From Saprospiraceae bacterium (GTDB lineage Bacteria; Bacteroidota; Bacteroidia; Chitinophagales; Saprospiraceae), in contig JALHLK010000031.1 in NCBI GenBank assembly GCA_022844565.1, positions 1 to 57,731 of the forward strand: 57,731 nt of DNA, written 5' to 3'. The position numbers were made by a program, and so were the translations under genes. How positions within the stretch are numbered: position 1 is the first letter of the stretch; the number at the start of each line of letters is the position of its first letter. The notes beneath the pieces are model-generated. The model was not told the origin of the DNA. It ran no database searches and was given only the letters and a program-made list of their open reading frames with translations. Of this stretch, positions 1 through 57,731 are shown piece after piece.

Positions 1-414
1 ATTTAAAAATTTAAAATGAGTTAATAAGAGTAATTATCGATTTGTAGTGAGCCAAATCAAATATGCTATTATTGATTAGCAACTACTTACGTCGATTAGC
101 TGTCAAACTCAAGAAAAATCAGCGTAAATCAGCCGGAAACCATCAGTGTAAGTCAAAAAACATAGTTGGCTTGTTTGCTATTCAGATTTTTAGTAGATCA
201 ATCAAAAAACATCAGCGTAAATCAGCGTGAACTACCCTTCGAATATTTTCCCACAGATTTTTTATTGAACAAATTTCATTTTAGATATTTCGTTCAATAC
301 TATTATTCGATTAAATTTTTCTTTGCAGCAATATAAAATTCAAAATTAATTTGACACCAAATCCAAATTATCAGTATCATTGTACCAAATTTACAAAACA
401 ATAAAATTCAAATC
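1..414. other. Intergenic region with short direct repeats
   Basis: No gene is visible in this AT-rich leader. It contains two imperfect copies of a short direct repeat built around ATCAGCGTAAATCAGC (about 117-145 and 209-232), separated by unique sequence. The part next to the following gene is plain AT-rich DNA. No hairpin terminator or clear promoter was recognised. Confidence 0.5.
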
Positions 415-783
415 ATGAAAAAATTATTTTTTACAGTTATAATCGCTTTTGTGGCATTTACTTTTACAGCTTCTGCTGAAACTATTGCTCCACAGATCAC
501 TATGGAATCAGTATCAGACACCGTTAAATTAAAAGAGTATGCTGGCAAGTATAAGTTTGTTGGGCTACCTTTTGAATATATGGAGATTACCCTAAAGGAA
601 GGGGTGCTTAATGTAGAGGCTGGTGATCAAGGAGGCCCAATGACGCAAGATAAAGAAGTACCTGAAAAATTTGATGTAGCTGGTGAGGCTTTATTTAAGT
701 TTGTAAGAAATGACGAGAAGAAAGTGGTAAAAGTAGTGGTGGAATATCAAGGTATGACCCTTGAAGGAACAAAGGATAAGTAA
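415..783 (+). CDS. Small secreted protein, DUF3471-like fold possible
   Basis: A 122-residue protein with a clear N-terminal signal peptide (about residues 1-21, cleavage likely after Ala-Ser-Ala). The mature part starts with a Y-x-G-K-Y motif, followed by alternating short beta strands and a lysine-rich end. The pattern (Tyr-Ala-Gly-Lys-Tyr, then predicted strands ending in a ligand-free beta sandwich) resembles the small DUF3471-type domain found at the C-terminus of some beta-lactamase-like proteins, but similarity by eye is weak. The gene ends 17 bases before arfB on the same strand, so the two may be cotranscribed. The function is unknown; it is probably periplasmic. Confidence 0.7.
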   Translation: MKKLFFTVIIAFVAFTFTASAETIAPQITMESVSDTVKLKEYAGKYKFVGLPFEYMEITLKEGVLNVEAGDQGGPMTQDKEVPEKFDVAGEALFKFVRNDEKKVVKVVVEYQGMTLEGTKDK

Positions 784-800
784 AGGAATAGAATCTTTCA

Positions 801-1229
801 ATGCTAAAAGAACCTATTCCCGATATCGTTTCTGAACTTACTTTTACTACAAGTCGTAGTTCGGGTCCTGGTGGGCAAAATGTAAATAAGGTTGAAACTA
901 AAGTTGAAGTAAAATTTGATATTATCAATTCAAATGTACTATCTCCATACCAAAAGTCAAAATTGGTAACAGAATTAGGAAGTAAACTCATCCAAGAAAC
1001 TACCATTTCTGTAACTTCACAAGAGAAAAGAACCCAACTTCAAAATAAGGAAAACGCTATCAAAAAACTGTACATCATCCTCGAAGAAGCGCTGATGGAA
1101 GATAAAGAACGTATTCCGACTAAACCAAGCTCCGAATCTATCAATAATCGGCTAAAATCTAAGAAAAAGGAGAGCGAGCAAAAGAAATATAGAGGGAACT
1201 TAAAGGGTATGTTGGATAACGACGGGTAG
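801..1229 (+). CDS. arfB: Alternative ribosome-rescue factor ArfB (peptidyl-tRNA hydrolase)
   Basis: A 142-residue protein with the GGQ motif of class I release factors (Gly24-Gly25-Gln26, context SGPGGQNVNK). It is followed by the conserved Val-Glu-Thr-Lys-Val segment and a basic, unstructured tail (roughly residues 105-142, rich in Lys and Arg). That architecture is typical of ArfB/YaeJ, which enters stalled ribosomes, places its tail in the empty mRNA channel and hydrolyses the peptidyl-tRNA. The length is normal for the family (about 135-145), and it lacks the codon-recognition domains of RF1/RF2. The ATG at 801 is the only sensible start. It lies 17 bases after the preceding small secreted protein gene. 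Confidence 0.93.
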   Translation: MLKEPIPDIVSELTFTTSRSSGPGGQNVNKVETKVEVKFDIINSNVLSPYQKSKLVTELGSKLIQETTISVTSQEKRTQLQNKENAIKKLYIILEEALMEDKERIPTKPSSESINNRLKSKKKESEQKKYRGNLKGMLDNDG

Positions 1230-1438
1230 TTTTTGGGACTGTATTACAAATTGTACCTCTTAAAATATTGCCTTTGTTTTACCCCTTAGGTAGATTTTGG
1301 AATTATATGTCGATCCTGCTAAAGGAATCTAATCATTTGAATATCAATAATATATTTTTAAATTTAAATGATAGTTATTTAGTATTACTTATTAATTTTC
1401 TTTGCATATGCGTTTACTGGAATTTCTATTTCTTGGGT

Positions 1439-1671
1439 GGCCTTTAGAAATTTAGCGTAAAGAAATCTTGTATTCAATCCGTTAAAAATTCTAAACTGTT
1501 TGAGCACTTTCTGCTCAATAAAGATGAATTGGAGCAAGTTTAACCTCAAGTGAAGAAAGAAGTACTGTAGGTTAAAGCGAGTTTTTAGAATTTAGGATTG
1601 AAGGAAAGATTTTAGCTAAATTTCTAACAGCCTTGATTTTTTGGTTCTTTTGTATCAAGACAAAAGAACAT
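1439..1671 (+). repeat. Structured foldback repeat, copy 1
   Basis: A 233-bp sequence repeated in direct orientation at 4018-4249 with roughly 85 percent identity. The outer arms pair perfectly over 13 bases (1444-1456 with 1615-1627). Pairing continues with a bulge and includes TTCAATCC with GGATTGAA and an AAATTCTAAA stretch. Inside are two smaller hairpins: GAGCA/TGCTC near 1501-1516 and TTTAACCT/AGGTTAAA near 1539-1576. At the 3' end is a perfect 9-bp hairpin with an 8-base loop (1644-1652 with 1661-1669), next to a T-run. An alternative pairing of CTTGAT with ATCAAG would compete with that hairpin. It has no ORF. It could be a MITE-like element or a structured RNA. Confidence 0.85.
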
Positions 1672-1823
1672 ACATTATTAAAGAGAATGCTATTTATGGC
1701 TTGGATGCCTATTACGGCAAGCCCTACTTCGATGGAATTTGCTATTCATACTTTTTGGGACTACACACATGCATCATAAAAGAATAAATGTATCTTGGTC
1801 CTTCGAATTTTAAAAATCATAGG

Positions 1824-3737
1824 ATGAAGCGAAATATTTTTTCTTTTATAATTGTATTATTGGCCAATTGTGGCGCTTTTTGTAATATAAAATTACCTGC
1901 TTTCTTCTCAGATCATATGGTTTTGCAAAGAGATAAGCCAATACTGATTTACGGATATGCACATTTTGAAAAAGAAGTGAAAGTAATCTTGGCAGGAGAA
2001 GAAAAGACCGCAGAAATTGACAAGTTAGGGTTTTTTAATGTTGAGTTTGGTCCAAAATCAGTAGAAAGTGGACCCTTGAAATTAATCGTAAAAGGATCTC
2101 AAACCATCGAAATCAATGATATCCTAATTGGCGATGTATTTATCGTAGGTGGACAATCAAATATGGAATGGCCTGTAAGCCAAATCAATAATTCAAAGAA
2201 GGAATTAGCGGATGCAGATTATCCACTGATACGATTGTTTACCGTGCCCAAGTCGATCAACACAAAGTCAACTTATGACTTGAGTGCCGCGGGTTGGGAA
2301 AAGGCAAATAGCGAATCCGTAGCGGAATTTTCGGCTATTGGGTTTTTGGTTGCTAGACAGTTGCACTTAGAGAAAAAAATACCAATTGGTGTGATAGACA
2401 ATGCATGGGGAGGTACCAATATTATGGGGTGGATGCCTGAGGAAGCGATGGCTAATATGCCAAAATATGAAGCGATGATTACTGAGTTTAAAAAGATGCA
2501 TCGCAATGATATGAATATTACTGATGCACGCGAAGAATGGCTTCAAGGGTTAGCTTTAGCTGATCAGGGTCTCTATAAAGGGTGGCCTTTGCCTGAGATG
2601 ACTAAAAATGAATGGAAAGATATCAAAGTACCAGGATTGTGGGAAGGACAAGGATATCCGAATAAAGATGGCATATTTTGGTACGCTTTAGATATCAATT
2701 TTGATCAATTACCTAATGACAATTGTACTTTCTCATTAGGACAAATAGATGACAGTGATATGACCTACCTTAATGGAATTGCCATCGGAAATACAGAGAA
2801 TGCTTATAATGTCTTCCGAAAATACTTGGTAGACAAACAAGCGATTATAAAAGGCAAAAATCATCTTGTAGTAAGGGTAACCGATACTGGAGGAGGAGGT
2901 GGAATCTATGGCGTATCGGATAGTCTGTACTGTAAATGTGGAGATAAAAAGATCTCCTTAGTTGGTCAATGGAAATTTGCCGAAGGAACAGAAGGGTATC
3001 AAGAGTTTCCTAAAACCTATGACACCAATGCTTACCCAACAAATAGATACAATGGTATGGTACATCCGCTCACAGGACTAGCGACCAAAGGATACCTTTA
3101 TTATCAAGGCGAATCTGACGCTAGCAATGCTGTAGAATATGCCGATATGCTCAAAAGAATGATCATGTCTTACCGATCTAATTTTGGAGATCAAGAAATG
3201 CCCTTTGTTATCGTACAATTAGCCAATTATATGAAGTTGGATGAAAATCCTATAGAAAGCGATTGGGCAGAACTCAGAAGATCTCAAGCTTTGGCAACCA
3301 AATTACCTTTTACGGGAATGGTTTGTACAATTGACGTAGGTGAGGCAGATGATATACACCCAAGAGATAAGCAGACCGTAGCAAAAAGAGCTGTAAGTGT
3401 CCTCAAAAGAATTGCTTACAATGAACAAACCCTATTTGATGGTCCTAAATTAGAGAAGGTACACCAAACTGGCCTAGGTATCATGCTTACTTTTGATAAT
3501 CTAGGTGAAGGACTATCGATAAAAGGAGATATCAACAATATTAATGGTTTTGTAGTTAAAACCACGGGAGGAAAACTGATCAAAGTTAATGCTAAAAGGC
3601 AATCACGGACCTCTGTACTTTTAGAATACAATGGTGCTGTATCACACATTAGATACCTTTGGGCTAACAATCCTGGGGAAGTACAAATATATAATTCAGC
3701 AGGCTTTCCAGCTGAGCCTTTTGAGCATAAGATGTAA
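1824..3737 (+). CDS. Secreted sialate O-acetylesterase-type SGNH hydrolase
   Basis: A 637-residue enzyme when started at the ATG at 1824, which begins a clear signal peptide (Met-Lys-Arg followed by a hydrophobic stretch). An upstream in-frame ATG at 1788 would put 12 hydrophilic residues in front and is less likely. The protein opens with the family signature F-x-D-x-M-V-L-Q. It then has the SGNH block I GGQSNMEWP (nucleophile Ser), a Y-Q-G-E-S-D block, and the DIHP block carrying the catalytic Asp/His. A jelly-roll insertion (about residues 255-400) sits between the two halves of the hydrolase, as in the SASA/DUF303 family. It probably removes acetyl groups from sialic acid or plant/host glycans in the periplasm. 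It is flanked by two foldback repeats and stands alone. Confidence 0.9.
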   Translation: MKRNIFSFIIVLLANCGAFCNIKLPAFFSDHMVLQRDKPILIYGYAHFEKEVKVILAGEEKTAEIDKLGFFNVEFGPKSVESGPLKLIVKGSQTIEINDILIGDVFIVGGQSNMEWPVSQINNSKKELADADYPLIRLFTVPKSINTKSTYDLSAAGWEKANSESVAEFSAIGFLVARQLHLEKKIPIGVIDNAWGGTNIMGWMPEEAMANMPKYEAMITEFKKMHRNDMNITDAREEWLQGLALADQGLYKGWPLPEMTKNEWKDIKVPGLWEGQGYPNKDGIFWYALDINFDQLPNDNCTFSLGQIDDSDMTYLNGIAIGNTENAYNVFRKYLVDKQAIIKGKNHLVVRVTDTGGGGGIYGVSDSLYCKCGDKKISLVGQWKFAEGTEGYQEFPKTYDTNAYPTNRYNGMVHPLTGLATKGYLYYQGESDASNAVEYADMLKRMIMSYRSNFGDQEMPFVIVQLANYMKLDENPIESDWAELRRSQALATKLPFTGMVCTIDVGEADDIHPRDKQTVAKRAVSVLKRIAYNEQTLFDGPKLEKVHQTGLGIMLTFDNLGEGLSIKGDINNINGFVVKTTGGKLIKVNAKRQSRTSVLLEYNGAVSHIRYLWANNPGEVQIYNSAGFPAEPFEHKM

Positions 3738-4017
3738 GAATTTGAGGAGGGCAAAAAATGAGTAATCCAACGAAAAGAGGAGAAAATCCCTTTATGCATT
3801 GAAAGCAATTGTTTTAGATCGTAGAATAATGGCAAAGTTCTAGATCAGATCAGATACTTTTATAGCACCGTATCCCACTTATATAGGGTTTGATGAAAAA
3901 TATTCAAAATATTATATATGAATAAGATATCTTGAATTTTATTTTTATAAATGCTAGATATGTTGTATACCTTGTTTAAATTCCTTGCATTTGAGTTTGA
4001 AAGATTTTATTTTGGTT

Positions 4018-4249
4018 GGCCTTTAGAAATTTAGCGTTAAGAAATCTTGTAATCAATCCGTTAAAAATTCTAAACTGTTTGAGCACATTCTGCATAATAA
4101 AGTTGCGATGAAGTAAATTTAACCTCAAGTGAAGATAGATGCACATTGGTTAAAGCGAGTTTTTAGAATTTAGGATTGAAGGAAAGATTTTAGCTAAATT
4201 TCTAACAGCCTTGATTTTTTAGTTCTTTTGTATCAAGACAAAAGAACAT
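4018..4249 (+). repeat. Structured foldback repeat, copy 2
   Basis: The second copy of the 233-bp element at 1439-1671, in the same orientation. The arm pairing is preserved (4023-4035 with 4193-4205), and so are the 3' terminal hairpin (4222-4230 with 4239-4247) and the internal TTTAACC/GGTTAAA helix. Most differences between the copies fall in loops and in the middle of the element. Outside the element the two flanks are unrelated. The copy lies between the 3' ends of two convergent genes, the plus-strand esterase and the minus-strand GDSL hydrolase. Confidence 0.85.
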
Positions 4250-4296
4250 AAGTATATGCTAGTAATTGGCTTGATGACTTTTTGAGAAAGCCCTAT

Positions 4297-5220
4297 TTAT
4301 CTGATTAAAAGATTAATCTCTTTATTAATTTCGGTTATTAATTGATTAGCTTCTTTCATTGGAAGTCCTTTATTCATACCAGGCCTTTTGTGTCCTATTT
4401 GACTTAGCCAAGCATCTTTTGAAATTGCTTGCTTTTTTGCTACGAGATTCAAAATCTCTGTACTATTTTGATAATTTTGTATTGATTCTTGGATGTTATT
4501 ATGGTTACTCAGTTCTTTTTCTCCCAATGAAAATAATAGGTGTTTTGCAATTAAAAAGTGACCTGTTTCATCAGGGTGGATGCCATCTTTTGCTAAGACA
4601 AAAGTAGAATCCAACTGCCTTCTTTCTTCAAGATACTTTTTCATCGGCCAGTGTATATCAATGACTTCCCATTTTAAAGTATACCTTAGACTAATTAACC
4701 AATCAGAATAAAGATCCAACACATTTGCATAGGCAGGTCCTTTTACCTCATCATAAATTGATGGTGTAACGTGGATAATCGAGGCACCACTTTTTACTAC
4801 TTTATCATGTAGCCAAGTGATACCCTTTTTATATTTTTTAAATCGATGGTCATCAAATGGCATGTATATACCGTCATTCATACCATAACAAGCAAATACT
4901 AGGTCAGGCTTAATTTGTGCTAGCACTCTATCTAGCCTTTCATGTAAGTCGGGTCGTGGAAATTTACCACCAGCATGACCTACTTCCGAAAGACCCGAAA
5001 CTGTTTCACTTGGCAGGCCAACATTAATAATTTCAAAATTTTTGTTTGGATATTTCATTGAAAGATAAGCGTCGAGAAAGGTAACATATTGGCCCTGATA
5101 AGTGATACTATTTCCCAAAAATAATATCCTTTTGGTAGTTTCTGGTATGGTGTATGGCTGAGAAAATAAAAGACTTTGCAATCCAAATAACAATAGGAAT
5201 GGGTAAGTGAATCTCATCAT
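4297..5220 (-). CDS. Secreted SGNH/GDSL-family esterase
   Basis: A 307-residue protein with an N-terminal signal peptide (about residues 1-20, ending Phe-Ser-Gln). It carries the three visible SGNH blocks: LFLGNSITY (block I, nucleophile Ser, GNSI in place of GDSL), CYGMNDGIY (block III, Gly-x-Asn-Asp), and DGIHPDETGH (block V, Asp and His of the triad). The C-terminal part after about residue 235 is predicted helical and lacks catalytic motifs. The family removes acyl groups from carbohydrates or lipids; the substrate is not evident. Met1 and Met2 are adjacent, and either could start. It converges on the sialate esterase and is followed by the repeat copy 2. Confidence 0.85.
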   Translation of the reverse strand: MMRFTYPFLLLFGLQSLLFSQPYTIPETTKRILFLGNSITYQGQYVTFLDAYLSMKYPNKNFEIINVGLPSETVSGLSEVGHAGGKFPRPDLHERLDRVLAQIKPDLVFACYGMNDGIYMPFDDHRFKKYKKGITWLHDKVVKSGASIIHVTPSIYDEVKGPAYANVLDLYSDWLISLRYTLKWEVIDIHWPMKKYLEERRQLDSTFVLAKDGIHPDETGHFLIAKHLLFSLGEKELSNHNNIQESIQNYQNSTEILNLVAKKQAISKDAWLSQIGHKRPGMNKGLPMKEANQLITEINKEINLLIR

Positions 5221-5379
5221 AAAACGACCTTTTTATACTTCTATCTTCAAAATTAGATTTATTTAATTTCTTTCTCTAAGTTTGTCCATTCTTTTTCCTA
5301 AAATATATTTTTGGGGCGAATTAATTGGCTCCAATATTTGATTGTATAAACGATTCACTTCTATCAAAAATAGTCTAAA

Positions 5380-5889
5380 ATGAGATTTAAAAATTTGTTA
5401 CCTGTCCTTTTAAGTGTTTGCATCTTGGTCCCTTATATGAGCTTTAGTCAAAAATCTGGGGACCCGCAGATCACCAAGCAAATTGATGAACTTCTTTGGA
5501 ATAAAATATCAAAATCAGTCAGGGAAGGTGACTTTGAAACCTATTCAAGTTTAAATCATGCCAATGCCGTCTTGGTATCGAATGCAAAGTCAGTAACAAT
5601 GAAAGAAGCGCTTGCTAACTGGAAGCAAGGATTTGTAGATTCAAAAAATGGTAAGCAGAAAGTGAATGTTGAATTTAGATTTTCAAAAAGGCTTGATAAT
5701 GAAACTACTGCCCACGAAACTGGGATTTTCAATTTCATCACATATGAGATAGGCACAGATAAAATAAAATCAGAAGATTATGTCAATTTTGAGGCATTGT
5801 TGGTAAAGTACAATGGATTTTGGCAAATAATGATGGAATATCAAAAAACAAAAGCGAGTCGCGAAGAATGGGAAGCCTTAATGAAATAA
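5380..5889 (+). CDS. Secreted SnoaL/DUF4440-like protein
   Basis: A 169-residue protein with a signal peptide (residues 1-24, ending Ser-Phe-Ser-Gln). The mature sequence begins with a helix holding a W-x-x-I pattern. It then shows the helix-strand arrangement of NTF2-like/SnoaL/DUF4440 proteins, ending with the Trp-Gln-Ile-Met strand typical of the fold (Y-N-G-F-W-Q-I-M-M). Members of this fold bind small ligands, and many have no known activity. It is not close enough to the tricorn gene (104 bases) to say whether they share a transcript. The true function is unknown. Confidence 0.75.
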   Translation: MRFKNLLPVLLSVCILVPYMSFSQKSGDPQITKQIDELLWNKISKSVREGDFETYSSLNHANAVLVSNAKSVTMKEALANWKQGFVDSKNGKQKVNVEFRFSKRLDNETTAHETGIFNFITYEIGTDKIKSEDYVNFEALLVKYNGFWQIMMEYQKTKASREEWEALMK

Positions 5890-5992
5890 AACTAAAAAAT
5901 AAAAACTTAGGTTGAAGTGTAACGACGTATTAAAACCGCTCGTTTACTCCACCAAATCTAATACATATCTAAAATTGAAAAAACTAAAAACA

Positions 5993-8900
5993 ATGAAGCA
6001 AATATTTACATTAATCTTGACTACACTTTTTTTCTTGCCGTCACAAAGCCAGATAAGTGCAAAGTTGATGCGATACATGGACGTATCTGATACCCACATC
6101 GTTTTCGTCTATGGAGGAGACATATGGATGGTAGAAAAAGCAGGAGGGACCGCCATCCAAATGACCAACTCAGCAGGTGAAGAAACATGGCCAAAATTTT
6201 CACCAGATGGCAAGACAATAGCATACAGTGCGAGTTATAATGGGAGCCAAAATATATTTACTATGCCACTGACTGGTGGAGTACCGACTCGAGTGACCTA
6301 CGAATCTTTAGCAGATCGAATGATAGATTGGCATCCCGATGGCAAAAGAATCTTATTTGGTTCGACAGGAGATAATGGGGGCCGAAGATTGTTAAATCAG
6401 TTTTACATGATACCAAAAGATGGTGGATTTCCTGAAAAACTACCAATCCCATATGGAGAATTAGCAAGTTTCTCACCTGATGGAAAGCAACTGGCATACA
6501 TCACCAAAATTACAGAAAACTATCCTTTCAAAAGAATAAGAAGTGGTAACAACAGCGATATTTTTGTCTACAACATGACAACCCAAAAAGTAGAGAACAT
6601 CACCAATAGAATTGCCATTGATGGTAAACCTGCATGGGCTGGCAAAACGATTTACTTTCTATCGGATGAAAATGATGATATGCGATTGAACATATGGGCA
6701 TATGAGACAGATACTAAAAGTATGAAAGAAATTACCAATTTTAAAGATTTTGATATTTCGTACTTATCCGCAGGCAATAAAGACCTTGTTTTTGAGATGG
6801 GAGGAGACCTCTATTTGATGGATTTAGCTACGCGCAAATACAAAAAAGTAGAAGTTAAGGTCGTAAGTGATTTACTAACAGAAATACCACAACAAAAGAA
6901 TGTAAGTCAAAGCATTTCGAATATGACCGTATCTCCTGATGCTAAAAGAGTAGTATTTGAGTCTAGGGGAGAGTTATTTAACGTGCCAGTAAAAGATGGA
7001 GCTACCTTGAATTTGACCCGTTCGAGTAAAGCTTTTGATCGACATCCATCGTGGTCTCCGGACGGGAGGACGATAGCCTATTGGAGTGATCAATCAGGCG
7101 AATATGAGATTTGGCTCCAAAACACACAAGGACCTGCTATTCCTAAACAGCTCAGCAAGAGAAATAAAGGGTTTGGCTACACGCTTCATTGGTCGCCCGA
7201 CAATAAGAAAATAGCCTTTATGGATGAAAAAAATGACATTTCAATCATCGACGTAACCACTGGAATCATCGAAAAAATAGCAAACAACGAATGGAATGTA
7301 AGTCATGGAGCCAGAGCGTCTTTTAGTATCAACTGGTCACCTGATACAAAATGGTTGACTTTTCCATTAGCACTCAAAAATGCAAATCAAGCTTTGTACC
7401 TTTATGATATTCAAAATAAGAAACTCCATCAAGCAACATCCGGCTTCTATTCTGATGACAAACCTACTTTTAGCCAAGATGGTAAATACTTGTTTTTTCA
7501 GACCAATAGGAAAATGGATGTGGCATACTCAGCTATGGATGATGGTACATGGATCTATCCTAACGCCACCCAATTAGCATCTGTCAACCTCAACAAAGAC
7601 ATACCCTCTATATTACCCACAAAAAATGATACTGTTCAAATCACGATGGCATCCAAAACAGAAAAAACCAATAAACCTGAAGAGAAAAAGAAAGATTCTC
7701 TTGGTATCGTGATTGAATTTGAAAATTTTGAGGGAAGAATAGAAATACTACCAGTCAAAGCAGGAAACTTTGATAAAATGGCAGCGGTAGAAGGAAAAAT
7801 AGTTTATTTGAGATACCCAAATACAGGCTCTGGGGATATTGGAGCTTCACTAAAATTTTATGATATCAAAGAGAGAGAAGAAAAAACCATCATGGACAGA
7901 GTTAGTGATTTTTCTGTTTCTACAGATGGAAAATCAATTTTGATCAATAGTAACCGTCAATTTGGTATTGTGTCTGTAAGCGCTGGGCAAAAACTTGAAA
8001 AACCAATCCCAACCGATGGTATGACAATGCAGTGGGTTGCAAAGCAAGAATGGGAACAAATTTTTCAAGATACTTGGAGAAGATACCGAGATTTCTTCTA
8101 TGATCCAGATATGCAAAAAGTGAATTGGAATGAAATGCGTACGCGATATGGAGCTTTGGTAAAGGATGCTAGGAGCAGGTGGGACATTCTTAATATCCAA
8201 GCGTCTATGATTAGTGAGCTAGCAGCTGGGCATACCTATGCTAATGGAGGTGAGTTAGAAAGTGTTACGCCTCGTATGACTGGGTTTTTAGGTATTGATT
8301 GGGCAAAAGAAGGCAATCAATACAAAATAGGTAGAATCGTCAAACCAGCAGCATGGGATACAGAAGTCAGATCACCCTTCGATCGAGCAGGAATAGATAT
8401 AAAGGAAGGTGATATCATTACAGCAGTGAATGGTGTAAGTTTAGAAGCTGACAAAGACCCTTATGCTGCCTTCGAAGGTTTGGGTGGGAAAACGGTATCT
8501 TTAAGTATCGTTAGAAAAAGTGGAACCGTAGAAGAAAAAATGGAAAAAGTAATCACTTGTCTTAATCAAAATGAGGAGACCAATCTACGCTACCTCGAAT
8601 GGATTGAAAAAAATCGCAAGATGGTTGACAAATTATCAGATGGGAAATTAGGGTATATTTATATGTCAAATACCTCCGATGACGGTCAGAGAGAACTGGT
8701 TAGAATGTTTTATGGACAATTGGATAAGCAAGGATTTATTATTGATGAGCGTTTTAATGGAGGTGGGCAATTAGCAGATCGTTTTATGGAATTGCTACTA
8801 AAGCCCGTCGTATATAATCTACATTGGAGAACGGGTAAAAGCCATACACAACCTACCAAAACAAATACGGGACCAATGGGAATGTTGATCAACGGTTGGG

Positions 8901-9268
8901 CAGGATCAGGTGGTGACGGTTTACCTTGGGCATTCAAAGAATTGAAGGCTGGACCAATCGTAGGTGAAAATACACTTGGAATCTTAGTTGGTCCCGCTAC
9001 AGGCCATACCATGATCGATGGGGGAAGGATCACGGTACCTGATGCTAGATTGTATGATAATGCAGGACACTGGTTTTGGGAAGGTGAAGGTGTCTCTCCC
9101 GATATCAAGGTTGCAGACGATCCAAATTTATTGATGCAAGGTAGAGACCCTCAGATCGAAAGAGTAGTACAAGAAGTGCTTAAATCACTTGAGGCCAAAC
9201 CCACAAAAATGACTCCAAGACCAGCTTACGAAGACAGAACAGCTAAAGGATTAAAAAAGAAAAACTAA
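5993..9268 (+). CDS. Secreted tricorn-like S41 protease with PD40 beta-propeller
   Basis: A 1091-residue protein from the ATG at 5993, which starts a signal peptide ending in Pro-Ser-Gln-Ser-Gln. An upstream TTG at 5912 in the same frame would add 27 unlikely residues. Residues about 25-560 contain WD40-like/PD40 repeats with W-S-P-D-G-style blades (WHPDGKRI, FSPDGKQL, WSPDGRTI, WSPDNKKI), forming two propellers. A C1 helical domain follows, then a PDZ domain (about 795-860) and the S41 catalytic core. The likely catalytic His747 is in AAGHTY and the nucleophile Ser972 is in AGSGGD; these parallel tricorn His746 and Ser965. It degrades oligopeptides, probably in the periplasm. The next gene starts 3 bases after its stop, so the two are probably translationally coupled. 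Confidence 0.92.
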   Translation: MKQIFTLILTTLFFLPSQSQISAKLMRYMDVSDTHIVFVYGGDIWMVEKAGGTAIQMTNSAGEETWPKFSPDGKTIAYSASYNGSQNIFTMPLTGGVPTRVTYESLADRMIDWHPDGKRILFGSTGDNGGRRLLNQFYMIPKDGGFPEKLPIPYGELASFSPDGKQLAYITKITENYPFKRIRSGNNSDIFVYNMTTQKVENITNRIAIDGKPAWAGKTIYFLSDENDDMRLNIWAYETDTKSMKEITNFKDFDISYLSAGNKDLVFEMGGDLYLMDLATRKYKKVEVKVVSDLLTEIPQQKNVSQSISNMTVSPDAKRVVFESRGELFNVPVKDGATLNLTRSSKAFDRHPSWSPDGRTIAYWSDQSGEYEIWLQNTQGPAIPKQLSKRNKGFGYTLHWSPDNKKIAFMDEKNDISIIDVTTGIIEKIANNEWNVSHGARASFSINWSPDTKWLTFPLALKNANQALYLYDIQNKKLHQATSGFYSDDKPTFSQDGKYLFFQTNRKMDVAYSAMDDGTWIYPNATQLASVNLNKDIPSILPTKNDTVQITMASKTEKTNKPEEKKKDSLGIVIEFENFEGRIEILPVKAGNFDKMAAVEGKIVYLRYPNTGSGDIGASLKFYDIKEREEKTIMDRVSDFSVSTDGKSILINSNRQFGIVSVSAGQKLEKPIPTDGMTMQWVAKQEWEQIFQDTWRRYRDFFYDPDMQKVNWNEMRTRYGALVKDARSRWDILNIQASMISELAAGHTYANGGELESVTPRMTGFLGIDWAKEGNQYKIGRIVKPAAWDTEVRSPFDRAGIDIKEGDIITAVNGVSLEADKDPYAAFEGLGGKTVSLSIVRKSGTVEEKMEKVITCLNQNEETNLRYLEWIEKNRKMVDKLSDGKLGYIYMSNTSDDGQRELVRMFYGQLDKQGFIIDERFNGGGQLADRFMELLLKPVVYNLHWRTGKSHTQPTKTNTGPMGMLINGWAGSGGDGLPWAFKELKAGPIVGENTLGILVGPATGHTMIDGGRITVPDARLYDNAGHWFWEGEGVSPDIKVADDPNLLMQGRDPQIERVVQEVLKSLEAKPTKMTPRPAYEDRTAKGLKKKN

Positions 9269-9271
9269 AGT

Positions 9272-10573
9272 TTGGAAGATAAAAATGATGGCTTAAAAAG
9301 AGAATTAGGCATTTTAGATGTTGCTACGAATGTTGTAAACATTGCCATTGGAAGTGGTATTTTCTTATTGCCAGCCCTTATTGCAGGTATTTTAGGAAAT
9401 GCTAGTATTGTTGCTTATGTCATTTGTGGCATCATTGTTTTACTGGTAGCATTGTGCTATGCCGAAATGGGTAGCCGAATCACTACATCAGGTGGTTCTT
9501 ATATATATATTGAAAAAGCTTTTGGACCCTATTTTGGATTTTTAGCATTCGGATTTTTACTTTTTGGTACGGGTATTCTTGTTTCGGCAGCATTAATCAA
9601 TGGCTTGGCTGATATGCTTTCTATTTCTTTTCCAATTTTTGAAACACCTATTTTTAGAGGATTATTGTTTTTTATTTTATTTAGTTTTTATGCTTTTGTA
9701 AATATTATTGGGGTGAAACAAGGCATGAAGGTCATCAAATTAGTAACTTTTGTAAAAATTCTACCGCTCGTCGCATTGGTAATCATCGGTGTTTTTAATG
9801 TACAATTTGCAAATCTACAATGGCATGGTTTTCCTACTTTTGAAAACATAGGTGCAGCTTCTTTGGCCTTGTTTTTTGCTTTTATCGGTGGAGAAACTGC
9901 CATAAATGTTAGTGGTGAAATGAAAAATCCAGCACGAACAGCACCTTTGGGATTGTTGCTGGGCATCATTACAGTCGTAGTCTTTTATTCATTAATTCAG
10001 CTTGTAACACAAGGATTATTGGGTGAAGAATTGATTGGTCAAAAGGCACCTTTGGCAGCTGCCGCGGGTAAACTATTTGGACCTTGGGGTACACAATTGT
10101 TGGTATTGTGCGGAGTTGTAGCCGTATTCAGTGGTTTAAATTCTATTGTCTTGGTTTATTCAAGAGTTATGTTTGCGGCATCAAATAATGGACTTTTACC
10201 TTCTGTTTTAGCAAAAGTACATGCCAAATTTGCAACTCCTCATTTGACAATTATCTCTTTTTCGTTGGTTGCCTTTGCAATGGCTTTATCGGGAGGGTTC
10301 AAACAATTAATGATATTGGCAACGATGTCGGGGTTATTTTTATATGTTGGTGTTGCATTAGCTGCAATCAAGTTTAGATTAGAAAAGGTAGAAAAATACC
10401 CTGCTTCGTTTAAGTTACCCGGCGGTATGTCGATTCCAATATTAACCTTGATCGTACTATCGTGGTTTATTTTGCAATCGAAACAAGAAAAAATTATTGG
10501 ATTCGGAATTTTTATTATAGTATTGTCTTTAATATTTTACATGAAGAAGTTTACTAGTGCTTTGTCAAAATAA
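9272..10573 (+). CDS. APC-family amino-acid permease
   Basis: A 433-residue integral membrane protein with about 12 hydrophobic segments. It carries the APC hallmark in TM1, Asn-Ile-Ala-Ile-Gly-Ser-Gly-Ile-Phe, where the unwound G-S-G-I-F binds the amino-acid carboxylate. A Gly-Gly-Glu-Thr-Ala motif in TM6 is also typical. No in-frame ATG exists before about residue 66, so the start is the TTG at 9272, 3 bases after the tricorn stop. This supports translational coupling. It probably imports amino acids freed by the preceding protease. The transport direction (uptake or exchange) cannot be read from the sequence. Confidence 0.9.
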   Translation: MEDKNDGLKRELGILDVATNVVNIAIGSGIFLLPALIAGILGNASIVAYVICGIIVLLVALCYAEMGSRITTSGGSYIYIEKAFGPYFGFLAFGFLLFGTGILVSAALINGLADMLSISFPIFETPIFRGLLFFILFSFYAFVNIIGVKQGMKVIKLVTFVKILPLVALVIIGVFNVQFANLQWHGFPTFENIGAASLALFFAFIGGETAINVSGEMKNPARTAPLGLLLGIITVVVFYSLIQLVTQGLLGEELIGQKAPLAAAAGKLFGPWGTQLLVLCGVVAVFSGLNSIVLVYSRVMFAASNNGLLPSVLAKVHAKFATPHLTIISFSLVAFAMALSGGFKQLMILATMSGLFLYVGVALAAIKFRLEKVEKYPASFKLPGGMSIPILTLIVLSWFILQSKQEKIIGFGIFIIVLSLIFYMKKFTSALSK

Positions 10574-10654
10574 AATGTGAGCTTTTCTATTTTTGCTCTA
10601 CGAATTTCTTTATAATGATTAAAATATGCATTTATTAAATCGAAATTAAATAAA

Positions 10655-11248
10655 ATGAGACAAGTATTTATCTTTAGCCTATTCATCTTCATAATAGCTT
10701 GCAAATCAGCTCAGAAAGAGGAGGTAATCCGTGAAATTGGACAAATTAAAACACCAATGGGTGAAATGTTATTCGAATTTTCGGACTTGACACCCAATCA
10801 TAAAGCCAGTTTTATCAAGTTGGCTAGCGAACACTATTGGGATACGCTCACCTTTAATCGAGTAATCAATGATTTTGTAATTCAAGGTGGATGTCCTGAT
10901 ACACCAGAAGGATTTGCAAACTCACCATATCTATTAGAGCCTGAATTTAATGATAGTCTTAAACATGTATATGGTGCAGTAGGTATAGGCAGAGATGGTA
11001 ATCCAGCTAAATTATCTGCAGGGTGCCAGTTTTACATTGTACACAAAAAAGAGGGACTGCCAAGACTGGATGGTGACTTTATGATCATAGGCCAAGTATT
11101 CAAAGGATTGGACGTATTGGATGCTATTGGAAAAGTTGCCACAGATACATTAGACAAGCCTTTGGTTCCCGTAACTTTAGAAGTGAATGTCTTAAAAATG
11201 AAGGAAGAGGAACTGATTAAAAACGGATATGTAATAACCAAATCTTAA
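10655..11248 (+). CDS. Lipoprotein cyclophilin-type peptidyl-prolyl isomerase
   Basis: A 197-residue protein with a lipoprotein signal: a hydrophobic stretch ending in I-I-A-C, acylated Cys16. The mature part is a cyclophilin domain with the conserved T-F-N-R-V-I-x-D-F-x-I-Q-G-G block (residues about 67-81, catalytic Arg included). A Gln-Phe-Tyr-Ile-Val segment follows later (near residue 126). The family catalyses cis-trans isomerisation of Xaa-Pro bonds and helps fold secreted proteins. It lies 81 bases after the permease and 36 before the penicillin acylase in the same direction, so it is plausibly part of the same transcript. Confidence 0.9.
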   Translation: MRQVFIFSLFIFIIACKSAQKEEVIREIGQIKTPMGEMLFEFSDLTPNHKASFIKLASEHYWDTLTFNRVINDFVIQGGCPDTPEGFANSPYLLEPEFNDSLKHVYGAVGIGRDGNPAKLSAGCQFYIVHKKEGLPRLDGDFMIIGQVFKGLDVLDAIGKVATDTLDKPLVPVTLEVNVLKMKEEELIKNGYVITKS

Positions 11249-11284
11249 TTATTAAAGACAATTATTTTATTGAAAAACTTAGTT

Positions 11285-13465
11285 ATGAAATTACTAATTT
11301 TCATTTTACTCCTTCCTGTGACCCTTTGCTCACAAGCCTTCACTAAAGAGGAAATAGCTCGATGGGAAAAACAAGCCAAGAAAGTTACCATTATGCGAGA
11401 TAATTACGGTATACCTCATATCTATGGCAAAACAGATGCTGACGCTGTATTTGGACTTTTGTATGCTCAATGCGAAGATGATTTTACACGTGTAGAGATG
11501 AATTATATTGAAAAATTGGGAAGAATGGCGGAGGTCAACGGACCAAGTGAGCTATACGATGACCTATTGATCAGGATGATCATAGACTCAGTCGACGCTG
11601 TGAAAGATTATGAAACCGCTCCAATCTGGATGAAAAAACTTTGTAATGCATTTGCAGATGGCGTAAACTACTATTTATATAAAAATCCTTCCAAAAAACC
11701 AGCACTCCTGACGCGTTTTAAACCTTGGTATCCTTTTTTATGGACAGACGGAAGCATTGGTGCGATTAATACAGCTGACATCAGTGTTGGAGAATTAAAA
11801 AATTTCTATACAGGCGAGCCTTCTTTTTCTTACCAAAAGGAAGAAAGTGAAGAAATACTAACTGGCTCTAACGGATTTGCTTTTGCACCCAAAATTACAG
11901 AAGCAGGTCACTCCATTTTATACATCAATCCACACGTCACCTTTTACTTTAGGCCGGAGGTCCATATGGTGAGCGAAGAAGGACTTAACGTATATGGTGC
12001 AGTGACATGGGGACAGTTTTTTATCTATCAGGGATTCAATGAAAAGTGTGGTTGGATTCATACCAGCAGTCAAGTAGATGCTGCAGACACCTATATCGAA
12101 AAGGTATCAAAAAAGGGAAAAAATTGGTTTTATGACTATGAAGGAAAACAAAAAAAAGTAAGTACAAAAAATATCACTATTCGCTCTAAAGCAGGAAATA
12201 AACTGGAGTCAACTACTATCCAAGCCTTATACACTCACCACGGACCGATTATGGCCAAAAGAGATGGTCAGTGGCTAAGTCTTAAAGCTGATAATCGGAT
12301 AAAAGATGGATTGATCCAATGCTGGCAAAGGACAAAAGCCCAAGGACTTGAGGATTTTAAAAAATCTTTGGACCTCAAAGGTAACATATCTAACAATACA
12401 GTCTATGCTGATGCTTCTGGAAATATTGGTTATTGGCATGGCAATAGAATTCCTATTCGCGATGCTAAATTTGATTGGACCAAGGCCGTGGACGGAAGTA
12501 TCGCTGCTACAGAATGGAAAGGATATCACGATATCAATCAGACTGTTTTAAGCATCAATCCTCCAAATGGCTGGCTTCAAAATTGTAACGCTACTCCTTA
12601 TACTGTGGCGGGAATAAATAGCCCCAAAGAAGAAAATTTTCCTGAATATATGGCCCCCGATGCAGAAAATTTCAGAGGGCTTAATGCCGTAAGAACGCTT
12701 AATGAGGAGAACAGCTATACTATTGACAAAGTTATCAAAGCGGGTTATGATACACGTATGACTTCATTCGAGATGATGGTACCTAAATTGGTTCAGTCAT
12801 TTGATCGACTATCCTACGACGACTCTCTTTTTAGTGTACTGGCCGGACCAATTATTGTATTAAAAAATTGGGATTTTAGAAGTGATCAAAACTCGATCGC
12901 AACCACACTTGCTATCGAATGGGGCGAAAAAATATTTCCAACGATAAGAAAATTGCAATTAAAAGATGTAAAGGATACTGACCTGACTGAGAAAACAAAA
13001 TATTATGCCTCCAATGCATCTGATAATGATTTACTAAACCCAATGCTTGATGTAGTAAAAAGCTTGCAGAAAAGATTTGGAAAATGGCAAATACCTTGGG
13101 GAGAGATCAACAGATTTCAGCGAATTTCTTCTGACCTTCAAAACAAATTTGATGATAATTTACCGAGTATTCCCGTAGGATTTACCTCGTCTGCATGGGG
13201 CACGTTACCTTCTTATACAAGCAGACCATTGGCAAATACTAAAAAAAGATATGGTGTCAACGGCAATAGTTTTGTATGTGCTGTAGAATTTGGTCCAAAA
13301 GTCAAAGCTAAATCATTACTCGCGGGAGGTAATAGTGGAAATGAGAAATCGCCACATTTTTTTGACCAAGGTGAGATGTATAGCAAAGGACAATTTAAAG
13401 ATGTACTTTTTTATAAAGAAGATGTTTTAAAACATGTAAAAAGGACCTATTTCCCAGGCGAATAA
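11285..13465 (+). CDS. Secreted penicillin-acylase-family Ntn hydrolase
   Basis: A 726-residue protein from the ATG at 11285, which opens a signal peptide; a TTG 15 bases upstream is an unlikely start. The family is shown by the N-terminal A-chain segment with R-D-N-Y-G-I-P-H-I-Y-G. Near residue 195 comes the autocleavage site T-G-S-N-G-F-A-F-A-P, where the Ser becomes the N-terminal nucleophile of the B chain. The oxyanion/substrate segments follow (NPHV, and later a G-N-S-G-N-E tail motif). These enzymes cleave amides such as acylated homoserine lactones, bile-salt-like amides or beta-lactam side chains, in the periplasm. The substrate cannot be predicted here. Neighbours are a cyclophilin and a serine hydrolase in the same direction (gap 10 bases). 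Confidence 0.9.
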   Translation: MKLLIFILLLPVTLCSQAFTKEEIARWEKQAKKVTIMRDNYGIPHIYGKTDADAVFGLLYAQCEDDFTRVEMNYIEKLGRMAEVNGPSELYDDLLIRMIIDSVDAVKDYETAPIWMKKLCNAFADGVNYYLYKNPSKKPALLTRFKPWYPFLWTDGSIGAINTADISVGELKNFYTGEPSFSYQKEESEEILTGSNGFAFAPKITEAGHSILYINPHVTFYFRPEVHMVSEEGLNVYGAVTWGQFFIYQGFNEKCGWIHTSSQVDAADTYIEKVSKKGKNWFYDYEGKQKKVSTKNITIRSKAGNKLESTTIQALYTHHGPIMAKRDGQWLSLKADNRIKDGLIQCWQRTKAQGLEDFKKSLDLKGNISNNTVYADASGNIGYWHGNRIPIRDAKFDWTKAVDGSIAATEWKGYHDINQTVLSINPPNGWLQNCNATPYTVAGINSPKEENFPEYMAPDAENFRGLNAVRTLNEENSYTIDKVIKAGYDTRMTSFEMMVPKLVQSFDRLSYDDSLFSVLAGPIIVLKNWDFRSDQNSIATTLAIEWGEKIFPTIRKLQLKDVKDTDLTEKTKYYASNASDNDLLNPMLDVVKSLQKRFGKWQIPWGEINRFQRISSDLQNKFDDNLPSIPVGFTSSAWGTLPSYTSRPLANTKKRYGVNGNSFVCAVEFGPKVKAKSLLAGGNSGNEKSPHFFDQGEMYSKGQFKDVLFYKEDVLKHVKRTYFPGE

Positions 13466-13475
13466 AACGAATAAT

Positions 13476-14627
13476 ATGAGGCAAATGAAAATAGTTATGA
13501 TCGCCTTTGTTCTTTTCCAGTTTTCTTTAATTGGACAAAAGGCCTACTTTCCTGATGAAACGTGGCTAAACAAAAAACCAGAAGAACTCGGCTTGAATAA
13601 AATGAGATTAGACAGTGCAATCATTGTCGCCAATCTCAATGAAGATGCAAGCGAGAAAGATTTGCGCATTGCTCTTCTCAAGTCTTACGCACGTGAACCA
13701 GGTTACAAAATCATTGGACCTACAAAACAGAGAGGCGGTCCCGCAGGTTTGATCATCAAAAACGGGTATATTGTTTCTCAATGGGGAGACATAGATCGTG
13801 TAGATATGACATTTAGCGCAACAAAAAGTTTTCTTTCCACGGTTGCAGGACTTGCATATGATAGAAAATTAATCCGTTCTGTCAAAGACCCTGTCAAAAA
13901 ATATGTTTGGGACGACAGTTTTGAGTCACAACACAATGCCAAGGTAACTTGGGAACATCTATTACACCAAACCTCAGATTGGTCAGGCACGCTCTTTGGA
14001 CTCAACGATTGGGCAGACAGACCACCAAGAGTAGGAGGTATAGACGAATGGAGCCGCAGAAAATTGGAAGAACCAGGCCAGATAAATGAATACAACGACG
14101 TGCGGGTAAACCTTCTCGCATATAGTCTGCTCAACGTATGGAGAAAACCTTTACCATCCGTGTTAAAAGAACACCTGATGGATCCTATAAAAGCTTCTAC
14201 TACGTGGAGATGGTACGGCTATGATAACGCTTTTATCAATATGGATGGCGTCATGGTACAATCTGTCAGCGGAGGAGGTCATCACGGTGGCGGGATCTTT
14301 ATGAGTACCACGGATATGGCCCGCTTTGGCCTATTATTCTTAAGAAATGGTAAATGGAATGATCAACAAATTATCTCAGATACTTGGATAAATATGGCTA
14401 CAGAACCTTCGACAGCTCTTAAAGATTATGGATACCTTTGGTGGTTGAATTCCACAAAAAAATGGAAAAACATTCCAAACAATGTCTTTTGGGCAGCAGG
14501 CTATGGAGGTAATTATATCATCGTAGATCGAGAAAATGATCTCGTGATTGTCTTAAGATGGGTAAATAATAAGGTAGAAGATGTGCTGGATCAGGTATAT
14601 TTGAGCTTAGGAGCTGTAAAGAAATAA
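13476..14627 (+). CDS. Secreted class C beta-lactamase-family serine hydrolase
   Basis: A 383-residue protein with a signal peptide (residues about 1-20). It carries the S-x-x-K motif S114-A-T-K117 in F-S-A-T-K-S-F-L. A Tyr-Asn-Asp motif near residues 206-208 is in the position of the YxN element, and a C-terminal H-H-G-G-G segment resembles the third motif. The length and order match the class C/DD-peptidase-like esterase family (PF00144). Enzymes of this family hydrolyse peptides, esters or beta-lactams, and the specificity here is open. It is the last of five closely spaced plus-strand genes and lies 10 bases after the penicillin acylase. Confidence 0.88.
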   Translation: MRQMKIVMIAFVLFQFSLIGQKAYFPDETWLNKKPEELGLNKMRLDSAIIVANLNEDASEKDLRIALLKSYAREPGYKIIGPTKQRGGPAGLIIKNGYIVSQWGDIDRVDMTFSATKSFLSTVAGLAYDRKLIRSVKDPVKKYVWDDSFESQHNAKVTWEHLLHQTSDWSGTLFGLNDWADRPPRVGGIDEWSRRKLEEPGQINEYNDVRVNLLAYSLLNVWRKPLPSVLKEHLMDPIKASTTWRWYGYDNAFINMDGVMVQSVSGGGHHGGGIFMSTTDMARFGLLFLRNGKWNDQQIISDTWINMATEPSTALKDYGYLWWLNSTKKWKNIPNNVFWAAGYGGNYIIVDRENDLVIVLRWVNNKVEDVLDQVYLSLGAVKK

Positions 14628-14668
14628 CATATCCATTTTGACTCGTTCTTTTATCATAGGTTTCAACA

Positions 14669-15511
14669 TTAATCGCTATTTATAAAATTATTAAATTCCG
14701 TCTTTGCAGTTTGACTTTCAAAAAGAGAAGTGTGTTCACCACCTACGATCTCGACAAACTGGCTATTCTGACAATTTTTACAACTTAAGACTTCTTGCTT
14801 AAAAGTTGGCCAAGAGTACATTTGAATAGGAGCGTCATTTAGACCTTGAATAAATAAAATTTTTGACTTGAAGCCATTCGTAAAGTTAAGTAATGACTTT
14901 TGAAAATATGCATTGGGGTTACTTGTTGTTGTGCCATATGCGTTTTTAAGTTTGTTACAGACAGCGCTTGTTTGAATTTGGCCATTCTCCTCTAATTGAC
15001 ATCTATAAACAAGGTTTAATGGTCCCGGTGCATTAGCAATTACACCATTGGTTTGGTGCATGGTATTAAGTCGTGTTACCATATAGCCTCCTTGAGAGTG
15101 TCCGCCTAAAAATACTTTTTTGATCGTTACTCCTAATTCTCGACTCGCTTTATTTTTCAACCATAACAAAGCAGCTTCAGCTAAAACAATATTGTCACCC
15201 AATAAAACATTTTCCTGAGGATATGCTACACTGACAATCATGATATCATTTCTATTCAAAATACCCTTGAATTTGTCAAGTGTGGTATTAGCGGCAGTCA
15301 TTATATTGCTGTCATTCATCACTGTGCCGTGAAATACCAACAAGACATCCATTTCATTATATGATGGCTTGTCAATGACAACATCAACGGTAAGATTATT
15401 ATACGTTATAGACTTTGTTAATCTATATGCAGTAGGCGTAGGCTGTTTTGTGGTGTTATCTTTGTCACACGAGTAAAAAAATAATGTCAGTAAAATCAAT
15501 AATCTCATCAA
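14669..15511 (-). CDS. Lipoprotein alpha/beta hydrolase
   Basis: A 280-residue protein with a lipoprotein signal (hydrophobic run ending F-Y-S-C, acylated Cys15). The mature part has the alpha/beta-hydrolase nucleophile elbow G-G-H-S-Q-G-G (Ser144), an oxyanion segment L-V-F-H-G-T near residue 78, and a His near the C-terminus in G-G-E-H-T that can complete the triad. A cysteine pair C-x-x-C near residue 245 is unusual. It is probably an esterase or lipase anchored to the outer or inner membrane. It converges on the preceding serine-hydrolase gene, with 41 bases between the two 3' ends and no obvious hairpin. Met2 could also be the start. Confidence 0.82.
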   Translation of the reverse strand: MMRLLILLTLFFYSCDKDNTTKQPTPTAYRLTKSITYNNLTVDVVIDKPSYNEMDVLLVFHGTVMNDSNIMTAANTTLDKFKGILNRNDIMIVSVAYPQENVLLGDNIVLAEAALLWLKNKASRELGVTIKKVFLGGHSQGGYMVTRLNTMHQTNGVIANAPGPLNLVYRCQLEENGQIQTSAVCNKLKNAYGTTTSNPNAYFQKSLLNFTNGFKSKILFIQGLNDAPIQMYSWPTFKQEVLSCKNCQNSQFVEIVGGEHTSLFESQTAKTEFNNFINSD

Positions 15512-15702
15512 AATAAGTTTGTAACTTTCCTTAGACTGGACTTATTATTAAATGTTTAAAACATGTTGGACAAAGGTACTAGAAAAACTATGCAATTGTT
15601 GACCACAAAGCATCAATTTTCAATTTTACCAATGTTGATATCTATCCGACGTAGTAAACGAGGCCGATTCCGATTCCAAAGGTAAATGATTTTTCTATTT
15701 TT

Positions 15703-16779
15703 TTAGTTCGTCCAAGGTTCTTTGTCTCGCGCATCCACGAATTTATCACCATCAAAAATGCATAAACCTTGCCAAGTACCAAACCACATTTGCCCTTTGT
15801 TATCCTCAAATATACTTAAAACATTGTTGGTAGTTAATCCGTCTTTCGTAGTGTATAAAGTAAATTTTGTACCATCATATTTATAAACTCCTATATTCTC
15901 AGCGGTAAACCATATATTTCCCTTACTATCTTCATAAAAACCGCCAGTTTCTATGCCTTGTATAATGCCATCTTTTGTGAAATTTGTGAAAGTGGTGCCA
16001 TCAAACTTACTTGCACCTCCATAAAATGAGCTAATCCAAATATTTCCTTGTTTATCCTCTAGTAAGGCATGAGTATTATTGTCGGTAAGTCCATTTTTGG
16101 TTGTTAAATGAGTAAACACTCCGTTTTTGTATTTGAAAATTCCATTTCCATCGGTAGTTAGCCAGATCGTTCCAGCTTTATCTTCTAGAATTTTAAAAAC
16201 CAATTTGTCAGACATCATATGCTGCCGATTTTCAACCAATGAATTTGGCAATGAAAACGGTTTAAACTTCTCTCCGTCAAAATGACTAACTCCACCAATC
16301 GAGCCTACCCAAAAGAGTCCATTTTTGTCAATTGTTAAGCCCCAAATTTCCGGATCTTCACCAAGCAGTCCTTCTTTGAATGAAAATGTTCTAAACTTCA
16401 CACCATCGTATTTAATAAGTCCAGCAGAGGTTCCAAACCATATATTGCCATCATGGTCTTCTATAATTGATGTAACTCGCTCATGTGGATGAATACCTTC
16501 GATTGGTACTGTTTCAAGTGTTTGTCCATTGTACCTGATAATTCCATTCCCATTAGTCCCAAACCAATAATTCCCTTTTTTGTCTTGATACATTGACCTT
16601 ACAAACTCTCTGACCATTCCATTCAAATTGGTATGAATTTGTGGAAAGGTCGTGTTTTGATTAAAAATAAGTGGTTGACGTTGTAAAGCTACATTCTCAG
16701 ATGTAGATTTAGTATTGACTTGTCCGAAACAAAGTGAGGTTTGAAGGATGAAAATGAGGAGTAATGTGTATTTTGGCAT
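15703..16779 (-). CDS. Secreted two-component-regulator-type beta-propeller protein
   Basis: A 358-residue protein when started at the ATG at 16779, which opens a signal peptide. An upstream in-frame ATG at 16815 would add 12 unneeded residues. The mature part is made of seven or so short repeats with pattern [D/N]-x-x-G-x-[I/L]-W-[F/V]-G-[T/S] followed by a Tyr-Asp-Gly-x-x-F element. These are the Reg_prop repeats normally seen in the periplasmic sensor half of hybrid two-component systems in Bacteroidota. Here the protein ends after the propeller: there is no Y_Y_Y domain, transmembrane helix, histidine kinase or DNA-binding domain. It is a free propeller protein, either a binding protein or a partial remnant. 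Confidence 0.85.
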   Translation of the reverse strand: MPKYTLLLIFILQTSLCFGQVNTKSTSENVALQRQPLIFNQNTTFPQIHTNLNGMVREFVRSMYQDKKGNYWFGTNGNGIIRYNGQTLETVPIEGIHPHERVTSIIEDHDGNIWFGTSAGLIKYDGVKFRTFSFKEGLLGEDPEIWGLTIDKNGLFWVGSIGGVSHFDGEKFKPFSLPNSLVENRQHMMSDKLVFKILEDKAGTIWLTTDGNGIFKYKNGVFTHLTTKNGLTDNNTHALLEDKQGNIWISSFYGGASKFDGTTFTNFTKDGIIQGIETGGFYEDSKGNIWFTAENIGVYKYDGTKFTLYTTKDGLTTNNVLSIFEDNKGQMWFGTWQGLCIFDGDKFVDARDKEPWTN

Positions 16780-16842
16780 GGATGATTTTTGAATGTAGTC
16801 GTGGATTTTTAGCATAGACGATGATTTTTGTTTTTTTAATAG

Positions 16843-17667
16843 TTATTTTAACTTCTTTAGTTGCTTGTTGCCTATTAATGATTTCATTTGGGTAATAGCA
16901 ATTTTGTTTAACTGCTCCAGTCGTTCACTTTGGCTTAAGCCTTGATGAATTAATACCGCATTTATACTTTCTAAATTACTTAAAACTACCAATTGTTCAA
17001 TAGATGCTTGGTCTCGAATATTCCCTTCAACATTGGGGTTGGTTTCTCGCCATTGCTTTGCGGTTGTCCCGAAGAGTGCCATGTTCAACATATCTGCTTC
17101 ATCAGCATAAACAAAATTAATTTTATCCTTTGAAAGTGTTTCGGGAATCAAATTTTCTTTGATTGCTTCGGTATGAATTCTATAATTGACTTTTGCCAAA
17201 GTACGTTGCAAATTCCATTCTAATTTTAATCGGTCATTTTCATCGGCTTTAAGGCGCTGAAATTCTTTTATGATATACAACTTGAATTCAATTGAAATCC
17301 AGGAGGCAAATTCAAAAGCAATGTCTTTATGAGCAAAGGTTCCACCATATCTGCCAGACTTAGAAATAATTCCGATTGCATTAGTTTTCTCTATCCACTG
17401 TTTAGGATTCAGTGTGAAACTGTTTAAGCCCGCCTGTTTTCTAAACACATCGAATTCGATGTGTTTAAAATCGGGATTATATAATTGCTCCCAAAAACCT
17501 AGTAACTCTATGGTATTTCGGTTCCTAATCCAATTTTGAATAATGGTTTCAGTTCTATCTATCTCCTTGTATCGGGCAATATCAGTTAAGGAAATATAAT
17601 CAGACTGCTCACCTTGATAGATGTTTATTTCAGTACCTTTTACTGTGATTATTTTACTTTTTGCCAT
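16843..17667 (-). CDS. KilA-N domain protein
   Basis: A 274-residue protein with an N-terminal KilA-N domain (residues about 20-135), shown by the Y-I-S-L-T-D-I-A-R pattern, a W-I-R-N-R-N-T segment and the S-G-R-Y-G-G-T-F-A-H-K-D-I-A-F-E-F-A block. KilA-N domains bind DNA and are common in phage and phage-derived genes. The C-terminal helical part has a basic end. A close relic of the same domain lies at about 20525-20757 on the same strand. It probably derives from a mobile element. The start codon at 17667 gives a normal N-terminus. Confidence 0.9.
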   Translation of the reverse strand: MAKSKIITVKGTEINIYQGEQSDYISLTDIARYKEIDRTETIIQNWIRNRNTIELLGFWEQLYNPDFKHIEFDVFRKQAGLNSFTLNPKQWIEKTNAIGIISKSGRYGGTFAHKDIAFEFASWISIEFKLYIIKEFQRLKADENDRLKLEWNLQRTLAKVNYRIHTEAIKENLIPETLSKDKINFVYADEADMLNMALFGTTAKQWRETNPNVEGNIRDQASIEQLVVLSNLESINAVLIHQGLSQSERLEQLNKIAITQMKSLIGNKQLKKLK

Positions 17668-17751
17668 CTGTTTAATTATTATTTCTTTTCATTCTTCACT
17701 TTCACTTGGGAAAAACTCCATTCGTTTGGCTTCACTTCTAAATGCTTGTGG

Positions 17752-18576
17752 TCACAAAGATATGAGTTGATTGTTAATCTTCTTTCTCGCAAGTATAGAA
17801 AAAACCATGGGGATTTTATCTCCCAAATGCGCTATCCTATATTTCTTCGGCTCAAATTCGATGGTTTTGTTAAAACAATTGTAGGGTGAGTAATCGTATT
17901 CAAGAAACTCTTTGATCTCAAGGCTATGATTAATTAAGCTTGTCATCACTTCGGCTAGACTGTGATTCCACATTACATATTCTAGGGAAATATTGGCATT
18001 TTTGTCTGCATAAGTCCCGCTCTCTGATTCTAGGATGGCACCAGAATAAAAATAATTGTAACCTATTTTCTCAAAATTGTCATCAAACATCCAAACGACA
18101 GGATGAAATTCTACAAACACCAATTGTCCATCAGGTTTTAGAAATGTAGATATAATATTCGCCCATTTGTCCAAATTTGGCAACCATCCGATGACCCCAT
18201 AACTGGTGAATACCATATCAAATTGTGTGTCTAAATGCTTCGGTAAATCATAAATATCGCAACAAATAAAGGTCGTATCAGCATTGGTTTCTTTTGCCAA
18301 TTTGTTAGCACTTTCTATCGCCTTGTCTGATAAGTCAACCCCTACCACAGTTGCCCCAAGCCGACTTAGAGAAATACTATCTTGCCCAAAATGACACTGC
18401 AAATGCAATATCGTCTTGCCAGTCAAATCGCCTAACAATGCTAACTCTATACTATTTAAAGAGGTTTGCCCTTTAAGAAAATTGGCAACATCATAAAATT
18501 CAGACTTCATGTGGGTGTCTACTCTGTTATTCCAAGAGTGTCGGTTGATGGAGAGGTAGTTGTCTGTTTTGTTCAT
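17752..18576 (-). CDS. Class I SAM-dependent methyltransferase
   Basis: A 274-residue protein when started at the ATG at 18576 (Met-Asn-Lys). Upstream in-frame sequence is basic and unlike the family. Motif I is visible as I-L-H-L-Q-C-H-F-G-Q-D-S, and the following acidic residue is in T-V-V-G-V-D-L-S. Motif III/IV (D-M-V-F-T-S-Y-G-V-I) and a C-terminal beta-rich end also fit the class I Rossmann fold. The family is broad (small-molecule or lipid methylation) and the substrate is not evident. It lies 84 bases upstream of the KilA-N gene on the same strand. Confidence 0.88.
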   Translation of the reverse strand: MNKTDNYLSINRHSWNNRVDTHMKSEFYDVANFLKGQTSLNSIELALLGDLTGKTILHLQCHFGQDSISLSRLGATVVGVDLSDKAIESANKLAKETNADTTFICCDIYDLPKHLDTQFDMVFTSYGVIGWLPNLDKWANIISTFLKPDGQLVFVEFHPVVWMFDDNFEKIGYNYFYSGAILESESGTYADKNANISLEYVMWNHSLAEVMTSLINHSLEIKEFLEYDYSPYNCFNKTIEFEPKKYRIAHLGDKIPMVFSILARKKINNQLISL

Positions 18577-18779
18577 TAGATGAGTGAATTTGGATGAATA
18601 ATGAGTGAGGCGATTTTTTGCGATTGAAGGGGTAAAGCTAGTGAATTTGATTTTTTTTTGGATAATTTTTTTTAACCTATAAAACAGCAATTACCTTTTT
18701 AATCCATCATCAGCCTTTATCAAAATTCCTAAAATAGCGACTGAATCAGTTGGTGATATGAGCGCTCCAAATATTGATT

Positions 18780-20144
18780 CTAAGGCTTGGCATACCCTTT
18801 ACTGGAATCATCTAACACCAATAACCAATCTAAACCATAGCCCAAAGTTGGCGGAATAAATTGTATTATCCCTTTATTTTCATAAGTAACTCCCTCACTT
18901 ACTTCTCCATTTCTAGGATTAAACCAATATGCTAAAACCTTACTTCCTGAGATCTTTCCCATATTTACGTTAAATGGCTTACCTAAAGCTGAATATACAA
19001 AAAGATAATCGATTCCGCGTGTTGCTTGAATGCGCTCATAGGCATTTAGATTGTTTTCTATTACCAACGATTGGTCTGGAAATCGATCTAATAAAGGCCT
19101 TGAAACCATTAATCGTTTTACATATTTCATTTGATTTGCTCCTGGCAAATCCAAAGCTTGTTGCCAATAGATATTGGGTTTATTCACCGACTCACGTTTA
19201 GGTGAATACATTTGCCAGATGTCATGACAACCATATGTATGCCCAAATGATCCTGCAAACAAACTTAGATATGCCGATTTTCTTATATCGTAAGCATTCG
19301 ATATTCCAAGGTCATTTGCATTAAAACAAACTGGATGATCTTCATATATCGGCTCTGCATCCAAAACGGGCTTAATTATATTTCTATCATAAGATCCTTT
19401 AATTTTGGAATACACATCATTGTCGCGGCAATGTCCGGTTTGAAACATATTGAAATCAAACCAGTTTTCTGAATGAAACCATTCACTTGCACCTTCTTGG
19501 TTGGGTTGTGGGTGATATGAAATCATTGTTTTTTCACTTCCACCTACACCTTGCTCAATCCCTAAAGCCATAGCTCGCCAAACTTCAATATCTTTAGAAT
19601 TTTTTCTTGGTTGACGATCGCCGCCCAAAATCCAAATTATATTTTTACGATTTTTATAGCGTTCCCCAAGCCATTTTCCATAAGTACTAGCATTTTCCAC
19701 AGTAAATATTTCAGGGCCTTTTCCCCAACCCGCTTTAAATAATTTATCACCCCAAGTAGGTAGAAAACCAATATTTAAACCCAATTCATTTGCTTTGTCA
19801 ATGATATAATCAACATGTTGAAAATAAGCCTCATTTGGTTGGGTTGGATCTTCATTGATTAAAGGAAGCTCACCATATGGATTTTTTTCTCTCAGTCCAT
19901 CAAATTCTGCTAAAGCCACAGCTTGAATTAACGTGTAGCCTTGCGACGCCCTCTTTTTTAAATAATATTCAGCCTCTTCTCTATCAAGCCTATGAAAGAG
20001 TTCCCAAGCGGTATCTCCCATCCAAAAAAACGGTTTTCCTTCTTTTAATAAAAAGCGTTTGTTTGGGCTTATGGTGAATGATTGTCCGATTAAAGACAGA
20101 CCAATCCATGTAATAATCAAAGTTGAACAAATTACTTTTTTCAT
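18780..20144 (-). CDS. Secreted GH140-type (DUF4038) glycoside hydrolase
   Basis: A 454-residue protein with a signal peptide (about residues 1-21). The DUF4038 domain starts at F-F-W-M-G-D-T-A-W-E-L. It contains the TIM-barrel markers L-G-F-L-P-T-W-G and I-W-I-L-G-G-D-R as well as a later pair of acidic residues. The C-terminal part (about residues 370-454, ending G-L-D-W-L-L-V-L-D-D) is the collagen-binding-like domain usually found with it. Characterised relatives are endo-apiosidases acting on the pectin rhamnogalacturonan-II backbone (GH140), but substrate assignments vary. A promoter-like box sits about 36 bases upstream of the start. It is probably secreted to the periplasm. Confidence 0.88.
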   Translation of the reverse strand: MKKVICSTLIITWIGLSLIGQSFTISPNKRFLLKEGKPFFWMGDTAWELFHRLDREEAEYYLKKRASQGYTLIQAVALAEFDGLREKNPYGELPLINEDPTQPNEAYFQHVDYIIDKANELGLNIGFLPTWGDKLFKAGWGKGPEIFTVENASTYGKWLGERYKNRKNIIWILGGDRQPRKNSKDIEVWRAMALGIEQGVGGSEKTMISYHPQPNQEGASEWFHSENWFDFNMFQTGHCRDNDVYSKIKGSYDRNIIKPVLDAEPIYEDHPVCFNANDLGISNAYDIRKSAYLSLFAGSFGHTYGCHDIWQMYSPKRESVNKPNIYWQQALDLPGANQMKYVKRLMVSRPLLDRFPDQSLVIENNLNAYERIQATRGIDYLFVYSALGKPFNVNMGKISGSKVLAYWFNPRNGEVSEGVTYENKGIIQFIPPTLGYGLDWLLVLDDSSKGYAKP

Positions 20145-20179
20145 TTTTTATACTATAATTCAAATAAAATGTGGCATTG

Positions 20180-20187
20180 CAAATATA
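20180..20187 (-). promoter_or_regulatory. -7 box of the GH140 promoter within a repeated segment
   Basis: On the minus strand this reads TATATTTG, matching the Bacteroidota -7 box TAnnTTTG, about 36 bases before the GH140 start. The box lies in a segment that is similar to two others at 21738-21855 and 24547-24660. A TTG for the -33 element exists but at 14 bases, shorter than the usual 19 or so. Confidence 0.45.
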
Positions 20188-20301
20188 ACGAATCCTTCTT
20201 CCAAGTGAAGTATATATTAAATTATTTGAGTGTGACCAAAGTGTTAAGTCAAAATCATTCCTTAATCTGGGTTAAAGTTAGATTGGTAGTGTAACCAATT
20301 T

Positions 20302-20470
20302 TTAATATTTTGTAATTTTAGAATGGTAGGTTTCTTGATGTTCTAAGGCTTTATCGGCATTTTGATACTTTTCTTTATCAATACACAATTCTGCATAGCC
20401 AAATGTTTTTCCTTCGGGCAGCTTTTTTATTTTAGATTGTATTTGTGATGCTAATGTCTTGTTAAGAAGA
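20302..20470 (-). pseudogene. Relic of a DUF6088/AbiEi-antitoxin-like gene
   Basis: In one minus-strand frame a run of about 54 codons ends at a TAA at 20302-20304. Its middle (S-Q-I-Q-S-K-I-K-K-L-P-E-G-K-T-F-G-Y-A-E) resembles the N-terminal winged helix of DUF6088/AbiEi-type antitoxins (S-x-I-x-x-x-I-x-K-L-P-x-G-x-x-F-x-Y-x-[D/E]-L), with a K-A-L-E motif further on. There is no start codon. A stop lies just upstream in the same frame, and the end of the fold is missing. It is a fragment. The assignment rests on eye recognition and is tentative. Confidence 0.4.
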
Positions 20471-20484
20471 TAGTTATAATTTTA

Positions 20485-20520
20485 AAATGTCAAGTTTTTT
20501 GAGCAGAAAACTTGACATTT
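20485..20520. terminator. Perfect 14-bp hairpin
   Basis: Arms 20485-20498 and 20507-20520 are exact reverse complements, with an 8-base loop. T-rich sequence lies on both sides. It could terminate transcription in either direction. It sits exactly between the two gene relics described next to it and may also mark a mobile-element end. Confidence 0.6.
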
Positions 20521-20524
20521 ATCT

Positions 20525-20757
20525 TTTATAAAATAGAATTTGAATTCGGCAATAATCCAAGTTGTGAATTCAAAAGCTATGCCACGGTGGGCAAAAGTAC
20601 CTCCGTATCGCCCAGATTTTGAAACAATACCTATAGCTTTGGTAGCTTCAATCCATCTTTTAGGTGTAAGGGAAAAATTATTTACCCCTGCCAGGTTTTT
20701 AATTCCATCGAATTCGATGGAATTAAAATTAGGGTTTCAGACATTCCACCTTTCGTA
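20525..20757 (-). pseudogene. Truncated second copy of the KilA-N gene
   Basis: Translated on the minus strand, this stretch gives a KilA-N fragment with an S-I-E-F-D-G core, R-W-I-E-A-T-K-A-I-G-I-V-S-K-S-G-R-Y-G-G and F-A-H-R-G-I-A-F-E-F. It aligns to residues about 70-135 of the intact gene at 16843-17667. There is no start codon, an early stop is present near 20740, and the C-terminus breaks off at the hairpin at 20485-20520. The corresponding DNA in the intact gene (17270-17490) is similar. It is a decayed duplicate. Confidence 0.8.
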
Positions 20758-20762
20758 GTTGT

Positions 20763-21590
20763 TTAGTCTTTTTCGATTGATGTTTCCCAACCATCATAAT
20801 CTCCGTTGCATTCATTTGCCAATTTCCACAAATAAATTACATAATCATCAACACTATTATGATCAACTTTGTCCACTCGTTTAATTTGTAAGGTATACGG
20901 CATTTCACCTAACTCCTTATCATAATCTTTGTCAATAATGCTAAATCTATCATTTGATATTCTTTTTAAGAAAGTTTCTCTGTCCTTTTCTGTTTTAAAG
21001 TATATCCAATGATCAACTTCTCTTTCTTTAGTTAGTTTGTCTCCGTGTTTTTCAAGATTGTCTATGACACGTCTATTTTGAATACTTTGATATTGTTCAG
21101 GTGTTGGATAGAGAAAGTCAAAATAACCAGTCCATTCTTTGTCTTCATTTGATCCGAAGTCAAATTGATATTTTGGATATGCAACCATTACTTCTGAAAT
21201 TGTCTTGTCGTAAAGTATTGTGTCACCAAAATAAAAATACAAATCTCTATCGCCTGCCGATGTAAGTCGTCCAACGTAAATAGAGTTGTGTTTAGAAATG
21301 ATTTTTTCAACCAAAGCATCTTCGATATCGCCAAGCAATTCACTTTCTTCTTGTGATGAAAGTCCGTCTTCTCTCGGCTTATTCATTTTAATTGACACCC
21401 AAACAACATTTGGCTTGTCAGTCATTGGTGCAACTTTGTGTAGTCCAAGGTCAACAAACAGCGAACCTAACTTATCGTTTACGTTACTGAAATAAAACTC
21501 CCATTCTTCTTGGTGTCCTGCATCTTTGGCAGAAGTTGTTGTCTGTTGGCCAGGATTTGTCTTGCCAAATAATTTATCAAAAAGCCCCAT
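20763..21590 (-). CDS. DUF695 protein with C-terminal RraB-like domain
   Basis: A 275-residue protein from the ATG at 21590. This start gives the usual Met-Gly-Leu-Phe-Asp-Lys-Leu-Phe-Gly-Lys opening of such proteins. A further upstream ATG (21647) would add a hydrophobic segment that looks like read-through of non-coding DNA. The first part (about residues 20-150) is a DUF695 domain with W-E-F-Y-F-S and the pair V-W-V-S-I-K-M. The second (about 180-275) resembles the RraB family: H-W-I-Y-F-K-T near its start and L-A-N-E-C-N-G-D-Y-D-G-W-E-T at its end. RraB relatives inhibit RNase E in E. coli; the role here is unknown. It is cytoplasmic. Confidence 0.82.
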   Translation of the reverse strand: MGLFDKLFGKTNPGQQTTTSAKDAGHQEEWEFYFSNVNDKLGSLFVDLGLHKVAPMTDKPNVVWVSIKMNKPREDGLSSQEESELLGDIEDALVEKIISKHNSIYVGRLTSAGDRDLYFYFGDTILYDKTISEVMVAYPKYQFDFGSNEDKEWTGYFDFLYPTPEQYQSIQNRRVIDNLEKHGDKLTKEREVDHWIYFKTEKDRETFLKRISNDRFSIIDKDYDKELGEMPYTLQIKRVDKVDHNSVDDYVIYLWKLANECNGDYDGWETSIEKD

Positions 21591-22214
21591 TTTATAAGTT
21601 GTTGTTATTGCAAAAAATGTTATTCCAATTAATATTATATTCTTCAATGTCTTTAACTTAGGTTTTAAATTTGGGTTTGCTTTTATATAGAAAAAATATA
21701 GCCAATTTTATTGATTTACCACCTCTACTTATCTCAATTAGCTATGACAAACATAAGGAATCTTCTTATCAACAAAAATATTTTATAAATTATCTTTCGA
21801 GTGGGAGGGGTGGGCTAAATCTTGATTACTCTATAACTTACCGAACTAATACCATCAAGGTTGTTGTAATTGGTGGGTTTGACAGAACGTTCGGAATTTT
21901 CGATTTTTCTCATTGATAAGTGACGGTCAAGTTCTTGTTCCAAATAAATATTTAATATATCGTCTTGGATGGTTAATCGTAATTCGTTCTTAAAAATTCT
22001 GCCACCCGTTAAATCATTGTCCAGCGAGTTGTATACCATCAACTAAACTCAACTCCATTATTCATATATTTCTATTATTATATGTTTGCTTCCTAAATTA
22101 TACGCATTAAACTTATTCGGAATCTTTACCGTTTCTGTCAATTTAGTAAAACATGTCCGTCTAAATATATGTCCACCAATTGATTGGCGGTTTAGTTGAA
22201 AATCGATATTAGCA
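21591..22214. other. Gene-free stretch, with repeat copy and a possible relic ORF
   Basis: No gene can be supported here. At 21738-21855 is one of three copies of a diverged AT-rich repeat that carries a TAnnTTTG box on the minus strand (CAAACATA on plus, 21748-21755). On the minus strand, two open frames (about 75 and 50 codons, around 21815-22042 and 22058-22215) do not resemble a family I know and could be remains of a gene. The downstream attC expected for the SnoaL-like cassette was not found here. Confidence 0.4.
21738..21855 (-). repeat. Diverged promoter-bearing repeat, copy 2
   Basis: Similar by eye to 24547-24660 over about 115 bases. Both contain TAGCTAT followed by a minus-strand -7 box (TATGTTTG here), then AAGGAATCTTCTT, GAGTGGGA and TACCGAA-TAAT. 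The start of the repeat is also shared with 20172-20232, in front of the GH140 gene. It lies about 150 bases before the DUF695 start. Confidence 0.6.
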
Positions 22215-22649
22215 TCACTTATGTAAGGCAACAAATAACTCAGCCTGCAATTTCCACTCACCGTCTTTTTTCTTCCACTGTGCGCTATAACGTCCACCGC
22301 TACTGTAGGTGTTAAATCCTTTCCATTCTCCACTTTCCCAAGCTAGGTCTGGATTGTTTTTACTTATTATAATTTCTGAGGGAAAGCGTTCAAATTTAGT
22401 TTGTGGCGTTTCCTTAAAAATTTTCATCCAATTTGCTTTATTAGCTTCTTTACCTTGTTCAATTACACCACTCCCACGGATAACAACATAATCATCTAGC
22501 CAGAATTTAGAAAATCCTTCTACGTCTTGTCGGGCAATAGCTTCATTGGAAGTTTTGCGTGCACTGCGAATTAAATCTTCATCGCTTCTAACCTGAGCGA
22601 ACACAGATTGAAATGACATTAAAAGGACTGTTAGCAAGATTATTTTCAT
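22215..22649 (-). CDS. Secreted SnoaL/DUF4440-like protein
   Basis: A 144-residue protein with a signal peptide (residues 1-18, Val-Phe-Ala-Gln). The mature part shows the DUF4440 pattern: an amphipathic helix with an A-x-x-x-x-D-V-E-G-F-S-K-F-W start, then strands ending W-K-x-x-x-G-E-W-K-L-Q-A-E. It is related in fold to the protein at 5380-5889 but distinct in sequence. It is the gene following attC-like element 22797-22884 on the minus strand, so it would be the next cassette of the array, although no downstream attC could be recognised. Its function is unknown. Confidence 0.78.
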   Translation of the reverse strand: MKIILLTVLLMSFQSVFAQVRSDEDLIRSARKTSNEAIARQDVEGFSKFWLDDYVVIRGSGVIEQGKEANKANWMKIFKETPQTKFERFPSEIIISKNNPDLAWESGEWKGFNTYSSGGRYSAQWKKKDGEWKLQAELFVALHK

Positions 22650-22796
22650 ATATTGTATTTATTCTTCCTTGTCGTGACAATATTGTCCTAAACGCCTAGA
22701 AATATATTCCTTCGCTGGCAGTAAATTATATTTTATTGTATTGTTACCTAAATTTTATCAATTAGTCCGTCACTTTTCCGTCTGTTAACGACTTGT

Positions 22797-22884
22797 ACCC
22801 AACGTTTTGCTTACTGCCGTGCCGCCGTGCGTGGGGTTTATGGGATGGCTGTTCGGTGGTATGGACAGCAAGCCATTGTTCGCT
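22797..22884 (-). other. attC-like recombination site 1 (88 bp imperfect palindrome)
   Basis: On the minus strand the site starts with AGCGAAC (22884-22878) and ends with GTTGGGT (22803-22797); the latter fits the attC R-prime consensus GTTRRRY. The inner arms pair as an imperfect 18-base stem with G-U-type substitutions and a bulge (about 22809-22827 with 22852-22871). AGCGAAC is the exact reverse complement of GTTCGCT at the end of the upstream site (23695-23701), as integron cassettes require. Confidence 0.7.
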
Positions 22885-22896
22885 TTTCGTCTTCTT

Positions 22897-23673
22897 TCAT
22901 TTTTTCTTTTTAATTATTTCAGCAATTTCAGAGTGTTTGAATCTTGTTGCATAATCCAACGGAGTATCTCCATTCTTATCTTTTTGATTTATGTCAACTA
23001 ACCTTTTTTCCACTAAATATTGTGCAACATCCTTTAAATCATCTTTAGCAGCAAAATGTAAAAGATTTCTTCCATTGTTACAGGTTTGATTGATTTCAAA
23101 CCCATTTCCTACAAGAAGCTTTAACATTTCGACACTTTTTACACCGTGGATTGGAAGACATCCCATATTTCTATTCCTATCTCTCTGTATTCGGTCAGCA
23201 CCTTTATTAATGATGAATTCGGTTAATTTCAAATTATCAAATGAAATAGCATATGACAAAAATGAATCGTTGTCCTCGTCTGCTCCATTTATATTTGCTC
23301 CTTTGCTTAAAAGTAATTCTGCCAACTTTACTCCATTTTCTTTGCAATATGCCAAATTTGTAATTACATCATCGACTTCATCGCATTTAAAATTTACATC
23401 TGCCCCTTCTTTTATTAATTGATTCACCAATTCTTCATCACATTCATCTGTTGCCAAACAAAGCAAATGATTCTTTGTAACTTCTTCAACATCAAAATCT
23501 TTAACATCAAGTTCATATTTAGAGACATTGATTCCGTCGAATGAAACCAAAATTCCGTTTTGTACTACTACATTGTTTTTCGAGGGTTCTGCTTTTGTAT
23601 TCGAATTGCTTTTCTGTGCTTCGGACGAACAACCTATCATCAAGAATGTCAAAATTGCCAGCAGATTTTTCAT
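22897..23673 (-). CDS. Ankyrin-repeat lipoprotein in an integron-like cassette
   Basis: A 258-residue protein with a lipoprotein signal (I-G-C-S lipobox, Cys15). It is followed by ankyrin repeats (about residues 75-255) of the type D-x-x-G-x-T-P-L-x-x-A near the end (N-G-D-T-P-L-D-Y-A), with L-L-S-K-G-A-N-I-N-G-A-D and similar helical turns. The protein is probably anchored at the periplasmic face or exported outward; ankyrin domains bind other proteins. It is bounded by attC-like sites whose seven-base ends match exactly, so it is one gene cassette. It stands alone, and its function is unknown. Confidence 0.85.
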   Translation of the reverse strand: MKNLLAILTFLMIGCSSEAQKSNSNTKAEPSKNNVVVQNGILVSFDGINVSKYELDVKDFDVEEVTKNHLLCLATDECDEELVNQLIKEGADVNFKCDEVDDVITNLAYCKENGVKLAELLLSKGANINGADEDNDSFLSYAISFDNLKLTEFIINKGADRIQRDRNRNMGCLPIHGVKSVEMLKLLVGNGFEINQTCNNGRNLLHFAAKDDLKDVAQYLVEKRLVDINQKDKNGDTPLDYATRFKHSEIAEIIKKKK

Positions 23674-23694
23674 TGTTTTATCTTTTTTTGTTGA

Positions 23695-23760
23695 AGCGAA
23701 CGTCCAAGGCTATGTGACGGCTGCCTGATAAGGCAGATGGCATCATAGCCAATGTTCTCG
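23695..23760 (-). other. attC-like recombination site 2 (66 bp imperfect palindrome)
   Basis: On the minus strand the site starts with CGAGAAC (23760-23754) and ends with GTTCGCT (23701-23695). The two inner arms GGCTATG and CATAGCC pair perfectly, with a second helix CTGCC/GGCAG closer to the loop. The CGAGAAC end is the exact reverse complement of GTTCTCG found where the next cassette begins (24307-24313 on plus: CGAGAAC). GTTCGCT is the partner of the next site. The spacing is normal for an attC. Confidence 0.7.
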
Positions 23761-23768
23761 GTTCGTTT

Positions 23769-24278
23769 TTAATTTACCAATGCTCTATCGCCTTCAATTC
23801 CTTTTTCCACTCTTTCTTCGTATCCTTTAAAATAGAAAGGAATGTTATCTTCTTGCCCGTTTTCAAGTCGCATTTTAACTTTGTCGAAAGCAATAATTGA
23901 AATCTCAAATTTTGGTTGACCTGTTACAAGAATTGGTTGGTTTAATTGTTCATACCAAAAATATTTACCGCCAAAATTTCGACGAGCCACTTCAAAAATA
24001 TATCCACCTGCTTGTCCAATTAAATCACTCATCATTTCTTCATCAATTTCGTCTTTGTTTTGATGGAACTGTTCAAGTAGTTCGTCAAGAACCTTCAGAC
24101 TATTAACACTAAAATCTAACGTTCCACCTAGTGCTTCATTGTATGCTTCTACAATCCGTTCAGCATTGCCTGACATATCCTTGATGAATTGCTTTTGAGA
24201 TTCATCTATTTGATTTGACTCAGATTGCGGAATGTCTTCTTGTTTATTTTTGTTTTTAAAAAAATTAAAAAATCCCAT
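23769..24278 (-). CDS. Uncharacterised cassette protein
   Basis: A 169-residue soluble protein beginning Met-Gly-Phe-Phe-Asn-Phe-Phe-Lys, with a lysine-, glutamine- and glutamate-rich opening (residues 9-30). The rest is helical, then a strand-rich end with G-G-K-Y-F-W-Y and V-T-G-Q-P-K-F-E-I-S. The Met-Gly-aromatic-Lys start resembles the DUF695-type and other small Bacteroidota cytoplasmic proteins, but the body matches no family I know. It may be an immunity-like or other accessory protein; that is a guess. It lies in one integron-like cassette that begins with GTTCTCG at 24313 and ends in attC-like site 2. Confidence 0.7.
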   Translation of the reverse strand: MGFFNFFKNKNKQEDIPQSESNQIDESQKQFIKDMSGNAERIVEAYNEALGGTLDFSVNSLKVLDELLEQFHQNKDEIDEEMMSDLIGQAGGYIFEVARRNFGGKYFWYEQLNQPILVTGQPKFEISIIAFDKVKMRLENGQEDNIPFYFKGYEERVEKGIEGDRALVN

Positions 24279-24661
24279 GTTATACTTTATTTAAATTTAT
24301 AATGATCGAGAACATCCGCTATACGCCATACCAATTCCTTATATTTCTAATATGACTTCATTCCCATTTTACACAAATTATGTAAATTCAATACTTTAAA
24401 TTCTTATTACTACCTAAAAACGCTACTATCTTCCATCTTCATTTTTATCCGATTTAAAATGTTAATTTACGTTTATAAAACGGATATGATTTTATGATGA
24501 GATTATGTAGTCAATTTTAATACTTTAATAAATCTATCTATTGTATTTAGCTATTGCAAATATAAGGAATCTTCTTTTCAATAGAAATTTTTTATAATAT
24601 ATTTTAGAGTGGGAAGGTTGTGGCAAAATTAGTTTGCCCTATAGCCTACCGAAATAATAAT
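24279..24661. other. Region upstream of the cassettes: half attC and repeat copy 3
   Basis: On the minus strand, GTTCTCG (24313-24307) opens the first cassette. It is preceded by GGCGTATAGCGGAT, which resembles the 3' half of an attC; the 5' half is not visible. Further upstream, at 24547-24660, is a diverged repeat whose minus-strand -7 box (TATATTTG at 24557-24564) points into the cassette array. No gene is seen in between. Confidence 0.55.
24547..24660 (-). repeat. Diverged promoter-bearing repeat, copy 3
   Basis: It resembles 21738-21855 along its length and the start of 20172-20232. It contains the minus-strand box TATATTTG (24557-24564), which fits the Bacteroidota -7 consensus, and it abuts the older MITE copy at 24662. 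It lies about 245 bases in front of the first cassette boundary and may serve as the promoter feeding the cassettes. Confidence 0.55.
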
Positions 24662-24948
24662 CCCGGATTCGGCATTAAAAATTAACTGGAAGAGAATACC
24701 TAACTTACAGTTGCAATAGCTGTGACGGGGCGCCACAATTTAAGACTAAATTGTCTTGCGGTCAATTTTTAAAGTCTTTCATGTCCTTCATGCAGCTAGG
24801 GCTGAAAATGTTGAATGCGGTGAAATCCAATTGGTCCAAGTTCGTAACTAAATTGATATTTCGAGATATCCATTTTTTACGCTACTCATACACTTCACTA
24901 CCATTTTGCCTAATTTCCTTTCGAATTTATTCCAATCTGAAATCGGGG
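24662..24948. mobile_element. MITE-like element, older copy (A)
   Basis: The left end CCCGGATTCGGCATT (24662-24676) and a right end near 24934-24948 correspond to the terminal repeats of copy B (26594-26831), which is inverted relative to this one. The interiors align for most of the length, for example the segment ending GCCTAATTTCCTTTCGAAT. The copy is more diverged and about 50 bases longer than B. It ends within about 6 bases of the Gfo/Idh/MocA stop codon. The flanking bases ATAAT and ATTAT may be a decayed target duplication. Confidence 0.7.
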
Positions 24949-24953
24949 ATTAT

Positions 24954-26303
24954 CTATACTGTATACGGATGAACCCAAGGTGCTCTATACTTTCTCATCA
25001 ATTTTTGAGTTGCAACTTCATCGTCTATCACGATTTTTTTAGTTGGGTCATATACGAGGGGTCTTCCGAGTTCCATCGCATTGTTGGCCAATATGCAGCT
25101 AGCAGTAGATATATGGCTATCTTGGATTGACGCCACGGGAGTTGTATTTTCTTCTATAGATTTCAATAAATTTTTGAATTGACCTCTTGTCGCCGGTGCA
25201 GTGTGCAATTCTATTCTATCTTCTTTTAGATCGGCAGGAAATTCTGTTTTTTCATACAAAACATCGTACCGGATAGCCTTTTTTGCCTTATCTGTTGGGA
25301 CAAAATCACATTTTATCGTGCTGACTTTGAGGGTACCATGCTCACCATAGATAAACAATGCCCATGGATATTCTGGGTCGGGTGAAGTGCCCCAAGTACG
25401 ATGTGTCCATACGCATTGTAACTGTTCGTGCTCAAAAACAGCGGTTTGTGTATCCGATATATTTGCATTGGCAGATTTTTGGACCAATATGCCTCCTGTT
25501 GAAGATATTTTGCTAGGCCAACCTAAATCCAATAACCATCGCGCAGTATCATACATGTGCACACACATATCACCCACGATACCGTTGCCAAACTCCTTAA
25601 AAGCCCTCCATCCGATGCCGTCATACGATTTAAGAGGAGCTGGACCACAATACAAATCCCAATCGATATGGTCTGGTATTGGTTGGGGGTCCATTTTTCG
25701 TTGATCTCTCATATGATAGTAGCAGCACATTTCTACATGGCTCACCTTTCCTAACATTCCTCCTTCTATCACCTCCTTTTTAGCTTGTAAAATGTGAGGA
25801 GTACTCCTTCGTTGAAGGCCAACTTGTATTTTTCTTCCCGTACGTTCAGTTATTTTGACGATGACCTCCCCTTCCAAAACATCAACGGAGATTGGTTTTT
25901 GTAAATATACGTGCGCTCCGGCTTGCATTGCTGCAATGGCCATCAATGCATGCCAATGGTCAGGAGTTCCTATGATTACGACGTCTAGTTGGTGTTCGGC
26001 CAGCAGTTTTCTATAGTCTGTGTATTGGCGAGGTTCATTCGTATTTCCTCGATCTTTTACCAATTTAGCCGCCTCAGCTAAAGCCTTTTTATTTACATCA
26101 CAAAGTGCTACAACATCGCACGGTACCACTTGCATCATCTTAAACAAGTCACTTTTACCGTACCAACCCGTGCCAATTAAAGCTACTCGATATTTTTTAG
26201 AAAGATCAAATCCCCCACCAGGAATGCTACTAAAAGGCAAAAAGGTGAGTGCTGTTAAGCTCGTTTGGAGAAATTGGCGTCTATGTAAATTTGTGGTACT
26301 CAT
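24954..26303 (-). CDS. Gfo/Idh/MocA-family oxidoreductase with Tat-like leader
   Basis: A 449-residue protein starting with a twin-arginine-type leader (H-R-R-Q-F-L-Q-T, then a hydrophobic stretch to about residue 28). The Rossmann motif follows, V-A-L-I-G-T-G-W-Y-G-K, with the conserved E-K-P/Q-K-P-I-S-like segment (Q-K-P-I-S, near residue 136) that binds nicotinamide. The C-terminal half holds the mixed sheet of GFO_IDH_MocA_C (H-M-Y-D-T-A-R-W-L around residue 244). These enzymes act on sugars or sugar derivatives; Tat-exported members in Bacteroidota are common and of diverse substrate. It sits alone. The stop is almost touched by a MITE-like copy. Confidence 0.9.
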   Translation of the reverse strand: MSTTNLHRRQFLQTSLTALTFLPFSSIPGGGFDLSKKYRVALIGTGWYGKSDLFKMMQVVPCDVVALCDVNKKALAEAAKLVKDRGNTNEPRQYTDYRKLLAEHQLDVVIIGTPDHWHALMAIAAMQAGAHVYLQKPISVDVLEGEVIVKITERTGRKIQVGLQRRSTPHILQAKKEVIEGGMLGKVSHVEMCCYYHMRDQRKMDPQPIPDHIDWDLYCGPAPLKSYDGIGWRAFKEFGNGIVGDMCVHMYDTARWLLDLGWPSKISSTGGILVQKSANANISDTQTAVFEHEQLQCVWTHRTWGTSPDPEYPWALFIYGEHGTLKVSTIKCDFVPTDKAKKAIRYDVLYEKTEFPADLKEDRIELHTAPATRGQFKNLLKSIEENTTPVASIQDSHISTASCILANNAMELGRPLVYDPTKKIVIDDEVATQKLMRKYRAPWVHPYTV

Positions 26304-26593
26304 GACTTGAAATTTTAAGCTGATGACAAATTTAGTATTTTTATAGAACTTTGAAGGAATCTATTTTATTACGTGTGAATAACATATTGCACTTCTGAAA
26401 ATATGGCCATTGTTTTACCTCAACCATAAAAGAAGCCATAGGCCATATTTTAAAATGTTTTTGATTTGGTTTTCCCTTTCAAAGGAGTTAGTGGGTAAAA
26501 TCAATAACATTTTTGTGCAATATGCTATACACACTTTTATAGCTATAGTAGCCGCTTTGTAAATTTCATCTTTTGCTGTGGAATCAACTTTAC
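26304..26593. other. Gene-free stretch with foldback element 26373-26534
   Basis: No gene is supported here. A 79-codon open frame on the minus strand (26415-26654) overlaps the foldback element and the MITE copy and resembles no family. It is treated as non-coding. Confidence 0.6.
26373..26534. mobile_element. Foldback element with 20-bp terminal inverted repeats
   Basis: The ends 26373-26392 and 26515-26534 are inverted repeats of 20 bases with two mismatches (core CATATTGCAC). Inside, 26398-26408 and 26441-26451 form a perfect 11-bp inverted repeat (AAAATATGGCC). No second copy was found in this window, and no target duplication is obvious. It could be a MITE of another family or a structured non-coding DNA. 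Confidence 0.6.
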
Positions 26594-26831
26594 CCCAGAT
26601 TACGCATTGGACTTTATTCGAAAGGAAATTAGGCAAAATAGTAGTGAAGCACATGAGCAGTGTAACAAATTGATATCCGAAATATCAATTTAGCTGCGAA
26701 CTAAAACCAACTGGATTTTAGCTTCTCCAATAATTTTAGCAGCCTTAGCTGCATAGAGGACGGAAAATTGAGTACTGAAACTAATATGAAGCATAATTTT
26801 CTTGCAGTTAATTTCTAATGCGTAATCTGGG
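26594..26831. mobile_element. MITE-like element, intact copy (B) with target duplication
   Basis: A 238-bp element bounded by perfect 15-bp terminal inverted repeats, CCCAGATTACGCATT at 26594-26608 and its reverse complement at 26817-26831. It is flanked on both sides by the direct repeat TTTAC (26589-26593 and 26832-26836), a plausible 5-bp target duplication. The right TTTAC overlaps the TAA stop codon of the lipase gene that ends at 26833. The interior aligns to the older copy at 24662-24948. There is no transposase ORF. Confidence 0.8.
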
Positions 26832-26832
26832 T

Positions 26833-27519
26833 TTACCTCAAAACCCCCAACACAGCATTTAAAACAGTAGGATTTGCCCCCATTCCAAAGTGACTACTTA
26901 CTACTTCTATATTTTTATGACTTTCATCGACCACGCTATCCATACAGGCTTCCCAAGGTACAATTCCATCTTTTTTAGAATAGAAGGCGGCAGAAGGCAT
27001 GGGAGTGGGGAGATGTAGCCGAGAGATGAGTTTTGGATCTACTTCTGACCTGTCATTAAGCAATTCGTAGACCCATTCTGCATTATTGGGTGCGTTTAGA
27101 TTGGCAAATGGGCTACCCAATGTAATGATGCGATGAATAAAATCAGGTATTTGATGACACACTTCACGGCAAAAAAGTCCGCCCATACTCCAACCAATGA
27201 CATTCACTTTTTGGTTGTGCTTGTTGCTAAGTGTTTGAATTTTTTCAGATAAAAGAGGTAATTTTTCCAAATTGCCAAAATTTGTTCCTAATTCCCAGCC
27301 ATAGACTATAAAGCCTTTCTTTTTAAGAAAATTGCGTAGGATCGTGGTCGAAATATCAGAGGTTAGTAACCCTGGGATAACCATCACGACCTTGCCCTGT
27401 CCTTCATTCGTTTTTTTTGTCATCCATAAAAGAAAAATACCTCGTAAGGTCTCAAAAAACGCTCTAAATGACTCTGTCAAATACAGTAATTGAGATGGTT
27501 TTTTTATATTGGCATTCAT
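26833..27519 (-). CDS. Alpha/beta hydrolase, lipase-like
   Basis: A 228-residue cytoplasmic or membrane-associated protein with the nucleophile elbow G-W-S-M-G-G (Ser near residue 112) and an oxyanion segment V-M-V-I-P-G-L-L-T. A C-terminal His lies in S-S-H-F-G-M. Also visible are the T-L-G-S-P-F-A motif that recalls triacylglycerol-lipase-like and PGAP1/acyltransferase-like hydrolases, and a D-G-I-V-P-W-E acid site. It starts one base after the stop of the upstream monoglyceride lipase-like gene, so the two make an operon. A MITE copy has inserted exactly at the end of the gene. The function is probably an esterase or lipase. Confidence 0.85.
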   Translation of the reverse strand: MNANIKKPSQLLYLTESFRAFFETLRGIFLLWMTKKTNEGQGKVVMVIPGLLTSDISTTILRNFLKKKGFIVYGWELGTNFGNLEKLPLLSEKIQTLSNKHNQKVNVIGWSMGGLFCREVCHQIPDFIHRIITLGSPFANLNAPNNAEWVYELLNDRSEVDPKLISRLHLPTPMPSAAFYSKKDGIVPWEACMDSVVDESHKNIEVVSSHFGMGANPTVLNAVLGVLR

Positions 27520-27520
27520 T

Positions 27521-28324
27521 TTAAAATCGTTCTTTTATCCAATCAGTCATAAAATCGATCACTTCGTTTTTATTAATTTCGTTGAAGATTTCATGGTAAG
27601 CTCCATCCCATATTTTTATAGTTTTATCACTGTTGATTGCTTGGGCAAAAAGCGATTTTGAGCCCTCTATATTTGTAATTTTATCTGCTCCTCCATGCAT
27701 AATGAGTACAGGGTAATCAAATTCTTTAAACCTAGGTTTTAACGCTTTGATACAATTCAGAAGTGCCAGCCCCATGCCAGCCTTAGCAGCGTCTGTAGAA
27801 ACAAGAGGATCGTTTACATATTTTTCAACTTCATCTTTATCTCTTGAAATACTCGTTGGATCAAGTTTTACTGTCTTTAACTTAGGTGCAATTTTACCTA
27901 AAAAACCAACAACTTTTTGTGTAATTGGGGTGATATCTTCGCCAATTTCCAAAGCAGCACCCGACAAAATTACGCCCTTGACAGCTTTTTCGTTAAACAA
28001 AAGAAACTTTACCGCTATCATACCACCCATGCTGTGACCAAGGATAAAAAGAGGAAGGCTTTTTGGTATGGTTCTATATACATTCTCAAGGTCTTCTCTA
28101 TACTCGTCAATATCAGCGACAAAACTTTTCTCACCCTGTGACTGACCATGTCCTCGTAAATCAAAAGTATAGACATTCACTCCGATCTCATTAAGAGCTT
28201 CTGCTACATGCGCATATCGAAGGCAATGTTCATTTAATCCATGTACAATTAGGATGTTGGCTTTAGGATTTTCGATAAGATAGTTTTTTGAAAATAATTC
28301 TATACCTTGGCTTGACTTGATCAT
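27521..28324 (-). CDS. Monoacylglycerol-lipase-like alpha/beta hydrolase
   Basis: A 267-residue protein with the family markers H-G-L-N-E-H (oxyanion), a D-L-R-G-H-G-Q-S segment, the elbow L-G-H-S-M-G-G (Ser near residue 97), an M-H-G-G-A-D acid site and an A-Y-H-E-I-F-N-E-I end with the catalytic His. These match monoglyceride lipase/lysophospholipase-like enzymes (Hydrolase_4), which act on glycerides or lysolipids in the cytoplasm or at the membrane. A TAnnTTTG box (28350-28357 region, minus strand) lies just upstream of the ATG, with a 12-bp palindrome over it. The next gene begins one base after its stop. Confidence 0.9.
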   Translation of the reverse strand: MIKSSQGIELFSKNYLIENPKANILIVHGLNEHCLRYAHVAEALNEIGVNVYTFDLRGHGQSQGEKSFVADIDEYREDLENVYRTIPKSLPLFILGHSMGGMIAVKFLLFNEKAVKGVILSGAALEIGEDITPITQKVVGFLGKIAPKLKTVKLDPTSISRDKDEVEKYVNDPLVSTDAAKAGMGLALLNCIKALKPRFKEFDYPVLIMHGGADKITNIEGSKSLFAQAINSDKTIKIWDGAYHEIFNEINKNEVIDFMTDWIKERF

Positions 28325-28355
28325 GACTTGAATTTAGTTTGTTATAAATGACAAA

Positions 28356-28389
28356 AGTACAAAATCTAGCGAATCGAAGATTTTGTACT
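28356..28389. promoter_or_regulatory. Palindrome overlapping divergent -7 boxes
   Basis: Arms 28356-28367 and 28378-28389 (AGTACAAAATCT and its reverse complement) are perfect over 12 bases, with a 10-base loop. The minus-strand TACTTTTG next to the left arm lies about 30 bases before the lipase start. A mirrored TACTTTTG runs on the plus strand near the right arm but has no gene in front. It could be an operator, or the terminator of the histone-like gene 110 bases away. No -33 box is evident. Confidence 0.45.
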
Positions 28390-28498
28390 TTTGAAAACAA
28401 AATTGTAACTATTCAGGGCCTATGTTCAAATCATAAAAATAAGGATATTTTTTGGTTGAACTGTCGGGGTCCTGATTAGTTACAAAATTATTACGAGA

Positions 28499-29038
28499 TT
28501 ACTTTTTCTTAAAAGGAAACTCAATGATGTGGCTATCCTGAATCGTTTCAACAGCTTCTTTAATCGCTTTGATTGAAGTGTCTTTCATAACTTTTTGGTT
28601 ATCAGCCATAACTTTTGAAGTCTCATTAAATAAGTCTTTACCAAGTGTAATTGCTTTTTTACCCACTTTTGTGTAGATAGAAGCGATAGCCTTAGTAGAT
28701 TTAATAGAGTTGTCGAATAATTTACCACCAGCTGTAGATAAAATTTTTGAAGTCTTTTTGCCAGTTTCAATTACTTTAGTCACTGTAGAAGCATCTGCTG
28801 CAGATTTAACTTTTGAAGCTACTTTTTGAGCATCTTTCTTTACTTCTGTGGTAACTTTTTTTGCTGTTGCAGTGACTTTTTTAGTTTCTGCTTTGATAGC
28901 CTTAGCTACTTCAGCTTTCTTTTCTGTTGTGATACCTGCTACTTTAGTTGCTACTTTTGCAGCTGCTTTAGGAGCTGATTTTGTAGTTGTTTTCTTAACT
29001 TGGGGGGTTGCTACTGTTTGATCCAAATCTGTTGTCAT
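28499..29038 (-). CDS. Histone H1-like, phasin-like lysine/alanine-rich protein
   Basis: A 179-residue protein with a Lys/Ala-rich first half (residues about 15-95), with A-A-A-K-V-A-x-K type repeats like eukaryotic H1 tails and bacterial histone-like proteins. The second half is helical (residues about 95-175) and resembles phasin or apolipoprotein-like amphipathic helices. It may bind DNA or polyhydroxyalkanoate granules; the sequence does not choose between them. A minus-strand TAnnTTTG box (TATCTTTG, 29085-29092) is about 45 bases upstream, with no strong -33. No Shine-Dalgarno sequence is seen. Confidence 0.75.
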   Translation of the reverse strand: MTTDLDQTVATPQVKKTTTKSAPKAAAKVATKVAGITTEKKAEVAKAIKAETKKVTATAKKVTTEVKKDAQKVASKVKSAADASTVTKVIETGKKTSKILSTAGGKLFDNSIKSTKAIASIYTKVGKKAITLGKDLFNETSKVMADNQKVMKDTSIKAIKEAVETIQDSHIIEFPFKKK

Positions 29039-29084
29039 TTTTTTAAAATTTTATTTTTTTAAATTATTGTTTCTAATTGTGACA

Positions 29085-29092
29085 CAAAGATA
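29085..29092 (-). promoter_or_regulatory. -7 box of the histone-like gene promoter
   Basis: On the minus strand this reads TATCTTTG, a full match to TAnnTTTG. It would place transcription start near 29080 and a leader of about 45 bases. A TTTG is present upstream, but 25 rather than about 19 bases away. Confidence 0.4.
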
Positions 29093-29125
29093 GAATTGGA
29101 GAGTTACAGAAAAGTTACAAAATTA

Positions 29126-29190
29126 TTAGGGGTTAGGTATTAGAGGTTAGGGATTAGATTTTAGAGGTTAGGCGATAGATTTTGGAGATT
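29126..29190. repeat. Degenerate GGTTAGGNATTAGA-type tandem repeat
   Basis: About 65 bases made of repeated units such as TTAGGGGTTAGG, TATTAGAGGTTAGG, GATTAGATTTTAGAGGTTAGG and GATAGATTTTGG. The array ends directly at the 3' end of the DUF5686 gene and lies on the 5' side of the histone-like gene. It is diverged and low complexity. A similar but reversed arrangement sits after the porin gene (50763-50799). Confidence 0.7.
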
Positions 29191-31666
29191 AAAAACCTGT
29201 GTCAAAATTGAACAAATCATTAAAGACAAGCCTTATCCTTCCAGAAGCCATATCATCTGTCCTGAAACCAAATGAATGGACATAATCTAGTTTTAACAAC
29301 TTCAGTGGTCCGATACTTAATCCATCAAGACCAACACCCACTTCTGAATATCGTATATCGTCTCTGATATGTGCGGCAAAATTACTCGTTAGCTGTATTT
29401 TAGCCTTTCTAATAAATGGGATTTTATCGGTAATAAAACCCTCAAAGTTATGTTCATAAAAAATACTTGCATATGGTTTATTTGAGCTCAAGGCATAAAA
29501 AGGCATGTTGCGAAAGTACTGCGTATTGTAAGACCAAGGCATAAATAAGAGATCATTGCTTTTTACATGGAGTAAGTCCGGGTCTTGAACATTCTTTTGC
29601 TGAAGAAACATACCTGCTTTGATATTGAATTTACCAAAGCCATATTTATTCATTGGCATGTAGTTTTTATAAATCCTCAATTCTGTTTTTGTAAAGCTTG
29701 CGTAACTTTCATTTAGAGGGATAGCCGTCTTCACCAAGAGGTGTATGGTTGGCCAAGTAGAGGTCATTCGTATTTTGTCATCAGGTAGCGACATATATTT
29801 TTGGCCTATTCTAAATCTCATATCTAAGCCAATTGTAAAACTATGGTCATCTAATGAATATCCCTCTAAATTGCGAATATTGTTTGGCTTGTAATTAAAT
29901 TCTTTTCTTCGATAACTAAAATTTGTAGTGTTTTCTAATGATTTTCTTTCGTCCCAAGCAATCGTGAGATTGGGTAAAAAGCCATTAAAAACTTCGGTTT
30001 GAAAGGATGCTTTTACTAGCTTTCTGTCATAAAATCTAGCATAATTTTGTTTGTAAAATAGGGAGTTGACGGTATTACTGAAGTCTCCGATAGGATTGGT
30101 TTCATCAAACTGTTCATAGCGATCTGTGTAAGTCAAAGTTAACCTTGTGAGGCTTTTTCTATCCAGATTGAACGTAGATCGAACACCGTATTTAAATTTT
30201 TCATCACTCAATCCATATTGCAAAAATGATTCGATGGTATATTTATTATTGCCATTGGTATCACTTTTTGTATAGGATACAGGTAACTTCAATCTGTAAC
30301 CTTCAATAGAATTAAACTGTATTGAATTAATTGGTGAATTAACCGAAAACTTATAGTTTTTTGATGACTTATTGAAGGTGTATCCAAAAAATAACTTATT
30401 AAATTTAAACTTGTTGTTGACTCTATCTAAGGAGTCTTTATAGGCTTTAGAATTCCAAATGAGGTTTAGCGAATCTTTTTTTAGGTAGTCTTTACTTTCT
30501 ATTTCCGTTAGGGGCACAGGCCTTATTTCGTTCCAATATGTACTATCCTTTTTATTTGCTGTGACATCTACAGTGAGTACTTCTGCTTTTTTGATAATTG
30601 GTACATGGTTTAAATCATAATTAAGAAAAATGTAGTTAAAATACCCTTGTGCTTTAAATCCAAAAAACTTCACTTTAAACTCAATATTTTGGGTAATTAT
30701 ACACCATTTGTCTTTCTCAATAGGTTTGTAAAGTTGCATCAGCCTTAAGGTGTCAATCATTGGGGACCTTAACTGGCTAGCTGTGGTAAATATGTCAAAA
30801 CTATGTATATTAAATCCTTCATCCACGATATTAATCTCACCATGGTAGGTCTGACTGTATTCACTTTTAGGATAAATAAATATTTTATACACTTTATAGC
30901 CTGCTTCATCTATAAAAGTGGTAATCAATTTGTACTTATAGTAGGAAAGTGCATTATCTGCAATGGGGCTGATCATATTTCTTGAAAAATCGGTGGTTTC
31001 GTCATATAAAGTAAAATTGCTCCTCGTAAATGAATTAATACTTATACCTCTTGGGTCACCACTGACTTTGCTTGCTAATATTTTTTCATTAAAATAATTG
31101 GGCCTGCTGTAACTTACTTCACCCACAGACTCCGACAGATAGATGATACCTTGCTTGGTCGAATCAATCATGCCACCCATATCACCTACATCTTGTCCAA
31201 ATATCTTTTTAGGAGCATCTACCAATTTTATGGCACCTTTACTGTACACCTTAGCCATATAGCTTTCTACAGGATATTGGTTTTTGTTTCTCTCCTTTAT
31301 AGCCTTTCTTATTATGCCGTAAGCGGGGTCTTCTCCATCATCAGTAATTGTGACCTCCGGAAGAACGTACGACTCTTTTTGCAAGATTACATTTATTCTT
31401 TGAGGTTTATTACTCACGTTTAGGCTGGTAGTATATGTCTTGTAGCCTAGATATTGATAGAATATCTTATGGTTACCGTTTGGTAAGTCTAGTTCATATT
31501 CCCCATCAATGTTAGAAACTGTGTGATATTGGTAGGTTGAATCAAATATGGTGATAAATGATAGGTTTTTTCCCGCGGAATCAGTGATTTTGCCGCTAAT
31601 TTGGCCATTTAACACACCATTTGATAGTATCAAGCTAATAATAAGTAGTCTAAGGCAGAAAATCAT
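29189..31666 (-). CDS. DUF5686 outer-membrane protein with carboxypeptidase-like regulatory domain
   Basis: An 825-residue protein from the ATG at 31666, the start of a signal peptide (hydrophobic run, then Leu-Asn-Gly-Gln). An earlier in-frame ATG (31735) would add 23 residues with no signal. Residues about 25-105 form a CarboxypepD_reg-like fold (G-K-I-T-D, Y-E-L-D-L-P-N-G-N-H). The rest is the DUF5686 region: a strand-rich barrel with many aromatic-ended strands, ending Asp-Leu-Phe-Asn-Phe-Asp-Thr-Gly-Phe, a typical outer-membrane terminal strand. Homologues lie in the outer membrane, some next to iron or heme genes, and the function is unknown. There is no TonB box. Confidence 0.88.
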   Translation of the reverse strand: MIFCLRLLIISLILSNGVLNGQISGKITDSAGKNLSFITIFDSTYQYHTVSNIDGEYELDLPNGNHKIFYQYLGYKTYTTSLNVSNKPQRINVILQKESYVLPEVTITDDGEDPAYGIIRKAIKERNKNQYPVESYMAKVYSKGAIKLVDAPKKIFGQDVGDMGGMIDSTKQGIIYLSESVGEVSYSRPNYFNEKILASKVSGDPRGISINSFTRSNFTLYDETTDFSRNMISPIADNALSYYKYKLITTFIDEAGYKVYKIFIYPKSEYSQTYHGEINIVDEGFNIHSFDIFTTASQLRSPMIDTLRLMQLYKPIEKDKWCIITQNIEFKVKFFGFKAQGYFNYIFLNYDLNHVPIIKKAEVLTVDVTANKKDSTYWNEIRPVPLTEIESKDYLKKDSLNLIWNSKAYKDSLDRVNNKFKFNKLFFGYTFNKSSKNYKFSVNSPINSIQFNSIEGYRLKLPVSYTKSDTNGNNKYTIESFLQYGLSDEKFKYGVRSTFNLDRKSLTRLTLTYTDRYEQFDETNPIGDFSNTVNSLFYKQNYARFYDRKLVKASFQTEVFNGFLPNLTIAWDERKSLENTTNFSYRRKEFNYKPNNIRNLEGYSLDDHSFTIGLDMRFRIGQKYMSLPDDKIRMTSTWPTIHLLVKTAIPLNESYASFTKTELRIYKNYMPMNKYGFGKFNIKAGMFLQQKNVQDPDLLHVKSNDLLFMPWSYNTQYFRNMPFYALSSNKPYASIFYEHNFEGFITDKIPFIRKAKIQLTSNFAAHIRDDIRYSEVGVGLDGLSIGPLKLLKLDYVHSFGFRTDDMASGRIRLVFNDLFNFDTGF

Positions 31667-31809
31667 ATAAAAGAATGTTTGACTTATTCTTATTTTTGAA
31701 AAAGTATTGTTGAGACATAACGCATTCGAAGTCAAAAATAAGTTATCAAATAGTAAAAACTTACAAAACTCTATAAAAGCGATGTTTTTATAGACGGAAA
31801 AGTATTAGA

Positions 31810-32343
31810 TTAGACCAAACTTTCAGATATACAACACCTTACCAATCTTTCGTAGTCAGGTCTGTCGGCAGGAGACTTATGGATAAAACTATCTTGGATA
31901 CAACCTCCTTTAATAACAAAGATACCCGGCATTTGAAAAGCATCCCCAATATTTCTAATCGATACTTCTATTCCCTTTCCAATACTAACTTCAAATCCTC
32001 TTACCCAGTTTTTTAGCCCCATCAATTGCGAAGATGTTGCTTTAAGCAGACCAAAATTTTGATAAAGTTGACATTGGGGGTCTGAAATATGTGTGCTACC
32101 GGTGAGGTTAAAATTTTTAAAATAGTCTTCAGCAACTTCATCTGTGGCCATGTGGACCAATACAACTCTTATACATTTACCTTCAAACGCCTTTCTTTTT
32201 TTAGATATGTCAATTAAGGCTTCTTTACAAAAAATACAACCAAAATGACGTAGAAATACCAACAAAACAGTTTGATCGTTTGAAATTTCGAATAAGCTTT
32301 CTCCCGTAGAAGTTATTATATTTGTTAAATCAGGAGTCGTCAT
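31810..32343 (-). CDS. PRXL2/AhpC-TSA-like redox protein
   Basis: A 177-residue protein with a thioredoxin-fold N-terminal pattern L-V-F-L-R-H-F-G-C-I-F-C (Cys36 and Cys39, a C-x-x-C). A cis-Pro-like segment P-G-I-F-V-I follows near residue 144, and the C-terminus is cysteine-rich (R-C-C-I). These features match the AhpC/TSA antioxidant PRXL2 family (PF13911), which is distant from classical peroxiredoxins. There is no signal peptide, so it is cytoplasmic. It probably reduces or senses thiol oxidation; no electron donor lies next to it. Confidence 0.85.
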   Translation of the reverse strand: MTTPDLTNIITSTGESLFEISNDQTVLLVFLRHFGCIFCKEALIDISKKRKAFEGKCIRVVLVHMATDEVAEDYFKNFNLTGSTHISDPQCQLYQNFGLLKATSSQLMGLKNWVRGFEVSIGKGIEVSIRNIGDAFQMPGIFVIKGGCIQDSFIHKSPADRPDYERLVRCCISESLV

Positions 32344-32483
32344 GTTTAAATTTTTGTCCAGTATTTCTATTTTTACTATGATAAAAGATTAAACTAAAAA
32401 AATAAAGTAAAGTTTAAGTTTACCCTAAAAATTTAAATTTTATAAAACGGAATATAAATTTTGTAATATAGCTATAAAAGCAA

Positions 32484-32521
32484 AATGTCTTCTAAAAGTG
32501 TTAAAACTTTTAGAAGACATT
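32484..32521. terminator. 16-bp perfect hairpin downstream of mdh
   Basis: Arms 32484-32499 and 32506-32521 are exact reverse complements (AATGTCTTCTAAAAGT), with a 6-base loop. On the minus strand a T-rich tail follows, and T-rich sequence also lies on the other side. It sits about 33 bases after the mdh stop, in the position of an intrinsic terminator. Confidence 0.8.
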
Positions 32522-32553
32522 GTATTATAAACGAAAGACTGTTTAACGATTTA

Positions 32554-33486
32554 CTACACCAAATTCATTCCGTCAAACACATCATTCACTTCCTTAACCG
32601 CATTTGCAGAGGCCGTGAGTAATGCTTTTTCATCTTCGTTAAGTTGTAGTTCTATGATTTGTTTAATACCACCTTTACCCAGTTTTACAGGTACTCCTAG
32701 GAACATATCTAAGCCATATTTACCTTCAGTCTTCGCACAAACTGGAAAAATTCTGTCTTCATCTTTTAGTATAGCTTCTACCATTTGAGCGGCAGCAGCA
32801 CCCGGTGCGTACCATGCAGATGTACCCATGAGTTGTACTAATTCGCCACCTCCTGTTTTTGTTCTTTGTACTATAGCGTCTAATTTATCAGCTGCGATCA
32901 ATTCTGTTACAGGTATTCCAGCTACCGTAGTATATCTTGGTAGCGGAACCATTGTATCACCATGACCACCCATCAAGATTGCTTGTATATCTTTTGGAGA
33001 TACACCCAATTCTGTAGCTAAGAAAGCTCTGTATCTTGCCGTGTCGAGGATACCTGCCATACCCATCACTTTTGCTGCTGGTAAGCCCGCTGCTTTGAAT
33101 GCCGCATGCGTCATTACATCTAAAGGATTAGACACGATAATGATGATCGGTTCTTTAGTATATTTTAATACATTTTTTACGCACGATACCACGATACCGG
33201 CATTGGTAGAAATCAAATCATCTCTACTCATACCTGGTTTACGAGGTATACCTGCTGTGATCACAACTACATCGCTATTCGCTGTGTCTTCGTAATTGTC
33301 ACTTCCTTTCAGTTTAGAGCTGTAATAATCGATCGGTGCTTGCTGCCAAGTGTCTAATGCTTTACCTGCTGCAAAATTACCCATTATATCGATTAGTACT
33401 ATTTCATTGACAAAATCTCTGTGGGCTAATACATTTGCAACTGTTGCTCCAACGTTGCCTGCCCCTATTACTGTTACTTTACTCAT
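32554..33486 (-). CDS. mdh: Malate dehydrogenase
   Basis: A 310-residue protein with the NAD-binding motif V-I-G-A-G-N-V-G-A-T near residue 6 and the acidic I-D-I at the end of beta2. The substrate-binding arginines lie in I-P-R-K-P-G-M-S-R and near residue 150, and the catalytic His lies in M-G-G-H-G-D-T-M-V. These place it in the lactate/malate dehydrogenase family of the long, Bacteroidota-type MDH. It interconverts malate and oxaloacetate in the TCA cycle in the cytoplasm. Its promoter is one of the best in the window: TTTG, exactly 19 bases, TATTTTTG (33502-33509, minus), about 11 bases of leader. A strong hairpin terminates the gene. It is monocistronic. Confidence 0.97.
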   Translation of the reverse strand: MSKVTVIGAGNVGATVANVLAHRDFVNEIVLIDIMGNFAAGKALDTWQQAPIDYYSSKLKGSDNYEDTANSDVVVITAGIPRKPGMSRDDLISTNAGIVVSCVKNVLKYTKEPIIIIVSNPLDVMTHAAFKAAGLPAAKVMGMAGILDTARYRAFLATELGVSPKDIQAILMGGHGDTMVPLPRYTTVAGIPVTELIAADKLDAIVQRTKTGGGELVQLMGTSAWYAPGAAAAQMVEAILKDEDRIFPVCAKTEGKYGLDMFLGVPVKLGKGGIKQIIELQLNEDEKALLTASANAVKEVNDVFDGMNLV

Positions 33487-33501
33487 ATTTTAAATTTTGT
33501 G

Positions 33502-33536
33502 CAAAAATATCTATCCTATAAGGTTTATCAAAGGAA
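33502..33536 (-). promoter_or_regulatory. Canonical Bacteroidota promoter of mdh
   Basis: On the minus strand TTTG is followed by exactly 19 bases and then TATTTTTG, which is TAnnTTTG. Transcription would start near 33497, leaving about 11 bases before the ATG. The fit to both boxes and their spacing is full. Confidence 0.7.
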
Positions 33537-33761
33537 AAGGTTTGATTAATTATATAATATTTATTTTATGATTTAAATTTAACGATTATCTATCCATTGT
33601 GAAATGTAATGATACACTTTGAAAGAACAAACTTTAAGATGTCTTTGACAATTTATCATCTGATCATTCTTCGACCCCATGTGACATATGCACAAGTTAC
33701 TATCCCATCAAAAAGCTCAGAGATATCCTAAAATTAAAAGTGATTATAAAAGTCCTTTCAC

Positions 33762-34151
33762 TTAAATTTCATGAGGGTCAATAACTTCTAAATTACCAAT
33801 ATTTTTAAAATCGGAAATATTGCGAGAAATCAAAATTAAATCATTAACAATTGCTGTTGCAGCAATTATTGCATCCGGCAATTTGGCTTTATACTTCTTT
33901 CTGATTTCTATAGTTGCATCTACGACATTATTTGTCAAATCCAAAACAGATACATCATTAATAAAGTTAGAAAGTATTTCGTAATGTTGATCGGACGCGT
34001 TAAAACCAAGTACCTCAATTTTAGTTACAATAGATACATTGGGGGCCCCGTCAATAATTCCATTCATAAAATTCATGCCTTTAGCAGAAAGTTTATTACC
34101 GAGATAATCGATTACAGCATTGGTGTCAATTAGGTATTTGGTTCGTTCCAT
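33762..34151 (-). CDS. vapC: VapC-family PIN-domain toxin
   Basis: A 129-residue PIN domain with the usual acidic residues for metal-dependent RNA cleavage: Asp9 (L-I-D-T-N), Glu46 (K-I-E-V-L-G), Asp93 (L-P-D-A-I-I-A) and Asp114 (S-D-F). The length is typical. It overlaps the small antitoxin-like gene upstream by about 22 bases, so the two form one transcription unit. VapC toxins cleave tRNA or rRNA and are held inactive by the paired antitoxin. The cellular target is not predictable from the sequence. Confidence 0.9.
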   Translation of the reverse strand: MERTKYLIDTNAVIDYLGNKLSAKGMNFMNGIIDGAPNVSIVTKIEVLGFNASDQHYEILSNFINDVSVLDLTNNVVDATIEIRKKYKAKLPDAIIAATAIVNDLILISRNISDFKNIGNLEVIDPHEI

Positions 34152-34345
34152 TCATTACGGCTTTTGTAAACATAATTTTGTAGTTCATCAGCCACTTCGG
34201 AAGGAATCTTTCCGGCATATTTTTCAGAGAGTTTTGGCATCGGTTGAACGCTTTTTTTAAGGACTTTGATAATCTTTAAATTTTCTAAGTCTTCCAAGAG
34301 TTTATAAGCTTTATTGCTATTGATTTGCACTAATACCGTTTCCAT
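34130..34345 (-). CDS. Probable VapB-type antitoxin
   Basis: A 71-residue protein from the ATG at 34345; an upstream ATG at 34372 in the same frame gives nine extra residues and is less likely. The first half (Q-I-N-S-N-K-A-Y-K-L-L-E-D-L-E-N-L) is compatible with a ribbon-helix-helix DNA-binding domain. The acidic, proline-poor end could contact the toxin. It overlaps VapC, as expected for a toxin-antitoxin operon. The assignment relies on position more than on sequence. Confidence 0.72.
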   Translation of the reverse strand: METVLVQINSNKAYKLLEDLENLKIIKVLKKSVQPMPKLSEKYAGKIPSEVADELQNYVYKSRNEWNEPNT

Positions 34346-34529
34346 TATAATTTTTTGATTGAAACAATTCAAACTTCACTATTTTAATGAAACGGTAAAA
34401 TTTAATTAATGGTTCCAATCTCATACAGAAAATGCTGCTCTATGCGGAATTTGTTTGACTTAATAATTAATATTTAAGGCCATTTTGATTGAGGTAAATA
34501 AGAGAAAGTAGGTGGTGTTCAAGTATTAT

Positions 34530-36155
34530 CTACTTCCCTCTTTCCAATCCCAATATAAATTTATTACTCTTTTCATGCACTCGCTGCTTTTTACCCTCAT
34601 CCCACTTATCAAATGTCCTGACCAACATTCCTAACCTTGGATTTTTTAAGAAAAAAGCGCGGTGATTGTCCATAAAGCTCCAAAATAAAGCATCCCAAAC
34701 TTCTTCCCAATCACCTTTGGGATAATCACTCATTTTCATCAAATAGTTGCTACCACTGATGTATGGCTTGGTAGACATGAGGCCTCCGTCTGCAAATTGG
34801 CTCATGCCGTATACATTGGGTACCATTACCCAGTCATATGCATCGATAAACATTTCCATAAACCATCGGTACACTTCGTCAGGATCAAATTCGCAAAGCA
34901 ACATAAAATTTCCCAAGACCATCAGACGCTCTATATGATGACAATATCCTGTTTTTAATATCTTCTTGATCGTTTTATCTATGGGTAGGATTCCTGTGGA
35001 CCCGTCGTAGAAACTAGGTGGAATTTTTCGCTTAAAACCCCAGAAGTTTTTGGTGCGTTCCTCTCGACCTTTGGTAACATATACTCCTCTAATGAACTCT
35101 CTCCATCCAACAATCTGACGCGTGAAACCTTCCAAAGAATTGATGGGAATATCATTTTTTAAGCTGTCATCTATCGTTTTTGCTATAATTTGAGCAGGGA
35201 TAAGCAAACCAACATTGAGCAAAGGTGTGAGTAAACTATGGTTGAGCAGTGCTTCTTTATAGACAATGGCATCTTCATATTCTCCAAACTCTTCCATCCT
35301 TTTTTGTAAAAACTGGTCAAGCCATAATTCACTTGATTCATGTGTTACTGGATAATTAAGCGGACCATCTAGGGCACCAAAATTGTTCATAAAGTGAAGA
35401 TTGGTATAAGTTAAAGCTTCTTTATGATACATATTAGTTTTGGGATACTCAATGGCTAATATGGCTTTTCCTTTGGGGTATTTCTTACGATTTTCTGTAT
35501 CAAAAGTCCATTTACCTCCTAGAGGCTCTCCTATTGAAGTCATTAAGATATTCCTGCTGATTCTTTCTTGTTTGTAAAATTCTGTTTGAAAAAACTTCTT
35601 CTTTTCCGGCTTAAAAAAGTGCTTCAAATCTTTGGTTGTATTGAGAAACATCGGTGTGTCTAACACTTGCAAGGTGATTTTACAATCATCACAAGCTTTT
35701 ATAATCCTTTGATTCAAATAGTCATCTATAGGGTCGATAATGCTTATGTCCTTGATGTTTTTTGAGTGTAACTCTTTGATCAACGTTCTTATATCAGATA
35801 ATTTGGAAGTTGACTCGATATATACTACTTCACAACCCTTCTGTTGTAAGAAATTTTCATAGTACTTCATAGTAGCTCGATGAAAGGCTATTTTCTGTTT
35901 ATGAAATTGATATTGATTGAAAAATAAGTACTCTTCCACAAGGTAAAAAGGCCCTTCATGATCGAATAGTGGACTATTTTTAAATAATTGGTGTGGAAAT
36001 ACTATTTTAGCTTTTGCATCCTTATTATTTTTAGTTCTCCTACATTTTTCACTACAATATTTTACTTCGTCCCAGTTTTTTTCCCACTTTTTACGCCATA
36101 CAAATGGGAGATGACAGACGATACAAATTTTCTGAGGGAGGTCACTTTTTTTCAT
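34530..36155 (-). CDS. Cryptochrome/photolyase of the FeS-BCP-like type with N-terminal DUF2256 domain
   Basis: A 541-residue protein from the ATG at 36155. Residues about 5-40 form a DUF2256 zinc-finger-like domain with C-x-x-C-x(n)-Y-C-x-x-C, usually encoded by a separate small gene. The remainder is a PhrB/CryB-like photolyase-cryptochrome: the I-V-F-P-H-Q-L-F start, the [12 protein letters not shown] block, and the [13 protein letters not shown] segment. The loop that in PhrB proteins supplies three cysteines to a [4Fe-4S] cluster, between M-S-D-Y and the A-L-F-W helix, is replaced by a cysteine-free stretch. It probably repairs (6-4) photoproducts or senses light, with FAD bound. The start avoids 17 extra residues encoded upstream. 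Confidence 0.88.
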
Positions 36156-36443
36156 AAAACTTTTTATTCGGTTTTGAATTATATGGCAGACCATCCATAT
36201 CCGCAAGATAGAGTGGTTCGTGATCTTGGGTGCGTATGTCGCGTTTGATCCAGACGATGTTGATTTGATCTATTTCCAACTTTGGTGTTGATCGGATTTA
36301 CGAAAGTTATCTTTGTTGGTGAAAGAACATCGATAAAATATTTTTGTTTATGGGGTTAGTAAAAACTGTGTGAGTTTATAAAAATCTCAATTCTTAAAAA
36401 GGGCAATAAGAAAAATGATGGAATGAGGGGAACTCTAATATTG

Positions 36444-36710
36444 TTAATCGTAATGGTGACTACATTTTACTATCTGGATCTCGTCCTTCTGAAATCTATA
36501 AATGAGTCTATGTTCAACATCAATTCTTCTAGTCCAAAATCCTGTATATTTATGTTTCAATGGTTCGGGCTTGCCTATTCCTTCAAATAGATTTCTAGAA
36601 ATATCCTTAAACAATTCATTAATTCTATTGACTTTTTTCTTATCCATTTTTTGCCAATACAAATAATCATTCCAAGACTCATCCACAAATACATATTTGA
36701 TATTAGTCAA
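36444..36710 (-). CDS. yoeB: YoeB-family mRNA interferase toxin
   Basis: An 88-residue protein with the complete YoeB set: Glu49 in G-K-P-E-P-L-K, Arg68 in E-H-R-L-I-Y-R, and His86 with Tyr87 at the C-terminal end (S-H-H-Y-D). There is no in-frame ATG; the start is TTG at 36710, which is close after the antitoxin end (TAA at 36715-36717). YoeB cleaves mRNA at the ribosomal A site during translation and is normally held back by YefM. In this locus the antitoxin reading frame is broken, as described for the neighbour. Confidence 0.92.
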   Translation of the reverse strand: MTNIKYVFVDESWNDYLYWQKMDKKKVNRINELFKDISRNLFEGIGKPEPLKHKYTGFWTRRIDVEHRLIYRFQKDEIQIVKCSHHYD

Positions 36711-36714
36711 TTAA

Positions 36715-36953
36715 TTATTTAGAAAAAGAATTTCCTCTTTTCAATTTTTCAATTGCCGTATCAAGAGGTTTTTCGTTAGAACGTGAGATAATTCATAATT
36801 TGTAGCCATTAATGAATTGGATTGCTCAAGAGAAATAACTACCACTCCAGAATCTTTGCCTCGATTAATGATTATGGTATCAAAATTCCCAGCTACTTTA
36901 TCAAGATAAGATTTGATGTCTTTTCTAAAATCAGAAATATTTGTAACTACCAT
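36715..36953 (-). pseudogene. yefM: YefM-type antitoxin gene with a frameshift
   Basis: The ORF from 36953 starts with a typical Phd/YefM DNA-binding fold (V-T-N-I-S-D-F-R-K-D-I-K-S-Y-L-D-K-V, then the S-L-M-A-T-N-Y-E-L motif). After that it drifts into an unrelated 16-codon end and stops at 36741. In another frame the same DNA continues as S-R-S-N-E-K-P-L-D-T-A-I-E-K-L-K-R-G-N-S, the expected toxin-binding tail, and stops at 36715-36717, four bases before the toxin start. One missing base near 36780 explains this. It may be a sequencing or assembly error or a real mutation. Confidence 0.78.
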
Positions 36954-37266
36954 TGTTTTTTTTACAAATTCATGTACAATATTTCGTAAAATGAGTTTGT
37001 ATTTAATTTTTTAGTAATTATATTTTCATAATAATTTTTAGTCATTTTTATTACACTATTGGTTTTTAAATCAATAGAGCCAAAAGTGCTAAAAAATATG
37101 AATTTTGGCTCAAACGATCTGGGCTATTAGCCTTGAGCCTTTAGCTATTTGGTTAAAAAATTGATCTACCTTTAAAAATTAATATAAAAAGCACCAAAAA
37201 GAAAACATTTACCTTTGTATTTCAATTATACTTGTTAAATATGAATTATTGACATAACTTTGTATC
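36954..37266. other. Intergenic region between the TA locus and the CPMC gene
   Basis: AT-rich DNA of 313 bases without an ORF. It holds two -7 boxes on the plus strand, TACCTTTG (37210-37217) and TAACTTTG (37255-37262). No hairpin or repeat was recognised. Confidence 0.5.
37232..37262 (+). promoter_or_regulatory. Canonical promoter very close to the CPMC gene start
   Basis: TTG at 37232-37234 is followed by 20 bases and then TAACTTTG (37255-37262), four bases before the ATG at 37267. Transcription would begin at or next to the ATG, so the mRNA may be leaderless. The other box (37210-37217) would give a leader of about 45 bases. Confidence 0.5.
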
Positions 37267-37521
37267 ATGAAAATAAAGTCATCAACTCTTAGATTAGTCA
37301 CAACGCTTACTTTTATTCTATTTGCAGTAATAGTGATTGACGCACAATGTCCTATGTGTAGGATGTCTGCTGAAAGTAATCTAAAGGCAGGTGGTACGGA
37401 AGGTAAAGCACTGAATTCTGGTATTCTTTATTTGCTTTCTCTTCCTTACCTAGCGATTTCTGTGATAGGATATATTTGGTTTAAAAATCGCAAGAAGTTA
37501 GAAAATAATCAAGAGGGTTAG
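37267..37521 (+). CDS. Small CPMC membrane protein
   Basis: An 84-residue protein with a signal-anchor or signal peptide (residues about 8-25, ending D-A-Q), then C-P-M-C-R-M-S-A-E-S, and a second hydrophobic segment (about residues 51-72) before a basic end. A related small Bacteroidota membrane family has a similar C-x-M-C-x-x-x-x-E element after the signal, and its function is unknown. The C-x-x-C could bind metal or a redox partner. It is separate from its neighbours. A TAnnTTTG box 4 bases before the ATG may give a leaderless mRNA. Confidence 0.75.
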   Translation: MKIKSSTLRLVTTLTFILFAVIVIDAQCPMCRMSAESNLKAGGTEGKALNSGILYLLSLPYLAISVIGYIWFKNRKKLENNQEG

Positions 37522-37874
37522 GCCTTTTGAAATTAGTCTTATTTATTAAATGATCTAATTATTATTTCGATTGATCAGGTTTGTATTGATGTAAAATATC
37601 TAATTGATTTATCATCACATTTGTAATATTATTAAGGGGTAAAATATTAATCCTATAATCAGTGCTATTGGATTATATATCTCTTAGGCAAAATCAAATT
37701 GCAATAATGTGTTCGTCTGATGTAAATTGAAAGCTGGATAAATTCTTCCAAAAGTTGTTATCAAATTATCATTTTTTTATTTTTATTTAGAAATAATCCA
37801 AATAAAAATACCGCTCAAATTATTTTTTATTTTACTTTTGTCTCATTATTTTAAATTAGTCTAAATAAGAAGAG
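37522..37874. other. Upstream region of the redox cluster, with iron-box-like palindromes
   Basis: No ORF is seen. At 37779-37809 a 10-bp perfect inverted repeat (ATTTTTATTT and AAATAAAAAT) lies next to TTTAGAAATAATCCAAATAA. At 37850-37865 is TTTAAATTAGTCTAAA, symmetric in 12 of 16 positions. The -7 box TACTTTTG (37833-37840) lies between the two. The pattern is compatible with Fur or DtxR-type iron boxes. Confidence 0.5.
37833..37865 (+). promoter_or_regulatory. Promoter box and downstream iron-box-like operator
   Basis: TACTTTTG at 37833-37840 would start transcription near 37845, leaving about 30 bases of leader. The palindromic TTTAAATTAGTCTAAA (37850-37865) sits over the first transcribed bases, where a repressor would block RNA polymerase. 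The identity of the regulator is inferred only from shape. Confidence 0.4.
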
Positions 37875-39356
37875 ATGATCAAAAAAGTGTTTTCTATAAT
37901 TTTTGTAAGTTATTTAATGAGTAACTGTCTTAGTGGTCAAAACTTTTTCCATAACCGAGAATTTTGGGCTACTAAACCTTCTATTGAAGTCGTACAACAA
38001 AAAATTGCGGAAGGGCACAACATTTTAGAAATGGGACCTGGAGAAAAAGACGGACCTTTACTCGCCATCATGGCAGATTGTAGCTATGAAACGATCAAAT
38101 ACATTTTTGACTTGCCAGGTATCGATGTAAACAAAATAGTATATCATTCGAATAATTACATTATGTGGGCAGCAGCAAAAGGTAATCTTCAGGTAATGAA
38201 TTTGCTCTTAACTAAAGGTTCAAGAACAGACATCATCAATAGTAAAAAACAATCTTTATTGATGCATGCTGCTTTGAGTGGCAAAGCAGATAGAGAGCTG
38301 TATGATTTTTGCATTAAAAATGGTGGTAATATAACATCAGATAAAGAAGAGAATGGTAAAAATGTTCTTCTCACAGCGATTGCATATTTAAAAGATTTGA
38401 GCATCCTTCAATATTTTCTAGAGAAAGGATTATCATTAAAGGATGTTGATTCTCAAGGAAACGGTTTATTTAATTATGCGGTTCAATCTGGTAATTTATC
38501 AAACTTACAGCAATTAGTTGGTATGGGGGTTAAACCTATTCCTAATAAAAATGGAGAAACACCATTTGCTTTTGTGGGAAAGGGTAGAGGTGGAAAAGTA
38601 ACAATAGAAATGCTACAATATTTAAAAAGTCTCACTATTGATTCGAAATCCTCTGATTCCAATGGTCAAAATTTAGCCCATACTGTAGCTAGATTGGGTT
38701 TAGAAGGGGATTTTCTAACATTTTTAGACCAAAATGGTGTTGAGAAAACCCAATTGGATCATGAAGGTAATTCTCCTTTGTTATTAAATGCTGCTCGTGG
38801 AAGTGCTAACCAAATTCAATATTGGGCAAAATATGCCAACATAAATGCTAAAAACAAAAAAGGACAATCTGCTCTTCATCAAGCCATCGGGTTTAATACA
38901 CCTGAAGCAGTTAAACAATTGATCAGCTTAGGTGCTAAGGTAAATATTATGGATGGAGAAGGTAATAATTTGTATTCAACGTTGGTCAATGAATATAGAA
39001 GTGGAAAGGCAAGTATAGAAAGATTTAACGATATTGTAAATGAATTAAATCAAGCGGGCTTATCAATCCAAAAAGATGGCCAGTTACTCCATCTCGCTTT
39101 AAGTAAAAACGACCAAGCTTTGATCGAAAAACTTTTGGCAATGGGAGAAGATATCAATGCAAAGGATAAAGAAGGGTATACTGTTTTACATTATGCAGCC
39201 ATGAGAGCTAAAGATTTGGACATGGTTAAATTCTTAATCAGTAAAGGAGCAAATCCTAAATTAAAGACTGAACTAGACGAATCTTTAGAAGATTTAATAA
39301 AAGAAAACGAATCTTTAGCCACAAAAAAATTGACATTAGAAAACATCAATAGATAG
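37875..39356 (+). CDS. Secreted ankyrin-repeat protein
   Basis: A 493-residue protein with a signal peptide (residues about 1-21, L-S-G-Q). It is followed by at least ten ankyrin repeats, for example D-K-E-G-Y-T-V-L-H-Y-A-A-M-R-A near residue 433 and K-K-G-Q-S-A-L-H-Q-A-I near 335. Repeats in the middle are diverged. The last repeat is followed by a short acidic helix. It precedes a DUF2271 gene and a PepSY-flavoprotein gene with gaps of 63 and 172 bases. Ankyrin proteins with signals appear in iron and redox clusters of Bacteroidota. The partner is probably one of the next two proteins. Confidence 0.88.
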   Translation: MIKKVFSIIFVSYLMSNCLSGQNFFHNREFWATKPSIEVVQQKIAEGHNILEMGPGEKDGPLLAIMADCSYETIKYIFDLPGIDVNKIVYHSNNYIMWAAAKGNLQVMNLLLTKGSRTDIINSKKQSLLMHAALSGKADRELYDFCIKNGGNITSDKEENGKNVLLTAIAYLKDLSILQYFLEKGLSLKDVDSQGNGLFNYAVQSGNLSNLQQLVGMGVKPIPNKNGETPFAFVGKGRGGKVTIEMLQYLKSLTIDSKSSDSNGQNLAHTVARLGLEGDFLTFLDQNGVEKTQLDHEGNSPLLLNAARGSANQIQYWAKYANINAKNKKGQSALHQAIGFNTPEAVKQLISLGAKVNIMDGEGNNLYSTLVNEYRSGKASIERFNDIVNELNQAGLSIQKDGQLLHLALSKNDQALIEKLLAMGEDINAKDKEGYTVLHYAAMRAKDLDMVKFLISKGANPKLKTELDESLEDLIKENESLATKKLTLENINR

Positions 39357-39419
39357 TTTATTTAAACCTTTATTACCAACCTAATTGTTAAACAATATTA
39401 TATAATTATTTTTTTTAAT

Positions 39420-39923
39420 ATGATAAAAAAAGTATTTCCCACTTTCACCATTTTGCTGTGCATTATCTTCATTGGTACCACAATGAGTTTTACCAAACCG
39501 TCTACTAAGGTTAATTTAAAATGTTTAGTACAATTGACTAATTACACAGGTGAAGGCGCCTATGTAGTTGTCTCGTTAGTTGATTCAAAAGGAAAGTACA
39601 TCAAAACGCTCCAAGTCTTTGGCAAAGAAAAGCGTTGGTGGGATGATCTTACCTCCTGGTACAAACATCTGACCACTTCAAAAGAAAATGTGGATGGAAT
39701 ATCAGGAGCCTCCATAACTGCAGGTGACCGTAAAATATTTAACCTTTCCCTAGAAGATACATACTTCAATGCCAATTACAAACTAAGATTTGAAACAGCC
39801 GTTGAAAATCAAGATTATAAAGAAAAAGATGCCGAAGTAGACCTCACAGACAGCAATATTGGTAAAAATGTAAACGGAATAAAATACGTGAGATATGTTA
39901 AATTGATTAAATCGAGTGTTTAA
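39420..39923 (+). CDS. DUF2271 protein with an ApbE flavinylation motif
   Basis: A 167-residue exported protein (hydrophobic segment about residues 8-24). The DUF2271 body carries D92-G-I-S-G-A-S98, an exact match to the ApbE flavin-transferase target Asp-x-x-(Ser/Thr)-Gly-Ala-(Ser/Thr). FMN would be attached to Ser98 on the periplasmic side, near a W-W-D-D-L-T-S-W segment that is typical of the family. The next gene encodes a flavin-dependent membrane reductase, so this protein is the likely electron acceptor. No apbE gene lies in the window. The match to motif and context is seen; flavinylation itself is inferred. Confidence 0.87.
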   Translation: MIKKVFPTFTILLCIIFIGTTMSFTKPSTKVNLKCLVQLTNYTGEGAYVVVSLVDSKGKYIKTLQVFGKEKRWWDDLTSWYKHLTTSKENVDGISGASITAGDRKIFNLSLEDTYFNANYKLRFETAVENQDYKEKDAEVDLTDSNIGKNVNGIKYVRYVKLIKSSV

Positions 39924-39994
39924 ATGCTTGAATGCGAGAATGCATGAATGCATGAATGCTTGAATGAAAGAATGATTGAATGCAACAATGATTG
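39923..39994. repeat. Nine-unit octamer tandem repeat
   Basis: Nine 8-bp units in a row from 39923 to 39994 with consensus AATGCWTG. Units range from AATGCTTG and AATGCATG to the diverged AATGAAAG and AATGCAAC. The phase is kept without an indel. The array begins at the last base of the DUF2271 stop codon and lies in the gap before the reductase gene. Confidence 0.85.
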
Positions 39995-40095
39995 AATTTT
40001 AAAAAGGGACTAAACTAAAACAATCCTATTCGTCACTTTTGGGTAGAGCTGAAACGAAAAGTTTACAAAACGTATTTAAAACAACAAACTAATCA

Positions 40096-42219
40096 ATGAT
40101 TACTAGCCTTTGGAGAAATATTCACGTGGTATCAACATGGGTCACTGGTGTTTTTATCCTACTGGCATCATTGACAGGTATAATTTTGGCTATTGAGCCG
40201 ATGTTGCTCAATGCATATTCGGTCTCGGGTCAAATTGCTGAAGATGATACACTCCAAAAGTTTAAAGAAAGACTTAAGGAAAATTTTCTAGAGATTTATG
40301 CTATAGAAATTGATGCTTACTCCAACATCAAAGTGGAAGGCATTAACGAGTCAGAACAAAACGAAGTTTATGTTAAGGCCTCAAACGGTCAAATGGTTAA
40401 CCCACCAAAAAAACTGGGAGCAATTTTTGAATTTAGTAGAGATCTACATCGCTCGCTTTTCTTAAAAACTCCCGGAAGAATATTAATGGGAATAGCTTCT
40501 TTTGGGCTTATTTTATTGATCATCTCTGGAATAAATTTACAAATCAAACGTGCTGGAGGTTGGAAAAATATCTTGAAAATCACCAAGATGATTGACTTCA
40601 ATAGAGATGCTCACGCTTTATTGAGTAAAATCTTATTGATCCCTATCTTAATCATTGCCATTTCAGCTTTTGCACTATCCGTTTTAAGATTTTTGCCTGA
40701 AAGTAAGGATTCAAACCAATTAATTTATGATCAAAACACAAACAAAAATACACAGCCTATCTTGTTGAAAGATGTAAAGAAAGTTACATTTGCGATTGAT
40801 CAAAACGAGATGACCAAAGTCGAATTACATGATTTTGAATTGTATTTGGACAGCGAAGATAAGATTCAAAAACTTTCACAACTTCCAATAAGAAAAAAAT
40901 TACTCAATCTAAATTTCTTTTTACACACTGGAGAAGGTACCAATTATTGGGCTATAGTCCTATTGATAGCTGCTTTTGTCATGGTTTTTTTGGCAGTTAC
41001 TGGTTTTGTAATGTTGATTGCCAAATACAAAATGAAAACATTAGGTCGTCATCTAAAGCAAGATAATTTGACTTCAGAAAAAATCATTTTAGTAGGCTCA
41101 GAAACTGGGAATACTTGGCGATTTGCCCATGCTCTACAGCAAGCTTATAAAAACCTCAATGAACCTATTCAAGTACTATCGCTTGACCAACTCACTACAT
41201 TACAAGGCAATAAAACCATATTCATCCTCACATCAACCTATGGTGACGGTGATGCACCTGAAAATGCAAAAAACACCTTAAATACAATTTCAGACAAATT
41301 CCACCATGCGCAACAAGTCAACTTCGCAATCTTGGGTTTTGGTTCTCGTGCATATCCAGAGTTTTGTGCTTTTGCAGAAGCCATTAGGAAAAAAATCATT
41401 GAAATACCCAATACTTTTGAAGTTGTACCCTATGCTACTGTTGATAACCTATCAGTCTACGAATACTTAGAATGGATCAAGTCGGTCAATACCCATTTGA
41501 ATGAGCATCTTGTCATCAATACCGAAGAATTAAAACCCCAACGAAAGAAAAATCTTGACACTTTTACGATAAAAGAAAGAAGACAAGAAGGAGAAACCTT
41601 TATCATCACCATCGTTCACCAATGTTTTGTTTGGATCAATTCGGGTGATCTTATTGGTATTTATCCACCCGATAGCAATCTTGAGCGTTACTATTCCATT
41701 GCTGTAATGGGTAAAAACAAATTGGTGTTAGTCATCAAAAAGACAGGAATATGTTCTAATTACTTGGGCGATTTGGGTATTGGCGACACCTTTCAAGGCT
41801 ATATCAGACAAAATGCTCACTTCTACATGCCTCAAACGGATGCAAAAGTAATGTTGATATCCAATGGTACTGGTATTGCACCATTCCTTGGTATGATTCA
41901 AAATGCAAAAAACGCATCACTGTATTGGGGTGGCAGATATGTTAATGATTTTGAATTATTCAAACCCTACCTATCCGAAGCCAACGTTGCAACTGCTTTC
42001 TCAAAAGAAGAAAACAACGCTTACATCCAAGACACCGTTTCTAAAAATGAAGCTGAGTTAGTAGCCACCATCCAATCAGGTGGTACCATCATGATATGCG
42101 GGTCAATTACCATGATGAAAGGTGTCATGATGGTGATAGAAAATACCATTGAAAAGCATGACTTGCAAAGTGTGGAGCAATTGAAGGAAGATGGTAAAAT
42201 ACTTATGGATTGTTATTGA
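40096..42219 (+). CDS. PepSY-domain membrane flavodoxin/FNR reductase
   Basis: A 707-residue protein with four hydrophobic helices (about residues 10-35, 131-150, 174-200 and 282-310) and PepSY_TM-like soluble parts between them. A flavodoxin domain follows (residues about 330-475, G-S-E-T-G-N-T FMN loop and S-T-Y-G-D-G-D-A-P). The last is a FAD/NADPH-binding reductase domain (about 490-707, R-Y-Y-S-I for FAD, I-S-N-G-T-G-I-A-P-F-L-G and a C-terminal M-I-C-G-S). It passes electrons from NAD(P)H across the membrane. The DUF2271 protein with its FMN motif is the natural acceptor. It may reduce ferric siderophores or other periplasmic substrates. Confidence 0.92.
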   Translation: MITSLWRNIHVVSTWVTGVFILLASLTGIILAIEPMLLNAYSVSGQIAEDDTLQKFKERLKENFLEIYAIEIDAYSNIKVEGINESEQNEVYVKASNGQMVNPPKKLGAIFEFSRDLHRSLFLKTPGRILMGIASFGLILLIISGINLQIKRAGGWKNILKITKMIDFNRDAHALLSKILLIPILIIAISAFALSVLRFLPESKDSNQLIYDQNTNKNTQPILLKDVKKVTFAIDQNEMTKVELHDFELYLDSEDKIQKLSQLPIRKKLLNLNFFLHTGEGTNYWAIVLLIAAFVMVFLAVTGFVMLIAKYKMKTLGRHLKQDNLTSEKIILVGSETGNTWRFAHALQQAYKNLNEPIQVLSLDQLTTLQGNKTIFILTSTYGDGDAPENAKNTLNTISDKFHHAQQVNFAILGFGSRAYPEFCAFAEAIRKKIIEIPNTFEVVPYATVDNLSVYEYLEWIKSVNTHLNEHLVINTEELKPQRKKNLDTFTIKERRQEGETFIITIVHQCFVWINSGDLIGIYPPDSNLERYYSIAVMGKNKLVLVIKKTGICSNYLGDLGIGDTFQGYIRQNAHFYMPQTDAKVMLISNGTGIAPFLGMIQNAKNASLYWGGRYVNDFELFKPYLSEANVATAFSKEENNAYIQDTVSKNEAELVATIQSGGTIMICGSITMMKGVMMVIENTIEKHDLQSVEQLKEDGKILMDCY

Positions 42220-42376
42220 GATGGGAAATAGTATTTGAAAACTGATTAATGACGGTTTTACAGAGGAATTTATAATATAAAGGATGATCTGTTAATAAAA
42301 TAGAAACTCAAATTGAAAATTACCCAGACAAAGATCATTAGAAAAGTAAAACAATCGAAACTATCTGATAAAATAA

Positions 42377-42406
42377 TTGTATCTACTCCGAATCAACTTA
42401 TCTTTG
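42377..42406 (+). promoter_or_regulatory. Canonical Bacteroidota promoter of manC
   Basis: TTG (42377-42379), 19 bases, and TATCTTTG (42399-42406) match the -33 and -7 consensus with the right spacing. Transcription would begin near 42411, about 17 bases before the ATG at 42428. Confidence 0.65.
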
Positions 42407-42427
42407 CAATAAAATAAGCACTTTAAC

Positions 42428-43498
42428 ATGTCCGAATTTAACAAAAACTACTACGTAACCATCATGGCAGGTGGTGTGGGTTCAAGATTTTGGCCTTCAA
42501 GTACAGAGCAAAAACCTAAACAATTTCTCGATATCCTCGGGGTAGGTAAATCATTATTAAGAATGACATTCGAGCGATTCCTTAGCATCGTACCCGCTGA
42601 CCACATTCTTATCGTAACCAACAAGATATATGCCGATATTGTCAAAAGTGAACTTCCAGAAATTCCTACCGAGAATATATTATGCGAGCCAAGTCGAAAT
42701 AATACTGCACCATGTGTAGCTTACACAGCGCTTAGATTGCTTTCAAAAAATAAAGATGCTGTATTTGTTACAGCTCCCTCAGATCACGTTATTTTAAAGG
42801 AAGAGACTTTTTTAAATCATATAAAAGTGGCATTGAATATGGTAGAAAAAGAAAATTGTATCACTACTTTGGGTATAAAGCCGACAAGACCTGACACAGG
42901 CTACGGATATATACACGTAGAGGATGAAGTAATCATAGGTAAAAGTCAAAAAGTACTTGAATTCAAAGAAAAGCCAAAGTTGGATGTTGCTGAGATCTAT
43001 CTAGAAAGTGGCAAATACTTATGGAATGCGGGTATTTTTATATGGAAGGCAAGCGATTTAATTCAATCTTTTGATAAATATGCACCTGATATTATTTCCA
43101 TTTTGAGTCAAGATATCACAAAATTTGGAACTACAGAAGAACAAGCCTATATAGATAACGTATACCCAAAAACTCCTAATATAAGTGTAGATTATGCCAT
43201 TCTTGAAAACTCTGACAAAGTACTGACCATACCTGTAGACATTGGCTGGAGTGATCTAGGTACTTGGAACAGTCTGCATGATTATCTTGACAAAGATGAA
43301 AATAACACCGTAACTATTGGAAGCAATACCCTTCTTATTGACACAGAAAACTCTATCATTCGGTCAGATAGTAACAAAACGGTTGTCATCAAAGGGCTCA
43401 AAAATTACATCGTTGTTGATGAAGCAGATGCTTTATTAATTTACCCAAAAAGTGATGAACAGGAGATCAAGAATGTAGTCAATTCATTGCAGAAATAA
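42428..43498 (+). CDS. manC: Mannose-1-phosphate guanylyltransferase
   Basis: A 356-residue NTP transferase with the nucleotide-binding start M-A-G-G-V-G-S-R-F-W-P, the lysine pair in E-Q-K-P-K-Q-F, a P-D-T-G-Y-G-Y-I segment and F-x-E-K-P (F-K-E-K-P). The later N-A-G-I-F-I-W and D-I-G-W-S-D-L-G-T-W motifs are those of GDP-mannose pyrophosphorylase. The protein lacks the C-terminal phosphomannose isomerase cupin of longer ManC/AlgA proteins. It makes GDP-mannose from Man-1-P and GTP for polysaccharides or fucose. The following small membrane gene starts 5 bases after its stop. Confidence 0.95.
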   Translation: MSEFNKNYYVTIMAGGVGSRFWPSSTEQKPKQFLDILGVGKSLLRMTFERFLSIVPADHILIVTNKIYADIVKSELPEIPTENILCEPSRNNTAPCVAYTALRLLSKNKDAVFVTAPSDHVILKEETFLNHIKVALNMVEKENCITTLGIKPTRPDTGYGYIHVEDEVIIGKSQKVLEFKEKPKLDVAEIYLESGKYLWNAGIFIWKASDLIQSFDKYAPDIISILSQDITKFGTTEEQAYIDNVYPKTPNISVDYAILENSDKVLTIPVDIGWSDLGTWNSLHDYLDKDENNTVTIGSNTLLIDTENSIIRSDSNKTVVIKGLKNYIVVDEADALLIYPKSDEQEIKNVVNSLQK

Positions 43499-43503
43499 GA
43501 ACA

Positions 43504-44085
43504 ATGACGACCCCCAAAATCATAAGCACGCTGGCTTTTACATTTTTGAGCTTTTATCTGGTAGCTCAAACGGTCGAAGACTTAACATTTAGACATTTTT
43601 CTGATCAAAAAAAGGGAATGACAATTTTGGGGTCTTGGGGATTGGGAAATTTACTAACAGGGGTAATTGGATCTGCTAGAGGCAAAGAAACTGAAGTGAA
43701 GGCTTTTCATCAGATGAATGCTGGCTGGGGACTAATTAATGCGGGAATTGCAGGAATCGGATATTTTACATCGAGAAAAAAATCTTCCAAAGCTCTTAAC
43801 GATCTGAGTCTTCTGAATGAAAACCATAAATTAAAATCAACCCTTTTGTTTAATACTGGCCTAGATTTGGGATATATGGCCACAGGACTGTATTTGATGG
43901 AAAAAGACAAGAGTGCAACGGAAAACAATGGCAGATTAAAGGGTTTTGGCAAATCACTGATCATGCAAGGTGCTTTCTTATTTGTTTTTGACCTAGGTAT
44001 GTATTTAAACTTCAATCAACAGACTAAAGATATATTAAAGTTATTTGCTAATGATGGCCAAATTGGTGTTTCCATTAAACTTTGA
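43504..44085 (+). CDS. Small hydrophobic protein after manC, DUF6992-like
   Basis: A 193-residue membrane protein with a signal-like N-terminus (residues 1-22) and four or so further hydrophobic segments (for example I-L-G-S-W-G-L-G-N-L-L near residue 41 and W-G-L-I-N-A-G-I-A-G-I-G-Y near 75). The G-S-W-x-L-x-N and F-H-Q-M-N elements resemble a Bacteroidota membrane family, probably DUF6992, whose function is unknown. It starts 5 bases after manC and is likely cotranscribed, which would link it to the cell envelope. That role is not supported by the sequence itself. Confidence 0.72.
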   Translation: MTTPKIISTLAFTFLSFYLVAQTVEDLTFRHFSDQKKGMTILGSWGLGNLLTGVIGSARGKETEVKAFHQMNAGWGLINAGIAGIGYFTSRKKSSKALNDLSLLNENHKLKSTLLFNTGLDLGYMATGLYLMEKDKSATENNGRLKGFGKSLIMQGAFLFVFDLGMYLNFNQQTKDILKLFANDGQIGVSIKL

Positions 44086-44209
44086 TAACTTTTTACGAAC
44101 ATACTAAATAGACACATTTTTATATTCACCATATTTATTATTTTTGTTTCCTAATAATAATTTGAATACGATTTTATCGTTCAAAAGTTGAGGAATAAAA
44201 ATTAAAGAT

Positions 44210-44668
44210 ATGCAATCAAGTGCAAAGAATGTGGACGAATACTTACAAAGCTTACCTGCTGAAAGGATAAGTATAATGAAAGAATTAAGAGACAAGATTG
44301 GTGGTAACCTTCCTACAGGATTTGAAGAAACTATGCAATATGGCATGATCAGTTATGTAGTTCCTCATACAATCTACCCTGCTGGTTACCATTGCAAACC
44401 GTCAGACGCCGTACCATTTATCAGTATTGCTTCTCAAAAGAATCACATCTCGATTTACCACATGGCTATGTATGCTGGAGAACTTTTAGAATGGTTTGAA
44501 GCTGAATGGCCGAAGTACAGTAGTAAAAAATTAGATATGGGCAAAAGTTGTATCCGTTTTAAAAAGCCTGAGGATATACCATTGGATTTATTTGGAGCGT
44601 TGGCTACAAAAATTACCCCAGCGGCTTGGATTGAAATTTATGAAATGAATTTTAAACATAAGAAATAA
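44210..44668 (+). CDS. DUF1801-family protein
   Basis: A 152-residue soluble protein of the DUF1801/YdhG-like fold, shown by the V-D-E-Y-L-Q-S-L-P start, the Y-G-M-I-S-Y segment and the later P-F-I-S-I-A-S-Q-K-N-H-I-S-I-Y block with its F-K-K-P-E-D-I-P-L-D-L end. Members are small alpha+beta proteins of unknown function in many bacteria; no catalytic residue has been established. It is cytoplasmic and stands alone. Confidence 0.85.
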   Translation: MQSSAKNVDEYLQSLPAERISIMKELRDKIGGNLPTGFEETMQYGMISYVVPHTIYPAGYHCKPSDAVPFISIASQKNHISIYHMAMYAGELLEWFEAEWPKYSSKKLDMGKSCIRFKKPEDIPLDLFGALATKITPAAWIEIYEMNFKHKK

Positions 44669-44744
44669 AATATTTTTCGTTAAATATCCACAAAAGTTTT
44701 CAAATCAAAAGTCTTAAAACTTCTTCATAGTTTAAAATAAAATA

Positions 44745-45980
44745 ATGGATATAATAACTCCACATTTTGAACTTCCTTTCTTTACAAATTTACTGATATT
44801 ATTGGTTACGGCAAGAATATTTGGTGAGATTTTTGAACGTTTTAAGCAACCGTCTATGATAGGAGAGATCATAGCAGGCATATTACTTGGTCCAAGTTTA
44901 CTTAATCTTATTCATAGGACAGAAGATATCAAAGTCATATCCGAATTAGGTATTTTCTTATTAGTCATCATCGCTGGATTAGAAATAAATATTGATGACA
45001 TACTTAAATCACTTAAAGGCAGGAATATTATTATTTCAATCATGGCTTTTTTCATACCCATTATAGGCGGAATATCTGTCGGTTATATTTTCAACCAAGA
45101 TATAATGACTACTGTTTTTATAGGTTTATGTGTCGCAATAACTGCATTACCTGTAAGTATTAGGATTTTAATGGATTTGGGTAAAATTAACTCGGAAGTT
45201 GGCCAAAAAATTATTTCAATCGCAATTTTTGATGATGTGATAGCCCTATCCATTTTAGGAGTCCTTTTAAATCTTAAAGACTCCGACATGTCTATGTCAA
45301 CCATAGTAAAGGCTGGGTCTCTATCGTTATTTAAATTATTTATATTTTTATCATTATTGTCATTAGTATACTTTCTTATAAAGAAGATTCTAAAAAAAGG
45401 AGACTATATTCAAGACTCGCTTAATAAGCTAGTAGCCGTAATAAAAGGCAAGGAGCCCTTGTTTGCACTATTTTTTGCTTTTGTATTATTATTTTCAACA
45501 TTTACTGAAAACTTAGGACTTCATTTTATCATTGGTGCTTTCTTTGCAGCTATGCTGATTAGCGAATCTTTGATAGGTAAAGAGAATTTTAAAGCAATAG
45601 AAACAACTACTAGCAATATGGCTATGGGATTTTTGGCCCCGATTTTTTTTGCCGGAATTGGGTTAGAATTTAATATTTCATCTATTGGGAATATTGGTCT
45701 TCTTCTTTCTGTGATTGCTATCTCCTATGCTTCAAAAATTATAGGTGGATATTTGGGTGGTTCGCTTGCAGGCCTAGACAAGAGGGTCTCCTTTACTTTA
45801 GGAGTAGGACTTAATGCTAGAGGCATCATGGAACTCGTTATCGCAAATATTGCTTATAAAAATGGATTAATTAATACAGAGGTCTTTTCAATCTTAGTTA
45901 TTATGGGGGTTTTGACAACTTTGACCACACCTTTTTTACTAAGGGGTGCCTTTAAAAGATTAGATGTTGTCAAAAATTAG
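44745..45980 (+). CDS. CPA2-type cation/proton antiporter
   Basis: A 411-residue protein with about 12 hydrophobic helices. The CPA2 signature is visible: K-Q-P-S-M-I-G-E-I-I-A-G-I-L-L-G-P near the start, E-L-G-I-F-L-L-V-I-I-A-G-L-E, and F-D-D-V-I-A-L-S-I-L in helix 5. The Asp-Asp pair is the cation/proton site. There is no RCK (TrkA_N) domain at the C-terminus, unlike KefB. It exchanges Na+ or K+ for H+ across the inner membrane. It is close to the potassium uptake operon but not part of it. Confidence 0.92.
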   Translation: MDIITPHFELPFFTNLLILLVTARIFGEIFERFKQPSMIGEIIAGILLGPSLLNLIHRTEDIKVISELGIFLLVIIAGLEINIDDILKSLKGRNIIISIMAFFIPIIGGISVGYIFNQDIMTTVFIGLCVAITALPVSIRILMDLGKINSEVGQKIISIAIFDDVIALSILGVLLNLKDSDMSMSTIVKAGSLSLFKLFIFLSLLSLVYFLIKKILKKGDYIQDSLNKLVAVIKGKEPLFALFFAFVLLFSTFTENLGLHFIIGAFFAAMLISESLIGKENFKAIETTTSNMAMGFLAPIFFAGIGLEFNISSIGNIGLLLSVIAISYASKIIGGYLGGSLAGLDKRVSFTLGVGLNARGIMELVIANIAYKNGLINTEVFSILVIMGVLTTLTTPFLLRGAFKRLDVVKN

Positions 45981-46038
45981 ATACCTTAAATTTCAAAATC
46001 GAAAAAAACTATTAAAATTCTTTGTCTCTTCTACTTAC

Positions 46039-46689
46039 TTAATTATTCCGCGAACTTACAAGCAACTTTGTTATAAAAGGCAAGGTAGTTACTAGTACGA
46101 TAAAAAGTACAATATATTCTAGGTGCTGCCCCATATCATAATTGAATTTTTCCAATAAAAAAGTATTGAGGTAATGACCTGCTAAAATGAAACTAGTCGA
46201 CCAAACGATACTTCCTGAAATGTTATACCGTGTGAATGTTTTATAATCCATAAGAACCGTACCTGCAACAATGGGTGCAAAGGTTCTGATAAAAGGAATA
46301 AATCGGGCTACAAATATGGTTAAAGCTCCATGTTTTTCATAAAAAACTTTAGCATCAGCAAGATACTTTTGTTTAAAAATAAGTGTATCTTTTTTGGTAT
46401 ACAGTTTTTTTCCACTATTTTTCCCAAACCAATACCCAAATATATTTCCCGCAATTGCAGAGATTGCAATCAAAAAAATCAAAATAACCAATTTTAAAAC
46501 AATTTGATCATCTGGTATGAGCCCTGACAAAAGTGATTTGCTCAACACTCCTACTACAAATAACAAAGAGTCTCCTGGGAAAAAAAAACCAAGTAAAAGA
46601 CCTGTTTCAGCAAATACCACAAACATGATAAGGAGGATACCACCATTCTCTACATACCACTGCGGTTGCAACAAATCCAAGAAACTCAT
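46039..46689 (-). CDS. DedA-family membrane protein
   Basis: A 216-residue membrane protein with the SNARE-associated/DedA pattern: F-A-E-T-G-L-L-L-G-F-F-F-P-G-D-S-L-L-F near the N-terminus, then G-Y-W-F-G-K-N-S-G-K-K, and F-V-A-R-F-I-P-F-I-R-T-F-A-P with G-x-x-x-M-D after it. DedA proteins are linked to undecaprenyl-phosphate and phospholipid flipping and to membrane stability. It converges on the antiporter gene, with 58 bases between the 3' ends. The start at 46689 gives a short amphipathic N-terminus. Confidence 0.92.
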   Translation of the reverse strand: MSFLDLLQPQWYVENGGILLIMFVVFAETGLLLGFFFPGDSLLFVVGVLSKSLLSGLIPDDQIVLKLVILIFLIAISAIAGNIFGYWFGKNSGKKLYTKKDTLIFKQKYLADAKVFYEKHGALTIFVARFIPFIRTFAPIVAGTVLMDYKTFTRYNISGSIVWSTSFILAGHYLNTFLLEKFNYDMGQHLEYIVLFIVLVTTLPFITKLLVSSRNN

Positions 46690-47128
46690 GATCTTATCGG
46701 CATTTTAATTTTTAATAACTATATCCCTTTAAAAAAGTTTAATTTAAAAAGCTAAAATAAGTTTTACACGTCTTAGCAAGGGAAAGATCAAAAGTACAAC
46801 AAAATTGGTGTCGTTAGAAAAAAAGATAACAATTCATCCGTTGTTAGTGAAGAGTAAGAATTTTTGCAAAAGATTGGAAGCTACTTGAGTCCAATAGAAG
46901 ATGCTACAGTTGACCAATGCGATAAAAAGATATACTCAAATCACTTTAAAGTAAATTAAACAAATATCTATAAACCACATATCTTTGTCCTTGTGCTCGT
47001 CAGATAGAAATTAGTAAACTCTTTTAATTATGAAAAGGTATCATTTAAGAGTAATTATAAGTCTTTTAGGATGTAAAATGTTATCTAAAAATGGTCATTT
47101 CAGACTTTCACTTTATTAAGCCATTGCC
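46690..47128 (+). other. trkH leader region with candidate promoter and short ORF
   Basis: No gene of usual size is present. A -7 box TATCTTTG (46980-46987) with no -33 element would start a leader of about 135 bases. Within the leader, an ATG at 47030 opens a 29-codon frame that stops at 47117-47119, ten bases before the trkH ATG. Nothing shows that it is translated. Confidence 0.45.
47030..47119 (+). CDS. Candidate leader peptide upstream of trkH
   Basis: A 29-codon open frame starting Met-Lys-Arg-Tyr-His and ending Leu-Ser-Leu-Tyr, with a hydrophobic part near residues 8-15. It ends ten bases before trkH. It could be an upstream ORF of a leader-regulated operon, or chance. There is no independent support. 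Confidence 0.25.
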   Translation: MKRYHLRVIISLLGCKMLSKNGHFRLSLY

Positions 47129-48901
47129 ATGAGAATACTAAGATCTTTCTTTGCAGACTTTTTAAAAGACAATATTTATAAAGTAACATTTTGGCTTAGT
47201 TTTATTGGTCTATTGAGTACCATTTTTAACTTTGGCTTTGTGCAAAGTGAATCTTCGCAACACCTCCTTGATGGGTTTTATTTTTTTACTTTGGCATTAG
47301 GTATTGTATCTACAGCACGAAGATATTATAAGAATCATTTATTAATCAACAGAAAAGTTTTCTTGTTTGATTTCATTTCGATTACTTTCACATTGTGGGT
47401 CTTTTACTTATATTTATTTGTAGGAGTACCATTCAAAACAGATCAGTTGCTTGAAAATCCAATTTGGGTAAGGATGGCCGTATTGCTAACTTTCATTAGA
47501 GAGGTTTCAGAATTACACATCAATATCAAAAGGGCAATAATAAATCCAGCACAGCTCTTTATCCTTAGTTTTCTATTGATAATATTCTCTGGATCATTTC
47601 TGTTGATATTGCCAAACGCCACCTATGATGGTATTTCTTATATCGATGCACTTTTTACATCGACAAGTGCGGTTTGTGTCACCGGTCTCATAGTTGTAGA
47701 CACAGCTACTCATTTTACCCCACTTGGACAGACAATAATTATGATGTTAATCCAAATAGGTGGCTTAGGGATCTTGACATTTGCGAGTTATTTTAGCTAT
47801 TTTTTTAAAGGAGGTACTACGTATGAAAATCAGTTGGTGTTAAGTGATGTGACAAGCTCTAGAAAATTGGGAGAAGTATTTTCTACTTTAAAAAATATTC
47901 TACAAATTACATTTGGTATTGAGTTGTTTTCTTCAATCTTAATCTACTCCAGTTTAGAAGCTAAATTTTTTGACTCACAATCTGAGATGATTTTCTTCTC
48001 TGTATTTCACGCTATTTCAGCTTTTTGTAACGCTGGATTTTCTACATTAACTAATGGATTATACGAAGTCGAGTACCGATTTAATTATGGTCTACAGATC
48101 GCTATTATTTTTACTTTTGTATTTGGAGGTTTGGGTTTCCCAATTGTTGTAAACATGTTAAAATATATCAGGTATAAAGTACAAGACTTATTCAATCTGG
48201 TGAAAGGCACGAGAAAAAACAAAGTATGGATCATTACGCTTGATAGCAGATTAAATCTTATTACTACACTATCCATATCTTTTGTAGCATTTGCAATATT
48301 TTATTTGCTTGAAGTAGACAACGTTTTAAGTGAACACAATACCGTAGGCAAAGTTGTTTCTACGCTTTTTGGAGTTACCACACCAAGAACTGCTGGTTTC
48401 AATTCATTTGATTTTGCAAAGTTAAATTTCCCAACATACATGCTAATCATGCTTTTAATGTGGATAGGAGCATCTCCGCAGTCTACAGGAGGAGGTATTA
48501 AGACAAGTACATTTGCAATTGCAATATTGAATATTTTTAGCCTAGCTCGTGGTAAATCAAGAATAGAAATCTTCAGAAGAGAAATAGCAGACATTTCTGT
48601 GAAAAGGGCTTTTGCCACTATCACTTTGTCACTCATCGTAATAGGAGTGGGCATCATGATGATCACTGCTATTGATCCAACAAAAGGTCTGAAAGAGATA
48701 AGTTTTGAATGTTTTTCGGCTTACAGTACGGTAGGGTTGAGTTTAGGGATAACAGGTACATTAGGCAGTACGAGCAAAGTTGTTTTGATATTCCTTATGT
48801 TTGTCGGTAGAATAACCGTTTTATCATTGGTAGTAGCGGTTTTCAAAAAAATAAAACAAAAAAATTATAGTTACCCTAAGGAAGAAATTACAATAAATTA
48901 A
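47129..48901 (+). CDS. trkH: TrkH/KtrB-type potassium uptake channel subunit
   Basis: A 590-residue membrane protein with an N-terminal extension of four helices (residues about 1-140). The four M1-P-M2 repeats follow. Their pore loops can be read as S-A-V-C-V-T-G-L, A-F-C-N-A-G-F-S, T-P-R-T-A-G-F-N and Y-S-T-V-G-L-S. The Gly in each repeat forms the K+ selectivity filter. It acts with the cytoplasmic TrkA subunit, whose gene starts 5 bases after the stop. Confidence 0.94.
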   Translation: MRILRSFFADFLKDNIYKVTFWLSFIGLLSTIFNFGFVQSESSQHLLDGFYFFTLALGIVSTARRYYKNHLLINRKVFLFDFISITFTLWVFYLYLFVGVPFKTDQLLENPIWVRMAVLLTFIREVSELHINIKRAIINPAQLFILSFLLIIFSGSFLLILPNATYDGISYIDALFTSTSAVCVTGLIVVDTATHFTPLGQTIIMMLIQIGGLGILTFASYFSYFFKGGTTYENQLVLSDVTSSRKLGEVFSTLKNILQITFGIELFSSILIYSSLEAKFFDSQSEMIFFSVFHAISAFCNAGFSTLTNGLYEVEYRFNYGLQIAIIFTFVFGGLGFPIVVNMLKYIRYKVQDLFNLVKGTRKNKVWIITLDSRLNLITTLSISFVAFAIFYLLEVDNVLSEHNTVGKVVSTLFGVTTPRTAGFNSFDFAKLNFPTYMLIMLLMWIGASPQSTGGGIKTSTFAIAILNIFSLARGKSRIEIFRREIADISVKRAFATITLSLIVIGVGIMMITAIDPTKGLKEISFECFSAYSTVGLSLGITGTLGSTSKVVLIFLMFVGRITVLSLVVAVFKKIKQKNYSYPKEEITIN

Positions 48902-48906
48902 TTTTT

Positions 48907-49599
48907 ATGAAATATATCATATTTGGACTTGGAAACTTTGGAGCATCACTTGCACAAAAACTTACAGAACAAGGCAATGAAGTCATAGGTATTGATTTAA
49001 AAATGGCAAAAGTAGATGCACATAAAGAGAAAATATCTCACACCATCTGTATGGATGCCACAGACGAGTTTACCGTGTCTGGCCTTCCTCTTTCAGATAC
49101 AGATGTTGTTATCGTTGCCATTGGAGAGGATCAAGGAGCGAATGTTATGGTTACTGCACTACTAAAAAACCTAGAAGTCAAACGACTGATTAGTAGAGCG
49201 ATCAATCCATTACATGAAAAAGTATTGCATGCATTAGGTGTAGATGAAATAGTACATCCTGAGGAAGAAACAGCTGAGCGATGGGCTAAAAAGTTATGCA
49301 TAAATAATGTAATCGATTCTTTCGAATTAGATCCAGATTACAGTATTATCGAAGCAATGGTACCAGCTAAATACATAGGAAAATCAATTCGAGAAATAGG
49401 GTTTAGGAAAAATCACAATATTTTAGCCCTTACCGTTATTAAAAATCAGGAACAAAAAAAAATTTTTGGAAAGTTTAAAAATGTATCAAAAATACTCGGT
49501 GTCATATCAGGTGATTATGTTATGATTGAATCAGATATTTTGGTATTGTATGGATCTAATAAGGATCTTCAGCTTTTTTTAAAGAAAAAATTTGAATAA
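48907..49599 (+). CDS. trkA: TrkA/KtrA-type potassium channel regulatory subunit
   Basis: A 230-residue protein with one RCK_N Rossmann domain (I-F-G-L-G-N-F-G, the nucleotide-binding Gly-rich loop, then G-I-D-L-K at the end of beta2). A TrkA_C domain occupies residues about 145-230. This two-domain form is KtrA-like rather than the duplicated E. coli TrkA. It gates the TrkH subunit in response to NAD(H) or ATP/ADP. The gene is 5 bases after trkH and 19 bases before the porin gene, in one operon. Confidence 0.94.
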   Translation: MKYIIFGLGNFGASLAQKLTEQGNEVIGIDLKMAKVDAHKEKISHTICMDATDEFTVSGLPLSDTDVVIVAIGEDQGANVMVTALLKNLEVKRLISRAINPLHEKVLHALGVDEIVHPEEETAERWAKKLCINNVIDSFELDPDYSIIEAMVPAKYIGKSIREIGFRKNHNILALTVIKNQEQKKIFGKFKNVSKILGVISGDYVMIESDILVLYGSNKDLQLFLKKKFE

Positions 49600-49618
49600 A
49601 TTCAGTGAACAATAAGAA

Positions 49619-50755
49619 ATGGTTTTTTATTCTCTACGCACATCAAATTTATCGTGGATAGTTGTCAAAACTGCTAGGAATATTCTTGTATTTCTATTAC
49701 TAACTATTCAATTATGTAACGCACAGTCAGATTCTTCATGGCTTGAAAAACCCAGATTAAATTTGTCAGGTTATGCTGAAGTTTACTATGTTTATGATTT
49801 TAATCAACCACAAGAAGGCAATAGACAATCATTTTTATATAATCATAATCGGCATAATGAAGTGAATTTGAATTTAGGATTTGTAAAACTCGGTCTTGAA
49901 CATACAAAATACAGAGCAAATCTTGCCTTACAGTCAGGTACCTATTCAAATGATAATTACGCTGCCGAGCCTGGTTTGCTTCAGGGCTTGTTTGAAGCAA
50001 ATATCGGTGTATCACTTAATAAGATGAACAATATTTGGGTTGATGTGGGCATTTTACCGTCGCATATTGGATTTGAAAGTGCGATAGCTTTTGATAATTG
50101 GACAATGACTCGCTCTTTATTGGCTGAAAACTCACCCTATTTTCTGTCGGGTGCTAAGTTATCCTATAGCCCCAGTAAAAGTTGGATGATTGCAGGGTTG
50201 ATAATGAATGGGTGGCAGAGAATACAAAGAATTATTGGAAACTCATTGCTATCGATTGGTTCACAAATTACCTATTTTCCAAATGAGTTTTTGAAAGTAA
50301 ATTGGAGTACTTTCATTGGTACCAATGACCCAGATGTAACTCGACGAATGAGATATTTTAATAATTTTTTTGGACAATTTCAAATCAATGACAGATTTAG
50401 TTTTATGACGGGATTTGATATTGGTACTCAACAAAAATTTATAAAAAGTAATAAATATGATCTTTGGTTAAGCCCTGTGATGATCGGAAGATTCAACATA
50501 AATAAATATTGGAAAACCGCTATTAGAGCAGAATACTACCATGACAAAGCTGGGTCGATTATTCCAACTGAATCAATCAATGGATTCCAAACTACAGGAC
50601 TATCACTTACTGCTGACTACTCACCAGCCCAAAATATTTTATTTAGAATCGAAGCAAGAAGACTTAGTAGCCAAGATAAGATTTTTGAAAAGAAACTTGG
50701 CCTTACAAATCATAATTTTATACTCGGAACATCCTTGAGCATTGCGATGAAGTAG
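49619..50755 (+). CDS. Outer-membrane porin of the Bbp2/OmpL-like type
   Basis: A 378-residue protein with a signal peptide after a basic stretch (residues about 17-36, C-N-A-Q). It is followed by a strand-rich barrel with L-S-G-Y-A-E-V-Y-Y-V-Y-D-F, N-L-N-L-G-F-V-K-L-G-L-E, and W-V-D-V-G-I-L-P-S-H-I-G-F-E. These resemble the putative beta-barrel porin-2 family (PF07642). The last strand ends Leu-Gly-Thr-Ser-Leu-Ser-Ile-Ala-Met-Lys. It probably lets ions or small solutes pass the outer membrane. Its place after trkA suggests it takes part in potassium uptake. Confidence 0.88.
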   Translation: MVFYSLRTSNLSWIVVKTARNILVFLLLTIQLCNAQSDSSWLEKPRLNLSGYAEVYYVYDFNQPQEGNRQSFLYNHNRHNEVNLNLGFVKLGLEHTKYRANLALQSGTYSNDNYAAEPGLLQGLFEANIGVSLNKMNNIWVDVGILPSHIGFESAIAFDNWTMTRSLLAENSPYFLSGAKLSYSPSKSWMIAGLIMNGWQRIQRIIGNSLLSIGSQITYFPNEFLKVNWSTFIGTNDPDVTRRMRYFNNFFGQFQINDRFSFMTGFDIGTQQKFIKSNKYDLWLSPVMIGRFNINKYWKTAIRAEYYHDKAGSIIPTESINGFQTTGLSLTADYSPAQNILFRIEARRLSSQDKIFEKKLGLTNHNFILGTSLSIAMK

Positions 50756-50762
50756 ACCAAAC

Positions 50763-50799
50763 TACCTCTAACACCTAGTACCTAACACCTAGTACCTAC
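50763..50799. repeat. Short CTAACACCTAGTAC tandem repeat
   Basis: A 14-base unit occurs about two and a half times, between the end of the porin gene and the end of the symporter gene on the other strand. Its reverse complement resembles the units of the array at 29126-29190 (GGTTAGGTATTAG-like). Confidence 0.6.
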
Positions 50800-52421
50800 T
50801 TCCCATTAAAATAAATCATTATGAAAATCACTATACTCAAGACAAATAATGATGCCACGATATCAATCCAATTGTAACTTACTTTATTCTCTTCCTTTTG
50901 CTCTTTTGATAAAGTAGAAAATGTCAAACCATCAACTTGGGCAGCTTGAGGAGCTGGAGATAATAAGCTCACAATGATGGCAGTACCTAAGCAAAGAATA
51001 AATGACAAAACGCCAAAGTGTAAGAAATTCATTGTGCCAAAATTATGGAGAAGGGATCCTTCAGGTATAATGCCTGAATTAGACATAACCTCCATCGCTA
51101 TTCTAAAGAAACCAAGGATGAGACCTCCAACCAGTGTCACATAAGCACCATTGGCATTGATTCTTGGAAGGAAAATACCTAGTAAAAATACAGCCGTAAT
51201 CGGAGGAGCGATATAAGCTTGTACAGATTGTAAATATTCATACAACACCCCAGAAATATTGGCCATAATAGGTATCCAAATGATCCCTGCAATTACGACA
51301 ACTACTGTAGCAATTCTACCAATGTTTACTAACTTTTGTTCACTCGCTTCAGGATTTCTTTTTTGATAGATATCAATCGTATATAAAGTAGAACAAGAGT
51401 TAAACACAGATGCCAGTGAACTCATCAACGCAGCCAAAAGACCCGCTGCAACTAATCCTCTCAAACCACTTGGTAATATGGTCGCTAATAGGGTCGCAAA
51501 AGCTGCATCAGGTGTATCCCAACTGATTTCACCTCTTTGTTTTAATACTAAAGCAATCACACCAGGTATTAAGAATAAAAATACTGGCAATAACTTAAGG
51601 AATCCACCAAATATCGTTCCTCTTCTTCCTTCAGTCACATTCTTTGCGGTAAGTGCTCTTTGCACAATATATTGATCTGTACACCAATACCAAATACCCA
51701 CTATCGTACTTGTCAAAAATAAAGAAGGCCATGGATACTCAGGATCTGATGCTGATCGCCACATATTAAAGAATTGTGGTCCCAATTCCTCTCTCATGCT
51801 GCCCCAGCCACCTACAGCATCTAGACCTAAGAATGTCAAACAACCTGCACCTAAAATTAAGATAAGCGTCTGTAATGTCTCCGTGTATAACACCGCACGC
51901 ATACCACCGAAAACCGTATAAACACCCGTCAAAATTACGGTGGCTAATGCGCCTGTCCAAAATTCTATACCCAATAATGCTGCCACTACAATACCTCCTG
52001 CATAAATAGTTACTGATACTTTAGTAATCACATATACAATCAATGAAATGATGGACAAAAACGACCTCGACCTTTGATCAAACCTTTTTTCTAAAAATTG
52101 TGGCATGGTAAATACTCCACTTCTTGCATAAAATGGTAAAAACACCCACCCTAGCATTAGAACAACCCAGGCGTGAAGCTCATAGATAATCAGTGGAAAT
52201 TTACCCGCTGCTCCTGTTCCCGCTAGGCCTACTACGTGCTCTGAACCAATGTTTGACGCAAAAATAGAAGAACCTACTACGAACCACCCAATATTTCTAC
52301 CTGCAAGAAAATAGTCCTCTGTATTCTCTTGTTTTTGGAAGATCACCCATAGAGCTACTCCAAATAAGAGAGCAAAGTATAAGCCTATCGCTATCCAGTC
52401 ATATGTGTCTAAAAGCTGCAT
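50796..52421 (-). CDS. SSS-family sodium/sugar symporter in the arabinose operon
   Basis: A 541-residue membrane protein with about 14 helices. The SGLT-type features are N-T-E-D-Y-F-L-A-G-R-N-I-G-W near residue 34, S-I-F-A-S-N-I-G-S-E-H-V-V-G-L-A-G-T-G-A-A near 54, and the later G-L-V-A-A-G-L-L-A-A-L-M-S-S-L-A-S-V-F-N-S sodium-site segment. It is 26 bases after araD, at the end of the araB-araA-araD operon, so it most likely imports L-arabinose with Na+. The exact sugar is inferred from position. Confidence 0.93.
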   Translation of the reverse strand: MQLLDTYDWIAIGLYFALLFGVALWVIFQKQENTEDYFLAGRNIGWFVVGSSIFASNIGSEHVVGLAGTGAAGKFPLIIYELHAWVVLMLGWVFLPFYARSGVFTMPQFLEKRFDQRSRSFLSIISLIVYVITKVSVTIYAGGIVVAALLGIEFWTGALATVILTGVYTVFGGMRAVLYTETLQTLILILGAGCLTFLGLDAVGGWGSMREELGPQFFNMWRSASDPEYPWPSLFLTSTIVGIWYWCTDQYIVQRALTAKNVTEGRRGTIFGGFLKLLPVFLFLIPGVIALVLKQRGEISWDTPDAAFATLLATILPSGLRGLVAAGLLAALMSSLASVFNSCSTLYTIDIYQKRNPEASEQKLVNIGRIATVVVVIAGIIWIPIMANISGVLYEYLQSVQAYIAPPITAVFLLGIFLPRINANGAYVTLVGGLILGFFRIAMEVMSNSGIIPEGSLLHNFGTMNFLHFGVLSFILCLGTAIIVSLLSPAPQAAQVDGLTFSTLSKEQKEENKVSYNWIDIVASLFVLSIVIFIMIYFNGK

Positions 52422-52446
52422 AATTATATGTTTTTAACGTTTTGAA

Positions 52447-53145
52447 TTAATTTTGTCCGTAGTATGAATTGGGTCCATGCTTTCGCTCAAAATGTTTTTG
52501 AATGAGTGCATTTTTCAATCTTGGTGCTTCAGGATTAATTTGGAGAGTAAAGTAAGCCATTTTTGCACATTCTTCTAAAATTGCACTATTATAAACGGCT
52601 TTTTTTGCATTTGTGCCCCATGTGAAGGGTGCATGACTACCTACTAAGATCATTTCTACCTCTTCATAGCTCAAATTTTTCTCTGCAAGACAGTCTATAA
52701 TTTGTAAGCCGGTATTGTATTCGTAGTCGCCATGTATATACGCGTCTTTCATTGGTTGAGCACATGGTATATCAGTGGTAAGATGATCTGCATGTGTAGT
52801 ACCAAAAATGGGAATATCCCTGAGTGCTTGAGCCCAAGCGGTGCCATAAGTGGAATGGGTATGTGATATGCCACCTATTTTATCCCATGTCTTGTACAAT
52901 AAAGCATGCGTTTGGGTATCTGAAGAGGGCCTCATAGTACCACTTACTAATTTTGCATCATAATCTACGATCACCATATCTTCTGCGGTAAGTGCTTCAT
53001 ACGGTACCCCACTCGGCTTAATGGCTAATACACCTTTTGATCTATCTACGCAACTCACATTACCAAATGTAAAAATCACGAGACCTAGCTTTGGTAGCAT
53101 CATATTTGCTTCATAACACTCTTCCCTTAGTGATTTGTATTCCAT
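52447..53145 (-). CDS. araD: L-ribulose-5-phosphate 4-epimerase
   Basis: A 232-residue class II aldolase-fold protein. The zinc ligands are seen in H-T-H-S-T-Y (His95 and His97 by family numbering) and in L-V-G-S-H-A-P-F-T-W-G, and the substrate loop in S-G-V-P-Y. The length and motifs match AraD. It converts L-ribulose-5-phosphate to D-xylulose-5-phosphate. Its ATG overlaps the TAA of araA by one base (TAATG), so the two are coupled. Confidence 0.96.
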   Translation of the reverse strand: MEYKSLREECYEANMMLPKLGLVIFTFGNVSCVDRSKGVLAIKPSGVPYEALTAEDMVIVDYDAKLVSGTMRPSSDTQTHALLYKTWDKIGGISHTHSTYGTAWAQALRDIPIFGTTHADHLTTDIPCAQPMKDAYIHGDYEYNTGLQIIDCLAEKNLSYEEVEMILVGSHAPFTWGTNAKKAVYNSAILEECAKMAYFTLQINPEAPRLKNALIQKHFERKHGPNSYYGQN

Positions 53146-54635
53146 TATTTATAGTAGTTTTCGTTGATTTTGATTTGATTTTTGAGCAACTTAAGATCTG
53201 TATTTTCGTCAATGATGATGGTTTCGACATCAAGCATTTCTCCAAAGTCTTCCATCATTTGAACAGAGATGTTTTGCGAATATACCGTATGGTGAGCTCC
53301 TCCTGCTAGTAACCATCCTTGCAACCCTACCTCCATGTTTGGATATGGTTTCCACAATGCTCTTGCGGTGGGTAAATGCGGGAATTCTTGAGAAACCTCC
53401 ACTCCTTCTACTTTATTGACGATGAGCCTAAATCTATGTCCCAAATCTACCAATGAAACATTGATAGCAGGACCTTTGTCCGCATTGAATACTAAGCGTA
53501 CTGGATCTTCTTTGCCTCCAATGCCCAAAGGATGGATTTCGCAAGACACTTTTTTAGTAGTAATAGAAGGACATATTTCCAACATATGGCTACCAAGTAC
53601 CATCTCATTATTGGGTTCAAAATGATACGTGTAGTCTTCCATAAATGAATTGCCACCTTCCAACCCATGTGCCATGCATTTGATGGTGTGGAGTAATGCT
53701 GAGGTCTTCCAATCACCCTCTGCCCCAAAGCCATATCCTGCATTCATCAATCGTTGTGAAGCGATGCCTGGCAATTGTTTCATGCCAGCTAAATCTTCAA
53801 AAGTGTTGGTATAACCACTGAATCCTCCGTTTTTCAAAAATGTCTTTAAACCTAATTCTATTCTTGCAGCATCTATTAGAGAATTTCTTTTATCACCATA
53901 TTTCAACAAAGGTTTAGTTAAGTCATATTTATCCTCATACTCTTCAATCAAGTGATTAATTTCATTTTCTGATTGAGCATTGATCATATCCACTAGATCA
54001 GCCACACCAAAATAATTGACTGAAAAACCAAACTTCATTTCAGCAGAAACTTTATCACCATCCGTCACGGCAACTTCTCGCATATTATCACCAAATCTTG
54101 CAATTTTGATCTTAGTTAGCCTGCTTTTACCTATCGCCAATCGAGCCCAATTTGAAATTTGATGTGCTACTTTTTCATTTTGCCAATGACCTACTACGAT
54201 TTTTCTGGCAATTCCCATTTTTGATAGTATATGAGCATGCTCTCGATCTCCGTGTGCAGATTGATTGAGATTCATAAAGTCCATATCAATGGTACTAAAT
54301 GGTATGTCTCTATTAAATTGGGTATGAAAATGCAAAATTGGTTTTTGCAACAAACTCAATCCTTTTATCCACATTTTCGAAGGAGAAAAAGTATGCATCC
54401 AAGTGATAACTCCTATGCAACGATCATCGTAATTGGCTTCTCTGAGTAAATTAGTGACCTCTTCTGGGCTTTTGACAGTAGGTTTTATAGCTAGATGGAC
54501 AGGAATTTTTCCTTCACTATTTAGACCTTTTACTATGACAGCAGCATTTGCAGCCACTTGCTTTAAGGTTTCTTCTCCATATAGGTGTTGGCTTCCTGTG
54601 ATAAACCAAATTTCATATTCTTTAAAATCAAACAT
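53145..54635 (-). CDS. araA: L-arabinose isomerase
   Basis: A 496-residue protein from the ATG at 54635, which gives the family start Met-Phe-Asp-Phe-Lys-Glu-Tyr-Glu (an in-frame ATG at 54644 adds three residues). Typical segments are F-I-T-G-S-Q-H-L-Y-G-E-E-T-L, W-M-H-T-F-S-P-S-K-M-W-I and G-E-G-D-W-K-T-S-A. The metal-binding Glu and His residues are in the later E-D-Y-T-Y-H and G-S-H-M-L-E segments. It converts L-arabinose to L-ribulose. It starts within the last codons of araB (8-base overlap) and runs into araD. Confidence 0.97.
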   Translation of the reverse strand: MFDFKEYEIWFITGSQHLYGEETLKQVAANAAVIVKGLNSEGKIPVHLAIKPTVKSPEEVTNLLREANYDDRCIGVITWMHTFSPSKMWIKGLSLLQKPILHFHTQFNRDIPFSTIDMDFMNLNQSAHGDREHAHILSKMGIARKIVVGHWQNEKVAHQISNWARLAIGKSRLTKIKIARFGDNMREVAVTDGDKVSAEMKFGFSVNYFGVADLVDMINAQSENEINHLIEEYEDKYDLTKPLLKYGDKRNSLIDAARIELGLKTFLKNGGFSGYTNTFEDLAGMKQLPGIASQRLMNAGYGFGAEGDWKTSALLHTIKCMAHGLEGGNSFMEDYTYHFEPNNEMVLGSHMLEICPSITTKKVSCEIHPLGIGGKEDPVRLVFNADKGPAINVSLVDLGHRFRLIVNKVEGVEVSQEFPHLPTARALWKPYPNMEVGLQGWLLAGGAHHTVYSQNISVQMMEDFGEMLDVETIIIDENTDLKLLKNQIKINENYYK

Positions 54636-56262
54636 TATTTTCAATAAATTTTCCTAGTGAAATATATTTTTTATACAAAACATCATATATCGGAACAACT
54701 CCAGCTCGTGGATGATAGATCTCATCAAAGTCTGACCCCATGACTTCTTGAGCCACAGAAGTAGAAGCGTATACTCCTGCCGCCACAGCAGCATTGATGG
54801 CTGCACCAAGTGCACATGCTTGGTCCGAACTGGCTACTTTGATCGTTTTATTTAATACATCCGACAAAACTTGCATTACAAATGGTGACTTTTTAGCTAC
54901 GCCACCGATGGCTACCACTTGATTTATCTTTATACCTTCTTCTATAAATCGCTCTACGATCGCCCTAGATCCAAATGCAGTAGCTTCTACTATCATTTTG
55001 AAAATAGCAACTGTATCCGTTCCAAGATCCATGCCCATAAAAGCAGCCTTGAGCGATTGGTCCGCATCAGGAGTCCTTCTTCCATTGATCCAATCTGTAG
55101 CTACAAGGTCGTGCTCCGTTATTGATAATTTACTTGCTTGCTCAGCCAAGTATGGTAGAAGTTTAGATGATAAGTCTTTTGATGCTTGTTCACCAAGTAT
55201 AGCCTTGACAGGTTCTGTGATAATGTTTTGCCACCAAGCATAATAATCGCCATATGCAGATTGTCCAGCTTCCATTCCGATCATACCTGCAGTGATCGAT
55301 CCATCCACTTGACCACAAATACCTTTGACCAATATATTGCCAACATCCCCTTTTGGTGCTACCAACATGTCACATGTAGAAGTGCCCATTACCCTCACAA
55401 AGTCATAAGGTTTTATTTTAGCACCAACTGCTCCCATATGACAATCAAATGCACCGACCCCGATGATCACATCCTGATTTAGTCCAAATTTGGTAGCCAA
55501 TTCACTTGAAATAGTGCCTAAGGCTACATCGGAAGTGTAACATTCTTCATACAATCTTTCGCGCAGACCAGCCAATAAAGGATCAATAGCCTTAAAATAT
55601 TCATCAGATGGCAATCCGTCAAATGCTTCATTCCACATACCTTTGTGACCAGCTGCACACCTTGATCTTTTGAGGGTTTTTAGGTCTTTATTACCTGATA
55701 AGTAGCCAGAAATCCAGTCGCAATGCTCTACCCACGAATAAGCCGATGCTCTTACTTGCTCATCTTTTCTTAAGATATGCAAGATTTTAGCCCAAAACCA
55801 TTCAGATGAGTAGATGCCACCAACATATTTAGTATAGTCTACCTCCCATTTTTTTGATAAAACGTTGATTTCCTCTGCCTCTTTGATCGCCGTGTGATCT
55901 TTCCATAGGATGAACATAGCATTGGGATTATCGACAAACTCTGGAAGTAATGATAATGGCACACCATTTTGGTCAACTGCCACTGGTGTGGATCCTGTTG
56001 TGTCTACCGATATTCCTACTACATTTTTTCTGACCTCATCGGAAATATTTTTACAAACTGAGTCAAGCACTTCATGCAAGCTTTCTATATAATCCAATGG
56101 GTGTTGTCTAAATTGGGATTTCGAAGCATCGCAGTAAAATTGTTTTTTCCAGCGACTATAATAAGATACAGCAGTTGCTAAGTTCTCTCCATTAGCTGTG
56201 TTTACTATTAAAGCCCTGACTGAGTCTGTACCGTAATCTATACCTATGGTATATTTTTCCAT
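54628..56262 (-). CDS. araB: Ribulokinase
   Basis: A 544-residue FGGY kinase starting Y-T-I-G-I-D-Y-G-T-D-S-V-R-A with the phosphate loop. The FGGY features are R-S-R-C-A-A-G-H-K-G near the middle, V-M-G-T-S-T-C-D-M near residue 293 and V-A-I-G-G-V-A-K-K-S-P-F near 425. It phosphorylates L-ribulose with ATP. It is the first gene of the araBAD-symporter operon, under the divergent promoter region that contains the 9-1-9 palindrome. Confidence 0.97.
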   Translation of the reverse strand: MEKYTIGIDYGTDSVRALIVNTANGENLATAVSYYSRWKKQFYCDASKSQFRQHPLDYIESLHEVLDSVCKNISDEVRKNVVGISVDTTGSTPVAVDQNGVPLSLLPEFVDNPNAMFILWKDHTAIKEAEEINVLSKKWEVDYTKYVGGIYSSEWFWAKILHILRKDEQVRASAYSWVEHCDWISGYLSGNKDLKTLKRSRCAAGHKGMWNEAFDGLPSDEYFKAIDPLLAGLRERLYEECYTSDVALGTISSELATKFGLNQDVIIGVGAFDCHMGAVGAKIKPYDFVRVMGTSTCDMLVAPKGDVGNILVKGICGQVDGSITAGMIGMEAGQSAYGDYYAWWQNIITEPVKAILGEQASKDLSSKLLPYLAEQASKLSITEHDLVATDWINGRRTPDADQSLKAAFMGMDLGTDTVAIFKMIVEATAFGSRAIVERFIEEGIKINQVVAIGGVAKKSPFVMQVLSDVLNKTIKVASSDQACALGAAINAAVAAGVYASTSVAQEVMGSDFDEIYHPRAGVVPIYDVLYKKYISLGKFIENNV

Positions 56263-56460
56263 TAATTATTATGCCTTTAAAGATTATAAGTTAAAAATAA
56301 AATTTCTTAAAGGTCAAAAATATAATTTCAATTCAAAATATTCTAATAATAAGTGTTAATTTAACACTTAAACACAAAGATTATTTAAAAAAGATTTGTT
56401 TATGCCCCAAAATAGCTGTTAGTTTGTATCCATTTTCAGAAATATCAAAAAAGTCTAATT
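56263..56460. promoter_or_regulatory. Divergent promoter region of araBAD and galM with operator
   Basis: The 198-base gap holds a perfect inverted repeat AAGTGTTAA-T-TTAACACTT at 56351-56369. A minus-strand -7 box TATTTTTG lies near 56325-56332 in front of araB. On the plus strand a near-match TTAGTTTG near 56430 lies before galM. The palindrome lies upstream of both boxes, where a single regulator could control both sides. Confidence 0.6.
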
Positions 56461-57597
56461 ATGAATAAATTGTCAATTCTACTTTTAATCTTCATTGTAC
56501 TATGGTCATGTAAAGAATCAGAAAAACCTCAAAATATCACTGAAGCTGCTGTGGGAATTGATGCTAGTTTATTTGATACAACATTAATGGACAAAAAAGT
56601 GAGTCTCATTACACTATCAAATGTAAGTGGCACTAAAGCACAGTTTACTAATTTTGGTGGTCGCTTGGTGAGTTTGTATGTAAAAGATAGTCATGGCAAA
56701 TTTGTGGATGTCATTGTAGGACCCGGTACAATTAGAGACTTTCTTGCTTGTGGCGAAAAGTATTTTGGTGCAACAATTGGTCGTTATGGTAATCGAATAG
56801 CTAAAGGCAAATTTTCTTTAGATGGAAAAGAATATACCTTAGCAACTAACAACAATGCCAATCATCTACATGGTGGAGTAGTGGGATATAATGATATAAT
56901 TTGGGATTTTAAAACAGAAGGTGACTCTTCAGTGACCTTTACTTATTTATCACCAGACGGGGAGGAAGGATATCCTGGCAATCTCAATGTCAGCGTAAAG
57001 TACACACTTACAGCTGAAAATTCTGTATTGATGGAATACGAAGCCACAACAGATAAACCTACGGTGGTAAATCTTACCAACCATGCATTTTTTAATTTGA
57101 ATGGTTTTGGTACAGGTTCTATCAATGGACATGAATTACAAATTTTTGCTAATCAATACAATCCAGTAGACTCTACTTTGATTCCAACGGGTATCGATAG
57201 TGTCGTTAATACACCATTTGATTTTTTAAATCCTACCACAATTGGTAAAAGAATTGAAGAAAATCACGTACAATTAAAGTATGGCTTGGGTTATGATCAC
57301 AATTTTATTTTGAATCGCAAGTCAGAAAAAGACTTGGAATTAGCAGCAATAACAAAGGGTGATATATCAGGTATCGTGATGGAAGTGTATACGCAAGAAC
57401 CTGCAATACAACTGTATGGCGGCAATTTTATGAAAGGTGCAAATAGGATGAAAAATGGAACTAAGGACGACTATCGTACTTCCTTCTGTCTAGAGACACA
57501 GCATTATCCAGATTCACCCAATCAAAGTAATTTTCCAAGCACGGTGTTAAGACCAGGAGAGAAGTATCAGACAAAGTCGGTTTATAAATTTAAATAG
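56461..57597 (+). CDS. galM: Lipoprotein aldose 1-epimerase
   Basis: A 378-residue protein with a lipoprotein signal (L-W-S-C, Cys17). The epimerase domain shows N-H-L-H-G-G (substrate His near residue 141), L-T-N-H-A-F-F-N-L-N-G (catalytic His near 205) and the catalytic Glu in L-E-T-Q-H-Y-P-D-S-P-N (near 345). GalM interconverts the alpha and beta anomers of aldoses. The lipid-anchored form here works in the periplasm, supplying the anomer for the symporter. It is divergent from araB and shares the promoter region with it. Confidence 0.95.
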   Translation: MNKLSILLLIFIVLWSCKESEKPQNITEAAVGIDASLFDTTLMDKKVSLITLSNVSGTKAQFTNFGGRLVSLYVKDSHGKFVDVIVGPGTIRDFLACGEKYFGATIGRYGNRIAKGKFSLDGKEYTLATNNNANHLHGGVVGYNDIIWDFKTEGDSSVTFTYLSPDGEEGYPGNLNVSVKYTLTAENSVLMEYEATTDKPTVVNLTNHAFFNLNGFGTGSINGHELQIFANQYNPVDSTLIPTGIDSVVNTPFDFLNPTTIGKRIEENHVQLKYGLGYDHNFILNRKSEKDLELAAITKGDISGIVMEVYTQEPAIQLYGGNFMKGANRMKNGTKDDYRTSFCLETQHYPDSPNQSNFPSTVLRPGEKYQTKSVYKFK

Positions 57598-57731
57598 GGG
57601 CTAAAAAAGATTACTAGTGCTGCGTCTAATTAAAAAAATAAAAGAAGAAAAACATATATTGGATATTTAAATATTACAAATTAATATAATATGTTTGTGG
57701 CTAAATATTAAAAATCAAAATCTATGTCACG
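57598..57731. other. Short 3' end of the window without gene
   Basis: AT-rich sequence of 134 bases without an ORF or hairpin. It holds no recognisable signal. Confidence 0.4.

Follow-up and report, generated by a model that had tools for sequence, protein, structure and literature searches.

On the minus strand of a Saprospiraceae contig, two genes each lie between imperfect palindromes, an arrangement that raises the question of whether they are integron-type gene cassettes and, if so, what could have assembled them where no recombinase open reading frame was found in the whole 57.7-kb stretch of DNA analysed (57,731 nt; the window). From comparative sequence evidence, we consider it quite probable that the window carries two cassettes at an integrase-less attI-like site, and that they belong to a Bacteroidota type of integron with a non-IntI tyrosine recombinase bearing at least one N-terminal HARP-like module. 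The original prediction had read the locus as an integron-like cassette array, and this reading holds in view of the cassette boundaries, the covarying sites, and the matching ends found in other genomes.

The first gene (23769-24278, minus strand) encodes a 169-aa protein with a weak, below-cutoff match to DUF6278 (PF19794, E 0.00019) and lies in cassette 1 (23702..24313), which starts with GTTCTCG at 24313 and whose attC-like site (site 1, 23695..23760) opens with CGAGAAC at 23760-23754. The second gene (22897-23673, minus strand) encodes a 258-aa ankyrin-repeat protein (Ank_2, E 2.7e-25) and lies in cassette 2 (22804..23701), which starts with GTTCGCT at 23701; its site (site 2, 22797..22884) opens with AGCGAAC at 22884-22878 and is of an 80-nt class, with imperfect arms. 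Cassettes and sites alike lie on the minus strand, where their positions and letters were confirmed as originally described. The exact 7-nt complementarity claimed between each cassette start and the R'' box of its own site applies as such to cassette 1 (7 nt), while the pairing of cassette 2 is equally exact but runs to 8 nt. Such pairs had also been called hard to get by chance. Among 300 dinucleotide shuffles of positions 21000-26500, a linked pair of cassettes without the observed arm quality arose in 112, against a single shuffle that gave two head-to-tail linked cassettes with exact 7-mer pairing and arms as good as those observed, under length limits chosen after the sites had been seen. 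Pairing alone is therefore weak evidence for the claim; pairing together with arm quality is strong evidence. The right flank, GTTGGGTACAAG... (22785..22803, minus strand), would be the right half of the original attI, and its start has no R'' pairing of at least 7 nt in the 150-2500 nt searched further on. An Rfam scan of the window yielded no family at or above its gathering score.

Folding as single strands, which had been proposed as a check for both sites, gave a clear signal for site 1 and none for site 2. The bottom strand of site 1 folds at -15.7 kcal/mol (z -4.1 against shuffles) and its top strand more weakly (z -2.1), whereas neither strand of site 2 does better than shuffles (z about +1), which counts against site 2 being intact. 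A comparison of site 2 with two 80-nt sites of locus L148 gave scores of 59.5 and 65.5, with shuffle maxima of 52.5 and 55 (300 shuffles each). The bottom strand was lower in energy in seven of the eight sites folded both ways, site 1 being one of these and site 2, though at shuffle level, another; among the other six sites the bottom strand was lower in five, the exception being the last site of locus L082. For the site of locus L050, both strands fold much as shuffles do (z 0 and -1.4).

Sites of this kind form a wider family, as a covariance model (R1) indicates. R1 was built from ten sites, and the 50.8 bits that it assigns to site 1 are the score of one of its own training sites; site 2 is not found by it. 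With a limit of E 0.01, R1 finds sites in 147 of the 298 genomes sampled from the window's family; with the stricter limit of 1e-4, a phylum-wide sample of 395 genomes gives 13 with matches, one of them being the genome of the window itself. A covariance-model match and further cassettes with matching ends, both anticipated by the original prediction, were thus obtained, the latter in abundance elsewhere in the window's family. The model does not capture the full diversity of sites, because the sites of six linked cassettes on plasmid L169 give no R1 match; nor does it find anything in plasmids L167 and L168. A strict sequence pattern, AACAATGN{33,62}TGGACGTT, was tried on the 298 genomes and abandoned: it matched in 49 of them, none being the window's own, and by eye only two matches in genome G246 looked like true palindromes.

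For the pairing rule (at least six of the seven outer bases), 64 of 71 R1 matches were used, leaving out L050, L127, L113, L129:2134, L132:514, and both L152 matches and keeping one mis-anchored L121 row. The rule held in 24 of 37 consecutive same-strand site pairs, compared with 32 of 3874 unrelated control pairs; 13 of the 37 break it, some with longer intervening sites that lie outside R1 (e.g., at L129 and L132). By the same rule, the two ends of one and the same site pair in only 1 of 64 cases. Fitted to the R1 model, which favours pairing figures, the 64-row alignment (62 distinct rows) has 95.4% of its cells paired, against 66.6% when shuffled and at most 33% when slid, and contains 267 doubly changed cells against 82.8 in shuffles. 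Tandem cassettes joined by start/R'' pairing, and predicted attC-like hairpins that covary, are in this sense established. One unpaired column of the R''-L'' arm is an A in 57 of the 60 rows with a letter there, a near-invariant unpaired base comparable to the extrahelical bases described for attC in an earlier study (PMC2727003).

Since imperfect palindromes recurring in many genomes are also what unrelated REP- or MITE-type repeats, flanking genes by chance, would look like, the topology of the pairing matters: cassette starts pair with the distal site (24/37) and not with the other end of the near site (1/64). A BLAST search of the genome, moreover, returned no second copy of site 2, and homology stops exactly at GTT both around the copy of cassette 1 in locus L049 and between plasmids (both comparisons are given below). 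On pairing topology and boundary comparisons this explanation was rejected, and we regard it as extremely improbable.

The outermost box proved less informative. That one of the two sites ends in GTTCGCT, departing from GTTRRRY, had been pointed out; the departure exists and carries little meaning. The R' box fits GTTRRRY in 6 of 64 sites, and among chains from 18 chosen loci of the type studied the motif occurs at 3 of 51 cassette starts (limited to starts pairing by 8 nt or more), compared with 11 of 65 cassette starts in canonical IntI arrays of the phylum (from 10 of 20 IntI loci). With 11/65 in canonical arrays and 3/51 here, the box does not separate the two array types, and its departure was dropped as a distinguishing mark.

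Relatives of the cassette 1 protein were found in three records, namely a Flavobacterium MAG (L049, 93% identical), Candidatus Parvibacillus calidus (L050, 89%), and a Bacillota-labelled MAG (L051, 89%). Between L049 and the window, 571 of 612 columns agree over the full cassette, GTT to GTT, while the 100-nt flanks on either side are only about 46% identical, and the next cassette in L049 differs from the window's; in L050 and L051 the relative sits beside a different attC-like site. Cassette 1 thus has other neighbours elsewhere, and its recurrence with exact boundaries supports the view that these cassettes move. Cassette 1 pairs over 7 nt in the window versus 9 nt in L049, where five tandem start/R'' pairs of 9-10 nt occur; in locus L082 of genome G246, a chain of six cassettes pairs over 9-10 nt at five links and over 7 nt at the sixth. 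Searches of plasmid DNA with L049 and with the window stretch gave no match, and searches of viral contigs with the two cassette proteins and the integrase of contig C15 (see below) gave no relative. The synteny of the window's flank in five congeners was also inspected and yielded no readable empty site, the oxidoreductase there having many paralogues and its best congener match being 35% identical.

What lies before cassette 1 had been described as a half-site; the feature is present, but it turns out to be an attI-like docking site (24311..24350, minus strand) with several copies in the genome and a putative crossover at GTT (24313). The sequence at this point, GGCGTATAGCGGAT^GTT, matches the attI of C15, and the core GCGTATAGCN{2,3}ATGTT has four exact matches in the genome, a draft of 102 contigs: on C31 (the window), C2, C6, and C15. 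All four stand at array starts, while none occurs in five congeners and a reversed-pattern control gives none in turn. On C15 (locus L133), 59 nt separate the array start from the stop codon (its first base) of an open integrase gene, and the contig ends after one cassette. About nine of the last integrase codons are kept before the attI on C2 (by eye); C33 has a more diverged attI copy with a cassette, preceded by two 27-residue integrase pieces that are 78% and 81% identical to C15, and C58 has a partial copy with a cassette. On C31 and C6, a shared leader takes the place of an integrase remnant. The window leader (24300..24640, minus strand) shares 68% identity along some 300 nt with C6:148108-148399, a segment that runs up to where the first cassette of another array begins, and part of the window leader repeats at 21653-21796; the leader contains TATATTTGC (24564-24556), which we take to be a promoter-like element of Bacteroidetes type, and a sigma-70 scan of the leader gave nothing above shuffles.

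We read these loci as putative docking sites at various stages of integrase loss, among which C15 alone was seen with an open integrase gene. Upstream of its attI the window copy itself has no integrase remnant, so that its descent from a full integron is conjectural. Ten contigs of the genome carry one R1 match each at E up to 1e-3. Among eight further R1 regions, convincing cassettes were present only at C33 and C58; none surrounded the R1 matches at C3, C25, C63, C24, C11, and the second C7 region, and the first C7 site had no matching cassette start. A xerD-like recombinase beside the site on C7 was taken to be there by chance; what precedes its cassette is only loosely like attI.

The docking site also bears on how far the window may be called a remnant or likened to a CALIN, as it had been. 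With two attC-like sites and no integrase nearby the likeness stands; yet an attI-like site stands at the head of the array, with further copies in the genome of which one adjoins an integrase, and this 5' part is more than a plain CALIN has. Similarly, no integrase adjoins the cassettes, but one with a matching attI lies on another contig, so that "served in trans" may be the better description. The window could be a dead CALIN, that is, a set of orphan cassettes no longer moving, as its missing recombinase gene, the poor folding of site 2, and the shorter pairing of cassette 1 relative to L049 would suggest. Against this stand the attI of the same core that precedes the array and the open integrase gene carrying that attI in the same genome. 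We find this alternative conceivable and lean against it; it differs from the two-cassette, attI-based reading only in present activity and is compatible with it.

The reading of the window as cassettes at an integrase-less attI-like site leads to the recombinase. Arrays start 17, 34, 39, 59, and 155 nt from the first stop-codon base of a tyrosine recombinase gene in L117, L116, L119, L133 (C15 of the window's own genome), and L148, respectively, placing a putative attI just 3' of the recombinase, and in all five the first cassette start pairs over 9-10 nt with the first R''. Cassettes lie further downstream of the recombinase in L118, L147, L136, and L137. A count that started from the recombinases comprised 18 of them from 17 of 20 loci, with L134 and L152 (transposon recombinases by eye) and L149 (at a contig end) left out; L152 carries two R1 matches on the opposite strand. 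A strong downstream cassette was present in 5 of the 12 recombinases with at least 800 nt downstream, and upstream 1 of 18 had a cassette, a weak one. The remaining 7 of the 12 had no strong cassette within the stretch examined (up to 6 kb). Most of the genomes are drafts; several of their contigs break off shortly behind the recombinase, and 6 of the 18 recombinases lie within 300 nt of a contig end. In a quick tree, in which the Xer group ended with a single row, array-bearing recombinases are scattered (nine changes for 12 rows). Given this scatter and the 7 of 12 without a strong cassette, membership of the recombinase family does not predict an array.

These recombinases resemble both Xer and IntI proteins. 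In alignment A2, 24 non-IntI recombinases are without the additional domain that the IntI of L029 carries, and they have in common an N-terminal consensus, W....K.W.IP, which marks a HARP-like module by motif. Pfam HARP (PF07443) is matched at E up to 0.1 by 4 of 25 alignment members; the match in L117 exceeds the gathering score (35.4 versus 25 bits), those in L116 and L136 fall under the cutoff, and the C15 integrase has no Pfam HARP match. Four array-associated recombinases tested score 178-206 bits with the IntI model TIGR02249, whose cutoff is 265, and their best NCBIfam match is NF040815, at 193-217 bits for a cutoff of 220. In the PDB, the C15 integrase is matched best by the XerC-like 4a8e and next by IntI4 (2a3v). 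In the tree, a branch with SH-aLRT 93 separates the 21 IntI sequences from these recombinases. The resemblance to XerA/XerC/XerD thus extends to the best NCBIfam and PDB matches, whereas the linkage to cassette arrays and attI, the extra N-terminal part, and the IntI-like SPLD tail set the present recombinases apart. From viral contigs, 80 of 566 tyrosine recombinases were kept with alignment A2; nine entered the tree, and one of these, L197, groups with IntI.

Plasmids supply a comparison at the insertion point itself. Two Chryseobacterium plasmids, L167 and L168, have the recombinase and the attI region in common up to ATATAAACAAG^TT (...AAACAAG^TT), with about 40% identity thereafter; the homology runs through the stop codon, and divergence begins exactly at the predicted attI crossover. 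The core ATATAAACAAGTT also ends the attI of L117. Linked cassettes follow the attI in L167, while L168 has the shared attI and no linked cassettes that the finder separates from controls. In Pontibacter kalidii plasmid pls1 (L169), such a recombinase is followed by the six linked cassettes mentioned above, and the same finder detected no comparable chain upstream of it.

Compared with IntI integrons (class 1 and the Vibrio superintegron), the arrays described here share tandem cassettes, attC hairpins with a near-invariant unpaired R''-L'' base, GTT/AAC cores, start/R'' pairing mostly of 7-10 nt, an attI near the integrase, a recombinase ending in YTH...SPLD.L, and, in seven of the eight sites folded, a bottom strand of lower energy. 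They differ in that their recombinases are without the additional domain and have HARP-like modules by motif, and in the position of the array. Integron arrays usually lie 5' of intI. Among 20 IntI loci fetched from the phylum, 16 gave a chain of at least two cassettes and four gave none; 13 of the 16 chains lie 5' of intI and three, all short, lie 3' of it (L270, L273, and L274), in a count where array direction does not follow from pairing alone. The arrays seen beside the present recombinases, in contrast, are 3' of the gene.

These likenesses leave room for canonical cassettes moved by an ordinary IntI from elsewhere, the adjoining recombinase being a bystander. The attC architecture and cassette starts do resemble those of IntI arrays, 105 of the 395 genomes in the phylum sample have an IntI above the cutoff, and single R1 matches also occur in IntI genomes such as G545 and G615. 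Yet among 198 relatives of the window's genome (own, genus, family, and order) IntI exceeds the cutoff in only one, G032, which has no R1 match, although sites are present in nearly half of the family's sampled genomes; the window's own genome has no IntI over the cutoff, and the IntI genomes among the matches listed, all but G032, are labelled with the same phylum only, outside the window's class. An attI and array directly after a non-IntI recombinase, in genomes and in a plasmid, and the two plasmids that diverge at that attI, also speak against a bystander, which we judge unlikely.

For an integron type with its own non-IntI recombinase, the literature gives a partial context. Bacteroidota are among the phyla listed with integrons in one source (PMC8618304), and the IntegronFinder 2.0 paper gives one complete integron in Bacteroidetes proper, in Salinibacter ruber (PMC9024848). 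Published definitions of integron integrases rest on IntI and its additional domain, which is described as necessary for integron recombination (PMC9668308) and served as the feature by which IntI sequences were selected (PMC2426708). An integron-like subgroup of tyrosine recombinases in which the IntI insertion is not fully conserved has been delineated (PMC8138268) and may already include relatives of the recombinase described here; the accessible text on that subgroup differs in making no mention of HARP-like modules or of such cassette arrays. Within the open PMC literature, outside of which bioRxiv and most subscription journals fall, nothing was recognised as describing such arrays.

In the mechanism that we propose, the HARP-module recombinase would cut the folded attC bottom strand at G^TT and insert circular cassettes at attI, its N-terminal module presumably helping it to grip the attC hairpin. 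Platforms would arise by duplication and subsequent integrase loss; the C15 integrase would then act in trans on those without an integrase, the window's among them, and a promoter in the leader would read the cassettes. A broader proposal, which we advance tentatively and with slightly less than even confidence, is that Bacteroidia hold a second, independently evolved integron class, in which HARP-module recombinases act on folded attC sites, and that in some genomes one integrase serves dispersed attI platforms with decayed integrases, shuffling small genes, including restriction-modification and other defence genes, between chromosomal loci. If a recombinase without the additional domain does run these arrays, the reaction can do without that domain, and a large pool of cassettes may have gone unnoticed, considering the 147 of 298 family genomes with such sites. 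The system would also offer a test bed for how a tyrosine recombinase can adopt single-stranded hairpins as substrates and how CALINs arise when integrases are lost, a process of which one genome seems to show several stages.

The cargo of the cassettes consists of accessory genes. The ankyrin-repeat protein of cassette 2 matches only part of PADLOC model PDC-M72A (E 1.3e-22), one cassette of L082 holds a pair of type III methyltransferase and restriction genes, and other cassettes carry PDC-S31 or an ATPase like AriA and PtuA. In the plasmids, the L167 array additionally holds a group II intron and an IS110 transposase, and that of L169 an IS110 transposase.

Within the window, parts of the leader that lies upstream of cassette 1 on the minus strand (24300..24640) recur before two other genes: a second copy of part of this leader, at 21653-21820 (73%, E 5e-19), precedes the DUF695/RraB gene, and a weak match to part of it, at 20176-20234 (E 0.04), precedes the apiosidase gene. 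These repeated leader parts probably represent a shared promoter type.

In the six-cassette chain of genome G246 (L082), one cassette (L082:6114-11065), approximately 4.95 kb long, has matching ends that enclose a pair of type III restriction-modification genes. Both IS110-type elements and group II introns target attC sites, and such elements were found inside the cassette arrays of two plasmids that encode non-IntI recombinases, namely an IS110 transposase together with a group II intron in a Chryseobacterium plasmid (L167:12266-16431) and an IS110 transposase in Pontibacter kalidii pls1 (L169:9577-10932).

At L118, an attC-like site (L118:8777-8833) overlaps the start of the non-IntI integrase ORF, and this integrase may therefore be flanked by cassettes on both sides. 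A true IntI with a two-cassette chain directly downstream was observed at L270 (G560:C1:153046-153990), an arrangement from which most of the IntI loci examined differ.

Tyrosine recombinases approximately 51% identical to residues 147-381 of the C15 integrase, the non-IntI enzyme encoded beside an attI and array in the same genome as the window, make up the plasmid matches H4-H28, which come from Acinetobacter plasmids and from one uncultured record, where the annotation reads TnpF. A Parvibacillus-type genome contains two 218-aa recombinase ORFs (L128:5634-6290 and 12628-13284) with equal scores and equal tails, both ending in an SPLD motif and surrounded by site-like palindromes. At L119:2189-3684, the HARP-like motif part (without a Pfam match) and the recombinase part occupy two overlapping reading frames.

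Finally, the covariance model R1, built from ten attC-like sites including site 1 of the window, matched once each in G545 (C3:382821) and G615 (C19:33109), and in both genomes a different contig encodes a true IntI; these single matches hint that the cassette pools of IntI and of R1-type sites overlap.
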